A stretch of 64,000 bases of DNA from the NCBI GenBank assembly GCA_016201275.1, contig JACQDB010000017.1, positions 62,001-126,000 of the forward strand, given 5' to 3'. This DNA comes from Acidobacteriota bacterium. Its GTDB lineage: Bacteria; Acidobacteriota; Blastocatellia; UBA7656. Below, in pieces: positions 1 through 64,000 of this stretch (the stretch's first letter is position 1; every line of letters begins with the position of its first letter). The notes under the pieces were generated by a model. It worked only from the letters and a program-made list of their open reading frames with translations, searched no databases and was not told the origin of the DNA. The translations under genes and the position numbers were made by a program.

Positions 1-13
1 TGCCCATGAAGTG

Positions 14-36
14 CGGACGACCTTGCGGTGGTCGCC
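14..36. repeat. Palindrome fragment related to the 60 kb MITE core
   Basis: GACGACC and GGTGGTCG flank TTGC here. The same core (GCGACC, TTGC, GGTGGTCGC) occurs inside the repeat copy at 38071-38158 and, slightly changed, in the element at 60164-60273. The rest of the first 107 bases shows no gene; it is the tail of an intergenic gap cut by the window edge. Confidence 0.4.
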
Positions 37-107
37 CCGTTAACGGCACAGATGAGCAACGGCGCTGATGAGCAATGGACGGTTGAGGTTTCCTCCGCCG
101 CAATTCA

Positions 108-1460
108 TCAGGCCTTCATCATGCGCTGCACCTGCGTTTCAACTTCGTTTTGAATGTCCTGTAAATGCGCGGCGCTATCGGCTTCAAAACGCATCACCAG
201 CACCGGCTGCGTATTCGAGGCGCGAATCAATCCCCAGCCGTGTTCAAACAGAATTCTCGCGCCGTCTATATCAATTACCTGATGCGTCTTCTTGAAGGCT
301 TCGGTGAGTTTCGCCACTACGCCGAATTTTTGCTCATCGGGGCAATCGAAACGAATCTCAGGGGTGTTGACCGTCGGCGGCAAATCGGCCAGCAAAGATG
401 ACAACGGCGCGTCGGTGTTCGATAGAATTTCCATCAACCTGGCACCTGCATACAACGCATCGTCATAACCGAAATAGCGCTGCTTGAAAAAGATGTGACC
501 GCTCATTTCACCGGCCAGCGCCGCGCCTTGCTCTTTCATCGCCGACTTAATCAACGAATGCCCGACCTTCCACATAATCGCCTTGCCGCCTTGACGGGTG
601 ATGTCGTCAAACAGCGTTTGCGAGCATTTCACTTCGGCAATAAAGGTCGCGCCGGGTTCTTGCTGTAAAATGGCGCGAGCGAAAATCACCATCAATTGAT
701 CGCCCCAAATCACCTTGCCGGTTTCATCCACGACGCCTATGCGGTCGGCATCGCCGTCAAAAGCTATCGCCAAGTCGGCCTGCTGTTCATGCACGGCAGC
801 AATGGCGAAGCGCATATTTTCCAGCACCGTAGGGTCGGGGTGATGATGGGGAAAACGGCTGTCGGGTTCGCAAAATAATTCGACGACTTCACAGCCCATG
901 TCTCGATACAGCGGCGCGGCGATGAAGCCGCCCATGCCGTTGCCTGCATCTACTACGACTTTCAATCGGCGCGCCCCGAGTTTCACATTAGTAGCGATAA
1001 ACTCTTGGTAACCGGGAATGACATTCAATTCGAGAGCGCTGCCCTGACCGCTGGCAAAGGCTTTGGACAAAGCGATGGTTTTGATGCGGTTGATCTGTGC
1101 GCCGAAGATCGAGCTTTTGTCGAGACAGATTTTGAAGCCGTTATTATCGGCGGGATTATGGCTGCCGGTAATCATCACGCCGGCATCTACATTTTCGGTG
1201 AACAAGGTGTAGTACAAAACCGGCGTCGGAACCATGCCGACATCTACAACATCGCAGCCGGTTTCATTCAAGCCTTGAATCATCAGGTCACGAAAGCGCG
1301 GCGAGCTTTCGCGGGCATCGCGCCCCAGGCTGATGCGGCGGGCGTTATTCTCCTGATAAAACGTGCCGATAGCGCGCGCTACATCATAAACCGTCGCCTC
1401 GGTTAAATCCTTATCAACCACGCCGCGTATATCGTACTCCCGAAAAATATGCTCATTCAT
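108..1460 (-). CDS. manB: Phosphomannomutase/phosphoglucomutase
   Basis: Alpha-D-phosphohexomutase of 450 aa that interconverts sugar 6- and 1-phosphates in the cytoplasm, feeding GDP-mannose and other sugar nucleotides. Visible family motifs are the N-terminal FREYDIRG, the phosphoserine loop TGSHNP, the metal loop DGDADR, the sugar-binding GEMSGH, and the C-terminal phosphate-binding RASNTQP. I chose the ATG at 1460 because CAGGAG lies just upstream; a longer reading to 1505 adds 15 residues unlike the family. It is divergent from the peptidase gene that follows. Family assignment is firm; whether mannose or glucose phosphate is the main substrate cannot be read from sequence. It fits the glycan genes at 9.8-12 and 40-48 kb. 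Confidence 0.93.
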   Translation of the reverse strand: MNEHIFREYDIRGVVDKDLTEATVYDVARAIGTFYQENNARRISLGRDARESSPRFRDLMIQGLNETGCDVVDVGMVPTPVLYYTLFTENVDAGVMITGSHNPADNNGFKICLDKSSIFGAQINRIKTIALSKAFASGQGSALELNVIPGYQEFIATNVKLGARRLKVVVDAGNGMGGFIAAPLYRDMGCEVVELFCEPDSRFPHHHPDPTVLENMRFAIAAVHEQQADLAIAFDGDADRIGVVDETGKVIWGDQLMVIFARAILQQEPGATFIAEVKCSQTLFDDITRQGGKAIMWKVGHSLIKSAMKEQGAALAGEMSGHIFFKQRYFGYDDALYAGARLMEILSNTDAPLSSLLADLPPTVNTPEIRFDCPDEQKFGVVAKLTEAFKKTHQVIDIDGARILFEHGWGLIRASNTQPVLVMRFEADSAAHLQDIQNEVETQVQRMMKA

Positions 1461-1732
1461 TTTCTCTTCTCCTGTTTGCGGATTGCGGTCTGCTGCTCGC
1501 ACCACCGATGCAGCAAAGCATGAGAATACACCTCAAGCAACCGGCGCGTCATGACCCTGAGGGCTTATCCTTGGGTTTGCAAGAGGCGATATTTTTTTAT
1601 TGTAGCCAGCATTTTGTTGATGCTATGCTGTGGCCGCGTGTTACTGCCGGGTCTGGCAAAATTCGCCTGGTCTCTTCAAAATTAGAGGCGATTGCAATTT
1701 CAAAATTCATAAGTGGTAAAGGAAGCTCCTCC

Positions 1733-4501
1733 ATGAAACGACTGCTTACCATTGTGCTGGTCTGTCTGTTTTTTTCGCCTTGGGTTTTCGCCATTGACTG
1801 GCGTTTGCATCCGGCTATGGCAACGGCCTTAACCTTTGGCTATCGGCAAAACGGCAGCGTCGTGGGCGCGGTCAGCGACCCGACCGGCGCGGCAATCGTC
1901 GCCGCCAGAGTGCGTTTGCGCTCCCTTGCAGGCGACCCCATCGCCGAAACGCAAAGCGACACGGCAGGGCGATTTGCCTTTGCCAGAGTGCCACCGGGAA
2001 CCTATCAAATCGTCGTTGACGCCGCCGGTTTCGTACAGTCTGAAACGCCCACCGTCACGGTTACAAGCGAAGGCAAAGCCAGCGTCGCAGTGCGGCTGAA
2101 CGTCGCGCCGATCAGCGATAAAATTGAGGTCGCGGCGATTAACCCGATTTATCAGAAACTGCGAACCGCGAAACTGAGCGGCGAATTTGCGGCGGTCAAC
2201 AATCTGGTCATCAAACGCGACACCGCTATTATTACTTTCAAAACCGGACAACTCTTCTTCCTCGCGCCGGTCGAAGGCAAGGTTACGGCTGCGGTCTTTT
2301 TAGGCGAAGGACAATTTCAAATGACCCCGCTGGTTGATATTGAAGGCAAAAATCTGAGCCACTACACCGGCAAAACTTCTTTCGAGGACAGCTTCAACAA
2401 AATGGTCATACGCTTCACCGACCAGACCTACGAGGAAATGAAAAAGCAGGTCAGCGTGCAAAGTGCGCCGTTGAACTCCGACGCTCAAGGATTCTTTGAG
2501 CATCATCGCCGTATGCTTCGCAAAGGCAAGACCGGCTTGTTTTCACTGGCCGCGACCTTGTTACGCTACAACCTTGATGCGCGCATCTGCATGGATTTGA
2601 TGTGGCAAGGCGGACAAGGCGGTTTGTTCAATGCCTACTTTGACGCCAAACATTACGGCGATATGTTGTACGGCATAGACCCTTTGGGCGCGCCGTTCGT
2701 CAATCCCGAAGAGGTGGTGCTGGCGAACTTCAACGAAACCAGCACAGGGATATGGGTCGCCAGCCATATCGCCGATCATTATCAATCGCCAGCCGTGTTT
2801 GACGAAACTCATGCGCTGATTGATTTCAGCCATCATCAGATTGACGCGACCATGAAAGGCAAACGCCTGGATGCCACCGACAAAGCTCAATTCAAAGCGC
2901 GGGTGGATGGCGCGCAGGTGTTGCCCTTCGAGTTGTTCGGTAAACTGCGCGTCAAAAAAATCGCCGACGAACAAGGCCGCGAATTGCGCTTCATACAGGA
3001 AGACAAAGATGAAGACGCCGATTTATATGTCATTCTTGCCGAACCGCTGAAGCAGGCGAAAGACTATGCGCTGACCTTTGAATATGGCGGCGACGATGCG
3101 GTGATGGATAGCGGCGGCGGCAACTACACACTGGTCACGCGCTCCAGTTGGTATCCCAATTCCGGTTTCGGCGAAGACCGTGCGACTTATGAAATGACGC
3201 TGCGGACGGCGAAAGATTTGACGATGGTAGCGACCGGACAACTGGTCAGCGAAACCGTTGAAGGCGACAAAGCAGTTACCAAATGGAAAAGCGATGTGCC
3301 CTTGGCAGTCGCCGGTTTCAATTATGGCAACTTCAAAAAAAGCATCGTGCAGGACGACAAGACCAAATACACTTTAGAGACCTATGCCAATCGCGACATC
3401 CCCGATTACCTGAAAGATATACAGCGCCAGGTCGAGCAGTTGCAGGCCGCCGGAATGGCGGTTCCCGTTACTTTGGGGTCGCTCAATACCACCAGCATGA
3501 TGGAGAAGGCCAGAAGCGAAGCGCAAATCTCCATGCAGATTTATACGGATATGTTCGGGGCCTTGCCGTATGGGCGGCTGGCGCTGACGCAGCAACCGTA
3601 TGCGAATTTCGGGCAGGCGTGGCCGATGCTGGTTTATATGCCGTTGACGGCTTTTTTAGACTCGACGTTTCGGCATCAATTGGGACTCGACCGCGCCACT
3701 AACTTTTTCAAAATCGTAGCGGCGCACGAAGTGGCACATCAATGGTGGGGGCATATCATCGGTTGGAAATCGTACCGCGACCAGTGGATGAGCGAAGGCT
3801 TTGCCGAATTTTCGGCGTCCATCTTTGCTCAAGCGGTTTATAAAAATGATAAGTTTCTGGAGTTCTGGAAAGAAGAGCGCGAAAAGATTTTGACCAGGAA
3901 CCGCGAAGGCAAGCGGCCTTGCGAAGTCGGTTCGGTTTATATGGGCTATCGTCTGGACTCGCCCAAAACCGGGCGCGTCACCCAGGCGATGATTTATCCG
4001 AAAGGCGCGTTCATTCTTCATATGCTGCGGATGCTGATGTGGGATCGCACCACCGGCGACCAGCGCTTCAAAGAGATGATGAAAGATTTTGTGAAGACCC
4101 ATTTCAACACCAATGTTTCGACGATGGATTTTCAACGCATCGTCGAAAAGCATATGACCAGAGAGATGGATTTGGACAGCAACGGCAAAATGAATTGGTT
4201 TTTCAGCGAGTGGGTTTTCTATACCTCTATACCGGATTACAAATTGGAATATCGCTTTGAACCCGGCGAAGGCGGCAAGGTCAAACTGCTGTTCAAAATT
4301 ACCCAGAGCAAGGTGGACGAAGCGTTCAAGATGCGAGTGCCGATTTACCTGGATTTCGACGGCAAGTTGACGCGGCTCGGTTCCGTGACCATTCAAGGCA
4401 ATCAAACCACCCATGAAGTCAGTGTGATGCTGCCGCAAAAACCCAAGCGCGTTTCGCTTTGCTCTTACGAAGACGTGTTGTGTACAACCGACAATCGCTA
4501 G
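1733..4501 (+). CDS. Exported M1-family zinc metallopeptidase with carboxypeptidase-regulatory domain
   Basis: A 922-aa protein with a signal peptide (MKRLLTIVLVCLFF onward) and a carboxypeptidase-regulatory-like beta sandwich near residues 40-115 (VGAVSDPTGAAIVAARV). A long middle region leads to a gluzincin catalytic domain. HEVAHQWWG gives zinc ligands H665 and H669 and catalytic E666; WMSEGFAEF supplies the third ligand E688. The classical aminopeptidase GxMEN motif is not evident; the corresponding stretch reads FGQAWPMLVYMP, so substrate handling may differ from PepN. The start at 1733 is preferred over an upstream reading from 1508 because it begins the signal peptide and has AAGGAA upstream. 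Probably secreted or periplasmic peptide degradation; the exact substrate is unknown. Confidence 0.85.
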   Translation: MKRLLTIVLVCLFFSPWVFAIDWRLHPAMATALTFGYRQNGSVVGAVSDPTGAAIVAARVRLRSLAGDPIAETQSDTAGRFAFARVPPGTYQIVVDAAGFVQSETPTVTVTSEGKASVAVRLNVAPISDKIEVAAINPIYQKLRTAKLSGEFAAVNNLVIKRDTAIITFKTGQLFFLAPVEGKVTAAVFLGEGQFQMTPLVDIEGKNLSHYTGKTSFEDSFNKMVIRFTDQTYEEMKKQVSVQSAPLNSDAQGFFEHHRRMLRKGKTGLFSLAATLLRYNLDARICMDLMWQGGQGGLFNAYFDAKHYGDMLYGIDPLGAPFVNPEEVVLANFNETSTGIWVASHIADHYQSPAVFDETHALIDFSHHQIDATMKGKRLDATDKAQFKARVDGAQVLPFELFGKLRVKKIADEQGRELRFIQEDKDEDADLYVILAEPLKQAKDYALTFEYGGDDAVMDSGGGNYTLVTRSSWYPNSGFGEDRATYEMTLRTAKDLTMVATGQLVSETVEGDKAVTKWKSDVPLAVAGFNYGNFKKSIVQDDKTKYTLETYANRDIPDYLKDIQRQVEQLQAAGMAVPVTLGSLNTTSMMEKARSEAQISMQIYTDMFGALPYGRLALTQQPYANFGQAWPMLVYMPLTAFLDSTFRHQLGLDRATNFFKIVAAHEVAHQWWGHIIGWKSYRDQWMSEGFAEFSASIFAQAVYKNDKFLEFWKEEREKILTRNREGKRPCEVGSVYMGYRLDSPKTGRVTQAMIYPKGAFILHMLRMLMWDRTTGDQRFKEMMKDFVKTHFNTNVSTMDFQRIVEKHMTREMDLDSNGKMNWFFSEWVFYTSIPDYKLEYRFEPGEGGKVKLLFKITQSKVDEAFKMRVPIYLDFDGKLTRLGSVTIQGNQTTHEVSVMLPQKPKRVSLCSYEDVLCTTDNR

Positions 4502-4641
4502 GCGAGGCGAACCACATTGCCCGTATGACAAAATCGTGTAAAGTAAGATTCAAGCGGTGGAGGCTGCGAAGGTGGACGCATTATGAATAAGGAATCGTGC
4601 GGAATCAGTTGTCCAGTGATGATCCGCGCTGACGGGATGAC

Positions 4642-5355
4642 ATGAGAATCTTTGCAATTGGTGATTTGCATCTCGAAGGCGGCACCGGCAAAACCATGGA
4701 ACGCTTTGGCGAGAACTGGCGCAATCACGATGAGAAAATTTTCCAAGCCTGGGAACAACTCGGACGCGACGACGATGTTTTATTAATCGTCGGGGATTCC
4801 AGTTGGGCGCTGCGTCTTCACGAAGCGCAGCCCGATTTAGACCGTATAGGCCGCATGAAAGGTCTCAAGCTTTTATTCAAAGGCAATCACGATTATTGGT
4901 GGCAGTCTGTTGCAAAGATGGCCGCCGTGCTGCATCCTTCCATCAACATCATGCAAGGCAATTCCCTCATCATCAATCGCGTTGCTATCGCCGGAACTCG
5001 CGGCTGGCTGTGTCCTAACGATGCTTACTTTGAACCGGCGGACGAAAAAATTTATCAGCGCGAAGTGCAACGCTTGAAGACGGCGCTTGATAGTTTGCAG
5101 GAACACCAAGCCGATTTCGATTTCCTGATTGTGGCGCTACACTATCCGCCGACCAATATGCTGCACCACTCCAGTGGATTTACCGACTTGATGGACGCGC
5201 ATCAGGCCAACGCCTGTGTGTATGGGCATCTGCACGGCGAGTCTATCAAAACCGCGTTGACCGGCTGGCGCGGCACAACCTTTCATTATCTGGTCAGTGC
5301 CGATGCCGTGGATTTCGCGCCTGCCGAAATTGATCTGTCGAGGAAAAAAGCGTGA
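4642..5355 (+). CDS. Calcineurin-like metallophosphoesterase
   Basis: A 237-aa soluble protein with the ordered dimetal phosphoesterase motifs: D-x-H at GDLHLE, GDSSW in place of GD(x)2D-type wording, GNHDYWW, the histidine of VALHYPP, and GHLHGE near the C-terminus. It has no signal peptide. The following M14 carboxypeptidase starts within its stop codon (GTGA overlap at 5352-5355), so the two are translationally coupled. Members of this group are phosphatases or nucleotide hydrolases of largely unassigned substrate; the sequence does not settle which. Confidence 0.85.
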   Translation: MRIFAIGDLHLEGGTGKTMERFGENWRNHDEKIFQAWEQLGRDDDVLLIVGDSSWALRLHEAQPDLDRIGRMKGLKLLFKGNHDYWWQSVAKMAAVLHPSINIMQGNSLIINRVAIAGTRGWLCPNDAYFEPADEKIYQREVQRLKTALDSLQEHQADFDFLIVALHYPPTNMLHHSSGFTDLMDAHQANACVYGHLHGESIKTALTGWRGTTFHYLVSADAVDFAPAEIDLSRKKA

Positions 5356-7037
5356 AGCGGATAGCCCTGCTGTTATGCCTGGTATTTTTTGCGATGACCA
5401 TAAAATCTCAAACCCAATCGCTTCCCCAATCCCGCGCCGAACGCACGAACTATGAAGAGACTTCGCGCTATGCCGACGTGTTGGAATTCATCCACCAACT
5501 GCAACTGAATAGCCAGGAGATCAAAGTGGAATCGTTTGCCACCACCCACGCAGGCCGTTCGTTGCCGCTGGTCATATTGTCGCGGCAACCCGCCGCCGCG
5601 CCGCAAACGCGCAGGAATGCCGCCAAGCCTGTGGTCTTCATTATGGCCAACATCCACGCCGGTGAGGTCGAAGGCAAAGAGGCCATGCAGCACCTGATGC
5701 GCGATGTCGTAGCAGGGCAGTTGAATGCGCTGCTCGATAAAATGATTTTGTTGATCGCGCCGATTTACAATGCCGACGGCAACGAAAAAATTGACATCAA
5801 CAATCGCACCGCACAGAACGGCCCGAAAGGCGGCGTCGGCACCAGAGAGAACGGCGAGAAACTCGACCTCAACCGCGATTACATGAAAGTGGAAGCGGCG
5901 GAAGCCAGAGGCTTGATTGAAAATGTTTTCAATCGCTATGACCCACAAGTGGTCATGGATTTGCACACCACGAACGGTTCGTATCACGGCTATGCGTTGA
6001 CCTATTCGCCGTCTTTGAATCCCAATACTGACCGTCGCATCCTCGCCTTTATGCGCGACAAACTTTTCCCTGCGGTGACGCGAAGGCTTTGGGAAAAGCA
6101 TCACTATCACACCTATTTTTACGGCAATTTCTCTCAGGAAGGCCGTCCGCAAAACGAATTGAACCCCGACCAAGTGAGCGCCCCGAAAGCTTGGGCGACC
6201 TTCGATCATCGTCCGCGTTTCGGCAACAACTACGAAGGCTTGCGAAACCGTCTGGCGATTTTAAGCGAGGCGTATTCGTATCTGGATTTCCGCACACGCG
6301 TTGATGTGACCGATAAATTCGTCCGCGCAATTTTGCAATTCATCGCCGCACGCCCTGCCGCCATCATCAAGCTGGCGCGTGATGCCGATAAATTTTCGAC
6401 AGCGACCGGAACCACCAAAGGCAATGAAGACGGCTTCGGCGTGAACTTTGAATTGAAGGCGTCGGCAAAGCCCGTAGCGATTTTGGTCGGCTCGGTCAAT
6501 CGCGTCATAGACCCGCGCACCAACAAACCTCGACTTGAAGCCAACACAGAAGCGCGCCCTGTATTGATGACCGAATACGGCGAGTTTCAAGCTACCAAAC
6601 GAGTGCCGCCGCCGCTGGCTTACATACTGAAGCCCGAACAACGCAAGCTGATTGATATGTTGTTGACGCACGGCATCGTGGTGGAAACGACAAAACAGGA
6701 AGTGACGCTTGCGGTCGAGCAATCGGTGATTCAAGAAATCAGTCGCGCCCCGCGAGCCTTTCAAGGTCACAGAGAAACCAAACTCCAGGTCGAAATCAAA
6801 CCCGGCAAAGAGAAATTTCCGGCAGGCTCGTTTCTGGTTTCAACGCATCAAGCGAAAGCCGCTCTGCTCTTTTATCTGCTCGATGCCGAAAGCGACGATG
6901 GCTTGGTGAACTGGAATTTTTTAGATAACGAGTTGGACGCGGCGATGAAGAGCGGGGCGCGAATCTATCCGATTTATCGCTTGAACGCTTTACCCAAAAC
7001 CCCGCGAGTGGTGTTGAAGAAAATCACCGAAAAGTAA
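5352..7037 (+). CDS. Exported M14-family zinc carboxypeptidase
   Basis: A 561-aa protein starting with GTG and a signal peptide (MKRIALLLCLVFFAM). The M14 zinc site is clear: NIHAGEVEGKEA gives H102 and E105, and DLHTTNG gives the third ligand H205; DLNRDYMK lies between them as in the family. The C-terminal 200 residues are less conserved and probably accessory. GAGGAAAA precedes the GTG inside the upstream phosphoesterase gene. With the M1 peptidase at 1733-4501 it suggests an external protein-degrading lifestyle. Cleavage specificity is not predictable. Confidence 0.88.
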   Translation: MKRIALLLCLVFFAMTIKSQTQSLPQSRAERTNYEETSRYADVLEFIHQLQLNSQEIKVESFATTHAGRSLPLVILSRQPAAAPQTRRNAAKPVVFIMANIHAGEVEGKEAMQHLMRDVVAGQLNALLDKMILLIAPIYNADGNEKIDINNRTAQNGPKGGVGTRENGEKLDLNRDYMKVEAAEARGLIENVFNRYDPQVVMDLHTTNGSYHGYALTYSPSLNPNTDRRILAFMRDKLFPAVTRRLWEKHHYHTYFYGNFSQEGRPQNELNPDQVSAPKAWATFDHRPRFGNNYEGLRNRLAILSEAYSYLDFRTRVDVTDKFVRAILQFIAARPAAIIKLARDADKFSTATGTTKGNEDGFGVNFELKASAKPVAILVGSVNRVIDPRTNKPRLEANTEARPVLMTEYGEFQATKRVPPPLAYILKPEQRKLIDMLLTHGIVVETTKQEVTLAVEQSVIQEISRAPRAFQGHRETKLQVEIKPGKEKFPAGSFLVSTHQAKAALLFYLLDAESDDGLVNWNFLDNELDAAMKSGARIYPIYRLNALPKTPRVVLKKITEK

Positions 7038-7225
7038 AACCCAGCGGTGATCCAAAACGCGAATGGCATTGCGTTGAGCGATGCCCAAAAAGATAGTGGC
7101 TCAATCAGGAGAGATGCAGTTTGAAGTTCCACCTGCAGGCGGCGGTTTCCGCAAGCAATCAAGTCGCCTGAAAGCGAAACCCAAACTTTTCTTTCCCCTA
7201 CCTTGCCCCGCTACAAAAAAAGATA

Positions 7226-7257
7226 TTGACTGTGGAACCGCTTCCAGAGTTTATAAT
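7226..7257 (+). promoter_or_regulatory. MerR-type promoter with operator dyad in a long spacer
   Basis: TTGACT (7226-7231) and TATAAT (7252-7257) are separated by 20 bp, or 19 if TTATAA is the -10. Such long spacers are typical of promoters that MerR proteins untwist. Inside the spacer TGGAA (7233-7237) mirrors TTCCA (7242-7246), and outer ACT/AGT at 7229-7231 and 7248-7250 extend the dyad. The GTG start of the regulator lies 7 bases after the -10, so the transcript is probably leaderless. Confidence 0.75.
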
Positions 7258-7263
7258 CATTGC

Positions 7264-7770
7264 GTGACTGACCAAGCTTCCGCAAAATCGTTTCTACGTT
7301 CCGGCGAACTGGCGCGCTTGGCCGGCGTCAGTGCCGACACGTTGCGGCATTATGAACGCAGAGGCTTGCTTGCGCCGCGTCGTTCGCGCAACGGGTACCG
7401 CGAATATTCTTTGCCGATGTTGGAGCGCGTGCGCGTCATACGGCGAGCGATTGCCTGCGGCTTTACCATTGATGAACTGGCAAAAATCTTCAGGGCCAAA
7501 GATCAAGGCGGCGCGCCTTGTCGTCAAGTTCGCCAACTGGCGCAAACCAAATTGACCGACGTAGAACGACAGTTGCGCGAACTGGAAGCGGTGCGCGACA
7601 ACCTCAGTTCGATGCTTGCCGATTGGGACGAACGACTGGCTCGAACAGATGAGCATCAACGCGCCGGTTTGCTGGATTCCCTAGCGAATCAGGAAACCGT
7701 CAATGTGAAAAACAATTCCCCGATCAAACGACCCAGCCTCAAATACCCGAATCAGGAGTGCAAATCATGA
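7264..7770 (+). CDS. MerR-family transcriptional regulator
   Basis: A 168-aa regulator with the MerR winged helix at residues 10-80 (SGELARLAGVSADTLRHYER, then RSRNGYREY), followed by a dimerisation helix. One cysteine in GGAPCRQVRQ matches the position of the first metal-binding cysteine of the MerR/ZntR group. The C-terminal metal-binding loop with paired cysteines is absent, so if it senses a metal the site must be different. The GTG at 7264 is chosen over an upstream reading from 7081 because promoter and operator lie directly before it. The stop overlaps the start of the next gene (ATGA, 7767-7770). The regulator likely controls itself and that exported partner. Confidence 0.88.
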   Translation: MTDQASAKSFLRSGELARLAGVSADTLRHYERRGLLAPRRSRNGYREYSLPMLERVRVIRRAIACGFTIDELAKIFRAKDQGGAPCRQVRQLAQTKLTDVERQLRELEAVRDNLSSMLADWDERLARTDEHQRAGLLDSLANQETVNVKNNSPIKRPSLKYPNQECKS

Positions 7771-8333
7771 AGAAAACACCTTGGTTTATTGGCCTTTTTG
7801 CGCTTTTCTGTGGCGCAGGCAATCTCGCGACAGCGCATCAAATCAGCGTTGCCGCTGGTACGATGAGACCACACGCTTCCGTCGCTGCATCAGCTTCGCA
7901 ATCCGACCAGCATACGCAGCATCACGCCGAAATGAATCAGCGCGGCAATCACGCTATGGGTTTTTCGCAGGACAAGACGACGCATCATTTTCGCTTGTTT
8001 GCGGATGGCGGCGCTATCGAAGTAGTCGCCAAAGAAGCGAACGATTCGCAAAGTACAGCGCAAATCCGTTCGCACCTGTCGCACATAGCGAAGATGTTTA
8101 CCGAGGGCAACTTTTCCATACCGATGCTGGTTCACGAGGAAACGCCGCCCGGCGCGGAGGTGATGAAGCAGTTGAAAGCGGTCATCACTTATCGCTATGA
8201 AGAGTTGAAGCAGGGCGGACGAGTTCGCATCACGACGGGCGACGCACAGGCGCTGGCAGCCATTCAGGAATTTCTGCGCTATCAAATCAAGGAGCATCAG
8301 ACCGGCGATTCATTGGTGGTGGGCAAGCCATAA
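7767..8333 (+). CDS. Histidine-rich exported protein, conserved, function unknown
   Basis: A 188-aa protein with a signal peptide ending near ATAHQIS. A His/Met-rich stretch (QHTQHHAEMNQRGNHAMGF) is followed by a conserved-looking core with DKTTHHF, QIRSHLSHIAKMF, PPGAEVMKQLKAVITYRYEE and RITTGDAQALAAIQEFLRYQ. AGGAG at 7754-7758 sets the ATG at 7767, which overlaps the stop of the MerR gene, so both are one operon under the dyad promoter. Histidine and methionine clusters plus a MerR partner suggest periplasmic metal binding, copper being one option. That is inference; I recognise the family only as a conserved hypothetical. Confidence 0.7.
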   Translation: MKKTPWFIGLFALFCGAGNLATAHQISVAAGTMRPHASVAASASQSDQHTQHHAEMNQRGNHAMGFSQDKTTHHFRLFADGGAIEVVAKEANDSQSTAQIRSHLSHIAKMFTEGNFSIPMLVHEETPPGAEVMKQLKAVITYRYEELKQGGRVRITTGDAQALAAIQEFLRYQIKEHQTGDSLVVGKP

Positions 8334-8409
8334 GACTCACGATAAGTCTGCGCGTATGGTGTGAAAAATTCAGGAAGCGCAGGCGGGAATTGCCCATTGC
8401 CTGAACCCG

Positions 8410-8497
8410 TTTTACCACCAAGAACACCAAGAACATGAAGGCTCTCAAAAATTACTTTGTGAACCTTGGTGTTCTTGGTGTTCTTGGTGGTGAAAAA
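8410..8497. repeat. Inverted array of 9-bp words (ACCAAGAAC / GTTCTTGGT)
   Basis: TTTTACCACCAAGAACACC begins the left arm (8410-8435), which is mirrored by repeated TTCTTGGTG words in the right arm (8467-8497). About 25 bp can pair, with a 30-nt loop. It lies in the gap between the convergent 7767-8333 and 8522-9454 genes and could end transcription from both sides. It has the same architecture as the heptamer arrays elsewhere but a different word. Confidence 0.75.
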
Positions 8498-8521
8498 ATT
8501 CTCTGCGCGATCAATCGCAGG

Positions 8522-9454
8522 CTATTTTTTATAAGCGATCTGCAAACGCAATTCGATCTCCGTAGCCTCGAAATAGCGGGCGTTGGGCGAGACTCCGGTC
8601 AACAACTTCGCCATCAGACCGCGTTCGTCAACCAATGCAGAGTTGTTGCCATCAAGAATAATAAACATCTTTTTTTTCTTCTTGGCTGCCGCATCCGCCT
8701 TGCCGGTTTTCTTTCTGATGAGACTGGGTTTATCACCGACCAATGATGGATTGGTCGCATTGCCTTCGGCAAGACTGGCGTTGTGGTCGCGGCTATCGCT
8801 CATCGTTGCAGTGTCCAACTCTTTGGCTCGTTTCGGCATGGTGCTTTGCATCTCCATTTTCAATGTGATTTTTTTCTTTCCGGCGCGGCGCTTCTGGCTG
8901 ACCGGCGGCTTCGTCTTTTTCCCCAATGGTTCCAGCGCTTCTCGAACCGACGCCGGTGCTTTGGCAGTGAATTGCGCCGCTTGATGGCGCTGCGCCTTCT
9001 TCACCTTAACAACCGATTTGGCGGCTGGCAATTTCGTTGCCGTCTGCCGCGCCACAGGCGCAAGGTTTATCGGCGCGACTGGCAATTTGAGCTTGGGCTT
9101 TTCTTTGAAAAATTTTTTCTGCGCCGGTTTGAGCGCTGGCGCGGCGGCCTGTGATTTCTCTTTGCCTAGAGGCGCGTTCGCAGCGACTCGTTTAGCGGGT
9201 TGCGGCGCAGGCTTTTTCACACTCAACACCTCTATGAATTTCAAACCGCGCTTGGTCATTTGAATTTCAATGGCGCTCGCACCTCTTTCGTTGCGGTACG
9301 CATTGATGTCGCTTTGCGCCTGCTCCAAGTTCGGCAGCACTTCACCACGCAATTCTTCACACCGCGAGTTGTATTTGCAATTGGCATAACAGGCCAGTAA
9401 ATTCTTCATACAACCATAACGCTTGCACTCGGTATTGATCAGCGATGTTGCCAT
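8522..9454 (-). CDS. Unrecognised protein: N-terminal cysteine cluster, long Lys/Ala/Pro-rich linker
   Basis: A 310-aa protein of unknown function. The first 60 residues hold five cysteines (C10, C15, C22, C26, C32: CKRYGC, ACYANC, SRC), a pattern that could bind a metal or Fe-S cluster. Residues 75-270 are low-complexity and strongly basic, rich in Lys, Ala and Pro (for example AAKKKKKMF). The last 45 residues look ordered again (FIILDGNNSALVDERGLMAK, then a FEATEIELRLQIAYKK ending). No signal peptide or membrane segment is visible. AAGGGGAA precedes the ATG. The basic linker suggests contact with nucleic acid or an acidic polymer, but this is only a guess. Confidence 0.7.
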   Translation of the reverse strand: MATSLINTECKRYGCMKNLLACYANCKYNSRCEELRGEVLPNLEQAQSDINAYRNERGASAIEIQMTKRGLKFIEVLSVKKPAPQPAKRVAANAPLGKEKSQAAAPALKPAQKKFFKEKPKLKLPVAPINLAPVARQTATKLPAAKSVVKVKKAQRHQAAQFTAKAPASVREALEPLGKKTKPPVSQKRRAGKKKITLKMEMQSTMPKRAKELDTATMSDSRDHNASLAEGNATNPSLVGDKPSLIRKKTGKADAAAKKKKKMFIILDGNNSALVDERGLMAKLLTGVSPNARYFEATEIELRLQIAYKK

Positions 9455-9807
9455 TTCTTTTCCCCTTCGTAGATGAGATTTTCAAAGTAACACACGCAAC
9501 ACATCGTTGCAAGAAAGAAACATATTTTTTCTTGCGCTTGAAGCCAACGCAGCGGTACGTAGGTAAGGCGGGTTCACGAATTCAGCTTTCCAGTCGAGCC
9601 GTCGCCTTCGCTTCGTCCGCCTAAACCGGCGCAGTTTGCCGGTCGCGCCTTACTGGTTTCGCACCGCCTTCCATCAAAGCCGCAAGGGCGTCCAAGTGGA
9701 TTTTATTGGCGAACGCGGTTGCCCTGCGTGGCGCTTGTCAAGGGGTCTGCGTTTCACTTTGGGAAAAGCGCTTGCCGGTTTTATAATGAATGCGTTTTCG
9801 ATAGGCG
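9455..9807. other. Intergenic region without recognisable gene
   Basis: This 353-base gap separates divergent genes. It contains an A/T-rich run (AAGAAAGAAACATATTTTTTC) just upstream of the Cys/Lys-rich gene and a plausible forward promoter at 9759-9787. Apart from these nothing coding or structured was recognised. Confidence 0.5.
9759..9787 (+). promoter_or_regulatory. Putative housekeeping promoter of the epimerase-aminotransferase pair
   Basis: TTGGGA (9759-9764) and a perfect TATAAT (9782-9787) are 17 bp apart. Transcription would begin near 9794, shortly before either candidate start codon of the epimerase gene. Confidence 0.5.
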
Positions 9808-10848
9808 ATGATTCAGCAAGCGATTAATTCAACCATGCCCGATTCAACATTCAAGCGATTGGCAGAAGCAAGTTTCGCCAAAAAAAATATTCTCATCACC
9901 GGCGGCTTGGGATTTATCGGCAGCAATCTCGCGCATCGCTTGGTGGCACTCGGCGCTCAGGTCACGCTTATAGATTCGCTGGTGCCGGATTATGGCGGCA
10001 ATCCTTTCAATCTTCATGGCATAGAAGACCGCCTTCACCTCAACATTGCCGACGTGCGCGATGAACACAGCATGGCCTATCTGGTTCAAGGCAAGGATTA
10101 CATTTTCAATTTGGCCGGGCAGGTCAGCCACATTGACAGCATGGAAAATCCTTACATTGATTTGGAAATCAACGTGCGCTCGCAGCTTTCGATTATGGAA
10201 GCCTGCCGCAAAAATAATCGCGCCGTAAAAATCATCTACACCAGCACGCGACAGATTTACGGCAAGCCTATGTACCTGCCGGTGGATGAAAACCACATCG
10301 CCAATCCCACCGATGTCAACGGCATCAATAAACTCTGCGGCGAGTTGTACCACATTCTGTACAACAACGTGTACGGCATACGCGCCGTGTCGCTGCGTTT
10401 GACCAACACCTACGGGCCTCGGCAATTGATGAAGCACGCTCGTCAGGGTTTCATAGGCTTGTTCATACGACGGATCGTCGAAGGCCGCGAAATTCAAATC
10501 TTCGGCGACGGCTCACAGGTGCGCGATTTCAATTATGTGGACGATGTGGTGGACGCCATGTTGCTTGCCGCGATGAACGAACAGGCCAACGGCGAGATTT
10601 ATAATTTGGGCGGCGACGAACCCATCAGTTTGCAAGCCCTGGTGGAGTTGATGATTGACCTTAACGGCGGCGGCAGTTATCAACTGGTGCCCTTCCCGCC
10701 GGAAAAAAAGGCAATAGACATAGGCGATTTTTACGGCAACTACGCCAAGATCAAAGCCGCGCTCGGTTGGTATCCGAAAACTAGCTTGCGCGACGGGCTG
10801 AAAAAAACTCTCGATTATTACAAGGAGAATCTGCATTGGTACAAGTAA
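9808..10848 (+). CDS. NAD-dependent epimerase/dehydratase (extended SDR), sugar-nucleotide type
   Basis: A 346-aa extended short-chain dehydrogenase with the dinucleotide-binding GGLGFIGSN near residue 32 and the TSTRQIYG strand. Arg/Lys-rich sugar-nucleotide contacts follow ([11 protein letters not shown]). The normal active-site YxxxK reads N171-G-I-N-K175, so the catalytic tyrosine position is Asn. The rest of the fold is intact, which points to a distinct subfamily rather than decay. It probably modifies a UDP-, GDP- or CDP-sugar, and the next gene is an aminotransferase that commonly acts on 4-keto sugars. The start could be 9808 or the ATG at 9835; neither has a strong ribosome-binding site. 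Confidence 0.82.
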
Positions 10849-11969
10849 GTATGAAGGTTCCGTTCGGTGATTTGCGTAGGCAATACTTCGCCATGCGAGA
10901 AGAGATTGACGCCGCCGTGCAGCGCGTCTTTGAGCGCGGCTGGTTCATACTCGGTGTGGAAGGCGAAACCTTCGAGCGCCACTTTGCCGATTACCTCAAC
11001 GTCAAACACTGCGTCGGCGTAGGCTCCGGCACTGAGGCGATTCATCTGGCCTTGCGCGCCGTTGGTGTTGAAGCGGACGACGAAGTAATCACTGCTGCAA
11101 ACACCTGTGTGCCTACGGTGTCGGGGATATGGGCGGCAGGTGCCAAGCCGGTTCTCGTAGATATTGACGAACAGAGTTTCACGCTCGACCCGGCCAAGCT
11201 GGAAGCGGCAATCACCCCGAAAACCAAGGCGATTTTGCCTGTGCATCTTTATGGGCAGGCCGCCGACTTAGACCCGATTCTGGAAATCGCCCGCCATCAT
11301 CACCTCAAAGTTGTAGAGGATGCGGCGCAGGCTCACGGCGCTACCTACAAAGGGCGCAAGCTTGGCGCGCTTGGCGATGCCGCTGCGTTCAGTTTTTATC
11401 CGAGCAAAAATTTAGGCGCGAATGGCGATGGCGGTGCGGTCACCACCAACGATGCAGAGATTGCCGAGCGCATTGCTCGTCTGCGAAATTATGGGCAGGA
11501 AAAACGCTATTATCACACCACCAAAGGCACCAACAGTCGGCTGGATGAAGTGCAGGCGGCTATCCTCTGCGCCAAGTTGAAGCATCTGGATGAGTGGAAT
11601 GTGCGGCGTGCGGCGATTGCTAGAATTTACGATGAAGAGATCATCCATGCGGCTATACAAAAACCTGCGGCGATGGCTTATGGCACGCATAATTATCATC
11701 TCTATGTCATTCGTTGTCAGCGCCGCGATGCCTTGCAGGAGCATCTGAATCAACAAGGCATCACGACCTTGATTCATTATCCGGTGCCGATTCATTGGCA
11801 GAAGGCTTATGAAGATTTGCACAGAGGCGTTGGCGCTTATCCGCGTGCCGAATCGTGCGCCGCGCAAATTCTCTCGCTTCCCATTTTCCCGGAATTAACC
11901 TATGATGAAGCGCGTCACGTTGCTGAGAGCATCAATGCTTTTCAGGACTTTAAAATCACGGAAGCTTGA
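10836..11969 (+). CDS. DegT/DnrJ/EryC1/StrS-family PLP-dependent sugar aminotransferase
   Basis: A 377-aa aminotransferase that adds an amino group to a keto nucleotide-sugar. The PLP-binding lysine is K191 in [32 protein letters not shown] and the C-terminal [12 protein letters not shown] are all family hallmarks. AAGGAG at 10822-10827 sits 8 bases before a TTG at 10836, which overlaps the upstream epimerase by 13 bases. An ATG at 10851 would be 23 bases from that site and is the alternative. With the epimerase it forms an amino-sugar module for surface glycans. Confidence 0.9.
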
Positions 11970-12035
11970 CCTTCAATTTTTTCTCGCACGAATCTAACTC
12001 TGTGAAAAGTTGCGTAAGAAGAAATTGAGAGGCTG

Positions 12036-12623
12036 ATGGAGTTGCCCCTGAGCGCTACCGAATTGCACCGCGATCACGACCTTATGACACTGCTGTTGAA
12101 AGTGGCTGAAGGGGATCAGTCTGCTTTCACGACGTTGTATGAAGCAACCAGCAAAGCGGTCTTTGGGTTGGTGTTGCGAATCCTGAACGACCGGGCAACA
12201 GCGGAAGAAGTTTTACTCGATGTGTTTACGCAAGCCTGGCGACAGGCGGGCAATTACGACAGAGGGCGTGGCACTCCGATAGCGTGGTTGATGACGATTG
12301 CCAGAAGCCGCGCCATTGATCGGCTGCGTTCCGGCAAACATGATCAACAAAAAGATACCCTGGAGCACGCCGGTGAATTGACCGCGCAGACGCCGAGTCC
12401 CGAAGATCATACGGTCATTGCCGAGCGTCAGAAGATGGTGCGACAAGCCATCGAGTCGCTGTCACCGGAACAAAAAGAGGTGATCGAGTTGGCTTATTAT
12501 TCCGGCTTGAGTCACACGGAGATTGCTACCAAGTTGGGGCATCCGCTGGGTACGGTGAAGACGCGGACGCGATTGGCGATGATCAAAATGCGCGAGATGC
12601 TTTCCCCCATCTTCAGCCGATAA
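12036..12623 (+). CDS. ECF-type RNA polymerase sigma factor (SigK-like)
   Basis: A 195-aa sigma factor. Region 2 spans residues 20-100 (ATAEEVLLDVFTQAWRQA, then TPIAWLMTIARSRAIDRLR). Region 4 spans 135-190 (LSPEQKEVIELAYYSGLSH and a helix-turn-helix in TEIATKLGHPLGTVKTRTRL). GAGAGG precedes the ATG. The next gene encodes a membrane anti-sigma factor of the RskA type, the usual partner of this sigma group, which would hold it at the membrane until an envelope or redox signal. Target promoters cannot be read here. Confidence 0.93.
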   Translation: MELPLSATELHRDHDLMTLLLKVAEGDQSAFTTLYEATSKAVFGLVLRILNDRATAEEVLLDVFTQAWRQAGNYDRGRGTPIAWLMTIARSRAIDRLRSGKHDQQKDTLEHAGELTAQTPSPEDHTVIAERQKMVRQAIESLSPEQKEVIELAYYSGLSHTEIATKLGHPLGTVKTRTRLAMIKMREMLSPIFSR

Positions 12624-12664
12624 GATTCAAGCGATCACTATCGTTGGGCAGGACGGTAATTAAA

Positions 12665-13600
12665 TTGAAGGACGACAACAGCACAATTGCACTACAGGAA
12701 CTGGCGGCGCTCTATGCGCTGGGCGCGCTGTGCCAGCACGAAGCCAGAGCGTTTGAAAATCATCTGCATGATGGTGACGGTCAAGCTATCGCCGAGTTGG
12801 AAGCGTTTACGCAGGTGGTCGAAGCGCTGGGTTATGCAGCCAGCAGTGTCGAACCACCCGCTTATCTTCTCGATGTGTTGACGGCGCGGCTGCACAAAGA
12901 GCCGCAACTTCCGGCTTCCGTGCTGCCCTTCCCCCATCAGTTGCAAGCGCCGCCGCAAAGCTTGCATGAAGTGCCACACTTCCCGCCATCCACGGCAGCG
13001 CCTATGCCCACAAATGTTACGTCGTTTGCGGCGGCCAAATCGAAATCGTCAGCGGCAAACACTTTCATCCCTTGGGCTTTGGCGGCCTCTTTTTTGATTG
13101 CCGCCGTGTTCGGTTTCTGGCAATGGAAAAAAGTCAAAGACGAAGCGGCGGTGTTGAATTCGCAAATGGCGGCGGTAAAAAAAGAGACCGAGCGCTTGAG
13201 CCAGCAACTCAACGAAGAGAACGATAAAGTTTTCGAGCAGACCCGCATCAGTCAGGCGTTGCGTTCGCCCAATGCCAGAGTTGTGGATTTGCGCGGTCAG
13301 GAGATTGCGCCGACCACGCAAGCAACGATTTTCTGGGACACCCAGGCCAATCAATGGGTGGTGGCAGCAGACCTACAGCCAGCGCCTGAAGGCAAAGTCT
13401 ATCAACTGTGGTTTGTCACGGCGGAGGCGAAAATCAGTGCCGGATTAATCAAGCCCAAACCTAGCGGTCATGCCTTCACGGTGATTTCGCTGCCCAAAGA
13501 TATTAATCATCTGGCGGCGGCGGCGATTACGCTGGAACCGGAAGGCGGCTCGGCGCAACCGACTTCGCCGATTTATACCTTCGGTAAAATTGCCGGATGA
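12665..13600 (+). CDS. RskA-type transmembrane anti-sigma factor
   Basis: A 311-aa single-pass membrane protein. A short cytoplasmic helical sigma-binding part (ALYALGALCQHEARAFENHL) is followed by a Pro/Ala-rich linker. Next come the membrane helix (FIPWALAASFLIAAVFGFW), a coiled coil and a periplasmic RskA domain ending in TLEPEGGSAQPTSPIYTFGK. It sits 41 bases behind the sigma gene and should sequester that protein. The start is uncertain: TTG at 12665 has AGGACGG upstream, and TTG at 12644 is possible. There is no HxxxCxxC zinc motif, which agrees with the RskA rather than the ZAS class. Confidence 0.85.
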   Translation: MKDDNSTIALQELAALYALGALCQHEARAFENHLHDGDGQAIAELEAFTQVVEALGYAASSVEPPAYLLDVLTARLHKEPQLPASVLPFPHQLQAPPQSLHEVPHFPPSTAAPMPTNVTSFAAAKSKSSAANTFIPWALAASFLIAAVFGFWQWKKVKDEAAVLNSQMAAVKKETERLSQQLNEENDKVFEQTRISQALRSPNARVVDLRGQEIAPTTQATIFWDTQANQWVVAADLQPAPEGKVYQLWFVTAEAKISAGLIKPKPSGHAFTVISLPKDINHLAAAAITLEPEGGSAQPTSPIYTFGKIAG

Positions 13601-13776
13601 AGCGTCCGCCTGTTCCACTTTTCAATGCGTCATGGTAGTGCGACAACCGTAAGGCTCGACCCGCAACCAACTGCGCCAGTTTAGCTCCGTAGGAACAACC
13701 TATGATTTAGCGCCATAGGCGCGACCTGTCTATAAAATGTAGCGAAGACAAATTTTCGGTAGTAGGTCAATTTGCA

Positions 13777-13823
13777 GAGAAAGAAAAGTTTGGCGTACCG
13801 CCTACAGGCCAAGGGCATGAAGT
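13777..13823. repeat. Dispersed repeat, copy 1 (second copy at 30829-30882)
   Basis: The run from GAGAAAGAAAAGTTT through CGTACCG and CCAAGGGCATGAAGT closely matches 30829-30882, where the same text forms the left arm of a 34-bp hairpin. Here the right arm is not evident. Confidence 0.6.
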
Positions 13824-13906
13824 GAAGCGGCATAGATGTACCGCAGGCTGTCTAGCCTGCGGCGGACTTGGTGGCAGAAGCGCACGAAATCCCAGTCTTA
13901 GCTTGC

Positions 13907-14130
13907 CGCAAGCCTCCGGCGCTCTTCCAGAGCGCGACCGTCAAGCCGCCTGCGCCTTCCCGTGGCGTTACCACGGGCTAATCTCCGCTGCGCCTCTGGC
14001 GCAAAAATGGCAATGCAGCGGCGCGCATCCTCTCAGCGGTATTCTCCGGTGCGTCGATGGCGCAAAAACTAATTCCCGTGGCTTTCCCACGGGCTATTCT
14101 CCGGTGCGCCGATGGCGCAACAACGAAGCG
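13907..14130. repeat. REP-like palindrome block shared with 49159-49340
   Basis: The 31 bases at 13907-13937 match 49240-49270 with one difference. Two direct copies of CCCGTGGC(N)CCACGGGCTA palindromes lie at 13959-13980 and 14075-14096. Each is followed by TCTCCGNTGCGCC and a GGCGCA partner. The 49 kb block has the same order with CCAGTGG/CCACTGG stems. Confidence 0.65.
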
Positions 14131-14235
14131 ACCGGCAATTTTCAAACACGCTGAGTAGATACACTTTTTTAGCACTACCGAGTTTTTCAGTTATCGGTGC
14201 GGCGATCAGCGACCGCCTCGCAAGCGGAGTGAATA

Positions 14236-15987
14236 TTAGGTGAGGCGCACGACGATGACTGAGGTGTTGTCATCGCCTCCGGCAGCATTGGCTGCCACCA
14301 CCAATTCTTTGCAGGCCGCATAGGGGTCTGGATTCACCATTAAAATATCTCTGATTTGATCGTCGCTCAACATCCCGTTCAAACCGTCGCTGCATAAAAG
14401 TATGGTATCGCCGCTGAGGAGTTTGCGCCGGATAATGTCCACCTCCATCTCTTCATCTGCGCCTATCGAACGATAGATGACATTGCGATACGGGTGAACT
14501 TTGGCCTGCGTGCGTGACAGATTGCCGGTGTTGATCATCTTCTGCACCACCGAATGGTCTTCGGTCAACTGTTCCAGTTGGTCGCCGGACAGCAGATAAC
14601 AACGACTGTCCCCTACGTGAGCCAGCGTCAAAATATCGCCGACAATCATGGCGACCGTGCAGGTTGCCCCCAAGCCGCTTTCGTCTGGGTGTTTTCGCGC
14701 ATAGGCCAAAACTTCCTGATTGGCCTGTAATACGGCCTTTTTCAACATCTCTGTGGTCGCCATTTCGTGACCGTCCACCACCGACAAACGCAGGCCGCCG
14801 GTTTGGGTAGGCGCGGCGATTCTTTCGTTCTGCGTGGATTTCAACGACGCGGAGATTAATTTATCGGTCACCCATTCGGCGACTGAACGCACGGTAACGC
14901 GAGAGGCCACTTCGCCAGCCGCTTCACCGCCCATGCCATCGGAAACAATGTAGAGGCCGATTTGCGTCTGCACCGACTCGTAATACTGCGTCAAATTCAA
15001 AGACAACACGCTGTCTTCGTTCAACTCCCTGACCAATCCCACATCGGTGAAATGACCGGACTGCAAAATCACCGGCAGGTTCAAAGAAGCCAGCGCTTCA
15101 TGAAATTTAGCAATAGAAACAAAGCGCTCCGCCGGGTCTTCGGCCAAGGCTTTCGTCACCACGCGTTCAAATTTCGGATAGACCGTCGCCACCGGGTAAA
15201 GCCACACGCCATCGCCCAAGCTTTCGCCTGCCAATAAAAATTGCAACAGCGCGCCTATCGCATAGACATCGGCTGCCGCCTGATGCTTGGCACCTTTGAT
15301 GAACACTTCCGGCGCTGTGTAGCCACGACTGGTGTAGATGGGTGCTTCTTCAATGTCCGCGCCCTGCTGGCGAACTCTGTCAAAGCTCAACAAATGCGCC
15401 TGCCCTTCTTGGTCTATGATGACGTTGTAGGGTTCAAAGCCGTTGAAAATCCAACCATGTTTATGAAAAGTGTCGGCCAGTTCGCAAAGCTGCAAGCCGA
15501 TGGCGCGCACCTCTTTCTCTTCTCGCGGATCCAGTTGCGCCAGCGCTTGCCCATTGAACATCTCGTAGAGGGTAAACACGCGGTCATCTTTTTTCAGTTG
15601 TTCGAGCGGCTTTAACAATCCCCATTGTGAAAAAAGCGGCGCAGCATTTTCCAAGCTGCCGGTAATCAGGCGCTGCCCTTTTATGCTGCGTCTGTCGGTG
15701 TGAAACGATTCGACTTTGTTGGTCTGCTCGATCACCATAACTTTTCGCGTGTGGTCTTGAATCGAAAAAGCGGAGTAGGCGTTGTAAGCGGGGGCGCTCC
15801 ACAGCAGCGCATCAATGACGAAGCGACCCTCCACATTGGTGCCTACCTCCACCGGTTCAGGAGCAAGCGGCAGGCTGATTAATGGCGCGCCCAGACGCAT
15901 TCCGCAGGTCTGGCAAAACAACGCATCCACCTCGTTATCAGCGGCGGAACAGTTTAGACAGAGGTTGTGATTCTTCGGCATAGTCAT
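14236..15987 (-). CDS. Zinc-ribbon / pseudokinase / PP2C-type phosphatase fusion
   Basis: A 583-aa cytosolic signalling protein with three parts. A zinc ribbon (C10-x2-C13 and C25-x2-C28) is followed by a protein-kinase fold (about 50-300) and a PP2C Ser/Thr phosphatase (about 305-583). The kinase part keeps the TAPE segment (224-227) and DVYAIG but has lost the catalytic residues. The glycine loop reads LLWSAPAYNA, the VAIK lysine is I86, the HRDxK loop reads FNGFE (G183, E185), and DFG reads SFD (201-203). The phosphatase keeps RELNED, DGMGG (350-354), HVGDSR, LTEDHS, SDGLNG and GGDDNT. So it should dephosphorylate proteins, with the pseudokinase acting as sensor or scaffold. ATGs at 15987 and 15981 are both possible. 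Confidence 0.88.
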   Translation of the reverse strand: MTMPKNHNLCLNCSAADNEVDALFCQTCGMRLGAPLISLPLAPEPVEVGTNVEGRFVIDALLWSAPAYNAYSAFSIQDHTRKVMVIEQTNKVESFHTDRRSIKGQRLITGSLENAAPLFSQWGLLKPLEQLKKDDRVFTLYEMFNGQALAQLDPREEKEVRAIGLQLCELADTFHKHGWIFNGFEPYNVIIDQEGQAHLLSFDRVRQQGADIEEAPIYTSRGYTAPEVFIKGAKHQAAADVYAIGALLQFLLAGESLGDGVWLYPVATVYPKFERVVTKALAEDPAERFVSIAKFHEALASLNLPVILQSGHFTDVGLVRELNEDSVLSLNLTQYYESVQTQIGLYIVSDGMGGEAAGEVASRVTVRSVAEWVTDKLISASLKSTQNERIAAPTQTGGLRLSVVDGHEMATTEMLKKAVLQANQEVLAYARKHPDESGLGATCTVAMIVGDILTLAHVGDSRCYLLSGDQLEQLTEDHSVVQKMINTGNLSRTQAKVHPYRNVIYRSIGADEEMEVDIIRRKLLSGDTILLCSDGLNGMLSDDQIRDILMVNPDPYAACKELVVAANAAGGDDNTSVIVVRLT

Positions 15988-16218
15988 ACAATGGGGAACC
16001 TAGAATACCATAAGCGCAGGAAAATTTGTATGCGATTCGCAGCGCCATGAATCGCCGCCCTCGCTTAATTCATGGGGCAGCGGTCAGCGCTTACGACGCA
16101 CGCTTTTCTGATGAGCCAGGGCGAACAAATGTTTCAGGCAATGGACAAGCACACGGGCATTTGAGATAATCTGCAATTTCGACAACGCGATTAATTCTTA
16201 TCTGTGGAGACCGCTACC

Positions 16219-16596
16219 GTGAACGAACGTGTGCAAACCGACAATGCGCCCAAAGCCATAGGCCCCTATTCACAAGCCATTATAGCCAACGGCATGGTAT
16301 TCGCCTCCGGTCAGGTGCCGCTTGATCCGGCGACCGGCGAACTAATTTCCGGCACGATTGCAGCACAGACCGAGCGCGTGTTGGAAAATCTGAAAGCGGT
16401 GCTGGAAGCCGCCGGAACTTCGCTCGAAAAAGTTGTCAAAACCACGGTTTTTCTTGCCGATTTGACCGACTTTGCCGAGATGAATGCCAGCTATGCGAAG
16501 TTTTTCGGAGCGGCACCACCAGCGCGTTCTACAGTAGAGGTCTCGCGGTTGCCCAAAGATGCGCGCATCGAAATTGATTTGATTGCGCTGTTGTAA
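16219..16596 (+). CDS. ridA: RidA-family reactive enamine/imine deaminase
   Basis: A 125-aa YjgF/RidA protein that hydrolyses reactive 2-aminoacrylate-type intermediates released by PLP enzymes. Hallmarks are AIGPYSQA at the N-terminus, [13 protein letters not shown], and the C-terminal arginine in [18 protein letters not shown] at 16206-16210 favours the GTG at 16219; another GTG at 16204 would add five residues. It is monocistronic between convergent neighbours. Confidence 0.9.
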
Positions 16597-16615
16597 AACA
16601 GAAGCCGGAGACACA

Positions 16616-16652
16616 CAGGAGGTTGAAGATCGAAAGACTCTTGAACCTCCTG
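16616..16652. terminator. Hairpin between convergent ridA and rpmB
   Basis: CAGGAGGTT (16616-16624) pairs with AACCTCCTG (16644-16652), and inner AAGA/TCTT extends the stem. There is no U-tract, so it is either a bidirectional stop aided by other factors or a degenerate repeat. Confidence 0.5.
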
Positions 16653-16689
16653 CATATCCCCGGCAGGTGTCAGGTTGAAAAATGAACGG

Positions 16690-16881
16690 TTACGCGGCTT
16701 TAACTATCTTGCCCGCCTTCAAGCAACGAGTGCAAACTTTCATGCGCTGGGCGCGCCCCAACACATTGGCGCGAACGGCTTGAAGGTTTGGCTCGAAGCG
16801 ACGGCGAGTGCGATTGTTGGCATGACTGACGCGATTCCCGAATTGCGGCCCTTTGCCGCAGACATCACAGCGTTTAGACAT
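16690..16881 (-). CDS. rpmB: 50S ribosomal protein L28
   Basis: A 63-aa basic protein beginning [16 protein letters not shown] and ending [14 protein letters not shown], with the family text [11 protein letters not shown] and NLQAVRA. Two CxxC pairs (C5/C8 and C50/C53) mark it as the zinc-binding form of L28. GAGGAG lies 8 bases before the ATG. It is divergent from the PPIase gene. The gene is small but unmistakable. Confidence 0.95.
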
Positions 16882-16982
16882 CGGCGTACTCCTCTGTTAG
16901 AAATATTGCGAGAAAGCAAAAACGAAACTTTAGCACGGACGGGATATGTGCCGTCAAACTCATTTTGCGAAGGAGCAGATTC

Positions 16983-18212
16983 GTGTTCAATTCCATTAAA
17001 AAAATTCTCCCGATAATCCTTGTAGCCGCTTCCCTGTTGGCCGCCGCCTGTGGCGATAAACCCAGTGGCGGCGATGCCGATGTGGTCGCCAAAGTCGGCC
17101 CCAAAGAGATCACCATCAAACAAGTTGATACGGTCATCAAACAACAACTTGACCAAAGTCCCGGCGCAACCTTTACGCCTGCCGAACTGGCGGCGGCGCG
17201 TTTGTCCGTTTTAGACAATCTCATTCAAGAAGAAGCGTTCTTTCAAAAAGCCCAGAAGGATAATCTCGTTCCCGATGATAGCAAGGTCAATCAGGAATTA
17301 CAGAAACGCAAGCAGGATGCCGGTATGACCGAAGACCAATATCAACAGGGGCTGAAGAGTGCAGGCTTGTCCGAAGAGGAATACAAAGACAAGATTCGCC
17401 ATGAACTGGCCATCACCGCTTTACGCGATAAAGAGAAAACCCGTGTCAGTCCGCCCACCGACGATGAAGTGAAGAAGTATTACGAAGACCATCGCCAGGA
17501 ATTCAAAGCGGCGCGCGGCGTTGATCTGTCTTTGATTTCCGTCAATCCGCAAAACAACGGTGGCGACGCCGGTGCGGAACAAAAAATCAAAGCGATTTAT
17601 GCTCAACTCAAAGGCGGCGCGGATTTCGCCACCATCGCCGCATCACGTTCCGAAGACCCTTCCAACATACGCGGCGGCAACATCGGTTTTCTTTCCGAAG
17701 ACCAGTTGAAGCAAGGCTTCCCGACGCGCCCCGAAATCGTCCAGCGGTTGATGACTTCTATGAATCCGGGCGATTACACCGAGCCGTTGAAAGATAATAT
17801 CGCCGGAAACTGGGCGATTTTCAAACTTAACGCCCGTCGCGAAAAAGAAGAGAACCTTACTTTCGATAGCCCGGACGTCCGCAAAAGCATCGTTGATGCC
17901 ATCACTCAACAACGGCAGCAAGTGCTGTTCAACGCCTTGATGCTGGTGGCGATTTCGGAAAGCAACGCCAAGAATTATCTGGCCGAGCGCATCGTCGAAG
18001 ACCCCAAGCGCATCATCGAAATGAAACCTTCTGCTCTTTTAACCGAGGCCGCCAAGCAACAGCAACAGCAAACGCCGCAACCGCGAGTGGAAAATCAGAA
18101 TCAACCGGCCAAGAGCGCCACTAACTCGAACGCTGCCGCAACCACCAACTCGAATACCAAACCAGCGGCCAACAGCAACGCAAAACCGGCAACCGCTAAC
18201 CGCAATAAATAG
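16983..18212 (+). CDS. Peptidyl-prolyl isomerase lipoprotein (SurA/PpiC type)
   Basis: A 409-aa envelope chaperone. The lipoprotein signal has lipobox LAAAC near residue 25. A SurA-like N-domain (residues 35-160: DVVAKVGPKEITIKQVD) and a parvulin rotamase domain (about 170-290: SEDPSNIRGGNIGFLSEDQL) follow. The last 60 residues are a low-complexity Gln/Asn/Ala/Thr tail. AAGGAG at 16969-16974 fixes the GTG at 16983; a TTG at 16965 is less likely. It would fold outer-membrane or secreted proteins such as the exported peptidases. The rotamase active site is not verified residue by residue. Confidence 0.85.
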   Translation: MFNSIKKILPIILVAASLLAAACGDKPSGGDADVVAKVGPKEITIKQVDTVIKQQLDQSPGATFTPAELAAARLSVLDNLIQEEAFFQKAQKDNLVPDDSKVNQELQKRKQDAGMTEDQYQQGLKSAGLSEEEYKDKIRHELAITALRDKEKTRVSPPTDDEVKKYYEDHRQEFKAARGVDLSLISVNPQNNGGDAGAEQKIKAIYAQLKGGADFATIAASRSEDPSNIRGGNIGFLSEDQLKQGFPTRPEIVQRLMTSMNPGDYTEPLKDNIAGNWAIFKLNARREKEENLTFDSPDVRKSIVDAITQQRQQVLFNALMLVAISESNAKNYLAERIVEDPKRIIEMKPSALLTEAAKQQQQQTPQPRVENQNQPAKSATNSNAAATTNSNTKPAANSNAKPATANRNK

Positions 18213-18216
18213 TTAT

Positions 18217-18296
18217 TAGTCTTTCGTCCTTCGTCCTTAGTCCTTCGTGAAAGCGAGAATACGAAAGGCTGAGGACGAAGGACTGAGGACTAAGGA
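18217..18296. repeat. Inverted heptamer array (GTCCTTC / GGACGAA) in the leader of the ABC-F gene
   Basis: Heptamers GTCTTTC, GTCCTTC, GTCCTTA and GTCCTTC (18219-18248) are mirrored by GGCTGA, GGACGAA, GGACTGA, GGACTAA and GGACT (18267-18297). The final AAGGA (18292-18296) is 8 bases before the ATG at 18305 and is the only ribosome-binding site in view, so pairing of the two arrays would hide it. Confidence 0.75.
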
Positions 18297-18304
18297 CTCA
18301 TCAG

Positions 18305-20194
18305 ATGCTTTTCCGTTTTGAAGACGTTTCCAAATCCTACGGCGCGCACGATGTGCTGCGCGGCATGACTTTGCAAGTCAATCCCTCGGAGCGCGTCGGT
18401 TTGGTCGGGCGCAACGGCGCAGGCAAAACCACCATCTTTCGCCTGCTCACCAAAGTTGAAGAACCCGATGGCGGCAGCGTCTCTCTGCTCAGAGGGCTCC
18501 GCCTCGGCATACTCGAACAACGTCCGACCTTTGCCAACCAGCGCACGGTGCGCGATGAAGCCTTGACGGTCTTTGCCGCATTTCAGGCGATGGAAGCCGA
18601 GATGTCGCGCCTCGAACACTTGATGGCCGAAGCCCAAGATGAAGCGCTCGATGCAGTGATGCACAACTATAGCGACCTGCGCCATCGCTATGAACTCGAA
18701 GGCGGCTTCGCTTATGCAGCACGCGCCGAAGCGGTATTGGTCGGGCTGGGTTTTCAAGGAAACGATTTCGAGCAGCAGGCGGAATTGTTAAGCGGCGGCC
18801 AGAAGTCGCGGCTGGCGCTGGCGAAATTATTGCTCTCGGAACCCGATGTGTTGTTGCTTGATGAACCGACCAATCATCTGGATGTCAACGCCGTCGAATG
18901 GCTGGAAGATTTTTTCAGCGAATACCAGAAGGCTTTCGTCATCATTTCGCACGATAGATTTTTGCTCGACCGACTGGCGACCAAAATCATTGAAGTGGAA
19001 GCGGGGCGCGCCAATGTTTATCAAGGCAATTATTCGGCCTACGTGCGCCAACGCGAAGAACGTCGTCTGGCGCAGATGCGCGAGTACGAAAAACAGCAGG
19101 AGTTGATCGAACGCACCGAAGATTTCATACGCCGCAATCTGGCCGGACAGAAAACCAAGCAGGCGAAATCGCGGCGCAATATGCTCGAACGATTGGAGCG
19201 CGTCGAAGCGGTGCAGGAGAATCACACCGGCAGTTTCAAATTGCAGAGCGTCATACGCACCGGCGATAACGTGTTGGCGGTGTCTGACCTGGCGGTTGGT
19301 TATGGCAAAAAGCGTCTGGCTGCCGATCTCAATTTTCTCCTGCATCGCGGCGAGCGCTTGGGCGTCATCGGGCCGAACGGTTCCGGCAAAACCACTTTCT
19401 TAAAAACCATCACCAACGAAATCGAACCGCTGGCGGGCGGCTTGACGTGGGGCGCGAATGTTCATCTCGATTATTTCGATCAAGAATTAAACAGCCTCAG
19501 TGATCGGGCGATTGTCATAGAAGAGATGGCGGCAGCAGCGCCGCGCGCTATGGAAGGCGAATTGCGCGGTTATCTGGCGCGGTTTCTGTTCACCGGCGAT
19601 GAAATTTATAAACCTGTGGCGGCGTTATCGGGCGGCGAGCGTTGTCGTTTGGCGCTGGCGAAATTAATTTACAGCAAAGCCAATGTTTTAATTTTAGACG
19701 AGCCGACCAATCACCTCGACATCTCTTCGCGTGAGGCTTTAGAGATTGCCCTTTCGGAATATCAGGGAACGATTATCACGGTGTCGCACGACCGCTATTT
19801 TCTTGACCGCATCGCCACCGAGATTCTGCATTTCGAGAACGGCGCGGCGACTTATCACACTGGCAGCTATTCGGAATATTACGAATTGCGCCATCGCCAT
19901 CAAACGAGTAAAGCCGTAGAGCAACGCGACAAACAGCGCGAGGTAAACCGCCAAAGCAAAGCGCCGAAGCCGAAAACCAACAAGCAGCGCGGGCGTTCGC
20001 TCGAACAGGTCGAACAGGAAATTGCCGCATTGGAAACGGAGCTTGCCGATTTAGCGAATCAACTCGCCAACCCTTCGGCTACTTGGAGCGCCGATGATTA
20101 CGCGATCATCAATCTTCGCCAACAGGAAATTTCTTCACGACTCGAAGCCTTGGTGCAGGAATGGGAAGTCGTCGCTTCGGCCAGCGCCACCTAA
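18305..20194 (+). CDS. ABC-F family ATPase (Uup/EttA-like)
   Basis: A 629-aa duplicated ABC ATPase without membrane segments. Domain 1 has Walker A GRNGAGKTT, signature LLSGGQKSRLALAK and Walker B LLLDEPTNHLD. Domain 2 has GPNGSGKTT, LSGGERCRLALAK and LILDEPTNHLD. The interdomain linker (residues 230-310) is charged and helical, and the C-terminus forms a coiled coil (LEQVEQEIAALETELADLAN), as in Uup. Family members act on ribosomes or DNA junctions rather than in transport. The ATG follows the inverted heptamer array; the glycosylase gene is 47 bases downstream. Confidence 0.92.
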   Translation: MLFRFEDVSKSYGAHDVLRGMTLQVNPSERVGLVGRNGAGKTTIFRLLTKVEEPDGGSVSLLRGLRLGILEQRPTFANQRTVRDEALTVFAAFQAMEAEMSRLEHLMAEAQDEALDAVMHNYSDLRHRYELEGGFAYAARAEAVLVGLGFQGNDFEQQAELLSGGQKSRLALAKLLLSEPDVLLLDEPTNHLDVNAVEWLEDFFSEYQKAFVIISHDRFLLDRLATKIIEVEAGRANVYQGNYSAYVRQREERRLAQMREYEKQQELIERTEDFIRRNLAGQKTKQAKSRRNMLERLERVEAVQENHTGSFKLQSVIRTGDNVLAVSDLAVGYGKKRLAADLNFLLHRGERLGVIGPNGSGKTTFLKTITNEIEPLAGGLTWGANVHLDYFDQELNSLSDRAIVIEEMAAAAPRAMEGELRGYLARFLFTGDEIYKPVAALSGGERCRLALAKLIYSKANVLILDEPTNHLDISSREALEIALSEYQGTIITVSHDRYFLDRIATEILHFENGAATYHTGSYSEYYELRHRHQTSKAVEQRDKQREVNRQSKAPKPKTNKQRGRSLEQVEQEIAALETELADLANQLANPSATWSADDYAIINLRQQEISSRLEALVQEWEVVASASAT

Positions 20195-20241
20195 ACAACA
20201 GCGCGAATCCTTCATCCGGTCGCCGCACCAATCGCATCATT

Positions 20242-20820
20242 ATGGCTTATCTGAAAAGAGCATTCTTTGCGCGTGACACCGTGACCGTCGCCCAAGATTT
20301 AATCGGCACAACCCTCTTTACGGGCAACTGCTCCGGGCGCATCGTCGAAACCGAAGCCTACACCACGGACGCCGCTTCGCACGCCGTGACGCGCTTCAAG
20401 CAGGCGCAAATTATGCGCGAGACTTACGGCCATGTTTATGTCTATCTGATTTATGGAATGTATTTTTGTTTGAATTTCACCACCGATGCAAACAGCCCCG
20501 GAGCGGTGTTGATACGCGCCCTCGAACCCTTGCGCGGCGTGGAAGAGATGAAGCAACGACGCAATAATGATGACGTAAAAAAACTGACCAGCGGCCCCGG
20601 TCGCTTGACGCAAGCGTTGGCCATTGACTTGAGTTTCAACGGCAAAGCCATAGGCCGCGAAATCAAATTGCAGGAACGCAAAGACACGCCCATCATTGCC
20701 GCGAGTCCGCGCATCGGCATCAGCAAAGCCACCGAATTGCCCTGGCGATTTTTTGAACCCGGCAACCCGTTTGTCAGCCCTGCAAAATTCAATCAATCCG
20801 CCTTCCTTTCCATCGCGTAG
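20242..20820 (+). CDS. 3-methyladenine DNA glycosylase (AAG/MPG family)
   Basis: A 192-aa base-excision repair enzyme that removes alkylated purines from DNA. Family text is plain: IVETEAYTTDAASHAV with the catalytic glutamate, VYVYLIYGMYFCLNF, GAVLIRALEPL, and LTSGPGRLTQALAI. The ATG at 20242 begins MAYLKRAFFARDTV; an upstream reading from 20161 overlaps the ABC-F gene and adds 27 atypical residues. It probably shares the transcript of the ABC-F gene. Confidence 0.92.
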   Translation: MAYLKRAFFARDTVTVAQDLIGTTLFTGNCSGRIVETEAYTTDAASHAVTRFKQAQIMRETYGHVYVYLIYGMYFCLNFTTDANSPGAVLIRALEPLRGVEEMKQRRNNDDVKKLTSGPGRLTQALAIDLSFNGKAIGREIKLQERKDTPIIAASPRIGISKATELPWRFFEPGNPFVSPAKFNQSAFLSIA

Positions 20821-20843
20821 AGCCGTTGTTACAATCACCTTTC

Positions 20844-20894
20844 GTTATTGGTTATTTGATTGAGTCATAAACCAGTAACCAATAACCAAAAATC
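20844..20894. repeat. Short inverted heptamer array (GTTATTG / AACCAAT) before hemE
   Basis: GTTATTGGTTATTTG (20844-20858) is mirrored by AACCAGTAACCAATAACC (20870-20887) across a 12-base loop. The array ends only a few bases before the hemE ATG, and no Shine-Dalgarno sequence is visible. It uses the same word as the pyr operon arrays. Confidence 0.65.
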
Positions 20895-20900
20895 AAATCT

Positions 20901-21920
20901 ATGAAAAACAATTTACTGATTAGAGCCGCACACGGCGAGAAGGTTGAGCGAACGCCGGTCTGGATGATGCGTCAGGCCGGACGTTACCTGCCCGAATATC
21001 GCGCCATTCGCAAAGACATACCGTTTCTTGAACTTTGCAAAACCGTTGACCTTGCCGTTGAAGTCTCGCTGCAACCGTATCGCCTTCTTGATGTGGATGC
21101 AGTCATCATGTTCAGCGACATCTTGATACCCGTTGAAGCGATGGGGCAAGAGGTGCAACTGACCGAAAAGAAGGGGCCGGAATTGCCCAGCCCGATTCGC
21201 ACACGCGAACAGATAGACCAACTCATCGTGCCAGACCCTACGGAAAAAACCGGCTTCGTCATGGAGATAATCCGCACGCTCAGACGTGAACTCGATGGCG
21301 CAGTGCCGTTGATCGGGTTTGCCGGAGCGCCGTGGACACTGGCCGCTTATATGATTGAAGGCGGCGGCTCGAAGAGTTATGGCTACGTCAAACAGATGAT
21401 GTTCAAAGAGCCGCAGAATTTTCACGCGCTCTTAGACAAAATTGCCGACGCGATTATTCTCTACCTTAACGCGCAGATCGAAGCTGGCGCGCAAATCATT
21501 CAGTTGTTCGATTCGTGGGCGGGTGAACTTTCTCGAAAAGATTACGCAGAATTTGCGCTGCCCTATCAGCAAAAAATTTTTGCCGCGCTCAAGCGCAAAG
21601 ATACGCCGACGATTATGTACATCAATAACAGTGATCATTTTCTGGAGCAGATGGCGACCTGTGGCGCGGACGTTTTGAGTTTGGATTGGCGCACCGATTT
21701 GCAAGAGGCGCGTCGCCGAGTCGGCGACCAGTTTACCTTGCAGGGCAATCTTGATCCTTGCATTTTGTTGTCCACGCCGGAAATCATCCGCGCAAAAACC
21801 AGAGCGATACTTGCGGCAGGCGGCGGTCATCAACACATATTGAATTTAGGTCACGGCATACTGCCGATGACGCCTGTGGAAAACGCCCGCGCTTTTATCG
21901 AAACCGCAAAGGGTGTATAA
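20901..21920 (+). CDS. hemE: Uroporphyrinogen decarboxylase
   Basis: A 339-aa enzyme that converts uroporphyrinogen III to coproporphyrinogen III. It starts in family fashion (RTPVWMMRQAGRYLPEYR) and contains MFSDILIPVEAMG, GFAGAPWTLAAYMIEGG, IQLFDSWAGELS, LDWRTDL and LNLGHGILPMTPVEN. Length is normal. It heads a haem cluster with hemH at 22578, interrupted by a toxin-antitoxin pair. Confidence 0.97.
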   Translation: MKNNLLIRAAHGEKVERTPVWMMRQAGRYLPEYRAIRKDIPFLELCKTVDLAVEVSLQPYRLLDVDAVIMFSDILIPVEAMGQEVQLTEKKGPELPSPIRTREQIDQLIVPDPTEKTGFVMEIIRTLRRELDGAVPLIGFAGAPWTLAAYMIEGGGSKSYGYVKQMMFKEPQNFHALLDKIADAIILYLNAQIEAGAQIIQLFDSWAGELSRKDYAEFALPYQQKIFAALKRKDTPTIMYINNSDHFLEQMATCGADVLSLDWRTDLQEARRRVGDQFTLQGNLDPCILLSTPEIIRAKTRAILAAGGGHQHILNLGHGILPMTPVENARAFIETAKGV

Positions 21921-21945
21921 AATGAACAGCGGGAGGTGAAGCACG

Positions 21946-22167
21946 ATGACCACGAAAGATCAAACCTTCGACGAAGAGTTAAAGGAAAGGCAGATCAGAG
22001 CGCGAGAAAAATTGCTGCGACTAGCCGAAGAGCAAGGCGTAAAACCTATGACTTGGGAGCAATTGAAAGCGATGGGCGATTTGTGGCTCGCAGATGAAAG
22101 CATTGATGATTTTCTTGCCACCCTACGGATGTGGCGCAATGAAGAGAAAGTGAGAGACTTGCCTTGA
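21946..22167 (+). CDS. Putative antitoxin of a VapC-type pair
   Basis: A 73-aa acidic, helical protein (FDEELKERQIRAREKLLRL) ending in ESIDDFLATLRMWRNEEK, a tail of the type seen in small proteins paired with PIN toxins. It has no recognisable AbrB or MetJ/Arc DNA-binding fold. GGGAGG lies upstream. Its stop overlaps the TTG start of the PIN gene (TTGA, 22164-22167). Assignment rests on this coupling and on size. Confidence 0.7.
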   Translation: MTTKDQTFDEELKERQIRAREKLLRLAEEQGVKPMTWEQLKAMGDLWLADESIDDFLATLRMWRNEEKVRDLP

Positions 22168-22571
22168 TAACCAGTGTCGTTGTAGATACCGATGTGGTTT
22201 CATTCATCTTCAAACAAGATACCCGCGCTGCGTTATATCAATCGCATCTTGCGTCTAAGCTACAAGTCATTTCATTTACAACTGTCGCAGAGTTACATCA
22301 ATGGGCAAAGATCTACAATTGGGGGAAACCCAAACAGGAGCGATTGGAAAAATACTTAAGAAGCTTCGTCATATTTTATTCCGATTATACTCTTTGCTTG
22401 AAAGGGGCAGCGGTAAGAAATTCTGCAAGAAAGCGCGGTCGCCCGATCCAACCTGCGGATGCTTGGATTGCCGCAACCGCCTTGCTCCACGACATTCCTC
22501 TGGTCACACATAACAGTAAAGACTATGCAGGAGTTGATGAGTTGACGATTCTCAGCGAAGCAAATCCATAA
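22164..22571 (+). CDS. vapC: PIN-domain ribonuclease toxin (VapC family)
   Basis: A 135-aa PIN nuclease. The acidic metal-binding residues are in place: D in VVVDTDVVSF, E in TVAELHQW, D in QPADAWIAATAL and D in THNSKDYAGV. PIN toxins cut tRNA or rRNA and are blocked by the partner antitoxin. It begins with TTG inside the antitoxin stop and ends 6 bases before hemH, so the pair sits inside the hem operon. The active site looks intact. Confidence 0.88.
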   Translation: MITSVVVDTDVVSFIFKQDTRAALYQSHLASKLQVISFTTVAELHQWAKIYNWGKPKQERLEKYLRSFVIFYSDYTLCLKGAAVRNSARKRGRPIQPADAWIAATALLHDIPLVTHNSKDYAGVDELTILSEANP

Positions 22572-22577
22572 TTTACG

Positions 22578-23663
22578 ATGACAAAGACAAGCCCCAAAGA
22601 CGAACGCATCGGCGTGCTGCTCTTGAATCTGGGCGGGCCGGAAACTCTTGCAGATGTGCGCCCGTTTTTATTCAATCTGTTTGCCGACCCCGACATCATT
22701 CGCCTGCCGTTGCGCTTTCTGCAAAAGCCGCTGGCGTGGTTGATTGCAACGCAACGCTATAAAAAATCGAGCGGCTATTACGCGCAGATCGGCGGCGGCT
22801 CACCGCTTCGCAAAATCACCGATGAACAGGCGCAGGCGCTCAAAGATGAGTTGCATAATCGCGGCCTTGATGCACCAGTTTATGTTGCCATGCGTTATTG
22901 GCATCCCTTCACCGAAGAGGCGCTTGAGCAAATCGAACGCGACCGCATCACGCACTTGATTATCTTGCCGTTGTACCCGCAGTTTTCGATTTCGACGACC
23001 GGCTCAAGCCTCAACCGTTTGAACGAAATCACCAATAAAACCGGGCATAATTCGTTCCGTTCGTCGGTGATTTGCAGTTGGCAGACCGACGCCAATTACA
23101 TCAAAGTGCTGGCCGCTATGGTCAACGAAGAGCTGATGAAGTTGCCCGATCAGCAACCGCAAAACACTACTATTGTGTTCAGCGCCCACAGCGTGCCGGT
23201 CCGCTACATCGAAGAAGGCGACCCGTATCTTGACTACACCCAACAGACCGTCCAAGCGGTGATGCAGGAAATCGGCAGCGACCGCCCGCACACTTTGTCG
23301 TTTCAAAGCAAAGTCGGCCCGGTCAAATGGTTGCGCCCTTCGACCGATGAAGCGATTCGCAAACTCGCAGGCGAAGGCGTAGAGCAAATCCTGCTGGTGC
23401 CGATCAGCTTTGTCTCCGAACATATCGAAACGCTTTATGAATTGGACATTCTCTATAAAGGCGTCGCCGACGCTGTGGGCATCAAACACTATGCGCGAGT
23501 TCCTGCGCTGAATTGCCGCAAAGAGTTTATCGCGGCGCTGGCAACGCTGGTGCAGAACGAATTGATGGCGGAAACTCAAAACGCCAAAATCCTCTGTCCG
23601 CATTATGCGGTCAACTGTCAGCCGTCGCCGATTTGCAAAGCCGCTGCCGGAAAACCTTCCTGA
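22578..23663 (+). CDS. hemH: Ferrochelatase
   Basis: A 361-aa enzyme that inserts iron into protoporphyrin. Motifs are LLLNLGGPETLADVRPFL, the catalytic histidine in VFSAHSVPVRY, and FVSEHIETLYELD with the metal-path glutamate. The C-terminus carries three cysteines (CPHYAVNCQPSPIC), which recalls Fe-S-containing ferrochelatases, although the usual four-cysteine set is not complete here. It is 6 bases behind the toxin gene and probably depends on the same transcript. Confidence 0.96.
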   Translation: MTKTSPKDERIGVLLLNLGGPETLADVRPFLFNLFADPDIIRLPLRFLQKPLAWLIATQRYKKSSGYYAQIGGGSPLRKITDEQAQALKDELHNRGLDAPVYVAMRYWHPFTEEALEQIERDRITHLIILPLYPQFSISTTGSSLNRLNEITNKTGHNSFRSSVICSWQTDANYIKVLAAMVNEELMKLPDQQPQNTTIVFSAHSVPVRYIEEGDPYLDYTQQTVQAVMQEIGSDRPHTLSFQSKVGPVKWLRPSTDEAIRKLAGEGVEQILLVPISFVSEHIETLYELDILYKGVADAVGIKHYARVPALNCRKEFIAALATLVQNELMAETQNAKILCPHYAVNCQPSPICKAAAGKPS

Positions 23664-23836
23664 GTTGCGATGATGCAGTTCTCGACAATGAAGAAAAAAT
23701 TTCGCGTAGCGCCAATTTGACTGGAACACGGATTGGCCAGATTGAGCAGATAAAACGGAGTGATTTCTCTCGCCCTTTGCGGCAAGCGCAGGCCTTCAGC
23801 GCCATCAAACAATTTCAGAAAATTGATAGAGGCATA

Positions 23837-25720
23837 ATGAAACGACGCTCAATCAACGCTTGCATACTTGCGTTGCTGGTCATGTTTATCAGCGGCAATT
23901 TGGCTTTTTCTTTCGCGCAGCAAACCGACAAACCGATTGCCATCGTCGGCGCGTTGATCGTTGACGGCACAGGCGCGCAACCTTTCAACGGCACGGTGAT
24001 TATTCAAGGCGAGCGCATCCTTGCGGTTGGCGCAAATCTTGCGATTCCTGCCAAGGCCCGCATCATTCGCGCTAACGGCCAGACCCTGATTCCCGGCATC
24101 TTCGATCTGCACACCCATCTGGAATACGCCACGGTGCGCGGTATCAACAGCGACTGGCCGAAGAATTTGAAAGCCTATCTATACAGCGGCGTCACCACCG
24201 TCGTTGATTTTGGCACTTATCCCGAAACCTTTGCACCGATGCGCCGCTTGATAAAATCCGGCGTCGTTGCTGCGCCGCGCATACATTTTGCGGCGCGCTT
24301 CAGCACCCCCGGCGGTCACGGCGCGGAAGGCGGACGCGGCGATCTCTTCACCCTCGAAGTGCAGACGCCACGCGAAGCCAAAGCCGCCGTCGAGCGCATA
24401 CTGCCTTATCAACCCGATGTCATCAAAGTCTTCACCGATGGCTGGCGCTATGGCACGGCTACCGACATGACCAGCATGAACGAAGAGACGCTTGCCGCGA
24501 TAGTCGAAACCGCGCATCGTTACGGCATCGAAGTTTTGACGCACACGGTGACTTTGGAGAAAGCCAAAATCGCCGCACGCGCCGGTGTGGATGTCTTGGC
24601 GCACGGCATCGGCAATGCGAAAGCGGATGATGAATTAATCCGTTTGATGAAAGCCAATGGCACCAACTATGTCAGCACGCTGGCGGTGTATGAGCCGTTG
24701 GAACGACCTGAATTCACGCCTTTACTTGAAAATGTTTTATCAACCGAAGCCAAAGAAAGCCTCAAGGCTCCCGCGCCCGTTGCGCCAACCGCGCCCACTC
24801 CGACAGGAGAAACCCCTACGGCGCGGCGCTGGAAATTTTTATTGAGCAATATCTCGACGTTGAAAAACGCTGGCATCAATCTAGGCACGGGAACCGATGC
24901 CGGCATCGTCGGCACGCATCACGGTTGGGCGACGCTGCGCGAAATCAAGTTGTTGGTCGAGGGCGGTCTGTCGCCGCTTGAAGCCTTGACAGCGGCGACC
25001 GGCAACAGCGCCCGTGCATTGCACGTTGACCACGAACGTGGCTTCATCAAAGCGGGTTGGCTCGCCGATCTGGTGTTGCTTGATGGCGCGCCGCTGCAAA
25101 ACATCAACGACATCGAACGCATCAACAAAGTCTTTTTGAATGGCAAAGAATTAGACCGCCAAAAACTGGCAAGCGACATCGCCATGCCGGGAATCACGCC
25201 GCTTGCAACCAGCAAAGCGCAGGAACAGCTTGATGATTTCGAGCGCCTGGATGGGCGCAGTGAAATTGATACGCTGTGGATTAACGCTTACGATAGTGGT
25301 CACGATCACACCAAAATGGTTTGGGGAAAAACGCTTCGCAGTCCGCACAATCACGCCTTGTCGGTGATGAGTTTGATGTCGCAGAGCGCGAAACCCTTTG
25401 CGCGGGTGAGCCTGCCGTTACGGCGCGGCGGGGTCGAACCGGTTGATGCAAGCCTCTTTCGCGGCGTGCAATTCGAGGTGCGCGGCGATGGTGAATACGC
25501 GCTCATCTTGGCGACTTATGGAACCTCATCGGGCGGCAATTTCCAGAGCAAATTTTCGGCAGGCGCAATCTGGAAAACCGTGCAAATAGATTTCGCTTCA
25601 ATCAAGAATACGCAACCGAAATGGACAGGCGCAGATTTGTTGATGTTGACCTTCGAGGTGTCGCGCAAACCGGGTGAACTCGGCTGGCTCGAACTCGATA
25701 ACGTGAAATTTTACCGATGA
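23837..25720 (+). CDS. Exported amidohydrolase fused to a CIA30-like domain
   Basis: A 627-aa protein with a signal peptide (INACILALLVMFISGNLAF). The amidohydrolase domain (residues 35-440) has the metal motif DLHTHLEYA, later histidines in LTHTVTLEKA and LAHGIGN, and GTGTDAGIVGTHHG with the metal-binding Asp. The last 150 residues (DDFERLDGRSEIDTLW through FEVRGDGEYAL to LDNVKFYR) resemble CIA30-type carbohydrate-binding-like sandwiches. The ATG at 23837 begins the signal sequence; an upstream reading into hemH is a chance extension. Substrate unknown; imidazolonepropionase-like or prolidase-like activity is possible. Confidence 0.85.
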   Translation: MKRRSINACILALLVMFISGNLAFSFAQQTDKPIAIVGALIVDGTGAQPFNGTVIIQGERILAVGANLAIPAKARIIRANGQTLIPGIFDLHTHLEYATVRGINSDWPKNLKAYLYSGVTTVVDFGTYPETFAPMRRLIKSGVVAAPRIHFAARFSTPGGHGAEGGRGDLFTLEVQTPREAKAAVERILPYQPDVIKVFTDGWRYGTATDMTSMNEETLAAIVETAHRYGIEVLTHTVTLEKAKIAARAGVDVLAHGIGNAKADDELIRLMKANGTNYVSTLAVYEPLERPEFTPLLENVLSTEAKESLKAPAPVAPTAPTPTGETPTARRWKFLLSNISTLKNAGINLGTGTDAGIVGTHHGWATLREIKLLVEGGLSPLEALTAATGNSARALHVDHERGFIKAGWLADLVLLDGAPLQNINDIERINKVFLNGKELDRQKLASDIAMPGITPLATSKAQEQLDDFERLDGRSEIDTLWINAYDSGHDHTKMVWGKTLRSPHNHALSVMSLMSQSAKPFARVSLPLRRGGVEPVDASLFRGVQFEVRGDGEYALILATYGTSSGGNFQSKFSAGAIWKTVQIDFASIKNTQPKWTGADLLMLTFEVSRKPGELGWLELDNVKFYR

Positions 25721-25816
25721 ACGGCAACGACTCGCGGGGTTCAAGAATTTAGAAGTTGATCTGTATTGAATTTCATCTACACTTGAAACTATCTCTGACA
25801 AATACAGGAGACCACG

Positions 25817-26875
25817 ATGGAAGGCAAGAAGTTAATCCATTCAATTCGTCTGCGAAACTTTCTTTCTTACGGAGGGCAAGGCGAAGAAATAAAACTTGAG
25901 CCATTGAATGTCTTAATCGGTCGCAACGCTTCGGGCAAATCGAATTTGATAGAAGCGATCAACTTGCTTCACGCAGCACCGGTCAATCTTGCTTCTCCAA
26001 TTCAACAAGGCGGTGGCATTTCTGAGTGGATTTGGAAAGGAAGACAAGAAAATTCAACAACTCCTGCTTTTTTAGAAGCAATCATAGATTACCCGGAAGG
26101 CATCAACCCGTTGCTCTATCATATCGAAATCGCTGCCAATGGTCAGCGGTTACAAGTTGCGAACGAGTCTATCGCAAACAGCCTGCCTCGAAAACTTTCC
26201 GAAATGGAGATATTTTATGGCACTGCGGGAGGGCAAGGTATCCTACGGATTCGGCAGGCGACAAAACAGAAGGCGGGAAGTAGTAAAGGTAGAAAAGAGA
26301 TTTCTTTTACCAGAGAGGAACAAGAAAATTCTATTTTATCGCTACGAAAAGATCCCATTGCATTTCCAGAAATCACTTATTTAGGCAATATTTTCACTCA
26401 GTTTCGTATCTACAGAACCTTCAACCTGAGAAATGGCTCAACAGGGAGATTTCCTCAAAGAGCAGATTTACCAGATGATTTTTTACTGGAAGACGCCAGC
26501 AATCTTGGGCTGATATTAAGTGACTTGCAATATAAAGGTATTGAAGGAACTCTCATCGAGAAATTGAAATTGTTTCATCCTGCAATAGAAGCACTGAATT
26601 TGAAAGTTCAGGGAAATACCATACAGCTTTTTATTCGAGAAGAAAATTTCACCCCGCCTACGCCAGCCTCTCGACTATCAGAAGGAACACTTCGTTACCT
26701 CTGTCTATTAACCATTCTCTGTCACCCGGAGCCGCCGCCGTTGATTTGCATCGAAGAGCCTGAGCTTGGCTTGCATCCAGATATTTTAAAACTGCTTGAT
26801 ATGGATAAAGTATGCGGAGCTGCGCCGTATTGCGAGCGACTCTTCAAAACATTGGAAGAAAAAATTACCTCTTAA
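25817..26875 (+). pseudogene. AAA15/RecF-like ATPase, C-terminally rearranged
   Basis: A 352-aa reading frame with AGGAG before the ATG. The N-terminal half is a clear SMC/RecF-like ATPase: RLRNFLSYG, Walker A GRNASGKSN and LIEAINLLH. Near the end come the signature region SEGTLRYLCLLTIL and Walker B LICIEEPELGLHPD. Normally 60-80 more residues with a switch histidine (TTHS) follow. Here the text jumps to LLDMDKVCGAAPYCERLFKT and stops. That tail resembles the C-terminus of DUF4276 proteins, which are often encoded behind such ATPases, so a deletion may have fused the two. Base composition is visibly richer in A/T than its neighbours, which suggests transfer. It may be inactive. Confidence 0.7.
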
Positions 26876-26882
26876 CCTCTCG

Positions 26883-28163
26883 TCATTCTTCGGCGCGATA
26901 GACTTCCCTGCCTGCAACAAACGTGGCGATGACTTTGCCGCGCAGCGTCCAATTCGCAAACGGCGTGTTGCGGCTCTTGGATTTGAATTTCACAGGGTCA
27001 ACCGTCCATACGGCATCGGGATTGAAAATCGTCAGATCGGCAATCGCGCCTTTCTGCAAGGTGCCGCGCGGCAGCGCAAAGACTCGCGCCGCGCCCACGG
27101 TCAACATCTCGACGAGGCGCATGACAGAGACCGCTCCCGATTCTACCAAAACCTTGAAACAGGCTCCCAGAGCCGTTTCCAAGCCAATCACGCCAAACGG
27201 AGCGCGGTCAAATTCCAGCATCTTTTCATCCGCATGGTGCGGCGCGTGGTCGGTGGCGATGGCGTCAATCGTGCCATCGGCGCACGCTTCAATCAACGCC
27301 AGCCGATCTTCTTCACTTCGCAAGGGCGGATTCATTTTGGTGTTGGCATCAAATCCCAATACTTCGGCATCGGTCAACGCCAGATGATGCGGCGTCACTT
27401 CGCACGTCACCGGCAAGCCACGGCGTTTGGCGTCGCGCACCAACTCGACCGCTCTTGCCGTAGAGATGTGCATGATGTGCGCCCTCGCACCGGTCAATTC
27501 CGCCAGCATGATGTCACGCGCTACGTGGCTGTCTTCGGCAGCGCCGCTCATGCCTTTCAAACCGAGCAGCGTCGAATACTTGCCTTCGTGCATGACGCCG
27601 CAAGCCGCCAGACAATTATCCTGACAATGATCGGCGACCACTAAATCATGGTCACGCGCATATTCCATCGCGTGACGCATCACTTGTGCGTTCATCACTG
27701 GCTTGCCATCGTCGGAGACCGCCACCGCGCCCGCTGCTTTCATCTCCGCCATCTCTGCGAGTTCTTCGCCAAGCGAGCCTCGCGTAATCGCGCCAACCGG
27801 AAAGACATTCGCCAGATTTGCCTGTCGCGCCTGGTCGAGAATGTAGCGCGTAATCGAAGCGTTATCATTCACCGGTGTGGTATTGGGCATCGAACAGACC
27901 GACGTGAAACCGCCAGCCACAGCCGCTTGCAAGCCCGTAGCGATGGTCTCTTTGTACTCTTCGCCGGGTTCGCGCAAATGTACGTGGAGGTCTATGAAGC
28001 CGGGGGCAACGAGCAAACCGCTGGCAGCAAAAACCGCCGCGCCTTGGCTGGATAAATCGTTGCCGATTTCGGCAATCCGTCCGTCTTCAATCAGCAGGTC
28101 AGCGATTTTTTCCAAGCCTTGTGAAGGGTCTAAAATTTTCCCGCCGGTGATTAATAATTTCAT
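26883..28163 (-). CDS. pyrC: Dihydroorotase
   Basis: A 426-aa class I dihydroorotase. The metal site is [13 protein letters not shown], later histidines are VVADHCQDN and [12 protein letters not shown], and the catalytic Asp is in [10 protein letters not shown]. It cyclises carbamoyl-aspartate to dihydroorotate. It is the third gene of pyrR-pyrB-pyrC on this strand. The ATG at 28163 directly abuts a heptamer array and has no Shine-Dalgarno sequence. Length and motifs are normal. Confidence 0.96.
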
Positions 28164-28454
28164 ATTGGTTATTGGTTACTGGTTATTGGTTACTGGTTAT
28201 TGGTTACTGGTTATTGGTTACTGGTTATTGGTTACTGGTTATTCGTAGTAATGATGAAGGAGTAACCAACTCGATTGTTGTGATTTGGTTTTTTTGAGAT
28301 GCAACGCAGTTGTATATTGTGCTGCTGAATCATCAGACCACAATATACAGACAACAAAATTCAAAGATCGGCGAGGGAATCGCCAAAACACAACAGTCGA
28401 GCAACCAATAACCAGTAACCAATAACCAGTAACCAATAACCAATAACCAATAAC
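28164..28454. repeat. Paired inverted heptamer arrays between pyrB and pyrC
   Basis: Eleven heptamers alternate ATTGGTT and ACTGGTT at 28164-28240. They are mirrored by seven AACCAAT/AACCAGT heptamers at 28403-28451. The 159-base centre holds a further hairpin (GTATATTGTG near 28314, CACAATATAC near 28341). The first array touches the pyrC start codon. In all frames the arrays are open, which produces spurious GYWLLV-type peptides. Confidence 0.85.
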
Positions 28455-28459
28455 GATTT

Positions 28460-29416
28460 TTATCCTTCGCCTAAGCCGCGACTCTGCATCAGCAGAAACA
28501 GTATGGCCATACGCACGGCGACGCCGTTGGTCACTTGATCGAGAATCAACGAGCGCGCATTGTCCACTACGTCGGAACTGATTTCAACGCCGCGATTGAC
28601 CGGCCCCGGATGCATGACGATGGCTTCCTGGCTGGCTAAAGCAAAGCGCTCAAGCGTCAAGCCGTAACGAATTGAATACTCTTTCAACGAAGGGAAATAG
28701 GCGGCGCTCATGCGCTCGTGTTGAATGCGAAGCATCATTACGACATCGGCATCCAGAATGGCATCTTCGACTTTAGCGCAAACCGTAAGCGAGCCTTCAC
28801 CATCTTCAACGATTTCGGCAAAGCGCGGCGGCAGCAAAGTTCGTGGCCCGGCGACGCGAACGTGCGCGCCGAGTTTGGTCAATAAGTGAACATTGGAACG
28901 CGCTACGCGGCTGTGGGTGATGTCGCCGATGATGGCGATTTGCAAACCCGCTATGCGCCCTTTGCGTTCGCGTATGGTGTAGGCGTCGAGCAGCGCCTGC
29001 GAAGGGTGTTCGTGCGCGCCATCGCCAGCATTGACGACCGACGAATCAATCAGCCTGGCCAGTTGATGCGGCACGCCGGGCGACGAATGGCGTATGACGA
29101 TGACATCGGGAGCCATCGCTTCGAGATTGCGCGCTGTGTCTATGAGGGTTTCGCCTTTGGTGACCGAAGAGGTCGAAGCAGAAATGTTGATGGTGTCCGC
29201 CGACAAGCGTTTTCCGGCGATTTCAAAAGAGGTGCGGGTGCGCGTCGAGGCTTCAAAGAAAAAGTTGATGACCGTTTTGCCGCGTAAAGTCGGCACTTTT
29301 TTAATTGAACGGGCAGAGACTTCTTTGAAAGAGTGCGCCGTGTCGAGGATGGTGTTGATCTCCTCAACCGAAAGTTCGCGGATGCCGAGCAGGTCTTTTC
29401 TAGTAAACTTGGTCAT
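28460..29416 (-). CDS. pyrB: Aspartate carbamoyltransferase, catalytic subunit
   Basis: A 318-aa enzyme joining carbamoyl phosphate and aspartate. Carbamoyl-phosphate binding motif [13 protein letters not shown], then [12 protein letters not shown], and the aspartate loop region RIQHERM are all present. No regulatory pyrI gene is seen next to it. The start codon lies at the very edge of a heptamer array (AACCAATGACC on the coding strand), with no Shine-Dalgarno sequence. It lies between pyrR and pyrC. Confidence 0.96.
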
Positions 29417-29488
29417 TGGTTACTTGTTACTGGTTAGTGGTTATTAGCAATGAAAGAGACCAGGAACCAATAACCAGTAATCAATAAC
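29415..29488. repeat. Inverted heptamer array between pyrR and pyrB
   Basis: ATTGGTT, ACTTGTT, ACTGGTT and AGTGGTT (29415-29442) are mirrored by AACCAAT, AACCAGT and AATCAAT (29465-29485). The array fills the whole gap and reaches into the pyrB start codon. The word is the same as in the pyrB-pyrC gap, but it is more diverged. Confidence 0.8.
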
Positions 29489-29490
29489 GA

Positions 29491-30036
29491 TTACTCTTTT
29501 TCAACGATCACTACTTGTTCATCTTCGTCATAATCCGTGAGCATGACTTTGACGATTTCGGCATCGGAAGTTTGCAAATGCTTGCCAACGTAATCGGCTT
29601 GGATAGGCAATTCCCGATGACCGCGATCAATCAACACGGCGAGTTCGACGCGGCGCGGTCGCCCGAAATCCACCAGTTCATCGAGAGCAGCGCGAATCGT
29701 GCGCCCGGTATAAAGCACATCGTCAACCAAAACGATGGCGCGGTCGGTCACATCGCCGGGGATTTCGGTTTTATTAATTACCGGGCGCGGCCCCACAGTC
29801 GAGAGGTCGTCACGATAAAGCGTGATGTCGAGTTGACCGGTGGGCGGGCGTTGCCCTTCAAGTTGTGCGATGGTGTCGGCAAGGCGTTCGGCCAATGGCA
29901 CGCCGCGTCGCCGTATGCCGATCAACAATAAATCTGAAGTCCCGGCATTGCGCTCAACAATCTGCAAAGCGAGTCTGGACAGCGTGCGGCTGATGCCCGC
30001 TGCATCCATCACCTGAGCTTTTAATTTGAATTCCAT
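29491..30036 (-). CDS. pyrR: PyrR bifunctional regulator / uracil phosphoribosyltransferase
   Basis: A 181-aa PRPP-binding protein. The signature is [44 protein letters not shown] and [16 protein letters not shown] are typical of PyrR. PyrR binds UMP and pyr mRNA to attenuate pyr transcription, and makes UMP from uracil. The ATG at 30036 is chosen because the family begins here; a longer reading to 30183 adds 49 unrelated residues. A likely promoter lies at 30067-30096. I could not identify a convincing PyrR-binding RNA loop. Confidence 0.93.
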
Positions 30037-30066
30037 AGAGTGCCTCTGGGTTCTGCAAGTCGCCAG

Positions 30067-30096
30067 AATATAACATGAGCAAGCTTCTTCTACCAA
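30067..30096 (-). promoter_or_regulatory. Putative promoter of pyrR-pyrB-pyrC
   Basis: On the minus strand TTGGTA (30096-30091) and TATATT (30072-30067) are 18 bp apart, which gives a leader of roughly 25 bases before the pyrR ATG. Such a short leader leaves little room for attenuation ahead of pyrR; control would have to act in the array-filled gaps or on initiation. Confidence 0.45.
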
Positions 30097-30130
30097 GCGG
30101 GGCGATAAGCCTGGCGCAGCGACAAGAGGT

Positions 30131-30712
30131 TTACGCCGGATCGGCTTTGTCGAGTAACGGAAATTCCAGATGCGTGACGCCATAGCTGGCGCTGCTGGTG
30201 AGGGCGTAACCGGCTTTACGAAAGACGCTGATCATCACCAAATTATCCACCAGCACATCGGCGCTGAAATGGGTGATGTCATGGGCGCGGGCAATCTCGG
30301 CCAGGGCGTCGAGCAACTGCGTGCCGATGCCGCGTTTTTGAAAATCGTCTTCGACCAGAAAAGCGACTTCGGCAACCTGTGGGCGGTCGGCAATCACATG
30401 GTAGCGGCCAACGGCGATGATGCGATTTTCAGGCTCCTCCAGTGGCACGACGACCAACGCCAACTGGGTCGCGCCATCTACCTTCACCAACCGGTCGAGC
30501 AGTTCAACGGGCAGCGATTTGATGGTGCTTAAAAACCGATAGCGAATGGATTCCGGCGAGCAACGATGAAAGAGCGCTTTCAAGCCGTCGCGGTCGGACG
30601 GGCGCAGGGCGCGCAGGCGCAGCAAGGTGCCATCGCGCAGTAACAAGTCTTGGTGATAAGCGGCCACAGGAGTGACGGAGCGCGTGGTTTGCAACGGTAA
30701 TTTTTTTGACAT
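30131..30712 (-). CDS. GNAT-family N-acetyltransferase
   Basis: A 193-aa acetyl-CoA-dependent acetyltransferase. The cofactor loop is [13 protein letters not shown]; the start of the fold ([20 protein letters not shown]) and [11 protein letters not shown] near the end complete the domain. The wording resembles the GNAT part of Pat-type protein lysine acetyltransferases. GAGAGG supports the ATG at 30712 rather than 30730. Substrate unknown. Confidence 0.85.
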
Positions 30713-30848
30713 GAAGTTTTCCTCTCTCAAGCACAGGAGGCCGAAAACCTTATGAATGGTTTACTCCGAACTTCACCACGCGTCAATGCGGGTTTCTAGT
30801 GAATGGAAAAATAGATAGCGCTTCAACCAGGTGAGAAAGAAAAAAGTT

Positions 30849-30932
30849 TCGTCGTACCGTCTTCAAACCAATGGCATGAAGTTAAGGATTTCTCTTTCAC
30901 TTCATGCTATTAGTTTGAAGATGGTACGATGA
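30849..30932 (-). terminator. Long hairpin with T-tract, copy 2 of a dispersed repeat
   Basis: Arms 30849-30882 and 30899-30932 are 34 nt each, with about four mismatches, and the loop is 16 nt. On the minus strand the stem is followed by AAACTTTTTTC, so it would end transcription of the hybrid kinase gene that stops at 30951. The left arm and its flank match 13777-13823. Confidence 0.75.
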
Positions 30933-30950
30933 AGCGGTTTGACGGTTGCC

Positions 30951-33900
30951 TTATTTGCCATCCAGGACATCGCGCACTTTTTTGAGCAGCGCAGAGGGCG
31001 TGAAGGGTTTATTGAGCAGAACGATTCCGGGTTCTAACGCTCCATGTCGGCTGATGGCGTCTTCGGTGTAGCCGGAGATGTAGAGAACTTTCATTTCTGG
31101 GCGCAGCGGTGCTAAAAGATTAGCAACCTCGCGGCCACTGATGCCGGGCATGACGACATCGGTAATCAACAGATGTATGCGGGTGTCGCGCCTGGCCTGA
31201 GCGATCTCCATCGCCTGCAAGCCGCAATCGGCGACGATCACCGTGTAGCCGCAATCGCTCAACACCTGCGTGGTTAATTTGCGTATGAGGGCGTCGTCTT
31301 CGCTGATTAAAATCGTTTCATTGCCTCGGGGAATTTCGCTTTCGATTTCTCCGGCGTCAAGTTTTTTCTTCTCGTCACGAATGCGCGGGAAGAGCAGCTT
31401 GAACGTCGTGCCTTGATCGAGCGTGCTGTCACACCATATCTGCCCGCCGCTTTGTTTGACGATGCCATAAACCGTTGACAAGCCCAGGCCGGTTCCCTTG
31501 CCCGCTGCCTTGGTGGTAAAAAATGGTTCAAAGATGTGTTGCAGGGTTTCGTCATCCATGCCGGTGCCGTTGTCGCTTACCGTCACCAGTATGTAATGAC
31601 CGGGGTGAACCTCCAGGTATTGCTGCGCCGCTTCCTTGTTAAGAAAAATATTGCGAGTTTCTAAATGCAACTGACCGCCTTTGGGCATGGCATCACGCGC
31701 ATTGATGGCGAGATTGATGATGACCTGTTCGATTTGATGCGGGTCGGCTTTGACGCTTCCCAGCAGCGGATCAAAGTTGGCATTGACTTCGATGTCTTCG
31801 CCAATCAGACGACGCAGCATTTTCAGGCTGTCGCCGATCACCTGATTGAGGTCGAGGGTTCTCGGTTGAATATGTTGTTTGCGGCTGAAGGCCAGCAGTT
31901 GTTGCGTCAAGCTGGCGGCGCGTTCTCCAGCTCGATGAATTTCCAACAGGTGATGATACAGCGGCGCGCTCGGTTCGACGTTACGCATGGAGAGTTGACT
32001 GTAGCCGAGAATGGCGGTCAACAAATTATTGAAGTCGTGGGCGATGCCGCCAGCCAGTTTGCCCACGGCGTCCATTTTCTGCGACTGACGCAATTGCTCT
32101 TCGGTCTTTTTCAATATCTCTTCGGAGTTTTTGCGCTCGGTGATGTCCCGATAATAAATCGAAACTCCGTCTTTGCCGGGATAGATATGCACGTCCCACC
32201 AGATGTTGAGCCACGCATCATAGCCTTCAAAAGCAACCGACACATTTTCTGACAAGGCTTTGTGCGCCTGCTCATAAAAAATGGAATCCAGAAAACGGGG
32301 AAACTCTTGCCAGACATTTTTACCCAGCACCTGTTGCCGGGAACGTCGCAGATAGCGCTCGGCCTGCGGGTTGACATAGGTCAGTTCCCATTGCCGATTC
32401 AAGACGATGAAGGCGTCGGAAATACTGTTCACAATATCGGTGATTTGCGCCGTGGTTTCGCACAGCAAAGCTTCGGTCTGTTTGCGATTGGTGATGTCTT
32501 TGGCGATGGCGTACAACAACCAGTCAGCCGGCGAAGCGGTGATGCTCCACAACAACCATCGGTATGAACCATCACGACAGCGGAAGCGATTTTCAAAACT
32601 CACGTTGGTGCCGCTAGACCTCACCGTCAAAATTTCCGCCCAGGTAGAGGCGCGATCATCCGGGTGAACATATTCGAGCAGCGGTTGTGACTGCAACTCG
32701 TCGTTGGTCAAGCCAAAGGTTTGTTGCCAGGCCGGATTCAGGCGTTTGAAGTAGCCATCAAAATCGGCGAGGCACAACATATCAATAGAAGTATTGAAGA
32801 AACGGTCGCGTTCGTCCTGAATCTGTTTCTGCTCGCTGATGTCGTGGGCAATCATCGAAACGCCTATGACGCGGCCTTCGCCATCTTTCATCAGCGAGTT
32901 GGTCAGAGACACAAAGATGCGTTTGCCATCTTTTCTGAGGCGATAGGTTTCCAGATAATCTACCTTCTCGCCGCCCTGTATCTGTTCGGTCAGGCTTTCG
33001 TATTCGTCCAGGCAATCCGGCGGGATGAGCAGAGTTACAGGCTTGCCAATCACTTCGTCTGCCGTGTAGCCATAAATTTTCTGCGCCCCGACATTCCAAC
33101 TGCTGATGATGCCTTCCGGGGTTTTACTGATAATCGCGGCGGCAGAGGTTTCCACTATCGCCGCCAACTCCGAGAGCTGGCGCGCCGAGCTTTGTAATGA
33201 CTGTGCGGCAGCACGTTCATTTTGTATGGCAATGGCCAGGATGATGCTGCCAACGGCCAGAATCATCAGGAAAATTTGCGCCGAATAAATATAAGTAGCA
33301 ATTTGCGCGGCAGAATTTTGGGCGACGGAATCAGCGCTGAGAAAAAAGAAGTTGGCAACAACATTGATGAACACAATGAGGCTGGTCGTAGTTTTTAGGC
33401 TGAAGCGAATCGCCAGCCACAAGACCGGCAAAAACAGAAACATCCGATGGCTGGCAATCGCATCATTGCGTATAAACACCGCATAGCTGAACAGCCGCCA
33501 GCCCACGCCAACCGTCAGCGTGGCGATCATCGCCAGTTCCAAAGTGCGGCCATCGAGGTGCAGCAAACGCCGGCGAAAAACCGTTTCCTCGTCCTTCATA
33601 CCCCATAGCAGGAACGCCGGAAGCAGGCTCACCACGCTTGCGACATCCATCATCCATAAACTCTGCCACAGCGCTTTGAAGCTTGGCGCAGCGCCCAATT
33701 GAACAAGCAACAGACTGCCGCTGGCCGCTCCTATAGACGTGGCGAGTACCGCCGCCAACAAACTCAGCAGCAGCATATCTTGAATGCGGCGCAGGCGCGG
33801 ATGAAAGCCGAACCAGTGCAGCAACAAAACGCCGAGCGCGGCTTCAAACAAAGTGTTGGCAGCTAGCAAAACCGCTACCAACCAACCGTGTTTGAAGCGC

Positions 33901-34157
33901 AGGTAAGAGACCAGTACATCGGCTGTCAACACAACAAACCAGTAGCGCTTGCCTTCGATGAGCAAGATCGCCATCGCCAAAGCAATCGGCGGATACCACA
34001 ACGACACGCCGATGAGCGGTATGCTTTGATTGACCAACAAACCCACGCCCATATACACCGCAAACCAGAGAATGCCGCGCCCCCAGAACCTCTGAGAACC
34101 CGATAAACTAAATTGGCGATAGGAAAAAATGTTGGTCTGCTTGAGACTTTCCTGCAT
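30951..34157 (-). CDS. MASE1-PAS hybrid sensor histidine kinase with receiver domain
   Basis: A 1068-aa membrane sensor. About eight hydrophobic helices of a MASE1-type sensor occupy residues 25-310 ([19 protein letters not shown] and others). Three PAS domains follow ([42 protein letters not shown]). The kinase core has the phospho-accepting His in [12 protein letters not shown]-box [15 protein letters not shown] and G boxes DNGTGMD and [14 protein letters not shown]. The C-terminal receiver has its Asp in [13 protein letters not shown]. The ATG at 34157 has GGGAG upstream. No separate response regulator lies nearby, so the output partner is unknown. Confidence 0.92.
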
Positions 34158-34584
34158 CTCTTCTCCCACACTTCTTGCTGTATTGCTGCACGATGTTCGC
34201 CCCGGTGCTTGCAGGCGAAATGAGGTCATCGTAATGCGCCTTCCCATTTGGCAAGGCGTCACCAAATCGGCCTGTTGCTTGAACCACAGCCCGTCGCTGA
34301 ATTGGACGAAAGAAAGTTCTCTGCTCCCCTTCCCCTGCAACCGGGCTGGCGACAACGTCAATGGTAAACCGCGTAGCGCAAGCCTAGACTATCAAACCGC
34401 CTGTTGTCAGGTTGCATTGCTGTCGTACCGCTTACATCAAACGAAAAAAATTGGCAATCTATCAAGCAGAAAATCGGTAGCCCCTCGCTCAAAATGGCTA
34501 CACTACCTGCCCATTTTATTTCTTTCAGAATAGGGCAAGCATTGGATTATGGAAAGACTTTTCTTGTGGCGTGCTGTTGCCTGT
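34158..34584. other. Intergenic region without recognisable gene
   Basis: This 427-base gap lies between two minus-strand genes. Open frames reaching into it from the kinase gene are upstream extensions without family similarity. I saw no hairpin or repeat of note. Confidence 0.5.
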
Positions 34585-36033
34585 TCACAAGCCGAGTTTC
34601 GGCCAGATGGCATCAATCCGTTGCTTGACTTCTGCGCTCATTTGCAACTCTTTCGGCCAGCGGCGGTCAAAGCCTTCGGACTTCCATTTGCGCGTGCCGT
34701 CTATGCCCATCTTCGAGCCGTAGGATTGCCGCCGTGCGGCGTGATCGAGTTGATCCACCGGCCCTAACATAAATTGTATGTCGCGCTCCGGGTCTATGTT
34801 GTTCAACACCCGCCACGCTACTTCATTGAGGTTGCGAACGTCGGTGTCGTCATCCACCACGACAACACATTTGGTGAATTGCGCCTGCGGCAAAGACCAT
34901 ATCGAATTCATCACCTTGCGCGCATGGCCGGGATAACTCTTGCGAATCGCAACAATCATCAGGTTATGAAAGACCCCGGCAAAGGGCATATGATAATCCA
35001 CGATTTCAGGAAATTGCCGCCGCATCAAAGGCAGAAAAATTCGCTCAATCGCTTCGCCCATCCAGCAATCTTCCATAGGCGGTTTGCCGACAATGGTGGT
35101 GTGATAGATCGGCTTTTTGCGTTGTGTGATGCAGGTGACGTGAAAGACCGGAAACTCTTCTTCGAGCGTGTAATAGCCGGTGTGGTCACCGAACGGCCCT
35201 TCGATGCGGCGCTCTTCGGAATCCACGTACCCTTCGAGAACGATTTCCGCATGAGCCGGAACTTCCAGATCAACGGTCTCGCATTTGACCATTTCTACAG
35301 GTTTTTCGCGCAGGAAACCGGCGACCATCATTTCATCCAGGTCATCGGGCAGCGGCATAATAGCCGAAAAAACCGTCAACGGCTCTGCCCCGATGGCGAC
35401 CGCGACTTCGAGGCGACCGCCACCTTGACGCTTTAACATTCGTAAATGATTCGCGCCTTGTTTGTGAATCTGCCAGTGCATAGCGGTGGTCGTTTCGTCA
35501 TAAACCTGCATACGATACATACCGCAATTGCGCTTGCCGGTTTCGGGACTTTTGGTAAACACCAACGGCAAGGTGATGAACCTGCCGCCATCTTCCGGCC
35601 AGCATTGAATGACGGGAAAATCGTTGAGCGAAAATTGTCCGGCTTTCAGTATGCGCTCTTTGCAATGACCGTCTTTGACAAGTTTGGGAAACATCTTGCC
35701 GAGGTCGGCAAGGCGCGGCACCATCTTGAGTTTTTCAATCAAGCCTTGCGGCGATTTCACATCAGTCAACTCCGCCAGACGTTCGGTGATGTCGGCATAA
35801 TCGTTGATGCCGAGAGCGATTTTCATGCGCTCGCGGCTGCCCAGAGCGTTAATCAAAACCGGCATGGAATGGCCACGCACGTTTTCAAACAACAGCGCCG
35901 GGCCGACCTGTTTGGAAACCCGGTCAGTGATTTCGCTGATCTCCAGTTCGGCGTCCACTTCCACATTGATGCGTTGCAATTGGCCGCGTTTTTCCAAGGC
36001 GTTGATGAAGCCGCGTAAATCGTCGAATGCCAT
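34585..36033 (-). CDS. UbiD-family prenylated-FMN decarboxylase
   Basis: A 482-aa (de)carboxylase. Core motifs are PALLFENVRG near the N-terminus, TKSPETGKRNCGMYRMQV, the active-site region RRIEGPFGDHTGYY, and IVDYHMPFAGVFHNLMIV. AAAGGG supports the ATG at 36033; a reading to 36117 adds 28 atypical residues. Family members decarboxylate quinone precursors (UbiD, MqnP-like) or aromatic acids and need the UbiX cofactor prFMN. No other quinone gene lies beside it, so the pathway is open; menaquinone synthesis is the likeliest guess. Confidence 0.9.
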   Translation of the reverse strand: MAFDDLRGFINALEKRGQLQRINVEVDAELEISEITDRVSKQVGPALLFENVRGHSMPVLINALGSRERMKIALGINDYADITERLAELTDVKSPQGLIEKLKMVPRLADLGKMFPKLVKDGHCKERILKAGQFSLNDFPVIQCWPEDGGRFITLPLVFTKSPETGKRNCGMYRMQVYDETTTAMHWQIHKQGANHLRMLKRQGGGRLEVAVAIGAEPLTVFSAIMPLPDDLDEMMVAGFLREKPVEMVKCETVDLEVPAHAEIVLEGYVDSEERRIEGPFGDHTGYYTLEEEFPVFHVTCITQRKKPIYHTTIVGKPPMEDCWMGEAIERIFLPLMRRQFPEIVDYHMPFAGVFHNLMIVAIRKSYPGHARKVMNSIWSLPQAQFTKCVVVVDDDTDVRNLNEVAWRVLNNIDPERDIQFMLGPVDQLDHAARRQSYGSKMGIDGTRKWKSEGFDRRWPKELQMSAEVKQRIDAIWPKLGL

Positions 36034-36378
36034 AGACTCACCCTTTCCGGTTCGGAGTGAAAATAAAATCTGTTTACCAAACACGAAGAAGCGTGCTTGC
36101 TTCTTTGGCTTCGTCATCTTCGTGGTGCAAGGATGGCGCTGTTGCGCCTGAGAATTGTGGTTGAAATAACCCGTAAGACTTGAGAGATTTTCCCATGCCC
36201 TGTACAGGGTTGCACTTTATTTCCTCCACCATCCTTAGTTCAGCAGGGAGAGCCTAACACGCCAGCCGAGGCATGACAAATTTTGCGAAAACCAAACCGC
36301 TTTGGCTTCGCGTAGCAGTCTATCTATAATGCAAATGTTTCGTGCAAGCATAAAAAATATTCAGGCAAAGGGTAGGTT
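36034..36378. other. Intergenic region between divergent genes, with one MITE copy
   Basis: The only structured item in this 345-base gap is the repeat copy at 36173-36234. The A/T-rich stretch before 36379 may hold the promoter of the TPR gene, but no clear -35/-10 pair was found. Confidence 0.5.
36173..36234. repeat. MITE-like repeat, short copy
   Basis: It reads GTAAGACTTGAGAGATTTTC, then CATGCCCTGTACAGGG, and ends TTCCTCCACCATCC. It matches 38071-38158 and the right half of 60164-60273 but lacks the central GCGACC/GGTGGTCGC hairpin. Confidence 0.75.
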
Positions 36379-38019
36379 ATGAAATCTTGCGTAGTGATTC
36401 TATTACTGCTTCTTTCGACCAGCGCTTTTTCGCAACATCAAAATCATCCGTCCTCGGCAAATGAAAAATCGGCGGTGAGGTTTACCGGTTTGAGTGATTT
36501 GCATCATCCGGTGGCGACCCAAAATGCCGAAGCGCAAAATTATTTCGATCAAGGGCTGGCCTTATTGTTTGGCTTCAATCACGATGAAGCGGCGCGGTCG
36601 TTTCAACACGCCGCCGAACTCGACGCCAAGCTGGCGATGGCTTGGTGGGGCGTCGCCCTGGTCAACGGCGCGAACTATAATCTCGGCCCCCTGCCGGAAC
36701 GCGAAAAAGCCGCTTATGAAGCCATACAGAAAGCCTTGAAGTTGCTTGCCAACGCGCCGGAAAACGAGCGCGATTATATCAACGCGCTGGCCAAACGCTA
36801 TTCACCAGACCCCAAGGCCGATTATCAAAAGCTCGGCGTGAATTATAAAAACGCGATGGGCGAATTGATGAAAAAATATCCCGATGATCTGGACGCCGCG
36901 ACGCTGTATGCGGAAAGCTGCATGAATCTGCGCCCCTGGAAACTCTACACCAAAGACGGCACCCCCGAAGCAGGCACCGATGAAATCATCGCGGTGTTGG
37001 AATCGGTGTTGAAACGCAATCCCAATCACATCGGCGCAAATCATTACTACATACACGCGGTCGAAGCCTCGCGCACCCCTGAGCGCGCCCTGGCCAGCGC
37101 CTATCGGTTAAAGACGCTTGCTCCGTCTGCTGGTCATCTGGTGCATATGCCTGCACACATACATATGCGAATCGGCGATTATGAAAACGCCGCCGCCGCC
37201 AACGCCCAGGGCGCGGAAGCCGACCGCGCTTACATCAAGACACGCGGCGCAGCAGGCTTTTATCCCTTGATGTATTACAACCACAACGTCCATTTCTTTG
37301 CCATCGCCAGCGTCTATGAAGGGCGCTTTCAAGATGCCCGAAAAGCCGCCGATGAATTGGTGGCCTTTGCTAAACCGATGGTCAAAGAGATGGCCATGTT
37401 GGACGCCTTCACGCCTACGGACACCTTGATACTGGTGCGTTTTCACAAGTGGGAAGAGGTCTTGAAGCAACCCGAACCGAACCAGGCGACGATGCCTTAC
37501 ACGAATGCGATTTGGCACTTCGCGCAAGGCCTGGCGCACACCGCGATGGGAAAATTAGGTGCGGCTGAAAGCGAATTAACCACCGTCCGCAAGATTGCCA
37601 AAGCCTTGCCTGCCGATGCCTCTTTGGGCTTGAACAACACAGCGGAGGTGCTGCGAGTGGCGGAAAATCTGTTGGCGGGAAAACTGGCGCTGGCCAACAA
37701 AGACCTGCAAGGCGCGAAAGAATTTTTTCACCAGGGCATAGCCGCCGAGGACGCTTTGAATTATGCGGAGCCAGCCGATTGGTACATTCCGGTGCGCGAA
37801 TCTTTAGGCAGCGCTTTGCTGATGAACAAAGAATATGGCGAAGCCGAAAAAGTTTTCCGCGCCGATCTGGAAAAGAATCCGCGCAGTGGGCGCTCGCTGT
37901 TCGGCTTGTTGGAAAGTTTGAAAGCGCAAGGCAAAACAACAGCGGCGCAGTTTGTGCAAAGCGAATTTGATAAAGCTTGGAAAAACGCCGACACCAAATT
38001 GCGGATTGAAGATTTATAA
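36379..38019 (+). CDS. Exported TPR-repeat protein
   Basis: A 546-aa protein with a signal peptide (CVVILLLLLSTSAFS). Tetratricopeptide-like helix pairs run through the chain (EAQNYFDQGLALLFGFNHDE; RSFQHAAELDAKLAMAWWG; EAEKVFRADLEKNPRSGRSL). Histidine-rich conserved-looking stretches stand out: GLSDLHHPVA, HIGANHYYIHAVEAS and GHLVHMPAHIHMRIGDYE. The family is a common secreted TPR protein of unknown role in soil bacteria; the histidines might bind a metal. Monocistronic, it ends before a strong terminator that belongs to the opposite gene. Confidence 0.8.
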   Translation: MKSCVVILLLLLSTSAFSQHQNHPSSANEKSAVRFTGLSDLHHPVATQNAEAQNYFDQGLALLFGFNHDEAARSFQHAAELDAKLAMAWWGVALVNGANYNLGPLPEREKAAYEAIQKALKLLANAPENERDYINALAKRYSPDPKADYQKLGVNYKNAMGELMKKYPDDLDAATLYAESCMNLRPWKLYTKDGTPEAGTDEIIAVLESVLKRNPNHIGANHYYIHAVEASRTPERALASAYRLKTLAPSAGHLVHMPAHIHMRIGDYENAAAANAQGAEADRAYIKTRGAAGFYPLMYYNHNVHFFAIASVYEGRFQDARKAADELVAFAKPMVKEMAMLDAFTPTDTLILVRFHKWEEVLKQPEPNQATMPYTNAIWHFAQGLAHTAMGKLGAAESELTTVRKIAKALPADASLGLNNTAEVLRVAENLLAGKLALANKDLQGAKEFFHQGIAAEDALNYAEPADWYIPVRESLGSALLMNKEYGEAEKVFRADLEKNPRSGRSLFGLLESLKAQGKTTAAQFVQSEFDKAWKNADTKLRIEDL

Positions 38020-38070
38020 ATCAAGAGTCGCGTTGCGAGTTGGCAGTTCTCGACGATGGTGAAAGGCATT

Positions 38071-38158
38071 GTAAGACTTGAGTGATTTTCCCATGCCCTG
38101 TACGAGCGACCTTGCGGTGGTCGCCTGTACAGAGTTGCACTTTATTTCATCCACAATG
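38071..38158. repeat. MITE-like repeat, copy with central hairpin
   Basis: It runs from GTAAGACTTGAGTGATTTTC through the palindrome CCTGTACGAGCGACC-TTGC-GGTGGTCGC to TTGCACTTTATTTCATCCAC. It corresponds to the inner and right parts of 60164-60273. Confidence 0.75.
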
Positions 38159-38311
38159 TATCTAGCGCGTGGCGCAGAATTCCAGCAACCGCCCATATGT
38201 TGTGGACGGTTAAACCGTCGCCTACAATATATGGACAGAAAATCCATTTCTGCGACACGCTCTAGTTCCTCCATAATTCTTATTGGCGACAAACGCACGG
38301 TCTTCTCAAGC

Positions 38312-38358
38312 AAAAAAAGAGCAGCGACAAAAGCCAAAAACTTTTGCCGCTGCTCTTT
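38312..38358 (-). terminator. Rho-independent terminator of the transglycosylase gene
   Basis: The arms AAAGAGCAGCGACAAAAG (38316-38333) and 38341-38358 form an 18-bp stem with one mismatch and a 7-base loop. On the minus strand it is followed by seven T residues, as expected just downstream of the stop at 38381. It may also stop the convergent TPR transcript. Confidence 0.85.
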
Positions 38359-38380
38359 GATTTGATAAAGCGTTATCGCC

Positions 38381-40240
38381 TCAACGATGGCGATGCGACG
38401 ATTTCGCTCGAACGCTTGAAGATTTACTTTTCCCTTTGGCTTTGGCAGAAGCTTTGCCGTGCAATTCCACTTTGTTTTTGCCGCGATGATTCAAATCATG
38501 CCGCGACACGCTCTTAGCGATGTAGCGCGATTCGTAGCCCTTGCCTTTGCCTTTCGCCGAGCCTTTAACAAGATTCGGGGCTTTCGCTATGACCGTCTCA
38601 GGGACGCGAATATTCTGCCCTCTGAGCAATTCGCCGCGACTCGACAGGCGATTTAATTTAGCGACCTCTTGCACCGACACGCCATATTTTTTGGCCACGC
38701 TGGCCAGCGTATCGCCGCGTTTCACTTGATAAGCGATGATCTGCGTTTTCGCCAACGGCTTTTCATGACGCCCGCTCAACCGGTCAAGGTGAACGGCGGG
38801 TTTTTCGATTCGTTCAGCACGGGCGAGAGTTTTTTCTGAGCGCTCTGCGTGTGCCGATTTTTCTACGCTGTCGGCGCGTTCGCGTTTCTCAAAGCGTTCG
38901 CCTTTGTCGCGCTCCGAGGTTTCCTCACGCGCAATCACCGCCCGGCGCGTGCGCTGTTCTTCGGGCAATTGAGCGTAGGCCATCTCAAACGATTTCTTCA
39001 GGCCTTTGGGCAAACGCAAGGTATAAGCTTGACCGGGCGGCGTCGCGCCTCGGCGTAACTCAGGATTCAAATCCTGTATGACTTCAAACGGCACGCCAAG
39101 TAAATCGGCAATGACGCGAAAGTCAGTTTGATCGGCGATCTCGGTGGTGTCGAAATTGATGTTCGAGTCGGGTCTGACGTTAAAGCCGTAGCGCTTTTGA
39201 TTTTTGCTGACGATGGTGATGGCCAAAATAATCGGCACATAATTGCGCGTCTCTTGAGGAACCAGACTTTGGCGATAGAGTTCCCAGAAATCGGCGTAGC
39301 CGCATTTGGCAATGGCGTTGTCTATGCGACCTTCGCCGGAGTTATAAGCGGCCATCGCCAGCAACCAGTCACCGGCGAAATGTTCGTGCAGCCATTTCAG
39401 ATAACGGGCGGCGGCGCGGGTGGATTTTTCAGGATGCGAGCGTTCATCAATCCAGGCGGTTTGCATCAACCCGTAGCGCGTCCCTGTGCTGGGCATAAAT
39501 TGCCAGATGCCTTTGGCGGCGGCGCGTGACAGAGCATTCGGCTTCCACACCGATTCGGCCTGTGCCAGCCAGATTAAATCCGTTGGCACGCCTTCCTCTT
39601 TGAAAATCTTTTCGGCCATCTGACGATAACGCCCCGAACGCTGTAGCCCGGCTTCCATTGTCGAACGTCCGCGCCCCGAAACAAAGTAGTTGAGAAATTG
39701 CAATACCGGCGGCGCAACAGAAAAATCGAAATCGTACTTGCCATAAATCCGCACGCCATTGGGCGCTACGGCTGACAACTCGTTTTCGTTGAGGTTTGAC
39801 AAATCATCAATCAAGGAACGCTCGACATTGACGGCAGGCGGCGTCTCCGATTGCGGCAAGCGTGTGACTTGAACACCAGGCGCAGGATTGGCGATGGGCT
39901 TGGTTGGTCTGGCGCGTTGCGTTTCATAGCCGTTGATGCGTTCGACCAATTCGGTGTAAAAGGCGTCGAGTCGGGGATTGGCGCGGAGGTTGACGCCGGA
40001 CAACATAATCACATCAACCGCTTCGTCGAAGAAGCGCCGAGCGTTGTCCTTGTCGCCGCGAGTAAAAGCGTCTTCGCCTTTTTTAAAGCTCGCTTCGGCG
40101 CGTTCCATAATGGTTTTCAGGTTGTCGGGTGAAGATTGTTGGGCTTGACCCAGAGCCGTATGTTGGTTGACGGTTGCGATGAACAATGTTGTGAGGATAC
40201 AGCAAACAACACTGCGGCAAACGATTTCCGCTTTTCTCAT
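38381..40240 (-). CDS. MltD-like membrane-associated lytic transglycosylase with LysM
   Basis: A 619-aa envelope protein. The signal peptide is in the first 40 residues, then a helical region follows. The SLT (goose-lysozyme-like) domain is around residues 230-350 with catalytic Glu in LIWLAQAESVWKPNALS, then AAKGIWQFMPSTGTRYGL and AAYNSGEGRIDNAI. A LysM repeat lies near 510-555 (YQVKRGDTLASVAKKYGVSV), and the tail is Lys/Ser-rich. It cleaves peptidoglycan between MurNAc and GlcNAc. The ATG at 40240 is favoured because the signal begins there; 40300 is possible. A terminator follows. Confidence 0.9.
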   Translation of the reverse strand: MRKAEIVCRSVVCCILTTLFIATVNQHTALGQAQQSSPDNLKTIMERAEASFKKGEDAFTRGDKDNARRFFDEAVDVIMLSGVNLRANPRLDAFYTELVERINGYETQRARPTKPIANPAPGVQVTRLPQSETPPAVNVERSLIDDLSNLNENELSAVAPNGVRIYGKYDFDFSVAPPVLQFLNYFVSGRGRSTMEAGLQRSGRYRQMAEKIFKEEGVPTDLIWLAQAESVWKPNALSRAAAKGIWQFMPSTGTRYGLMQTAWIDERSHPEKSTRAAARYLKWLHEHFAGDWLLAMAAYNSGEGRIDNAIAKCGYADFWELYRQSLVPQETRNYVPIILAITIVSKNQKRYGFNVRPDSNINFDTTEIADQTDFRVIADLLGVPFEVIQDLNPELRRGATPPGQAYTLRLPKGLKKSFEMAYAQLPEEQRTRRAVIAREETSERDKGERFEKRERADSVEKSAHAERSEKTLARAERIEKPAVHLDRLSGRHEKPLAKTQIIAYQVKRGDTLASVAKKYGVSVQEVAKLNRLSSRGELLRGQNIRVPETVIAKAPNLVKGSAKGKGKGYESRYIAKSVSRHDLNHRGKNKVELHGKASAKAKGKSKSSSVRAKSSHRHR

Positions 40241-40551
40241 CTTCGATTCTATTACCTTTCGATTTGAGATAGACACGCTGGAGCGGCGATATGCAGGCAT
40301 CGGTAACGCAAACGCCTACGGCTTGGGAGCAAGACCTATCGCTATCCCAACCATTTTCCCCTGCTCTTCCTGAGTAGGTCAGGTTATATCACGCAAAATT
40401 CAGCGGCGTCAATAATAGATAAAGTCGCAAGAAAATTGAAAGAATTGCCTTGCCCTCGCCGCAGCAAACCTCGGTGAAACCCCGCCGGGCAAGGGCCTGA
40501 AGCGCAGACCAAGAGCGCGGCCATGCTTGTGAAGATTTTTCCTGAGCGGCT

Positions 40552-41355
40552 TCACGCCTGCCGTTTTTCCGCCAAGGTGTTCCACATGGTGTTGTAGTAA
40601 TCAACCACCTCTATGGCGGGTCCCTTCATATGCACGCGCCCGGCTTTCATGAGGATCGCGTGTTCGCACATCTGCGAAATCATGCCCACGCTATGAGTGA
40701 CGAACAAGACCGTTCTGCCGCTGCGCGTTACATCGTCCATCTTGCCGAGACATTTTTTTTGAAAGCCGGCGTCGCCAACCGCCAGCACTTCGTCAACGAT
40801 GAGAACTTCGGGGTCCAGATGCGCCGCCACGACAAAAGCCAGGCGCAAATACATCCCGCTGGAATAGCGTTTTACCGGCGTGTCTATGAACCTCTCGATT
40901 TCAGCAAAGGCGACAATCTCATCGAACCGCGCCTCGATCTCGCGGCGCTTCATGCCCAGCACCGCGCCGTTTAAATAGACATTTTCCCTGCCGCTTAAAT
41001 CCGGGTGAAAGCCCGTGCCGACTTCTAGGAGGCTGGCCACCCGCCCATAAATTTCGGCGCGTCCGCTGGTCGGCTCGATGATGCGCGACAGGATGCTTAA
41101 CAGCGTGGATTTCCCCGCGCCGTTCGGCCCTATGATGCCTAAGACTTCGCCGGGCAGCACCTCAAAACTGACATCTTTGAGCGCCCACAAGGTGTCTTTG
41201 CCTTCCTCGCCGTGGTTGCCGCGCCAACGCCGCAGCGGGGCTTTCACGGCCTTGGCGATGGCTTCGCGCAAGGTGTCGTATTGCAGACCAGGCTGTTCGC
41301 CGGGAGTGATGCGAAACTTCTTGCTGAGATTTTGTACTTTGATTATCGGTTTCAT
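40552..41355 (-). CDS. wzt: Polysaccharide export ABC transporter, ATP-binding subunit
   Basis: A 267-aa ATPase of the Wzt/KpsT/TagH group. Walker A is GPNGAGKST, the signature YSSGMYLRLAF is the variant typical of polysaccharide exporters, Walker B is VLIVDEVLAVGD, and the switch region is TVLFVTHSVGM. It lacks the C-terminal carbohydrate-binding domain found in O-antigen Wzt proteins. It lies 7 bases behind the permease gene and pairs with it to flip or export undecaprenyl-linked glycan. The ATG at 41355 has no good ribosome-binding site; coupling to the permease stop is likely. Confidence 0.92.
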   Translation of the reverse strand: MKPIIKVQNLSKKFRITPGEQPGLQYDTLREAIAKAVKAPLRRWRGNHGEEGKDTLWALKDVSFEVLPGEVLGIIGPNGAGKSTLLSILSRIIEPTSGRAEIYGRVASLLEVGTGFHPDLSGRENVYLNGAVLGMKRREIEARFDEIVAFAEIERFIDTPVKRYSSGMYLRLAFVVAAHLDPEVLIVDEVLAVGDAGFQKKCLGKMDDVTRSGRTVLFVTHSVGMISQMCEHAILMKAGRVHMKGPAIEVVDYYNTMWNTLAEKRQA

Positions 41356-41362
41356 CGAGGAA

Positions 41363-42340
41363 CTAAATAATCTCTGCGAAATGCTTTTCCATACGCCGGA
41401 AACTATAAGACGCATAGACCAGCAGCAGGGCAGTTACGAACGTCGAATAGCCCAGCGCCAGCCAATGAAATTCCTTGCCCAACAGCGCGGCGCGAAAACC
41501 TTCTATGATACCGGTCAGCGGATTGAGAATCATCACCCAGCGCCATTGTGCCGGCATCAAGGTGGACGGATAAATAATCGGCGACAGAAACATCCAGGCT
41601 TGAATCAAAAAAGGCAGCGCATAACGCACATCACGAAAACGCACATTCAAAGCCGCCAACCAGATGGCGAGCGCCAGCGCCAACAGCGTCGTCAGCACAA
41701 TCAACGGCAGCAGCATCAAATAGCCCCAGGTCACAGGGAAGCGATAGTACAGCAACAAGCCGATGAGCAGAACCGAGGCAATGGCAAAATCTATCAAGCC
41801 CGCGCCGACTGCCGCCCCCGGAATAATCAGGCGCGGAAAATAGACTTTGGTAATCAGATTGGTGTTGCCCAGCAGACTGTTCGCGCCCATGACAACCGCG
41901 CCGGAAAAGTAGGTCCACAACAACAGTCCGGTGTAAAAAAATATCGGATAGGGAACGCCTTCGGTGGGGATGCGCGCCAGTTTGCCGAAGAAGTAGGTGA
42001 AGATCATCATCGTCACCAGCGGCTGTAAAATCGCCCATAAAGCGCCCAGCATGGTTTGCTTGTAGCGCACTTTGATGTCGCGCCACACCAGAAAATAGAG
42101 CAGTTCGCGGTACGACCACAAATTCGCCAGATTGACCGGCACCCAGGCTTTGCTTGACTCAATCACCACAACCGGCTTATCCGGCACCTCGTAGTGGTGA
42201 ACGAGGTGGTGCGTCGTTTGAGCGGCTGGCTCAGGAGTGTCGGGGCTGGTTGGTGCGACCGGTTGGCGCAAGGCTGGCGCAGGGCTGGCGCTTTGGTTTC
42301 CCGTTATCTTCATGTTGGCCTTGCGACGATGTTTGCTCAT
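41363..42340 (-). CDS. wzm: Polysaccharide export ABC transporter, permease subunit
   Basis: A 325-aa ABC-2 type permease with six predicted membrane helices (TMLGALWAILQPLVTMMIFT; YPIFFYTGLLLWTYFSGAVV; and others). It starts with an unusual 80-residue Pro/Ala/Thr-rich cytosolic stretch (SASPAPALRQPVAPTSPDTP) ahead of the family motif LLYFLVWRDIKVRYKQT. An ATG at 42313 would shorten this by nine residues. With the ATPase behind it, it exports a surface polysaccharide made by the neighbouring glycosyltransferases. Confidence 0.9.
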   Translation of the reverse strand: MSKHRRKANMKITGNQSASPAPALRQPVAPTSPDTPEPAAQTTHHLVHHYEVPDKPVVVIESSKAWVPVNLANLWSYRELLYFLVWRDIKVRYKQTMLGALWAILQPLVTMMIFTYFFGKLARIPTEGVPYPIFFYTGLLLWTYFSGAVVMGANSLLGNTNLITKVYFPRLIIPGAAVGAGLIDFAIASVLLIGLLLYYRFPVTWGYLMLLPLIVLTTLLALALAIWLAALNVRFRDVRYALPFLIQAWMFLSPIIYPSTLMPAQWRWVMILNPLTGIIEGFRAALLGKEFHWLALGYSTFVTALLLVYASYSFRRMEKHFAEII

Positions 42341-42604
42341 CCGCTGTTTTCTCTCCCTGCTCGTGGACCTTCTACAAACCGTCAGGAAGAGGGAATAACC
42401 TGGGCTCGCCCGTTGAATTCAAGCATCTGAAACTGCCTGTAAAAATGCTCTGAATCGTCAGAGAAGATAGGCGTCTTGAATGCGACCTAGAGTGTACTGG
42501 CTGGTCGCAAACCCTGTCAACAAATCCCTCTGTCACTTTGGTGACGCCAGCCACCAAACGCTCTACGCCTGGCTCGCGCCCCGTGCCGCTAGCGGCGCAG
42601 CTTT

Positions 42605-44641
42605 CTACCTGCCGCATTTCTGCTCCAGCGTCGCCAGCAAAGTCTGGCAGTCTTTCACCTCTGTTGCCTTGTAAGCCGCCGCCTGAGCCGCATTCAGATA
42701 AGCGCGTGCGCGGTCGCATTGCTGCCGCTCCAGATAAATCCGACTGAGTTCATAGTTCGCAAAAAAATCATTCGGAATGCGCGCCAACAGGGTTTCCAGT
42801 TGCGCTATGGCTTCGTCGTACCGCTGGTTTTCGATGAGCAGCGTCGCCAGTTGACGGCGCGGTTCATCGTGACTGGCAAAAACTCCTACCAGTCTTTTCA
42901 GTAGGTCTATGGCTTTGGCCGCATCTTTGTCGCGGTAATAATTGGCCAGCAGCGTATAGGGAAACGGATTGAGCGCATCTATTTCGAGGGCTTCTTGCAT
43001 TAACGGTTCGGCGTGTTCCCAATCGCCGCGATTGGCTTTGGTGAGCGCCAGCGCCGTAATCAATTGCGAGCGAAACAGGCGCACCTCTTCCGCGCTCAGA
43101 CGGGCAAAGCGCGGGTCTTGGAGCGTCAATCCCTGTTGAATGATGGCCTCGGTCTCCCGCGCCTCTTCCAAGCCTTTGTTCAACACCGCCAGCGAATAAT
43201 AGGCCGGCGCATAGGTCGGGTCTATCTCTATGCAACGCCGGTAGAGGGCTTTCGCTTTGTTCGGATTGATGTTTGAATTGACCTTCGCCAGACTGGAAGC
43301 GGCGCGTATCGAATTCGGCACTTCTCTGTAGTTGACTTCCCACAAAGTTACTTCATCTTTATAAGCGCGGTTGCGAAAGACGGTCATCACGAAAAACGTC
43401 AGCCCCATCGCCACAGCGACAGCATAGACCGCCTTTTGCCACGCGCTTCGCCGCGCCAGTTTCTGCAACAGCAACGCCACCAACAAGCCATAGTTCATCA
43501 AGGGCAAATATAGATAATGATCGGCGAGCAATTCGTGATGCGGAATAATCTGACTGACCGGCAGCAGCATGATGAAATAGGCAAAGATGGCAAAGGCCAA
43601 CAGGCGCTCGCGGTCAAGTAAACGAAAGGCCGCAATCAAAGCCGCGCCGATAGCCAACAGCGACACGATGACGCGCCAGTTCCACAGCGTCGTCGCAATG
43701 TCAAAGCTGCCTTTATATTGAATGATGGGCGTCGGCCACAGCAGTTGCTTCAAGTACCAGCCGTGCACTTTGATGGCGGTCAGAAGGTTGGTGTAGAAAC
43801 TGCCGCCCCAATAATCGAAGCCGTTTACACCGGCGCGCTTTGAGCCTCCTTGAATGAAGGTCGCGTACCAGATAAAGACCAGCGCCGCCAGCGCCAGCGC
43901 CAGATAAAGCCAGCGATCTCGGTTGAAAGTATCCCGCAAGGCTTTACCCAAACGCCGCCACCAGCCAACCGTTTCAGCGTCCCAGACCTCGCAGAAATTC
44001 CACGCGAAAACTAACAACGGCAGGCTCACCGCCATCTCTTTTGACAACATACTGAAGACCATGAAAATTACGAACAGCGCAAAGGCCAGAGGCGACCGGC
44101 GGCGGCGATACTTGAGATATTGATAAAATGCGGCTAGATAAAACAGGCTGAAGAGCAGATCGCGTCTGCCCGATATATAAGTCACGGCATCCGGTTGCAA
44201 AGGGTACACGGCGAAAATCATCGCGGCCAGCGTAGCTACACGAAGGTCTCCAGTGAAGCGCCGTATCAACAGCATCACCAACAGCGTATTGATGGCGTGC
44301 AAAATCAGGTTCGTCAAATGAAAGCCAAACGGGTGCTCGCCCCACAACCATAATTCCAGTATATGTGATAAATTTCTCAAGGGTCTGTAGGATTCGACCA
44401 GCATTCTGGGAATATTATGGATACTGCGTAGCAAAGGGTTTTCCAGGATGATGTTTTTGTCATCGAAAACAAAATCACCGAACAAAGCGTTGGCATAACA
44501 AGCCGCGACCAGCAGAAGCAGCAGACCGCAGGCGATATAAAGATGCCGCCGTTGGCGACGAGCAACCGGCTTCGGCGTAAATTTGGCGGACGCAACCGGA
44601 GAAACTTTTTTTCTTTGCGTGATACTTTGGACAGTCTTCAT
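42605..44641 (-). CDS. TMTC-like polytopic membrane protein with TPR repeats
   Basis: A 678-aa protein. After a basic N-terminus come about ten membrane helices with a first-loop acidic pair in GDFVFDDKNIILENP, which is the position of the catalytic acidic residues in GT-C glycosyltransferases. YISGRRDLLFSLFYLAAFYQ and SMLSKEMAVSLPLLVF are typical of the TMTC/DUF1736 type. The C-terminal 230 residues are TPR repeats (YAPAYYSLAVLNKGLEEARE; PFPYTLLANYYRDKDAAKAI; NDFFANYELSRIYLERQQCD). It may transfer a sugar from a lipid carrier to proteins. The activity is inferred from fold only. Confidence 0.8.
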   Translation of the reverse strand: MKTVQSITQRKKVSPVASAKFTPKPVARRQRRHLYIACGLLLLLVAACYANALFGDFVFDDKNIILENPLLRSIHNIPRMLVESYRPLRNLSHILELWLWGEHPFGFHLTNLILHAINTLLVMLLIRRFTGDLRVATLAAMIFAVYPLQPDAVTYISGRRDLLFSLFYLAAFYQYLKYRRRRSPLAFALFVIFMVFSMLSKEMAVSLPLLVFAWNFCEVWDAETVGWWRRLGKALRDTFNRDRWLYLALALAALVFIWYATFIQGGSKRAGVNGFDYWGGSFYTNLLTAIKVHGWYLKQLLWPTPIIQYKGSFDIATTLWNWRVIVSLLAIGAALIAAFRLLDRERLLAFAIFAYFIMLLPVSQIIPHHELLADHYLYLPLMNYGLLVALLLQKLARRSAWQKAVYAVAVAMGLTFFVMTVFRNRAYKDEVTLWEVNYREVPNSIRAASSLAKVNSNINPNKAKALYRRCIEIDPTYAPAYYSLAVLNKGLEEARETEAIIQQGLTLQDPRFARLSAEEVRLFRSQLITALALTKANRGDWEHAEPLMQEALEIDALNPFPYTLLANYYRDKDAAKAIDLLKRLVGVFASHDEPRRQLATLLIENQRYDEAIAQLETLLARIPNDFFANYELSRIYLERQQCDRARAYLNAAQAAAYKATEVKDCQTLLATLEQKCGR

Positions 44642-44994
44642 AACAGCTAATCAGTTGGTTCAGCCAACCTCGAGGCGAATAAAAATAGCTATTGTATAAT
44701 TTTGCCGGAGGGAAGCAAAGCCGAGGCTTGCCGTCTGCAGCAACTACAGAGGAAGCTCAAGGCAAGCGATTGCACCCGCCCACGCGGTTCGGTGAAGCGT
44801 CTCTGCGGCTTGAGCAAAGACCGCGCCTTGAGCCTGACGGTGTGAACACGCTACTATGGCTTCGGCTTGCGTAAGCACCAACTGCCGCGAAAAATTTCCG
44901 CTTCGCCAGCGCCGATTCGGTTTGTAATCAAGCCGCTTGCGCTATATCGTATTGCCTTTGCTAAAGGGTGCTTTGCCAAGCTGCCAATTTTATC
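44642..44994. other. Intergenic region between divergent genes
   Basis: This 353-base gap contains TTGTATAAT near 44691-44699, a possible -10 element, and low-level dyads in the GC-rich middle. No gene or repeat recognised elsewhere in the window was seen. Confidence 0.45.
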
Positions 44995-45996
44995 ATGACT
45001 GAGACACGCAAAAATTTGACCCCGCAACCCGCAACGATTTCCGTGGTGGTCCCGATGTACAACGAGCGCCCCTCGCTGGCAGAGTTGGCCAAGCGTCTGG
45101 TGCAAGTGCTGACGCCGCTTGCCGATCACTATGAAATTATTTTCGTAGATGATGGCAGCCTCGATGACTCCATAGAATTATTGCAGGAACTTCACGCCCA
45201 CAATCCCAAGTTGCGCTACATTCGCTTCCGCAGAAATTTCGGCAAGTCGGCGGCGCTGGCTGCAGGGTTTCGCGCGGCGCGTTACGACATCCTCGTTACC
45301 ATAGACGCAGACCTGCAAGACCTGCCGGAACAGATTCCGCTGCTCGTCCGAAAATTGCACGAGGGCTATGATTTAATCTCCGGCTGGCGACATCAGCGCC
45401 GCGACAAATTGAGCCGCCGCATCAGTTCCCAAATTTACAATCGCACGACGAACTGGCTCACCGGCGTGCGCCTGCACGACATCAACTGCGGCCTGAAATG
45501 CTATCGCCGTCAGGTTCTCGATGAAGTAATGGTGTATGGCGAGCGCCATCGCTTCATACCGGTGCTGGCCAGTTATCGCGGCTTCCGTTTAAGCGAAGTG
45601 CAGGTCGAGCATTCGCGGCGCGAACATGGCAAATCGCGATTCGGGGTTGAACGCATCTTCGGCGGCATCTTCAGTTTGATGACGGTTATTCTCATGACGC
45701 GCTACACCAATCGCCCGTTGCATTTTTTCGGTGTGCTGGGAATGCTGCTCGGCCTGGTCGGAGCCTGTATAGATGCTTACCTGGTTATTGGTCGCGTCTT
45801 TTTCGATAACTGGTTGAGCAATCGCCCGGTCCTCATCATCGGTACGCTGCTGATTATCGTCGGGCTGCAATTTATACTGTTTGGTTTGCTGGCCGAGATG
45901 ATCGCGTTTTCCTATCGCCGCGAAAACGATTACTCGATTGTGGCCACCAGCGACCACAATGATGACATCGGTTTAGGCGCGCGGTCGTCGCGCTGA
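44995..45996 (+). CDS. Family 2 glycosyltransferase, dolichol/undecaprenyl-phosphate type
   Basis: A 333-aa membrane-bound GT2. The GT-A fold shows VVVPMYNERPSL, FVDDGSLDDS, TIDADLQDLPEQI and the acceptor loop HSRREHGKSRFG. Two C-terminal membrane helices follow (FFGVLGMLLGLVGACIDAYL; VLIIGTLLIIVGLQFILFG). This layout is that of DPM1/ArnC-like enzymes, which load a sugar on a polyprenyl phosphate. Such lipid-linked sugars are the donors of GT-C proteins like the TMTC-like neighbour. Start ATG 44995. Confidence 0.9.
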   Translation: MTETRKNLTPQPATISVVVPMYNERPSLAELAKRLVQVLTPLADHYEIIFVDDGSLDDSIELLQELHAHNPKLRYIRFRRNFGKSAALAAGFRAARYDILVTIDADLQDLPEQIPLLVRKLHEGYDLISGWRHQRRDKLSRRISSQIYNRTTNWLTGVRLHDINCGLKCYRRQVLDEVMVYGERHRFIPVLASYRGFRLSEVQVEHSRREHGKSRFGVERIFGGIFSLMTVILMTRYTNRPLHFFGVLGMLLGLVGACIDAYLVIGRVFFDNWLSNRPVLIIGTLLIIVGLQFILFGLLAEMIAFSYRRENDYSIVATSDHNDDIGLGARSSR

Positions 45997-46012
45997 ATGC
46001 AGGCAAGCGCAG

Positions 46013-47137
46013 ATGAAAGTCACCATCGTTGGTCCCGCCTATCCATTGCGTGGCGGCATTGCCCATCATACCTACTGGTTGCGAAAAGCTTTACTCGCCC
46101 GTGGTCACACGGTGCAGGTGATCTCGTTTCGCCAGCTCTATCCGGCGCTGCTGTTTCCCGGCTCCACCGAAACCGACGCCAGTAATTTCAAACTCGACAC
46201 CGAGGCGCTGGCGCTACTCACTTCGCTCAATCCGCTGACCTGGTTTGCGGCCATCAGGCAAGTGAAAGCCTTTGCTCCCGATCTAGTGGTCTTTCAGTGG
46301 TGGCAATCCTTTTTCGCGCCGCTGGTCGGCACTCTGACCAGAGCGTTTCGCAAAGCCGGTATCAAACAACTGATCGAATGTCACAACGTCTTTCCGCACG
46401 AAGGGACGCCGCTTGACCGGCAACTGCTCAAGTTCGCCTTCGCTCCGGTGGATTCATTCATCGTTCACGCCGAGAAAAACCGCAGAGATTTAGTGCCGCT
46501 GGTCGGCGACAAAAGCATAAGCGTTTCGGCGCTACCCTCGCTGCCGGAATTTCGCAGCCTTCAAGCAAGCCCACGCAACGGACGGACGATACTGTTTTTC
46601 GGCAAGGTGAGAAAGTATAAAGGGCTGCACGTATTGCTGGAGGCGATGCCGAAAGTGCTGGCGGAAATCGCTTGCGAATTGGTGGTGATCGGCGAGTTTT
46701 ACGAACCGCTCAATCAATACCAGCAACGCCTGCAAGAGCTAGGCATCGCGCAGCAGGTGCGTCTGGAAAATCGTTACGTAGCCAACGAAGAAGTGCCCGC
46801 CATCTTTGCTCAAGCCGATGTGCTGGTGCTGCCTTATGTGACCGCCAGTCAAAGCGCAGTGGCGCAGATTGCCTTGTCCAATGCCTTGCCGGTCATCGCT
46901 TCAACGGCAGGCGGACTTGCGGAAACGGTGCTGGATGAGGTCAATGGCCTGCTCTTTCCGCCCGGCGATGCAGCGGCGCTGGCCCAACAACTCATACATT
47001 ACTTCCGCGACAATCTGGGAGCGAAATTTGCCGCGCAGTTGCGTCAGCAAGAGACCCTGCAAGCGCCCTGCACCCTGATCGAAATTATCGAAGCAACGAT
47101 GCAGGAGGCGACTCGCGGCGGGCGACATCGCCTTTGA
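46013..47137 (+). CDS. Family 4 glycosyltransferase
   Basis: A 374-aa GT-B enzyme. The N-terminal acceptor domain begins VTIVGPAYPLRGGIAHHTYW. The C-terminal donor domain has LFFGKVRKYKGLHVLLEAM, VVIGEFYEPL, ADVLVLPYVTASQSAVAQIA and the family E-x7-E-like stretch GGLAETVLDEVNGLLFPPGD. It adds a sugar from a nucleotide donor with retention. It lies 16 bases behind the GT2 gene, in the same direction and presumably the same operon. Confidence 0.9.
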   Translation: MKVTIVGPAYPLRGGIAHHTYWLRKALLARGHTVQVISFRQLYPALLFPGSTETDASNFKLDTEALALLTSLNPLTWFAAIRQVKAFAPDLVVFQWWQSFFAPLVGTLTRAFRKAGIKQLIECHNVFPHEGTPLDRQLLKFAFAPVDSFIVHAEKNRRDLVPLVGDKSISVSALPSLPEFRSLQASPRNGRTILFFGKVRKYKGLHVLLEAMPKVLAEIACELVVIGEFYEPLNQYQQRLQELGIAQQVRLENRYVANEEVPAIFAQADVLVLPYVTASQSAVAQIALSNALPVIASTAGGLAETVLDEVNGLLFPPGDAAALAQQLIHYFRDNLGAKFAAQLRQQETLQAPCTLIEIIEATMQEATRGGRHRL

Positions 47138-47265
47138 TAAAGCGCGGTCATCGCTCCCGTATGGTTTGATCGCAGGCCGCGCCCAAGTTCGCATAGGTTA
47201 GGAGAATTGCCGAAGCGCTGCTCATCTTGCGCCTCTGGCGGCTCTGCGGTTATATCTATGTGCGA

Positions 47266-48177
47266 ATGTCAATGCAACCCGCAACTGTGTCGCCCGTAGA
47301 ACCAGTGGTCTCGGTCATCGTGCCTTGTTACAACTCCGCACGCACGATTCGCGCTTGCCTGCGCGCCCTCCTCAATCAACAGACCACCATTCCTTATGAA
47401 GTAATCGTGGTGGACAGTTCTACGGATGAGACGCCGCGCATCGTCGAGCGCGAATTCCCAACCGTGCGCCTGCTGCATCGCCACCAACGCGCCTTTGCCG
47501 GAGCCGCACGCAACCTCGGCATACGCGCCACGCAAGCGCCTTTTTGCCTGCTCATAGATTCGGACTGTCTGGCCAAAAGCGATTTGATCGAACAGGTCAT
47601 GGCGCGTCATCAAGAAGGTGACTATGCGGCAGTGGGCGGCTGCTTACGCAACGGCACGCCCGGAAGTTTGAGCGGTTTGATCGGTTACTGGATCGAATTC
47701 AAAGAGTTCATGCCATCAGCCCCGCGCCGCCTGGAAAAGAGCATACCGACAGCCAATCTGGCTTATCGCCGCGAGACCTTCGAGAAGTACGGCGGCTTCG
47801 ATGATGATATGTACATGGCCGAAGACATCTTGCTCAACTGGAAACTCTACAGCCAAGGCGAGCGCCTCTTGTTTGACCCCGCACTGGAAGTGACGCATTT
47901 GAATCGCACCGGCTGGCACAAGGTGTTGACCATACAGATTGACTTTGGCCGCACCTCGGCCATAGCCAGACGACGCGGCGGCCTACCGGGAAAAATTTTG
48001 CTGGATTATCCGTTGTTGATTACGCTGATGCCGCTGGTCAGAACCTTTCGAGCGCTGCAATGGTTTGCCCGATACGACCGCAAAACGCTACTGGCCTTTG
48101 TGATGCTGTGGCCGCTTTATCTGCTCGCCGCCGGTTTCTGGTCTTACGGATTTCTTGAAGAGGCGCTGCGCCGCTAG
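47266..48177 (+). CDS. Family 2 glycosyltransferase
   Basis: A 303-aa GT2: VSVIVPCYNSARTIRACLRA, VIVVDSSTDETPRI, LLIDSDCLAKSDLIEQVM with the D-x-D metal site, and YMAEDILLNWKLYSQGERLL with the ED catalytic region. One or two hydrophobic segments close the chain (FVMLWPLYLLAAGFWSYGF). The ATG at 47266 is preferred; 47272 and GTG 47260 are alternatives. It is third in the glycosyltransferase run and probably builds the exported glycan. Donor and linkage are unknown. Confidence 0.87.
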   Translation: MSMQPATVSPVEPVVSVIVPCYNSARTIRACLRALLNQQTTIPYEVIVVDSSTDETPRIVEREFPTVRLLHRHQRAFAGAARNLGIRATQAPFCLLIDSDCLAKSDLIEQVMARHQEGDYAAVGGCLRNGTPGSLSGLIGYWIEFKEFMPSAPRRLEKSIPTANLAYRRETFEKYGGFDDDMYMAEDILLNWKLYSQGERLLFDPALEVTHLNRTGWHKVLTIQIDFGRTSAIARRRGGLPGKILLDYPLLITLMPLVRTFRALQWFARYDRKTLLAFVMLWPLYLLAAGFWSYGFLEEALRR

Positions 48178-48203
48178 CCATATGGCCTGAAGTGGACAAC
48201 CGT

Positions 48204-48334
48204 CCTGGAGCGGTTTGGGTTTGAGATTACGGAAACCTCAAAGCCGTTGAGCGGCGGTCGAAGACCTTCGCACCGTCGAAGACCGCTGCTCAACGATAGC
48301 GCGTTCCGTACACACATATGCAAACCGCTCTAGG
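48204..48334. repeat. Nested inverted repeat, MITE-like
   Basis: Outer arms CCTGGAGCGGTTTG (48204-48217) and CAAACCGCTCTAGG (48321-48334) enclose inner arms starting CGTTGAGC and GCGGTC (48245-48259) that pair with GACCGC and GCTCAACG (48281-48295). The inner GCGGTC-GAA-GACCGC motif recurs at 52531 and in the 58-bp repeats at 56463. Confidence 0.65.
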
Positions 48335-48546
48335 GTCGCCAACTCCATCGAAATTTCCAGCCGCTCACTCGTATGCCGCAGAGCCTCGCGGCGCATCCGT
48401 CCCTATCCGTTCAAGCCGTCCAATCATTCACACGCCGTGAAAAACCACCGGTATATAGCGGCTTGCAGAATCTTCCACCTGAAGGCGGGACTACGAAACC
48501 TCTCCGTTCGTTGAGCCAAATCTGCGAAGCCCTTATCTGACTCGCC

Positions 48547-48609
48547 GACTCGCCTCATAGCGCGCAAAAAAATCACGCGCCGCGCTTTTTCGGTGTAGCG
48601 TTCAAACAT
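48547..48609 (-). pseudogene. Relic of the clpC start (N-terminal 21 codons, frameshifted)
   Basis: AGGAGG stands 4 bases before an ATG at 48609. The reading MFERYTEKARRVIF is the canonical N-terminus of ClpC-type AAA+ proteins. In the written frame it then goes wrong, but if the run of seven A at 48566-48572 (T on the coding strand) had one more base, it would continue FARYEAS exactly as in ClpC, then diverge and stop. So this is a 5-prime fragment of clpC with a one-base homopolymer loss and no downstream gene. Confidence 0.75.
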
Positions 48610-48644
48610 ACGACCTCCTGCGCTGCGTTTGTGGGATGTATAAA

Positions 48645-49007
48645 TCACCGGCGTCGGCTATCGTCAATCGCGCTTTGCAGCGCATCAATCGCCAGCGCCG
48701 CGCAATGTTTTTTCATCGCCGGTAAATGTTCGAGCGCCGCTTCCACATCGTGACGAGTGAGCCTTGCGACATCATCAAGCGAGCGTCCGATTATCAATTC
48801 GGTCAACACTGAAGCGGCGGCAATGGTCGGCGGACAACCTTCGGCTTTGACCTTCGCAGTGGTAATAATTTCGGCGTCCATCTTGATGGTCAGCAGGATT
48901 CTGTCCATACAGGCTTCGTTGGTCACGTCGCCTCGGCCCGAAGGGTTCTGTAGTTCTCCGACATTGCGCGGGTTGGCTAGGTGTTCGACTATGGTCTGGC
49001 TATACAT
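48645..49007 (-). CDS. Divergent IscU/NifU-like Fe-S scaffold
   Basis: A 120-aa protein aligned end to end with IscU: MYSQTIVEHLANPRNVGEL, the first cysteine in EACMDR, the second in AEGCPPTIAAASVL and the third in MKKHCAAL. All three cluster-binding cysteines are kept. The motif LPPVK, which docks the HscA chaperone in standard IscU, reads LPAMK here, and CGD reads CMD. It lies behind the second cysteine desulfurase (390-base gap) and may be a specialised scaffold independent of HscA. The start ATG at 49007 matches the family; 49037 is an extension. Confidence 0.85.
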   Translation of the reverse strand: MYSQTIVEHLANPRNVGELQNPSGRGDVTNEACMDRILLTIKMDAEIITTAKVKAEGCPPTIAAASVLTELIIGRSLDDVARLTRHDVEAALEHLPAMKKHCAALAIDALQSAIDDSRRR

Positions 49008-49396
49008 TTGAATGGAAAGCGTAATTGAATGCGCCATAGAAACTTAGAGCTTCTATGCTCTTCTCTGGGTCTTCGAGTCTCGGTGGCGCATCTTTTTCTT
49101 CGTCATATATTTCTGAAAAGTTGTAATAACTCAGCCGTATTTGCCCCGAAGGGGTTTAGGAGATTAGCCAGTGGTGCAGCCACTGGAATTCAATCGTCCA
49201 AATCCCTCCAGCCCTGAAAGGGCGCAGGAGGTTAAATGTCGCAAGCCTCCGGCGCTCTTTCAGAGCGCGAATTACAATTCACCTTCGCCCTCCAGTGGCT
49301 ACACCACTGGCTAGTCTCCTGTGCGCCTCCGGCGCGAAAACCTTACGACATTTCAATTCTCAACCGGGCTGAATCGTCACAAAAAATTCAAATCAC
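49008..49396. other. Repeat-filled gap
   Basis: This 389-base stretch between the second scaffold gene and the second cysteine desulfurase gene is dominated by the palindromic block at 49159-49340. No gene is seen. Confidence 0.6.
49159..49340. repeat. REP-like palindrome block shared with 13907-14130
   Basis: The 28-base arms at 49159-49186 and 49292-49319 (GGAGATTAGCCAGTGG and its mirror) enclose 31 bases (49240-49270) found almost unchanged at 13907-13937. TGCGCC/GGCGCG follows, as at 13 kb. Confidence 0.7.
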
Positions 49397-50596
49397 TCAC
49401 GAGGAGAAAACACTCGAGGCTTCCACTTCATCCGTCGGCAACATTTCGCGCAAGCGACCCGCGATCTCCCGCAAAGCGTCAACCGCGCAATCAATCTCTT
49501 GGCGTGTGTTGTAGGCGCTCAAAGATATACGCAGCGAGCCGCGCACCTCCTGCCGCGACAGCCCCATCGCCGTCAAAACGTGACTCGGCTCCAACGAACC
49601 CGAAGCGCAAGCCGAACCTGTCGAAACCGCTATGCCTCGCAAATCAAGCGCAATCAAGAGGCTCTCGCCATCCAAACCAACAAAGCTCAAATTAGAAATA
49701 TTGGGAACCCGACGCTCAACATCGCCATTGATTTGCACAGTAAATATTGCCGCCGTAATTCTTTGCTCAAGATAATCTCGCAACTCGCGGATACGCGAAG
49801 TTCGCTTTGTGAAATTCAAGCGCACCAGTTCGCAGGCTTTGCCCAGCCCGACGATGCCCGGCACATTTTCCGTACCCGGTCGTTTATCGCGTTCGTGATG
49901 TCCGCCGTAAAAGAGTTTTTCCAAGCGCGTGCCTTTCTTGATGAACAACGCGCCAACCCCTTTCGGGGCGTGAATCTTGTGACCCGAAAGCGACAATAAA
50001 TCAACGCCTAGTTTTTTCACATCAACTGGAATTTTGCCGATGGATTGCACCGCGTCGCTGTGCAGATGAAGATGCAGGTGTCCTTGCGCCCGTCGCTCAT
50101 TAACTATTTCAGCAATCTCTTCTAGCGGTTGCAGGGTTCCCGTTTCGTTGTTGGCGTGCATCACAGAAATTAAAATCGTCTCGTCGCTAATCGCGTCTCT
50201 CACATCCTGCAAATTGACAATGCCATTTCGCGCCACCGGTAAATAAGTAACGCGAAAACCACGCTGTTCGAGGGCTTCGCACATTGCCAGCACCGCAGGG
50301 TGTTCAATCTTTGTGGTGATGAGGTGTCGCCCTTTGGCTTGATGAGCTTCGGCGATGCCGCGAATCGCCAGGTTATCGGCTTCAGTTCCGCCCGATACGA
50401 AAACGATTTCCGCAGGCGCGGCATTGATGAGTGCGGCAACCTGCCGACGGGCATCTTCGACCGCCGCTTTAGCGCGTTGCCCGAAAGCATGAACCGATTG
50501 CGCGTTGCCAAAATCGCCCGAAAAATAAGGCAAAATCGCATCAATCACTTCTTTCGCCACCACCGTTGTGGCGCTGTTGTCCAAATAAATTTGCAT
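49397..50596 (-). CDS. Second cysteine desulfurase (NifS/IscS type)
   Basis: A 399-aa PLP enzyme that releases sulfur from cysteine. YLDNSATT start, SGGTEADNLAIRG, the PLP lysine in SLSGHKIHAPKGVG, GGHHERDKRPGTENV, and the catalytic cysteine in STGSACASGSLEPSHVL all appear. It differs clearly from the iscS product at 57216 and is more like the NifS/class I enzymes used for tRNA or dedicated scaffolds. Its start codon directly follows a TCAGTTG heptamer array with no Shine-Dalgarno sequence. It likely feeds the scaffold gene downstream. Confidence 0.92.
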   Translation of the reverse strand: MQIYLDNSATTVVAKEVIDAILPYFSGDFGNAQSVHAFGQRAKAAVEDARRQVAALINAAPAEIVFVSGGTEADNLAIRGIAEAHQAKGRHLITTKIEHPAVLAMCEALEQRGFRVTYLPVARNGIVNLQDVRDAISDETILISVMHANNETGTLQPLEEIAEIVNERRAQGHLHLHLHSDAVQSIGKIPVDVKKLGVDLLSLSGHKIHAPKGVGALFIKKGTRLEKLFYGGHHERDKRPGTENVPGIVGLGKACELVRLNFTKRTSRIRELRDYLEQRITAAIFTVQINGDVERRVPNISNLSFVGLDGESLLIALDLRGIAVSTGSACASGSLEPSHVLTAMGLSRQEVRGSLRISLSAYNTRQEIDCAVDALREIAGRLREMLPTDEVEASSVFSS

Positions 50597-50670
50597 CTTG
50601 TCGGTTGTCAGTTGTCAGCTGTCAGTTGTCAGTTGAAGAATATCAGCAACGGACAACTGACAACTAACAA
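50597..50670. repeat. Inverted heptamer array (TCAGTTG / CAACTGA) before the second cysteine desulfurase
   Basis: TCGGTTG, TCAGTTG, TCAGCTG, TCAGTTG and TCAGTTG run at 50601-50635. They are mirrored by CAACTGACAACTAACAA at 50655-50671. The array fills the whole gap and touches the start codon, as in the pyr operon but with another word. Confidence 0.8.
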
Positions 50671-50886
50671 TTACCCATTTTCTTCTTGCCATTCTTCGTA
50701 CCAAGCCATTTGAATCGCTTCAAGTTTTTTCTCGTTCGATTCTTTGGCGTCGGCGGTGAAGCCTTCAAGCTCCATAACCCAATGGTGCAAGTCGGTGAAG
50801 CGCACCGTCAAAGGGTCTATGTCGGGGTACTTTTCCAAAAGCCTTATGCCGATCTCTTCCACATCCGTCCATCCTAATTCCGCCAT
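50671..50886 (-). CDS. iscX: IscX (Fe-S cluster assembly accessory protein)
   Basis: A 71-aa acidic protein matching IscX/YfhJ end to end: LGWTDVEEIGIRLLEKYPDI, DPLTVRFTDLHHWVMELEGF, and a C-terminal SNEKKLEAIQMAWYEEWQEE. IscX binds IscS and iron and tunes assembly. GGAGGAAGC precedes the ATG. It sits 27 bases behind the FAD monooxygenase gene. Confidence 0.95.
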   Translation of the reverse strand: MAELGWTDVEEIGIRLLEKYPDIDPLTVRFTDLHHWVMELEGFTADAKESNEKKLEAIQMAWYEEWQEENG

Positions 50887-50913
50887 GCTTCCTCCAGTTT
50901 TTAGAACGCTGTT

Positions 50914-52074
50914 TTAAGCTTCGTAACCGATGATCCATTCAAGCTGCTTCATCTGCATCGCAGCAGGAATCAGCTTGATAAACGAGTTGCGAAGGATTCG
51001 CGCAAAGGCGTTTTCCAGTTGTCCCATTTTGCCTATGCGCCAAGATTGCGTAGCGATTTTATTGGTGCGCTGCAAACGTCGCGCTTCGTAAGTTTGCAAA
51101 GCCGCCAGAAGATCTCGGTTGTGGCTCACGGAATCGGCAAGCTCCACAGCGTCTTCGATAGCCTGACAAGCGCCTTGCCCTAAATTCGGGGTCATAGGAT
51201 GCGCCGCATCGCCCAACAACGTAACCCGTCCTTTCGTCCAACTCGGCAAAGGTTGGCGGTCATAAATATCGTTACGCAAAATATCTTGCTCCTCAGTCGC
51301 AGCAATCGCCGCCTCGATAGGTTGATGCCAGCCACGAAAGCACTCCGCTACTTCGCGCTTTCTGCCCCTTGCCGCATCCGCCGCGCCTTCTTTAGTGTTC
51401 TTGGTTGCGAACCAATAGACGCGCCCCTCGCTCATAGGAATCAATCCGAATCTCGCGCCTCTGCCCCACGATTCAGACGCGCCGTGTTTGAAAAACGGGC
51501 TATCGAATTTGGTGACAGCGCGCCAAGCTGTGTAACCTGCATAACGCGGTTTTGCCGGTGCAAACAATTGTGCGCGAATCACCGAATTGATGCCGTCCGC
51601 GCCTAGCAAAAAATCGCCGCGCACGGTTTGCCCATCTGAAAAACGCGCCGTTACGCCTTCATCATCTTGCTCGAAGCCGCAACACTCCGCCGCCAATCGC
51701 ACATTCTCTTTGCCTAGTTTTTCCAGCAGAGCAGTGTGCAATTCAGCGCGATGCACCATTAAAATCAGCGCCGCGCCGAATCTTTTTTGCACGGCTTCAG
51801 GCATTGCGCCGGAGATCAAATCGCCGCTCGAAGTTCTTATGCCGCCGCTGATTTGCGGGATGCTTAAAGCCTGCAAAGTTTCCGCCATGCCCAATTTATC
51901 AAGCGCCTTTATGGCATTGAGCCAAAGCGATAATCCCGCGCCGACTTCTTTGAGTGTGGCGACGCGCTCGAACACTTGGGCTTCGACACCTTGTTGGCGC
52001 AAAGCAATTGCCGCGCACAGTCCGCCGATGCCGCCGCCAATAATAATTGCTTTTCGATTTGAACTTGCGCTCAT
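50914..52074 (-). CDS. FAD-dependent monooxygenase (salicylate-hydroxylase type)
   Basis: A 386-aa group A flavoprotein hydroxylase. The N-terminal FAD fold is AIIIGGGIGGLCAAIALRQ, then GADGINSVIRAQLF (DG motif) and LLGDAAHPMTPNLGQGACQA (GD motif). It uses NAD(P)H and oxygen to hydroxylate an aromatic or similar substrate. The gene is 16 bases behind fdx and 27 ahead of iscX, so it is embedded in the isc operon, where such an enzyme is not a usual member. The start ATG at 52074 avoids overlap with fdx. Substrate unknown. Confidence 0.88.
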   Translation of the reverse strand: MSASSNRKAIIIGGGIGGLCAAIALRQQGVEAQVFERVATLKEVGAGLSLWLNAIKALDKLGMAETLQALSIPQISGGIRTSSGDLISGAMPEAVQKRFGAALILMVHRAELHTALLEKLGKENVRLAAECCGFEQDDEGVTARFSDGQTVRGDFLLGADGINSVIRAQLFAPAKPRYAGYTAWRAVTKFDSPFFKHGASESWGRGARFGLIPMSEGRVYWFATKNTKEGAADAARGRKREVAECFRGWHQPIEAAIAATEEQDILRNDIYDRQPLPSWTKGRVTLLGDAAHPMTPNLGQGACQAIEDAVELADSVSHNRDLLAALQTYEARRLQRTNKIATQSWRIGKMGQLENAFARILRNSFIKLIPAAMQMKQLEWIIGYEA

Positions 52075-52090
52075 AACCTCACTTGAAACA

Positions 52091-52441
52091 CTATTCAACG
52101 ACTTCAACTGTAACATCGCCTTTGACGATTGCCTGACAACCTAAACGTGAATGCAACGTCAAATTGTCCGCCATATAAATTCGGTCTTCTTCGTCATCTT
52201 CCATGTTCGACAAATTTTCTTCGCCCTGTTTGACGACGACGTGGCAAGTCGTACAAGCGCAGTTGCCGCCGCAAGCGTGTTGCAAATCTATGTGGTAATT
52301 GAGCGCGATGTCCAGCAACGAACCTTCGCGCCCGTGTTCGTGATAAGGCGTAACGCCCGGCTCGTAATCCACCGTCACCGCCTCGCCGTTCCTCTGAATA
52401 AATGTGACTTTATGAACTTTCTTTTCCGTCTCAACTTCCAT
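52091..52441 (-). CDS. fdx: [2Fe-2S] ferredoxin, Isc type
   Basis: A 116-aa adrenodoxin-type ferredoxin. The cluster ligands follow C-x5-C-x2-C (HACGGNCACTTCHVV) with the fourth in SRLGCQAIV. SLLDIALNYHIDL and the acidic patch ENLSNMEDDEEDRI are as in Isc ferredoxins, which give electrons during cluster assembly. The start ATG at 52441 is chosen over 52465. The gap to hscA upstream is 286 bases and full of repeats. Confidence 0.94.
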   Translation of the reverse strand: MEVETEKKVHKVTFIQRNGEAVTVDYEPGVTPYHEHGREGSLLDIALNYHIDLQHACGGNCACTTCHVVVKQGEENLSNMEDDEEDRIYMADNLTLHSRLGCQAIVKGDVTVEVVE

Positions 52442-52544
52442 TATTGCGCCCTCTGTTGATTGCATTAGCTTTTATACCTCTTGGAAAAATCTTTTATCGC
52501 CTACTGAAAAAGGGTTGGCGATTACTAATTCGGCGGTCAAAGAC

Positions 52545-52641
52545 CGCCTCTCAACGGCAAGGAAGAAAGCAAACGCGCACCTCGCGTACCGTGTAGCGGC
52601 GCTTGTAGTGACGCCTCTCAACGGCAAGGAAGAAAGCAAAC
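52545..52641. repeat. 30-bp direct repeat pair in the hscA-fdx gap
   Basis: The 30 bases at 52545-52574 (CGCCTCTCAACGGCAAGGAA onward) are repeated exactly at 52612-52641, a 67-base period. The first copy is preceded by the GCGGTC-AAA-GACCGC palindrome (52533-52548) of the family at 48254 and 56463. Confidence 0.75.
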
Positions 52642-52657
52642 CCAAAACCATCTTTTC

Positions 52658-52723
52658 TCCCTCACTCCCCTACTCCCTCACTCCCCTACTCCCCTACTCC
52701 CCTACTCCCTTACTTCCCTACTC
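52658..52723. repeat. Octamer array, G-rich on the coding strand of the isc genes
   Basis: CTCCCCTA-type octamers (CCTACTCC, CTCACTCC) repeat about eight times just downstream of the hscA stop. On the transcribed-sense (minus) strand this gives eight or more runs of three or four G spaced by four to five bases, a layout able to form G-quadruplexes in the mRNA. No inverted partner array is present. Confidence 0.7.
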
Positions 52724-52727
52724 TCGC

Positions 52728-54611
52728 TCATTTCCCTTGTTCGGCGACATCTGCGACATCGCGATTTTTCAAAGCCGCAGAGACCGCGTTATCCATAATC
52801 AATTCGGCAAGGTGATGCGACGCCTCATCCAGCTCTTTAATCTTATTGCGAATCAATAAATGGTCATCGCCGCGCATAGCTTCTTCAAGCTCTTGAATCG
52901 CCTGTCGAACCGTCGCTTGCTCGTCTTCGCCGAGTAACTCTTGCCCTCTTTCCATTAGAGCTTTTTCAGCAGCGCGTTTAACGATGTCGGCTTCGGTGCG
53001 CGCTTCGATGACTTGGCGTTTGCGTATATCTTCTTCGGCGAATTGATAGGAATCCAGCAGCATTTTTTCAACCTGCTCGTCGGTCAACCCATACGAGGGT
53101 TTCACTTCGATTGACTGCTGTTGTTGGGTGCGTAAATCTTTGGCGCTGACCGTCAAGATGCCGTTGGCGTCAATCATAAACCGCACTTCTATGCGCGGCA
53201 GACCGGCAGGTTGCGGCGCAATGCCTTTCAAAGTGAAACGCGCCAGACTGCGACAATCTTCGACCAACTCGCGTTCGCCTTGGACAACGTGAATGTCTAT
53301 GCCGGTTTGATTATCCACCCAAGTGGTGAAGTGTTCAGCCATAGAAGCAGGGATGGTCGAGTTGCGATTGATAATTTTCGCCACCACGCCGCCCATCGTT
53401 TCAATGCCTAAGCTCAAAGGCGTGACATCAAGCAACAACAGATCGCGGCTGCCCCCGGCAAGGATATCTGCTTGAATGGCTGCGCCGAGGGCTACGACTT
53501 CATCGGGATTTAATTCAGTGTGCGGTTCGCGTTTGAATAACTCTTTGACTCTTTGACGCACCAACGGAATGCGCGTCGAACCGCCGACTAACACCACTTC
53601 ATCAATTTGCTCTGTGTTTAAATCGGCATCGCGCAGCGCCTGTTTACAAGGCTGCATGGTGCGTTCGATTATATCGGCGATGCGTTGGGTAAAATCGGCG
53701 CGGGTGATTTCGTGAGTGAAGGCTTCGCCTGAATCAAGTTGAATTTTTATTGTCGCGCTTTCTGCGTTTGACAATTCATGCTTGGCGGCAATGACCGCAT
53801 TTCGCACCGCTTGAAATGCCGCAGGGTCTTGCTCGACGCGCTTGCCGGTCTGCTGTTCGATTGCTTCAAGCACAAAAGCTATCAAGCGATTGTCTATGTC
53901 GTCGCCGCCGAGATGGGTGTCGCCGTTGGTTGCCAGCACTTCAAAAATGCCGTCTTTCAATTTCAAAATCGAAATGTCAAAAGTGCCGCCGCCTAAATCG
54001 TAAACCGCAACGAGTCCTTCATTGCGCTTGTCAATGCCGTAAGCCAGAGATGCGGCGGTTGGTTCGTTGACAATGCGAAGCACTTCGAGTCCGGCAAGGT
54101 GTCCGGCGTCTTTAGTGGCTTGACGTTGGGCGTCGTTGAAGTAAGCGGGAACCGTAATGACGGCGCGAGTGACTTCTTCACCGAAAAAAATTGAAGCGCG
54201 TTCTTTGAGTTCGCGAAGTATAAAGGCGGAAATTTCCGGCGGCGTAAAAACTTTATCGCCCATTTGAAAACGTATGACCTGCTCGCTGCCCTCGGCGATT
54301 TGAAAAGGCACAAGGGTTAAATCTTCTTGCACATCAAAGCTGCCTTTGCCCATAAAACGCTTCACCGAATAGATAGCTTTGCGCGGCTCGGTGATGAGTC
54401 GCTGACGCGCTTCTTCGCCAATCAGCAGACGCTTTTTCTCTTGGTCGTAAAAGACTATTGAAGGCACTAAGGCGTCATCATTTGCGCCGCGAATCACTTG
54501 CGGCGCGTCGTCGCCCATAAAAGCGACGAGGCTGTTGGTGGTTCCTAAATCTATGCCGACGACGCGCCCGGATTTCGGGCGACCTGTCAGGCTGAGTTCA
54601 ATGCGTGGCAT
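52728..54611 (-). CDS. hscA: Hsp70-type chaperone HscA
   Basis: A 627-aa Hsp70 of the Isc system. The ATPase domain starts VVGIDLGTTNSLVAFMG and contains VYDLGGGTFDISIL and VVLVGGSTRIPLVR. The substrate domain follows LLLLDVTPLSLGIETMGG, and the helical lid ends the chain. With HscB it pulls clusters off IscU at LPPVK. AAGGAGG precedes the ATG inside the end of hscB. It is 1 base behind hscB. Confidence 0.94.
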   Translation of the reverse strand: MPRIELSLTGRPKSGRVVGIDLGTTNSLVAFMGDDAPQVIRGANDDALVPSIVFYDQEKKRLLIGEEARQRLITEPRKAIYSVKRFMGKGSFDVQEDLTLVPFQIAEGSEQVIRFQMGDKVFTPPEISAFILRELKERASIFFGEEVTRAVITVPAYFNDAQRQATKDAGHLAGLEVLRIVNEPTAASLAYGIDKRNEGLVAVYDLGGGTFDISILKLKDGIFEVLATNGDTHLGGDDIDNRLIAFVLEAIEQQTGKRVEQDPAAFQAVRNAVIAAKHELSNAESATIKIQLDSGEAFTHEITRADFTQRIADIIERTMQPCKQALRDADLNTEQIDEVVLVGGSTRIPLVRQRVKELFKREPHTELNPDEVVALGAAIQADILAGGSRDLLLLDVTPLSLGIETMGGVVAKIINRNSTIPASMAEHFTTWVDNQTGIDIHVVQGERELVEDCRSLARFTLKGIAPQPAGLPRIEVRFMIDANGILTVSAKDLRTQQQQSIEVKPSYGLTDEQVEKMLLDSYQFAEEDIRKRQVIEARTEADIVKRAAEKALMERGQELLGEDEQATVRQAIQELEEAMRGDDHLLIRNKIKELDEASHHLAELIMDNAVSAALKNRDVADVAEQGK

Positions 54612-54612
54612 C

Positions 54613-55293
54613 TTAGTAAAGTTCCTCCTTAATGTCTCGAACCAGATTGCCTATGTAGGCGCGGTGTGACATCAACTCGCTCATCTGGTCGAGCAGCGGT
54701 TTCTTTTGCGTGGCAATCGTCGCGTTATCAATTGCCGAATCCCACTGGTCAAAAAATTTAAAGAGCCGCTCGTCAAGCTCTTTCAACTTGTCGTTCAAAT
54801 GCGCCAAGGCTTCTTCAAGCGCCGAGCGGGCTTCAAGAAGTTCGTCGGCGTCGCCCATTTTTTTTGCGGCTTTCAACTCTTCAACCTGCATATTCAACTC
54901 GAAGACTTCTTCGAGCAAATCGGCGGGTGGAGATTTCTTTTCGGCTTCCTTGTAGCCTTCCAGCGCAAGCAAATATTTGGTGCGTTGCAAGGGTTCGCGC
55001 AAGGTGCGATAGGCATCGTTGAGCAAAGACGAACGCTCCATGCTGGCAAGGCGTTCGGCGTCGCTGGCGTTCATGAAATAGTCCGGGTGAAATTGCCGAC
55101 TGAGCGCATAAAAAGTTTTTTCCAACGCCGCTTCATCAAGGCGTAACTTTTTCGGCAAGCTTAAAAAGGCGAAATAATCGGTGCCTTGCGCGACTGGTTG
55201 AAGGCGTTTGCACGCAGAGCAAAAATGTCCGCCATCGGTTGTCGCCTCACAATACGAGCAAATCATTTTATTTTCTAAAGCTGTTTGAGTCAT
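54613..55293 (-). CDS. hscB: J-domain co-chaperone HscB with N-terminal zinc motif
   Basis: A 226-aa co-chaperone. Two cysteine pairs at the N-terminus (CSYC and CSAC) form a zinc knuckle as in eukaryotic HSCB; many bacterial HscB proteins lack it. The J domain has YFAFLSLPKKLRLDEAAL and the HPD triad in SRQFHPDYFMNASD. The C-terminal three-helix IscU-binding domain runs from about residue 120 onward. It pairs with hscA directly behind it. The start may be 55293 or 55266; neither shows a good ribosome-binding site. Confidence 0.92.
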   Translation of the reverse strand: MTQTALENKMICSYCEATTDGGHFCSACKRLQPVAQGTDYFAFLSLPKKLRLDEAALEKTFYALSRQFHPDYFMNASDAERLASMERSSLLNDAYRTLREPLQRTKYLLALEGYKEAEKKSPPADLLEEVFELNMQVEELKAAKKMGDADELLEARSALEEALAHLNDKLKELDERLFKFFDQWDSAIDNATIATQKKPLLDQMSELMSHRAYIGNLVRDIKEELY

Positions 55294-55305
55294 TTGTTTT
55301 TCGAT

Positions 55306-55656
55306 TTATTTCAACGGCAAATATTCGAGTCGGTTAATCCATTCATCGGGTTCGCAAACCTGAGCAATGAGTTCCAGATCATCAAGATATTGTCCGACCA
55401 TTGCCGTGTCTTGATGAGCATAAACAATGCCGGAAAAGATTGCGCCAGTTTGAAAACGCAAGGTTGCTTCGCGCAGAAAGTCATCGTCCTGAGTGAATAG
55501 AACTCGCTCAAGCTCTGTGGCACAATCAAGTAATGCAGCATCTTCAAATTCACGAGTTCCATCCTCTTGCGAGGTTAAAACATCAATCCCGCGTAAGCGC
55601 AAGCCTTTGGTAATTGACCAAGGGATGTGAACATCCATATAAAATTGAAAGCTCAT
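55306..55656 (-). CDS. PIN-like DUF5615 toxin
   Basis: A 116-aa protein of the DUF5615 (Mut7-C-like PIN) group: FYMDVHIPWSITKGLRLRGI at the start, DVLTSQEDG, then the acidic FTQDDDFLREA. Such proteins are putative ribonuclease toxins that pair with DUF433 antitoxins, as here with a 4-base gene overlap. It ends 12 bases before hscB. Acidic active-site residues appear intact. Toxicity is inferred from family and context. Confidence 0.82.
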   Translation of the reverse strand: MSFQFYMDVHIPWSITKGLRLRGIDVLTSQEDGTREFEDAALLDCATELERVLFTQDDDFLREATLRFQTGAIFSGIVYAHQDTAMVGQYLDDLELIAQVCEPDEWINRLEYLPLK

Positions 55657-55976
55657 CCCAGCTTACGGTCCTTTATTTTTGCCCGATCCAGCAGTTCTTG
55701 CCGTGAAAACCTGCTCTCAGTTTTGCCCAGCATTTCGTTGGCTGCTTTTTCACGACGGGCTATCTCCACATCAATCGCTTCTTGATTGTCATAGTAGTAC
55801 GACAACGCCGCGTAGATTTGCGCTAGTGAAAGGTGCGGATGATCCAGATGAATATCTTCTGGATTCCAGCCCCCAAGTTTCTCTCGCACAACTTCTATAA
55901 CTTTCGTATTCGCGCCGCGAATCCACGCGACACCTTGTTCATCAGTCTCAATATGGGTTGTAGAAATCACCTGCAT
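55653..55976 (-). CDS. DUF433 antitoxin
   Basis: A 107-aa DUF433 protein: HIETDEQGVAWIRGANTKVI, then HPHLSLAQIYAALSYYYDNQ with a helix-turn-helix-like middle, and a charged C-terminal helix ending RQELLDRAKIKDRK that likely wraps the toxin. AAGAGGT precedes the ATG. Immediately upstream is a Rho-independent terminator that closes the iscA transcript. The pair therefore sits between iscA and hscB as an insertion. Confidence 0.85.
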   Translation of the reverse strand: MQVISTTHIETDEQGVAWIRGANTKVIEVVREKLGGWNPEDIHLDHPHLSLAQIYAALSYYYDNQEAIDVEIARREKAANEMLGKTESRFSRQELLDRAKIKDRKLG

Positions 55977-56000
55977 TCTCTACCTCTTATTGCTGTGGAC

Positions 56001-56039
56001 AAAAAAATGATGGTTGGGCATTGGCGTCGCTCAACCATC
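56001..56039 (-). terminator. Rho-independent terminator after iscA
   Basis: The arms at 56029-56039 and 56009-56019 (GATGGTTG core, one mismatch) form an 11-bp stem with a 9-base loop. On the minus strand the stem is followed by A and seven T (56008-56001). It would stop the iscRSUA transcript before the toxin-antitoxin genes and hscBA. Confidence 0.8.
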
Positions 56040-56092
56040 AAAATATTCCTCAGTTGATCTTTCAACAGTTCGCGGCTCTAGCGATGGCGGCG

Positions 56093-56422
56093 CTACACGG
56101 CGAAAGATTCGCCGCAGCCGCAATCCCCCGCCGAGTTGGGATTGATGAAAGTAAAACCGCGCTGCATCAAGCCTTCCATTTTGTAATCAAGAGTCGTGCC
56201 GTTGAGATATAAAAAGCTCTTCATATCAACAAAGATTTTGACGCCTTCTTTCTCGAAAATTTTATCTCCGGCTTGCGACTCTGTATCCAGCGCCAGCGTG
56301 TAGCCCAGCCCTGAACAGCCGCCACCTTTGACGCCAACTCGAAGTCCGCCTTCTGCCAGACCTTGCTCTTGCATAATCTCGCGGATTTTTTCTACTGCCT
56401 TGTCGGTTAATTCAATAGCCAT
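56093..56422 (-). CDS. iscA: Iron-sulfur assembly protein IscA
   Basis: A 109-aa A-type carrier with the three conserved cysteines: KGGGCSGLGYTLAL and GDCGCGESF. AIELTDKAVEKIREIMQEQG is the usual start. It carries clusters or iron to target enzymes. The ATG at 56422 is chosen since the family starts there; 56488 is an extension into repeats. It lies behind iscU with a 297-base gap of 58-bp repeats between. Confidence 0.95.
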   Translation of the reverse strand: MAIELTDKAVEKIREIMQEQGLAEGGLRVGVKGGGCSGLGYTLALDTESQAGDKIFEKEGVKIFVDMKSFLYLNGTTLDYKMEGLMQRGFTFINPNSAGDCGCGESFAV

Positions 56423-56462
56423 TTCTTCTCGCTCAACTTGATGTTTTAGCTTGCGCCAAACC

Positions 56463-56708
56463 AGCGGTCGAAGACCGCTTCTCAACAAAAATTATAGTTC
56501 CAACGAATCGCTGTTTCGTAAGCGGTCGAAGACCGCTTCTCAACAAAAATTATAGTTTCAACGAATCGTTGTTGCGTAAGCGGTCAAAGACTGCCTCGCA
56601 ACAAAAATTATAGTTTCAACGAATCGTTGTTGCGTGCATTGTTTCTTGAGCAAGAGGATAAACCTACGCCTATTATACGTTTCAACGAATCGTTGTTGCG
56701 TGCATTGA
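56463..56708. repeat. 58-bp tandem repeat in the iscU-iscA gap
   Basis: Two near-identical 58-base units lie at 56463-56520 and 56521-56578, a diverged third at 56579-56636, and a fragment at 56680-56708. Each unit starts with the palindrome GCGGTC-GAA-GACCGC and TCTCAAC and contains AAAAATTATAG and CGAATCGTTGTTGCG. The palindrome is also found at 48254 and 52533. Confidence 0.85.
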
Positions 56709-56719
56709 TGGTCAATTAT

Positions 56720-57142
56720 TTACGCGCCAACAACCGCTTCTTCCAACTTCACGTCACCTTCTGTTTGCTTCGTCTGAAAATCCCTGACGGCGGCTTTGAT
56801 AGCGTCTTCGGCCAACACCGAGCAGTGAATTTTCACTGGCGGCAGATTCAACTCTTTGACGATCTCGGTGTTCTTAATCTGCAAAGCCTCATCCACAGAT
56901 TTGCCCTTGAGCCATTCGGTTGCCAGGCTCGAACTAGCGATAGCCGAACCACAGCCGAAGGTCTTGAACTTCGCGTCTTCGATGACATGGGTTTCAGGAT
57001 TCACCTGAATCTGAAGTTTCATGACATCCCCACATTCAGGCGCGCCGACCAGCCCTGTGCCAACATTTGCGGCTTTTTTATCAAGGCTTCCTACATTGCG
57101 AGGATTATTGTAATGATCAACCACTTTCTCTGAATAAGCCAT
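56720..57142 (-). CDS. iscU: Fe-S scaffold protein IscU
   Basis: A 140-aa canonical scaffold: YSEKVVDHYNNPRNVGSLD, first cysteine in APECGDVM, second in FGCGSAIASSSLATEW, and the HscA-binding LPPVK next to the third cysteine (LPPVKIHC). Length is slightly above the usual 128 because of a C-terminal tail. AGGAG precedes the ATG. It is 73 bases behind iscS. Confidence 0.96.
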   Translation of the reverse strand: MAYSEKVVDHYNNPRNVGSLDKKAANVGTGLVGAPECGDVMKLQIQVNPETHVIEDAKFKTFGCGSAIASSSLATEWLKGKSVDEALQIKNTEIVKELNLPPVKIHCSVLAEDAIKAAVRDFQTKQTEGDVKLEEAVVGA

Positions 57143-57215
57143 TTCTATTTTCTCCTATAAAATTTCTTCACCAACGGTTTTATCAATCAGCAATTTTTCA
57201 GCTTGTTTAGCTGAA

Positions 57216-58439
57216 TCAATGTTCGCCAGCCCATTGCACTTTGCTCAAGTCAACGCCTTCTTGCACCATCTCCCACAAGGGCGATAATTCACGCAAGCGA
57301 TTGACCGCTTCGTTGACCCGACCAATGGTGTAATCCACCTCTTCGACGGTGTTGAAGCGCCCAAGTCCGAAACGTATGGAACTGTGCGCCAACTCTTCGC
57401 CAACTCCCAGAGCTTTCAAAACGTAGCTCGGCTCAAGACTCGCCGAAGTGCAGGCTGAACCTGACGACACGGCTATGTCGTTGATGCCCATCAACAGCGA
57501 TTCGCCTTCGACATACGCAAAAGAGATGTTGAGATTGCCCGCTAATCTCTCGGTCGCGTGACCGTTGATATAAACATCCGGCAACTCGTCCATAATGCCG
57601 GTGCGGAGTCTTTCGCGCAGACTAAACAAGCGTTGGTTTTCTTCCTGCATCTCTTGGGTGGCAAGTTCGCAAGCTTTGCCAAGTCCAACGATGCCTGTGA
57701 TATTCAAAGTGCCGCTACGCATACCGCGTTCGTGACCGCCACCATCTATCATTGGCACAAGCATAACTCGCGGGTTCTTGCGGCGCACATAGAGACCGCC
57801 TACGCCTTTCGGTCCGTAAATTTTATGCGCCGAAAACGACGCCAGATCAACATTCAAAGCATTGACATTGAAAGGCACTTTACCGAGGGCTTGCGTGGCA
57901 TCTGTATGGAACAAGACGCCGCGTTCTTTGCAGACTTTGCCGATTTCGGCTATCGGTTGAATGACGCCTATCTCGTTGTTTGCCATCATCACCGAAACCA
58001 AAATAGTCTTGTCGGTGATGGCGTTTTTCACATCATCAGGCGTAATCAAGCCATCGCTGCCGACCGGCAGATAGGTGACTTTGAAGCCGCGTTTCTCAAG
58101 TTTTTTGCAAGTATCAAGAACCGCTTTATGCTCGGTCACCACGGTGATGATGTGGTCGCCTTTTTCGTAATACATATCAGCGACGCCTTTGATGGCGAGG
58201 TTATCGCTTTCAGTCGCGCCGCTGGTAAAGATGATCTCTTTGGCGGTTGCGCCAATCAACTCGGCAATCTGCTTGCGCGCATGGTCAACCGCTTCTTCGG
58301 CAGCCCAGCCAAAGGCATGATTGCGGCTGGCGGCGTTGCCGAAAATTTCTGTAAAGTACGGACGCATCGCTTCAAAGACCCGTGGATCGCAGGGCGTAGT
58401 TGCATGATTGTCCATATAAATCGGAAGCTTTAATGCCAT
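57216..58439 (-). CDS. iscS: Cysteine desulfurase IscS
   Basis: A 407-aa group I desulfurase giving sulfur to IscU and other acceptors. [27 protein letters not shown], the PLP lysine in [26 protein letters not shown], and the mobile loop cysteine in [17 protein letters not shown] are all as in IscS. GAGGAG precedes the ATG at 58439. It is second in the isc operon. Confidence 0.96.
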
Positions 58440-58499
58440 TTCACTCTCCTCAAGATTCAATAAATGCACTATTGAAACCGCCAAACCGTAGCCTCTGGT

Positions 58500-59018
58500 T
58501 CAAGCCACTTCGCCGACCTTGCGCTCGCTCGGTCGGGCGTTGGGCTTGACGCGATCAGCCAACAAGTTGTTGGACTTCATCTGCAAATGATAGACGACAT
58601 CGGTCTTGGGTTTATTAATCAAATCGGCAAAGGTCACCGAATCCATAAAGCGGTTGATGTATTCATCGAGTTGTTTCCAAATCGCTCCGCCGATGCAGGA
58701 ATCCACGATGCGGCAATCGTGAACCGCCTCATTTTTATCGAAACAGGAACTGGTATAAAGCGGCGGCTCGACCAAGCGCACGACTTCGCCAACGGTAATC
58801 GCTGCGGCGTCACGCGCCAGCACATAACCGCCGTGCGGCCCGCGTATGCTCTTAACGATGTCGCCCTTGCGGAGTTGCTGAAAGAGTTGTTCCAAGAACA
58901 ACAACGAAATTCCTTCGCGTTTCGAGATCGCCGTCAAGGTCACTGGCTGACCGTGGGAATTCTGCGCGATGTCCAACACCGCACGCACCGAATATTTCCC
59001 TTTCGTGGATATTTGCAT
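58500..59018 (-). CDS. iscR: Rrf2-family Fe-S regulator IscR
   Basis: A 172-aa regulator. The winged helix starts MQISTKGKYSVRAVLDIA and includes LEQLFQQLRKGDIVKSIRGP and HGGYVLARD. Three cluster-binding cysteines follow in SSCFDKNEAVHDCRIVDSCI, with spacing 8 and 5 against the usual 5 and 5. When loaded with a [2Fe-2S] cluster such proteins repress the isc operon. An IscR type 1 operator lies over its own promoter (59067-59098), which fits autoregulation. Confidence 0.94.
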   Translation of the reverse strand: MQISTKGKYSVRAVLDIAQNSHGQPVTLTAISKREGISLLFLEQLFQQLRKGDIVKSIRGPHGGYVLARDAAAITVGEVVRLVEPPLYTSSCFDKNEAVHDCRIVDSCIGGAIWKQLDEYINRFMDSVTFADLINKPKTDVVYHLQMKSNNLLADRVKPNARPSERKVGEVA

Positions 59019-59066
59019 AACTGTTTAACCCGGCGACTGATCGTCTGATTTTCAATCGCCAACTTG

Positions 59067-59098
59067 ATTTTATATACCTGACTAAAAAAGTCAAGTTT
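59067..59098 (-). promoter_or_regulatory. iscR promoter with IscR type 1 operator
   Basis: Bases 59074-59098 match the E. coli type 1 IscR consensus in 23 of 25 positions as I align it: ATACCTGACT, four A, then AGTC-AAG-T. On the minus strand TTGACT (59094-59089) and TAAAAT (59072-59067) are 16 bp apart, so a protein on the site would cover the -35 and spacer. Confidence 0.8.
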
Positions 59099-59206
59099 AA
59101 CCCGACTAATTCGCTCAGGTTTCGGTAGCGTGCCAGAAATCCGTTGATTGGCAGCACCGAAAAGCGTAATTGACGAAGCGGTGTCGCCCAATGATAATGA
59201 CCAACG

Positions 59207-60163
59207 ATGAACCGCACCGACCGTTTGCTGGCTATGGTTTTGGAATTACAGCGCAAGGGCAAACGCCGCGCCGAAGATTTAGCGGCGACCTTTGCCATCA
59301 CTCGACGCACCGTCTATCGCGACATACAAGCATTGTGCGAAGCCGGTGTGCCGGTGGTCGCTTTGCCGGGGCAAGGCTACACTTTGATGGATGGCTACTT
59401 TCTGCCGCCGCTCAGTTTTTCTACCGACGAAGCGACCATGTTGCTGTTTGGTTGCGCTTTTATCGCCGAGCATTTCGATTCGCAATACAAGCAGGCGGCG
59501 CAATCGGCGCGGCGAAAAATCGAAGCGGTGTTATCCGATAAACGGCGCGCCGAGGTGGGCTATCTGCAAAACAGCATCGCCGTGGTGGCGATGGGCGTCA
59601 GAGAGGGCGAAGGCGAAACCTTGCGCCTGATTCGCCGCGCCGTTATAGAAAGCAAACGGCTGCGGTTTGTCTATCACACGCGCTTTTCGCAAGACGGCAG
59701 CAGTCAACACAATCGCCGCGAAGCCGACCCTTACGGGCTGGTGAATTTTATTGGCTCGTGGTATTTGGTCGCCTATTGTCATCTGCGAAAAGCGCTACGC
59801 AATTTCCGTTTAGACCGGTGTTCGGAAATTAATATTTTGGACACTGGTTTCACACGTCCGGCCAATTTCACGCTGGAGGAAATCGCCCCGGACGATCAAC
59901 GCCAACTCATCATACGCGCCCTGTTTGACCCGGAGATTGCCGATTGGGTGAAAGAGGCCAAGTCATTTTTCATAGACGAAATGCACGACACCGCCGACGG
60001 TTTGCTGGTGACCTTGCGGGTGCGAACCGAAAATGAAGTGGTGAACTGGTTGTTGAGTTGGGGCGGCAAGGTGAAGGTTCTGGAGCCGCGCTCTATGCAG
60101 GAGCGCTTGATTCGTGAAGCCAGAAAAATTCTCCAAAATCTCGAAACCGCAAAGAGTAGGTAG
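59207..60163 (+). CDS. YafY-type regulator (HTH, WYL and WCX domains)
   Basis: A 318-aa regulator. The N-terminal helix-turn-helix is RAEDLAATFAITRRTVYRDI. The WYL domain shows ADPYGLVNFIGSWYLVAYCH and RNFRLDRC, and the WCX end is WLLSWGGKVKVLEPRSM. WYL domains bind small ligands or nucleic acid and serve many stress and defence systems. It is divergent from iscR; no obvious target gene stands next to it, the closest downstream being a DinB protein. The first MITE base follows directly on the stop codon. Confidence 0.9.
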   Translation: MNRTDRLLAMVLELQRKGKRRAEDLAATFAITRRTVYRDIQALCEAGVPVVALPGQGYTLMDGYFLPPLSFSTDEATMLLFGCAFIAEHFDSQYKQAAQSARRKIEAVLSDKRRAEVGYLQNSIAVVAMGVREGEGETLRLIRRAVIESKRLRFVYHTRFSQDGSSQHNRREADPYGLVNFIGSWYLVAYCHLRKALRNFRLDRCSEINILDTGFTRPANFTLEEIAPDDQRQLIIRALFDPEIADWVKEAKSFFIDEMHDTADGLLVTLRVRTENEVVNWLLSWGGKVKVLEPRSMQERLIREARKILQNLETAKSR

Positions 60164-60273
60164 GGATGGTGGATGAAATCAAGTGCAAGACTTGCGTGAT
60201 TTTCTCATGCCCTGTACGGGCGACCCTGCGGTGGTTGCTCGTACAGGGTTGCACTTGATTTCATCCACCATCC
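60164..60273. repeat. 110-bp MITE-like element with perfect 25-bp terminal inverted repeats
   Basis: Left end 60164-60188 (GGATGGTGGATGAAATCAAG onward) and right end 60249-60273 are perfect reverse complements. Inside, CCCTGTACG/CGTACAGGG and GCGACC/GGTGGTTGC form further stems. It inserts exactly after the stop codon of the upstream gene. Shorter relatives lie at 36173 and 38071. Confidence 0.88.
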
Positions 60274-60645
60274 TAAGAAAACTCTTCTCGCCACCAAGCC
60301 CACCAAGGCTGCATAGAAAAATTCCTGGAGTGTCAAAACTCCTAGCTTCACTGGTCGCCTCTTGCATCATGAACTTCGCTTTGTGACCGTTGCGTGCGGC
60401 GTGGTGAAAATCTTTTTCTCACGGTCTATAGATGCTGACATAAGGTTGTCACACAGGTGTCGTACCATCATCCCGAACGCATAAACAAACTCAACGAGGC
60501 AGCGGTTCAAGGCCGCGTTGAACAACCATTAACCGGAAACAGAAGAGCGCAAGACCGAGGTCTCTATCGTTTGGCGCAGGGGGGTGCAGCCCATCCCCTT
60601 GCCAACACCGCAGACGCCGGACTTGCCGATAAAAGGAGACATCAC
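60274..60645. other. Intergenic region without recognisable gene
   Basis: After the MITE this 372-base stretch shows a small CTGGAGTGTC-type dyad near 60320 and an open frame that leads into the DinB gene but lacks family similarity and a ribosome-binding site. No clear promoter was found. Confidence 0.5.
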
Positions 60646-61158
60646 ATGAATAAAGAAGCATTGCTCAACGTCCGTCAATATTTCGATATGGTGCATGGGG
60701 TAACGGTGCGCGCCATCGGCGGCTTCAGCGACGACGAATTAAATTATCGTCCGCGCCCGGATATGCGAAGCGCCGGTGAATTAATTTATCATCTCTACGG
60801 CATGGAAAAGGTGTTGGCCCTGGGCTTGTCGCAGGGCAGACTTTCGCAGGAGACCGAAAACCTGGCGTTGCCCGAATCGGCAGCAGGGGCCACTTGTCTG
60901 GCAACCTTAAACACGGTCGCCAAAATGCAGGCGTATGCACGCGAATGTCACACGACCGCGCAGAAAACCCTTGAGGCGATGAGCGATGACGAGTTGACGA
61001 AGATTATCGAATCACCGTTTGGCAGTTTTCCGGCGTGGCAGTATTTTGCTTTCGCTTATGATGAGCATTGGCATCATCGCGGTCAGCTTTACACTTACTT
61101 GCGCTTGTTAGGTAAAGAGCCGCTGATGCTCTACGATTATCAAACCTCGCCTGCCTAG
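60646..61158 (+). CDS. DinB/YfiT-like four-helix protein
   Basis: A 170-aa DinB-superfamily protein. Helices carry the usual metal-histidine positions: GELIYHLYGMEKVLA, ARECHTTAQKTLEA and FAYDEHWHHRGQLYTYLRLL. Members are metal-dependent thiol transferases or unknowns. AGGAG at 60634-60638, 7 bases before the ATG at 60646, decides the start; the longer reading from 60457 is rejected. Exact function unknown. Confidence 0.88.
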   Translation: MNKEALLNVRQYFDMVHGVTVRAIGGFSDDELNYRPRPDMRSAGELIYHLYGMEKVLALGLSQGRLSQETENLALPESAAGATCLATLNTVAKMQAYARECHTTAQKTLEAMSDDELTKIIESPFGSFPAWQYFAFAYDEHWHHRGQLYTYLRLLGKEPLMLYDYQTSPA

Positions 61159-61187
61159 AGCCGTAGGCGAAGGCCGTTAGGCGGTCG

Positions 61188-61240
61188 CCGTTGAGAAGAG
61201 GTCTTTGCTCGCACAGCGGTCAGCGACCTCTCTTCAACGG
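61188..61240. terminator. Hairpin between convergent DinB and aminotransferase genes
   Basis: CCGTTGAGAAGAGGTC (61188-61203) pairs with 61225-61240, two mismatches, across a 21-base loop. The TTGAGAAG/CTTCAACGG words are those of the GCGGTC palindrome family. No T-tract is present. Confidence 0.5.
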
Positions 61241-61339
61241 AATATTTTTTTCGTAGTCCCAAACGAAGAGCGCTGGAGGTAGAAAAGCACGCATAAAGCT
61301 GTATCAACCAATGCCTGATTTTCGGCAACCGCTTTCGCG

Positions 61340-62548
61340 TCATTTCACCAGCGTCGTCAATTTCTGCAAGCGCTCTTCGGCCTTTGCCAGGGTTTCGTCT
61401 TTCTTGCAAAAGGTGAAGCGCACTTGATGGCTGCCGAGTGTCGGATCGTGATAAAAACTGCTGCCCGGCACTACGGCGACGCCTACTTCTTTGACCATGA
61501 ATTTCGCAAACTCCACGTCGTTGTCGTAACCAAAGGCGCGTATATCGGTCATCACATAATACGCGCCATCGGGGTCGTAACACTCAAAGCCCGTCGCTTT
61601 CAACACCGTCAAAAGGCGCTCGCGCTTTGCCGTATAAGTCGCCTGCAATTTTTCATAATAAGTTTGCGGCAAACGCAGCGCCGCCGCCCCCGCTTCCTGC
61701 AATGGAGCCGCCGCGCCGACGGTTAAAAAGTCATGCACTTTGCGAATCGCCGAGGTGATGTCTTCGCGCGCAATCGTATAACCAACTCGCCAGCCGGTCA
61801 CCGAATAAGTCTTCGACAAACCGTTGATGGTGATGGTCTGATCTTTCATGCCGTCAAGCGTCGCCATAGCGATATGCTCTTTGCCGTTGAATAAAATGTG
61901 TTCGTAAATTTCATCGGTGATAGCGATGACATTCCATTTCTGACACAGCCGCGCAATGAATTCCATCTCCGTGCGCGTGAACACTTTGCCGGTAGGATTA
62001 TTCGGCGTGTTAATGATGATCGCTTTGGTGTGATTGTTGAACGCCGCCGCTAACTCGTCTTCGTCAAACGACCAGTCAGGAGCGCGCAAAGTCACATAGC
62101 GCGGCGTCGCGCCCGACAAGATGGCATCGGGGCCATAATTTTCATAGAACGGTTCAAAAACCACTACTTCATCGCCGGGATTGGTGATCGCCATCAGCGC
62201 CGCAATCATCGCTTCCGTAGAGCCACAAGTCACCGTGAGATGACGTTCCGGGTCAACTTCAAGTCCCAGATACCAGGCCGATTTTTCGGCAATGGCATTG
62301 CGAAAATTCTTCGCGCCCCAGGTGATGGCGTATTGATTGATGTCTGCGAGAATGGCGTCGCAAGCCGCTTGTTTGATTTCCATAGGTGCAGCGAAATCAG
62401 GAAAGCCCTGTGATAGATTGACCGCACCGTAGAGGTTCGCTTGTCGGGTCATCTCGCGTATGACCGATTCAGTGAAGCGGTCGGCTTTATCGGAAACTAT
62501 TTTTTTCAGAACTTCGCGGAGCGTAGATGGCGTGTCGTCGGTAGTCAT
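61340..62548 (-). CDS. Class I/II PLP-dependent aminotransferase
   Basis: A 402-aa fold-type I aminotransferase. AVNLSQGFPDFAAPMEIKQA, VTCGSTEAMIAALMAITNPG, INTPNNPTGKVFTRTEMEFI and the PLP lysine in TINGLSKTYSVTGWRVGYTI are plain. The GFPDF wording fits the methionine/kynurenine (glutamine transaminase K-like) group more than aspartate aminotransferase. AAGGACG lies 8 bases before the ATG at 62548. It is monocistronic. Substrate range needs assay. Confidence 0.9.
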   Translation of the reverse strand: MTTDDTPSTLREVLKKIVSDKADRFTESVIREMTRQANLYGAVNLSQGFPDFAAPMEIKQAACDAILADINQYAITWGAKNFRNAIAEKSAWYLGLEVDPERHLTVTCGSTEAMIAALMAITNPGDEVVVFEPFYENYGPDAILSGATPRYVTLRAPDWSFDEDELAAAFNNHTKAIIINTPNNPTGKVFTRTEMEFIARLCQKWNVIAITDEIYEHILFNGKEHIAMATLDGMKDQTITINGLSKTYSVTGWRVGYTIAREDITSAIRKVHDFLTVGAAAPLQEAGAAALRLPQTYYEKLQATYTAKRERLLTVLKATGFECYDPDGAYYVMTDIRAFGYDNDVEFAKFMVKEVGVAVVPGSSFYHDPTLGSHQVRFTFCKKDETLAKAEERLQKLTTLVK

Positions 62549-62904
62549 GCGTTTTCGTCCTTGGGTGTTGAGTAAGCTGCGTTCGTAAGTAAACCTCACG
62601 TTCGCGCAAAAAGCCAAAGTATAGCGAATGAGCGCGCCTTGACCAACCGCAAGCCACAGGGACATTCCGTTTTCTGTTTTGCCGTTTTCGCAGGGCGAAG
62701 AAAAAACCACCGATGAACACTGATATAAATAGCGAGCAGCTATAAATAGCGAGCAGCAATTCTTCTATGCTTTTCATCCGTGTTCATCGGTGTTTATCTA
62801 TGGTTCCCTAAGCGACAACGGGATACGAATCACGGACGACTACGCTAGGCTGATGACAAACGCAGGAGTTTTGTATTATTCTCACCTCAAGGAGTTCGCC
62901 GTTG
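62549..62904. other. Intergenic region between divergent genes, with inverted repeat
   Basis: This 356-base gap has its structured part at 62705-62795. No gene seen; promoter elements for either side are not clear. Confidence 0.5.
62705..62795. repeat. Inverted repeat with internal 17-bp tandem duplication
   Basis: CACCGATGAACACTGAT (about 62708-62724) is mirrored by ATCCGTGTTCATCGGTG (62776-62792). Between the arms TATAAATAGCGAGCAGC occurs twice in tandem (62724-62740 and 62741-62757). Confidence 0.75.
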
Positions 62905-64000
62905 ATGAACAGCAAGACATTGCCAATCGCCGCGATGGTTCTGGTCACGGTCTCGTCGTTGTTCGGCGGTTATTATCAATCGCGTCCGGCGAAAGCTTCA
63001 GGGGCTGCCGAATCGGTGATTCCCGATGACCTCAAGCAAAGTTTTGAAGAGGCTTTGGAAGTGACGCAGGAAGAATATGCCGGTACATTAGACTTGGAAA
63101 TGCTCGGCAAAAACTCCATACAGGGAATGCTGCATCAACTCGACCCGCATTCGAATTTCTTTACGCAAAAAGAGTTCATTAAAATTCAATCTGAACAACA
63201 GAGCCGCATTTACGGCATAGGCGTCACCATCGCCAAACGCGGCGACCGCTTCTATATTTTATCGGCCAATCCCGGCTCGCCCGGTCAACGTGCAGGGCTG
63301 CGTTATGGCGATGCGATTGTCGCCGTGGATGGCAAAGCGGTCGAAGATTGGAAACAGGAAGAGGTCTTGGATCATGTGCGCGGCGAAAAAGGCGAAGCCG
63401 TTGACCTGACGGTGGAGCGCGCCGGAGTGGCTGTGCCGATCACGGTTCACCTCAAACGCGATGAAGTGAAATTGCCGACGGTTCGCACCGTCTTTATGAC
63501 CGCGCAACCCGGCACCGGCTATATCGGTTTGACCGGCGGCTTCGCGGCCAAAACCGAAGAAGAATTGCTTACCGCCATCGCTCGCCTCAAACAGGAAGGA
63601 ATGCAGCAACTGGTCTTGGATTTGCGCGGCAATCCCGGCGGCCTGCTCGATCAGGCCATTGACGTAGCGAAAATCTTTTTACCCGCTGGACAAAAAATTT
63701 TGGAAGTGCGTGGGCGCGAAGGGCGTTTTCCCAATCGCATCTTTGAGGTGCCGTCCAATAATGTGCCGGAGACCTTGCCGCTGGTTATTTTAATCAACGG
63801 CCAAACCGCTTCCGCTTCGGAAGTCGTAGCGGGCGCGTTGCAAGACCATGACCGCGCTTTGATTGTCGGAGAAACCAGTTTTGGCAAAGGGCTGGTGCAA
63901 AGCGTGCAGCGCTTGTCTTACGGCGCAGGCTTGACGCTGACGACGCAGCGTTACTACACGCCTACAGGGCGTTTGATTCAACGCGATTATTCCCACATCA
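62905..64000 (+). CDS. S41-family C-terminal processing peptidase, 3-prime end beyond the window
   Basis: The first 365 codons are inside the window. A signal or anchor segment opens it (IAAMVLVTVSSLFGGYY). A PDZ domain (about 95-175: YGIGVTIAKRGDRFYILSAN, PGQRAGLRYGD) and the peptidase core follow. The catalytic Ser303 lies in GQTASASEVVAG and Lys328 in TSFGKGLVQS, the expected 25 residues apart. It would trim periplasmic or photosystem-type C-termini, in general envelope quality control. AAGGAG at 62889-62894 precedes the ATG at 62905. No defect seen up to the edge. Confidence 0.92.
   Translation, partial: MNSKTLPIAAMVLVTVSSLFGGYYQSRPAKASGAAESVIPDDLKQSFEEALEVTQEEYAGTLDLEMLGKNSIQGMLHQLDPHSNFFTQKEFIKIQSEQQSRIYGIGVTIAKRGDRFYILSANPGSPGQRAGLRYGDAIVAVDGKAVEDWKQEEVLDHVRGEKGEAVDLTVERAGVAVPITVHLKRDEVKLPTVRTVFMTAQPGTGYIGLTGGFAAKTEEELLTAIARLKQEGMQQLVLDLRGNPGGLLDQAIDVAKIFLPAGQKILEVRGREGRFPNRIFEVPSNNVPETLPLVILINGQTASASEVVAGALQDHDRALIVGETSFGKGLVQSVQRLSYGAGLTLTTQRYYTPTGRLIQRDYSHI

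Follow-up and report, generated by a model that had tools for sequence, protein, structure and literature searches.

Inverted tandem heptamer arrays behind stop codons, in the pyrB-pyrC gap and across an Acidobacteriota genome

Introduction

Several families of short intergenic repeats in bacteria form hairpins close to gene ends. The REP/BIME elements of enterobacteria form hairpins behind stop codons, in co-directional or convergent gaps and rarely in divergent ones; individual REPs are single palindromes of 20–40 nt with a GTAG foot and an associated RAYT. The STRR heptamers of cyanobacteria are kindred heptamer repeats. The closest described systems are the heptameric repeats GGGAATC of Xanthomonas and GGGGA(C/T)T of Nostoc (Rehm et al., 2015; PMC4692102). 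Heptamer repeats are over-represented in bacterial genomes without an accepted function, and a proposal cited by the same authors relates the number seven to the stretch of DNA held by polymerase (PMC4692102). TAACTGA direct repeats have been described in Beggiatoaceae, Cyanobacteria, and Bacteroidetes (MacGregor, 2015; PMC4679880), and degenerate heptanucleotide repeats occur in the P6b stem of the Nostoc tRNA-Leu intron (PMC3488679).

The locus considered here lies in a window of 64,000 nt, the whole stretch of DNA analyzed, from an Acidobacteriota bacterium (class Blastocatellia; assembly GCA_016201275.1, contig JACQDB010000017.1, positions 62,001–126,000). Its repeats share with those of Xanthomonas and Nostoc the tandem heptamers, often in convergent (inverted) pairs, a G-rich strand directly behind the stop codon, a mostly co-directional placement that avoids divergent gaps, and an association with general metabolic genes. 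The defining 7-nt units, inverted pairs (84 of 112 arrays in this genome at a looser detection threshold), and position behind stops with few divergent gaps are all present, but the G-tracts required for G-quadruplexes are absent: ATTGGTT contains no G run longer than two, and the units found here are no G-quadruplex formers. Additionally, many unrelated units occur per genome here and turn over at orthologous gaps, whereas a comparison of two Xanthomonas species finds a single family retained at 83% of its places.

With the TAACTGA repeats, the present ones have in common intergenic heptamer arrays, many ending a few nt from a start codon that lacks a Shine-Dalgarno sequence, related heptamers (TAACTGA, TAACCAA), and 7-nt indels between strains (PMC4679880). 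However, those repeats are direct (with one inverted case) and anchored at starts, whereas the unit here, TAACCAA/TAACCAG, forms inverted pairs anchored at stops and so falls outside the TAACTGA direct repeats. In the P6b stem, as here, heptamers on both arms pair and hairpin length follows copy number (PMC3488679); that repeat, however, belongs to an intron within a tRNA gene, whereas those here separate protein genes. The position behind stops is shared with REP/BIME, but the elements here are tandem heptamers, and no GTAG is found at the foot of the palindrome.

Sampling and gene calls

The sample of the genome containing the window (hereafter, the own genome) covered 1.15 of 6.84 Mb in 61 stretches, about one third of which were picked for carrying the pyrB-pyrC unit, inflating the share of that unit. 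The three sampled relatives, from two families within the class, contributed ~1.1 Mb. Gene calls come from a simple caller based on codon usage and written for this work, which recovers the pyr genes and misses some others (e.g., the ORF at 25817–26875). All counts rest on this caller and on partial genomes, and sites within one genome are not fully independent. For comparisons of orthologous gaps, orthologues of pyrB, mraY, and pilT were taken from up to 38 relatives, and the gaps on both sides of each (six gaps) were examined. Hairpins of the pyrB-pyrC unit were searched for in ~85,000 species genomes.

The pyrB-pyrC gap

The genes pyrR (29491–30036), pyrB (aspartate carbamoyltransferase; 28460–29416), and pyrC (dihydroorotase; 26883–28163) lie on the minus strand and are identified by NCBIfam models (PyrR in the case of pyrR); the pyrC start matches that of its orthologues. 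A preliminary description of this DNA had reported eleven ATTGGTT/ACTGGTT heptamers reaching the pyrC ATG, which is exact: the array spans 28164–28240, all 11 units are perfect (in the order ATTGGTT, ATTGGTT, ACTGGTT, ATTGGTT, ACTGGTT, and so on), and it directly adjoins the start codon, the complement of 28161–28163. On the sense (minus) strand, these units read AACCAAT/AACCAGT and constitute the 3′ arm of a hairpin. The seven complementary units noted about 160 bases away are likewise present, at 28403–28451, behind a spacer of 162 nt. They read AACCAAT/AACCAGT on the plus strand and, as 7 × ATTGGTT/ACTGGTT on the minus strand, form the 5′ arm, which starts ~8 nt past the pyrB stop codon. 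The spacer (28241–28402, minus strand) is the hairpin loop and contains nested stems of its own. The repeat far exceeds chance: its TRF score is 156, and shuffled loci yielded no period-7 runs at the score threshold of this repeat.

The proposal that the whole gap could fold into one long hairpin holds thermodynamically. The predicted sense-strand RNA fold is a single hairpin of −143.5 kcal/mol, as compared with −60.7 ± 4.8 kcal/mol for shuffled sequences (z −17). Its foot holds both the stop and the start codon, with ~10 nt unpaired on each side, and the presence of 11 perfect units against seven allows several pairing registers. The predicted unpaired probability of the pyrC start region is 0.30 with the 5′ arm and 0.74 without it, which suggests that this arm may hide the pyrC start. 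Translational coupling of pyrB and pyrC through the hairpin is possible on the basis of the predicted fold; when a ribosome covering the pyrB stop was simulated, the pyrC start did not open steadily. Though pyrC does lack a Shine-Dalgarno sequence, as previously stated, this is ordinary in the genome, where 471 of 761 other genes lack one in an identical scan. pyrC is one of few extreme cases in which the array itself reaches the ATG.

No convincing intrinsic terminator, for which a G+C-rich stem should precede a T run on the sense strand, was seen in either pyr gap, and the array does not form one; the lone sense-strand candidate in the pyrB-pyrC gap, at 28386–28368 with the tail TCTTTGAATT, lies inside the loop. 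Neither pyr gap matches a known RNA family in Rfam, and thus no PyrR-dependent attenuator was found. A second heptamer hairpin, built from the same unit as the pyrB-pyrC hairpin and shorter, fills the 74-nt pyrR-pyrB gap (29417–29490, minus strand), its last unit overlapping the pyrB ATG (AACCAATG). Separately, a long near-perfect inverted repeat occupies 30841–30940, upstream of 30131–30730; its weak Rfam microRNA matches are surely spurious.

Besides those in the pyr gaps, the window has heptamer hairpins in three further gaps; two of these hairpins use unrelated units. A hairpin of the pyrB-pyrC unit stands in front of hemE (20840–20897, plus strand). A GTCCTTC/AGGACTA hairpin (18211–18298, plus strand) separates an ABC-F gene from the gene for a SurA-like peptidylprolyl isomerase upstream, which ends with TAG at the hairpin edge, and a third unit, TTGTCAG/CTGACAA, forms a hairpin that takes up the gap preceding nifS (50597–50670, minus strand).

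Period 7 in the genome and its relatives

Among tandem repeats in all four sampled genomes, seven is the most frequent period, and dozens of unrelated units have it. The own-genome sample contained 92 period-7 runs, and no other period between 5 and 12 gave more than 15; the three relatives contained 62, 39, and 42, against no more than eight for other periods. The 27 unit classes of the own genome are dominated by AACCAAT/AACCAGT (~58%, a share inflated by the sampling), and units in the relatives include AAAACTG, AAGTCAG, ACCCATC, and AATGCGG; AAAATTG, AATCGGC, and AAAATGG; and ACTGCTC, ACTGCCC, and AAACTTG. Heptamer hairpins occur in operons as unrelated as pyr, mur, pil, pur, opp, nifS, ilvD, and hemE.

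Whatever the unit, the arms are polar: of the 53 genome-by-unit classes from the four genomes, 45 have a first arm rich in G/T and a second rich in A/C (p 2e-7). Sense-strand G-U pairs in the arms show no excess over A-C mismatches (37 vs 43), a result on which RNA covariation was rejected. The unit order of the two arms is not mirrored (P 0.84), leading us to reject arm-to-arm copying, and T/C variants match no more often than expected by chance. Loops are essentially unshared between hairpins, with the exception of one pair (L072/L120). The lack of a G-U excess argues against tight selection at the RNA level, the unmirrored arms against recent copying from arm to arm, and the unshared loops against a MITE. 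In the exceptional pair (L072 13293 and L120 7233), the loops of the heptamer hairpins have a common second, inner hairpin (CTTGAAACAGGCTACAGGAGCCGCTTTCAAG).

Placement relative to genes

The preliminary description had made its proposal depend on placement relative to start codons. Placement relative to gene edges is indeed far from random; the anchor, however, is the upstream stop codon and not the start. For 95% of hairpins in the own genome, the 5′ edge lies ≤20 nt from the upstream stop, whereas random placement in co-directional gaps gives 7%, with a maximum of 21%. The start-facing edge is looser (52% ≤20 nt from the start, median 19), leaving room for a ribosome-binding site, and start-codon anchoring was set aside as the weaker of the two. 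Shine-Dalgarno sequences are not depleted behind heptamer hairpins (13 of 38, vs 290 of 761 elsewhere).

Placed heptamer hairpins in the own genome (n = 40) are co-directional in 38 cases, divergent in two, and never convergent (length-expected 26, 9, and 5; p ~1e-5). Across the four genomes (n = 86), 71 are co-directional, seven divergent, and eight convergent, where 56, 19, and 11 are expected. One relative, G003, taken alone (nine, four, and four, respectively) shows no co-directional preference, and strict co-directional placement as a universal rule was rejected given the convergent copies in other genomes and phyla. Closeness to stops is present in all four sampled genomes.

The identity of the stop codon is also unusual in the own genome, being TAG at 24 of 38 hairpins and at 156 of 761 genes (20%) elsewhere (p 4e-8). 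The stop is often itself part of the repeat, as in TAGTCAT TAGTCAT…, TGAGGAC TGAGGAC…, or TAG TTATTGG with the next copy TGG TTATTGG; the stop bases match those one or two periods further on more often than drawn stops do (54 vs 42 of 84; 0 of 2000 draws). Both the TAG excess and the excess of in-register stops are significant in the own genome only.

Non-periodic inverted repeats in the own sample show no co-directional preference (107 co-directional, 22 divergent, 46 convergent), and pooled over the four genomes such hairpins are enriched in convergent gaps (62 vs 33 expected). Families of non-periodic hairpins (TGCGGCTGTGCCGC, GTACGGGCGACC, AATCCCCCCAACGGCAGTTGGGGG, and CTATATGCGCGGCACACCAAGATTCGG) occur at many places in L061–L120 and resemble REP-type families; one non-periodic hairpin adjoins a double Y1 transposase gene (contig C80).

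Orthologous gaps and other phyla

Period-7 arrays were present in 28 of 142 orthologous-gap cases, and arrays of all other periods combined in six. In every one of the six gaps, the heptamers are mostly different between genomes. The pilB-pilT gap, for example, carries ATTGGTT in the own genome, GCGGATT with GAATCCT in G002, TTTTCAG in G003, and TTGAGAG in G013; the pyrR-pyrB gap in relatives carries GACCACT, GTGATGC, or CAGTGGC. The architecture outlasts the sequence of the unit, since a given gap is occupied by unrelated heptamers in different relatives. The median length of orthologous gaps is 38 nt without an array (several being overlapping ATGA junctions) and 99 nt with one.

Among the matches listed, hairpins of the pyrB-pyrC unit itself occur in Rubrobacter, cyanobacteria, Bacteroidota, Planctomycetota, Chloroflexi, Desulfobulbus, Deinococcales, Peregrinibacteria, and others. 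Those in Bacteroidota lie in 19 co-directional, eight convergent, and three divergent gaps, their edges mostly a few nt from stops. No hairpins of this unit were found in viral contigs, and a viral origin was rejected on this basis. A comparison of two close cyanobacterial relatives shows a 7-nt indel at the edge of one hairpin; within the same stretch, another array differs by two 7-nt indels, and a second hairpin is constant in length. In the pair L270/L316, array length is unchanged.

Proposed explanation and alternatives

The pyrB-pyrC repeat is one copy of a genome-wide class of inverted tandem heptamer arrays located between a stop codon and the start region of the next, mostly co-directional, gene. 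Our best reading of this class, which we consider to have roughly an even chance of being correct, is a new variant of the inverted heptamer repeats of the Xanthomonas/Nostoc GGGAATC kind, formed at the DNA level and kept behind stop codons. The suggestion in the preliminary description of a repeat that tolerates gene edges came closer to this than did its pyrC leader.

Arrays would lengthen and shorten at the DNA level through 7-nt slippage, often beginning at the stop-containing heptamer; duplication of that heptamer downstream leaves the protein unchanged. Units would spread or be replaced within the genome. Inverted, gap-filling arrays would survive because their transcript folds compactly between stop and start, leaving no long naked untranslated stretch within the operon. 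Such selection on the transcribed product, favoring a compact hairpin over a naked operon gap, is our preferred but unproven explanation of how DNA-level growth finds stop codons. A side effect on pyrC is likely but unproven; the hairpin would partly hide the start and bring it near the pyrB stop, making pyrC translation partly dependent on ribosomes finishing pyrB.

Slippage finds limited support in the 7-nt indels of one cyanobacterial species pair and in published indels between Cyanothece strains (PMC4679880). Several points run against the explanation as a whole: slippage of DNA polymerase is by itself blind to stops, and random insertions would mostly hit longer gaps, so that stop anchoring requires selection or another mechanism; an inverted partner accompanies roughly three in four arrays, beyond what slippage alone explains; the TAG and in-register stop excesses reach significance in the own genome only; the co-directional preference is not universal (G003, 9/4/4; convergent copies in Bacteroidota); and slippage was observed in one species pair only.

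A tentative alternative, which we consider possible though rather doubtful, is a functional intercistronic RNA hairpin that couples or insulates translation, blocks Rho or nucleases, or slows ribosomes at the stop; this would need a hairpin flush with the stop, of any unit. The stop anchoring and gap filling within operons, the very stable fold, the change in predicted unpaired probability at the pyrC start upon removal of the 5′ arm (0.30 to 0.74), the recurrence of unrelated hairpins in the same gaps, and the avoidance of divergent gaps are all in its favor. However, G-U is not favored over A-C on the sense strand, T/C variants of the arms match no better than chance, and simulated ribosome shielding at the stop gave no steady opening; additionally, at the corresponding positions most relatives lack an array or have only a tiny gap, indicating that the hairpin is dispensable.

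A more general functional class, independent of sequence, seems unlikely but is worth stating. Any heptamer would serve provided that it forms a polar (G/T-rich, then A/C-rich) sliding hairpin flush with the stop; the period of seven would be set not by sequence but by a cellular machine, whether the terminating ribosome, an RNA-binding protein, or polymerase, and the same gaps would be refilled repeatedly with new units. Four regularities in one genome class are independent of the unit (period 7, inverted pairing, G/T-then-A/C polarity, and position flush with stops), and the turnover of units at orthologous gaps makes the questions of why seven, and what for, testable through paired gaps that differ in the heptamer alone.

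It is improbable that the arrays are mobile elements (REP/REPIN or MITE) dependent on a transposase, whether Y1 (RAYT-like) or another. The scattering of one unit over a genome in many copies, a 3′-end niche as in REPs, and Y1_Tnp genes in five of five genomes tested are compatible with mobility, but copies have no common loops, units differ among genera at the same gap, and a conserved GTAG foot is absent. Of the Y1 loci checked, two in the own genome and the C80 pair have no heptamer arrays next to them, though one G003 locus has some. A REP/RAYT system is unsupported, the GTAG foot being absent and the three own-genome Y1 places read showing no arrays, and a MITE with a conserved interior was rejected, loops being unshared except in L072/L120.

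A tunable or phase-variable pyrC leader, in which array copy number at the ATG would set pyrC translation and change by slippage, is the least credible reading: although the array touches an ATG without a Shine-Dalgarno sequence and its 11 perfect units against seven permit several pairing registers, like hairpins separate many unrelated housekeeping genes, relatives carry unrelated heptamers in the corresponding gaps, anchoring is at stops rather than starts with no Shine-Dalgarno depletion (13/38 vs 290/761), and Rehm et al. saw little likelihood of phase variation in the Xanthomonas case (PMC4692102). An array at a single gene should not be taken for a gene-specific regulatory leader.

Other repeats in the window

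The window contains further repeats of other kinds. A convergent gap at 8410–8495 holds a hairpin of 9-nt units (CACCAAGAA), similar in architecture and different in period. At 52657–52723 lies a C-rich 16-bp (8+8) array, CTCCCTCACTCCCCTA, without an inverted partner; arrays of GGGGAGAA, with a 16-nt period, resemble it and form inverted pairs at L061 7869–8052 and L067 9204–9802. Finally, a 58-bp unit is repeated three times in tandem at 56463–56635, with a AGCGGTCGAAGACCGCTTCTCAAC hairpin, and other gaps in the genome also contain single hairpins with the GCGGTC…GACCGC core.
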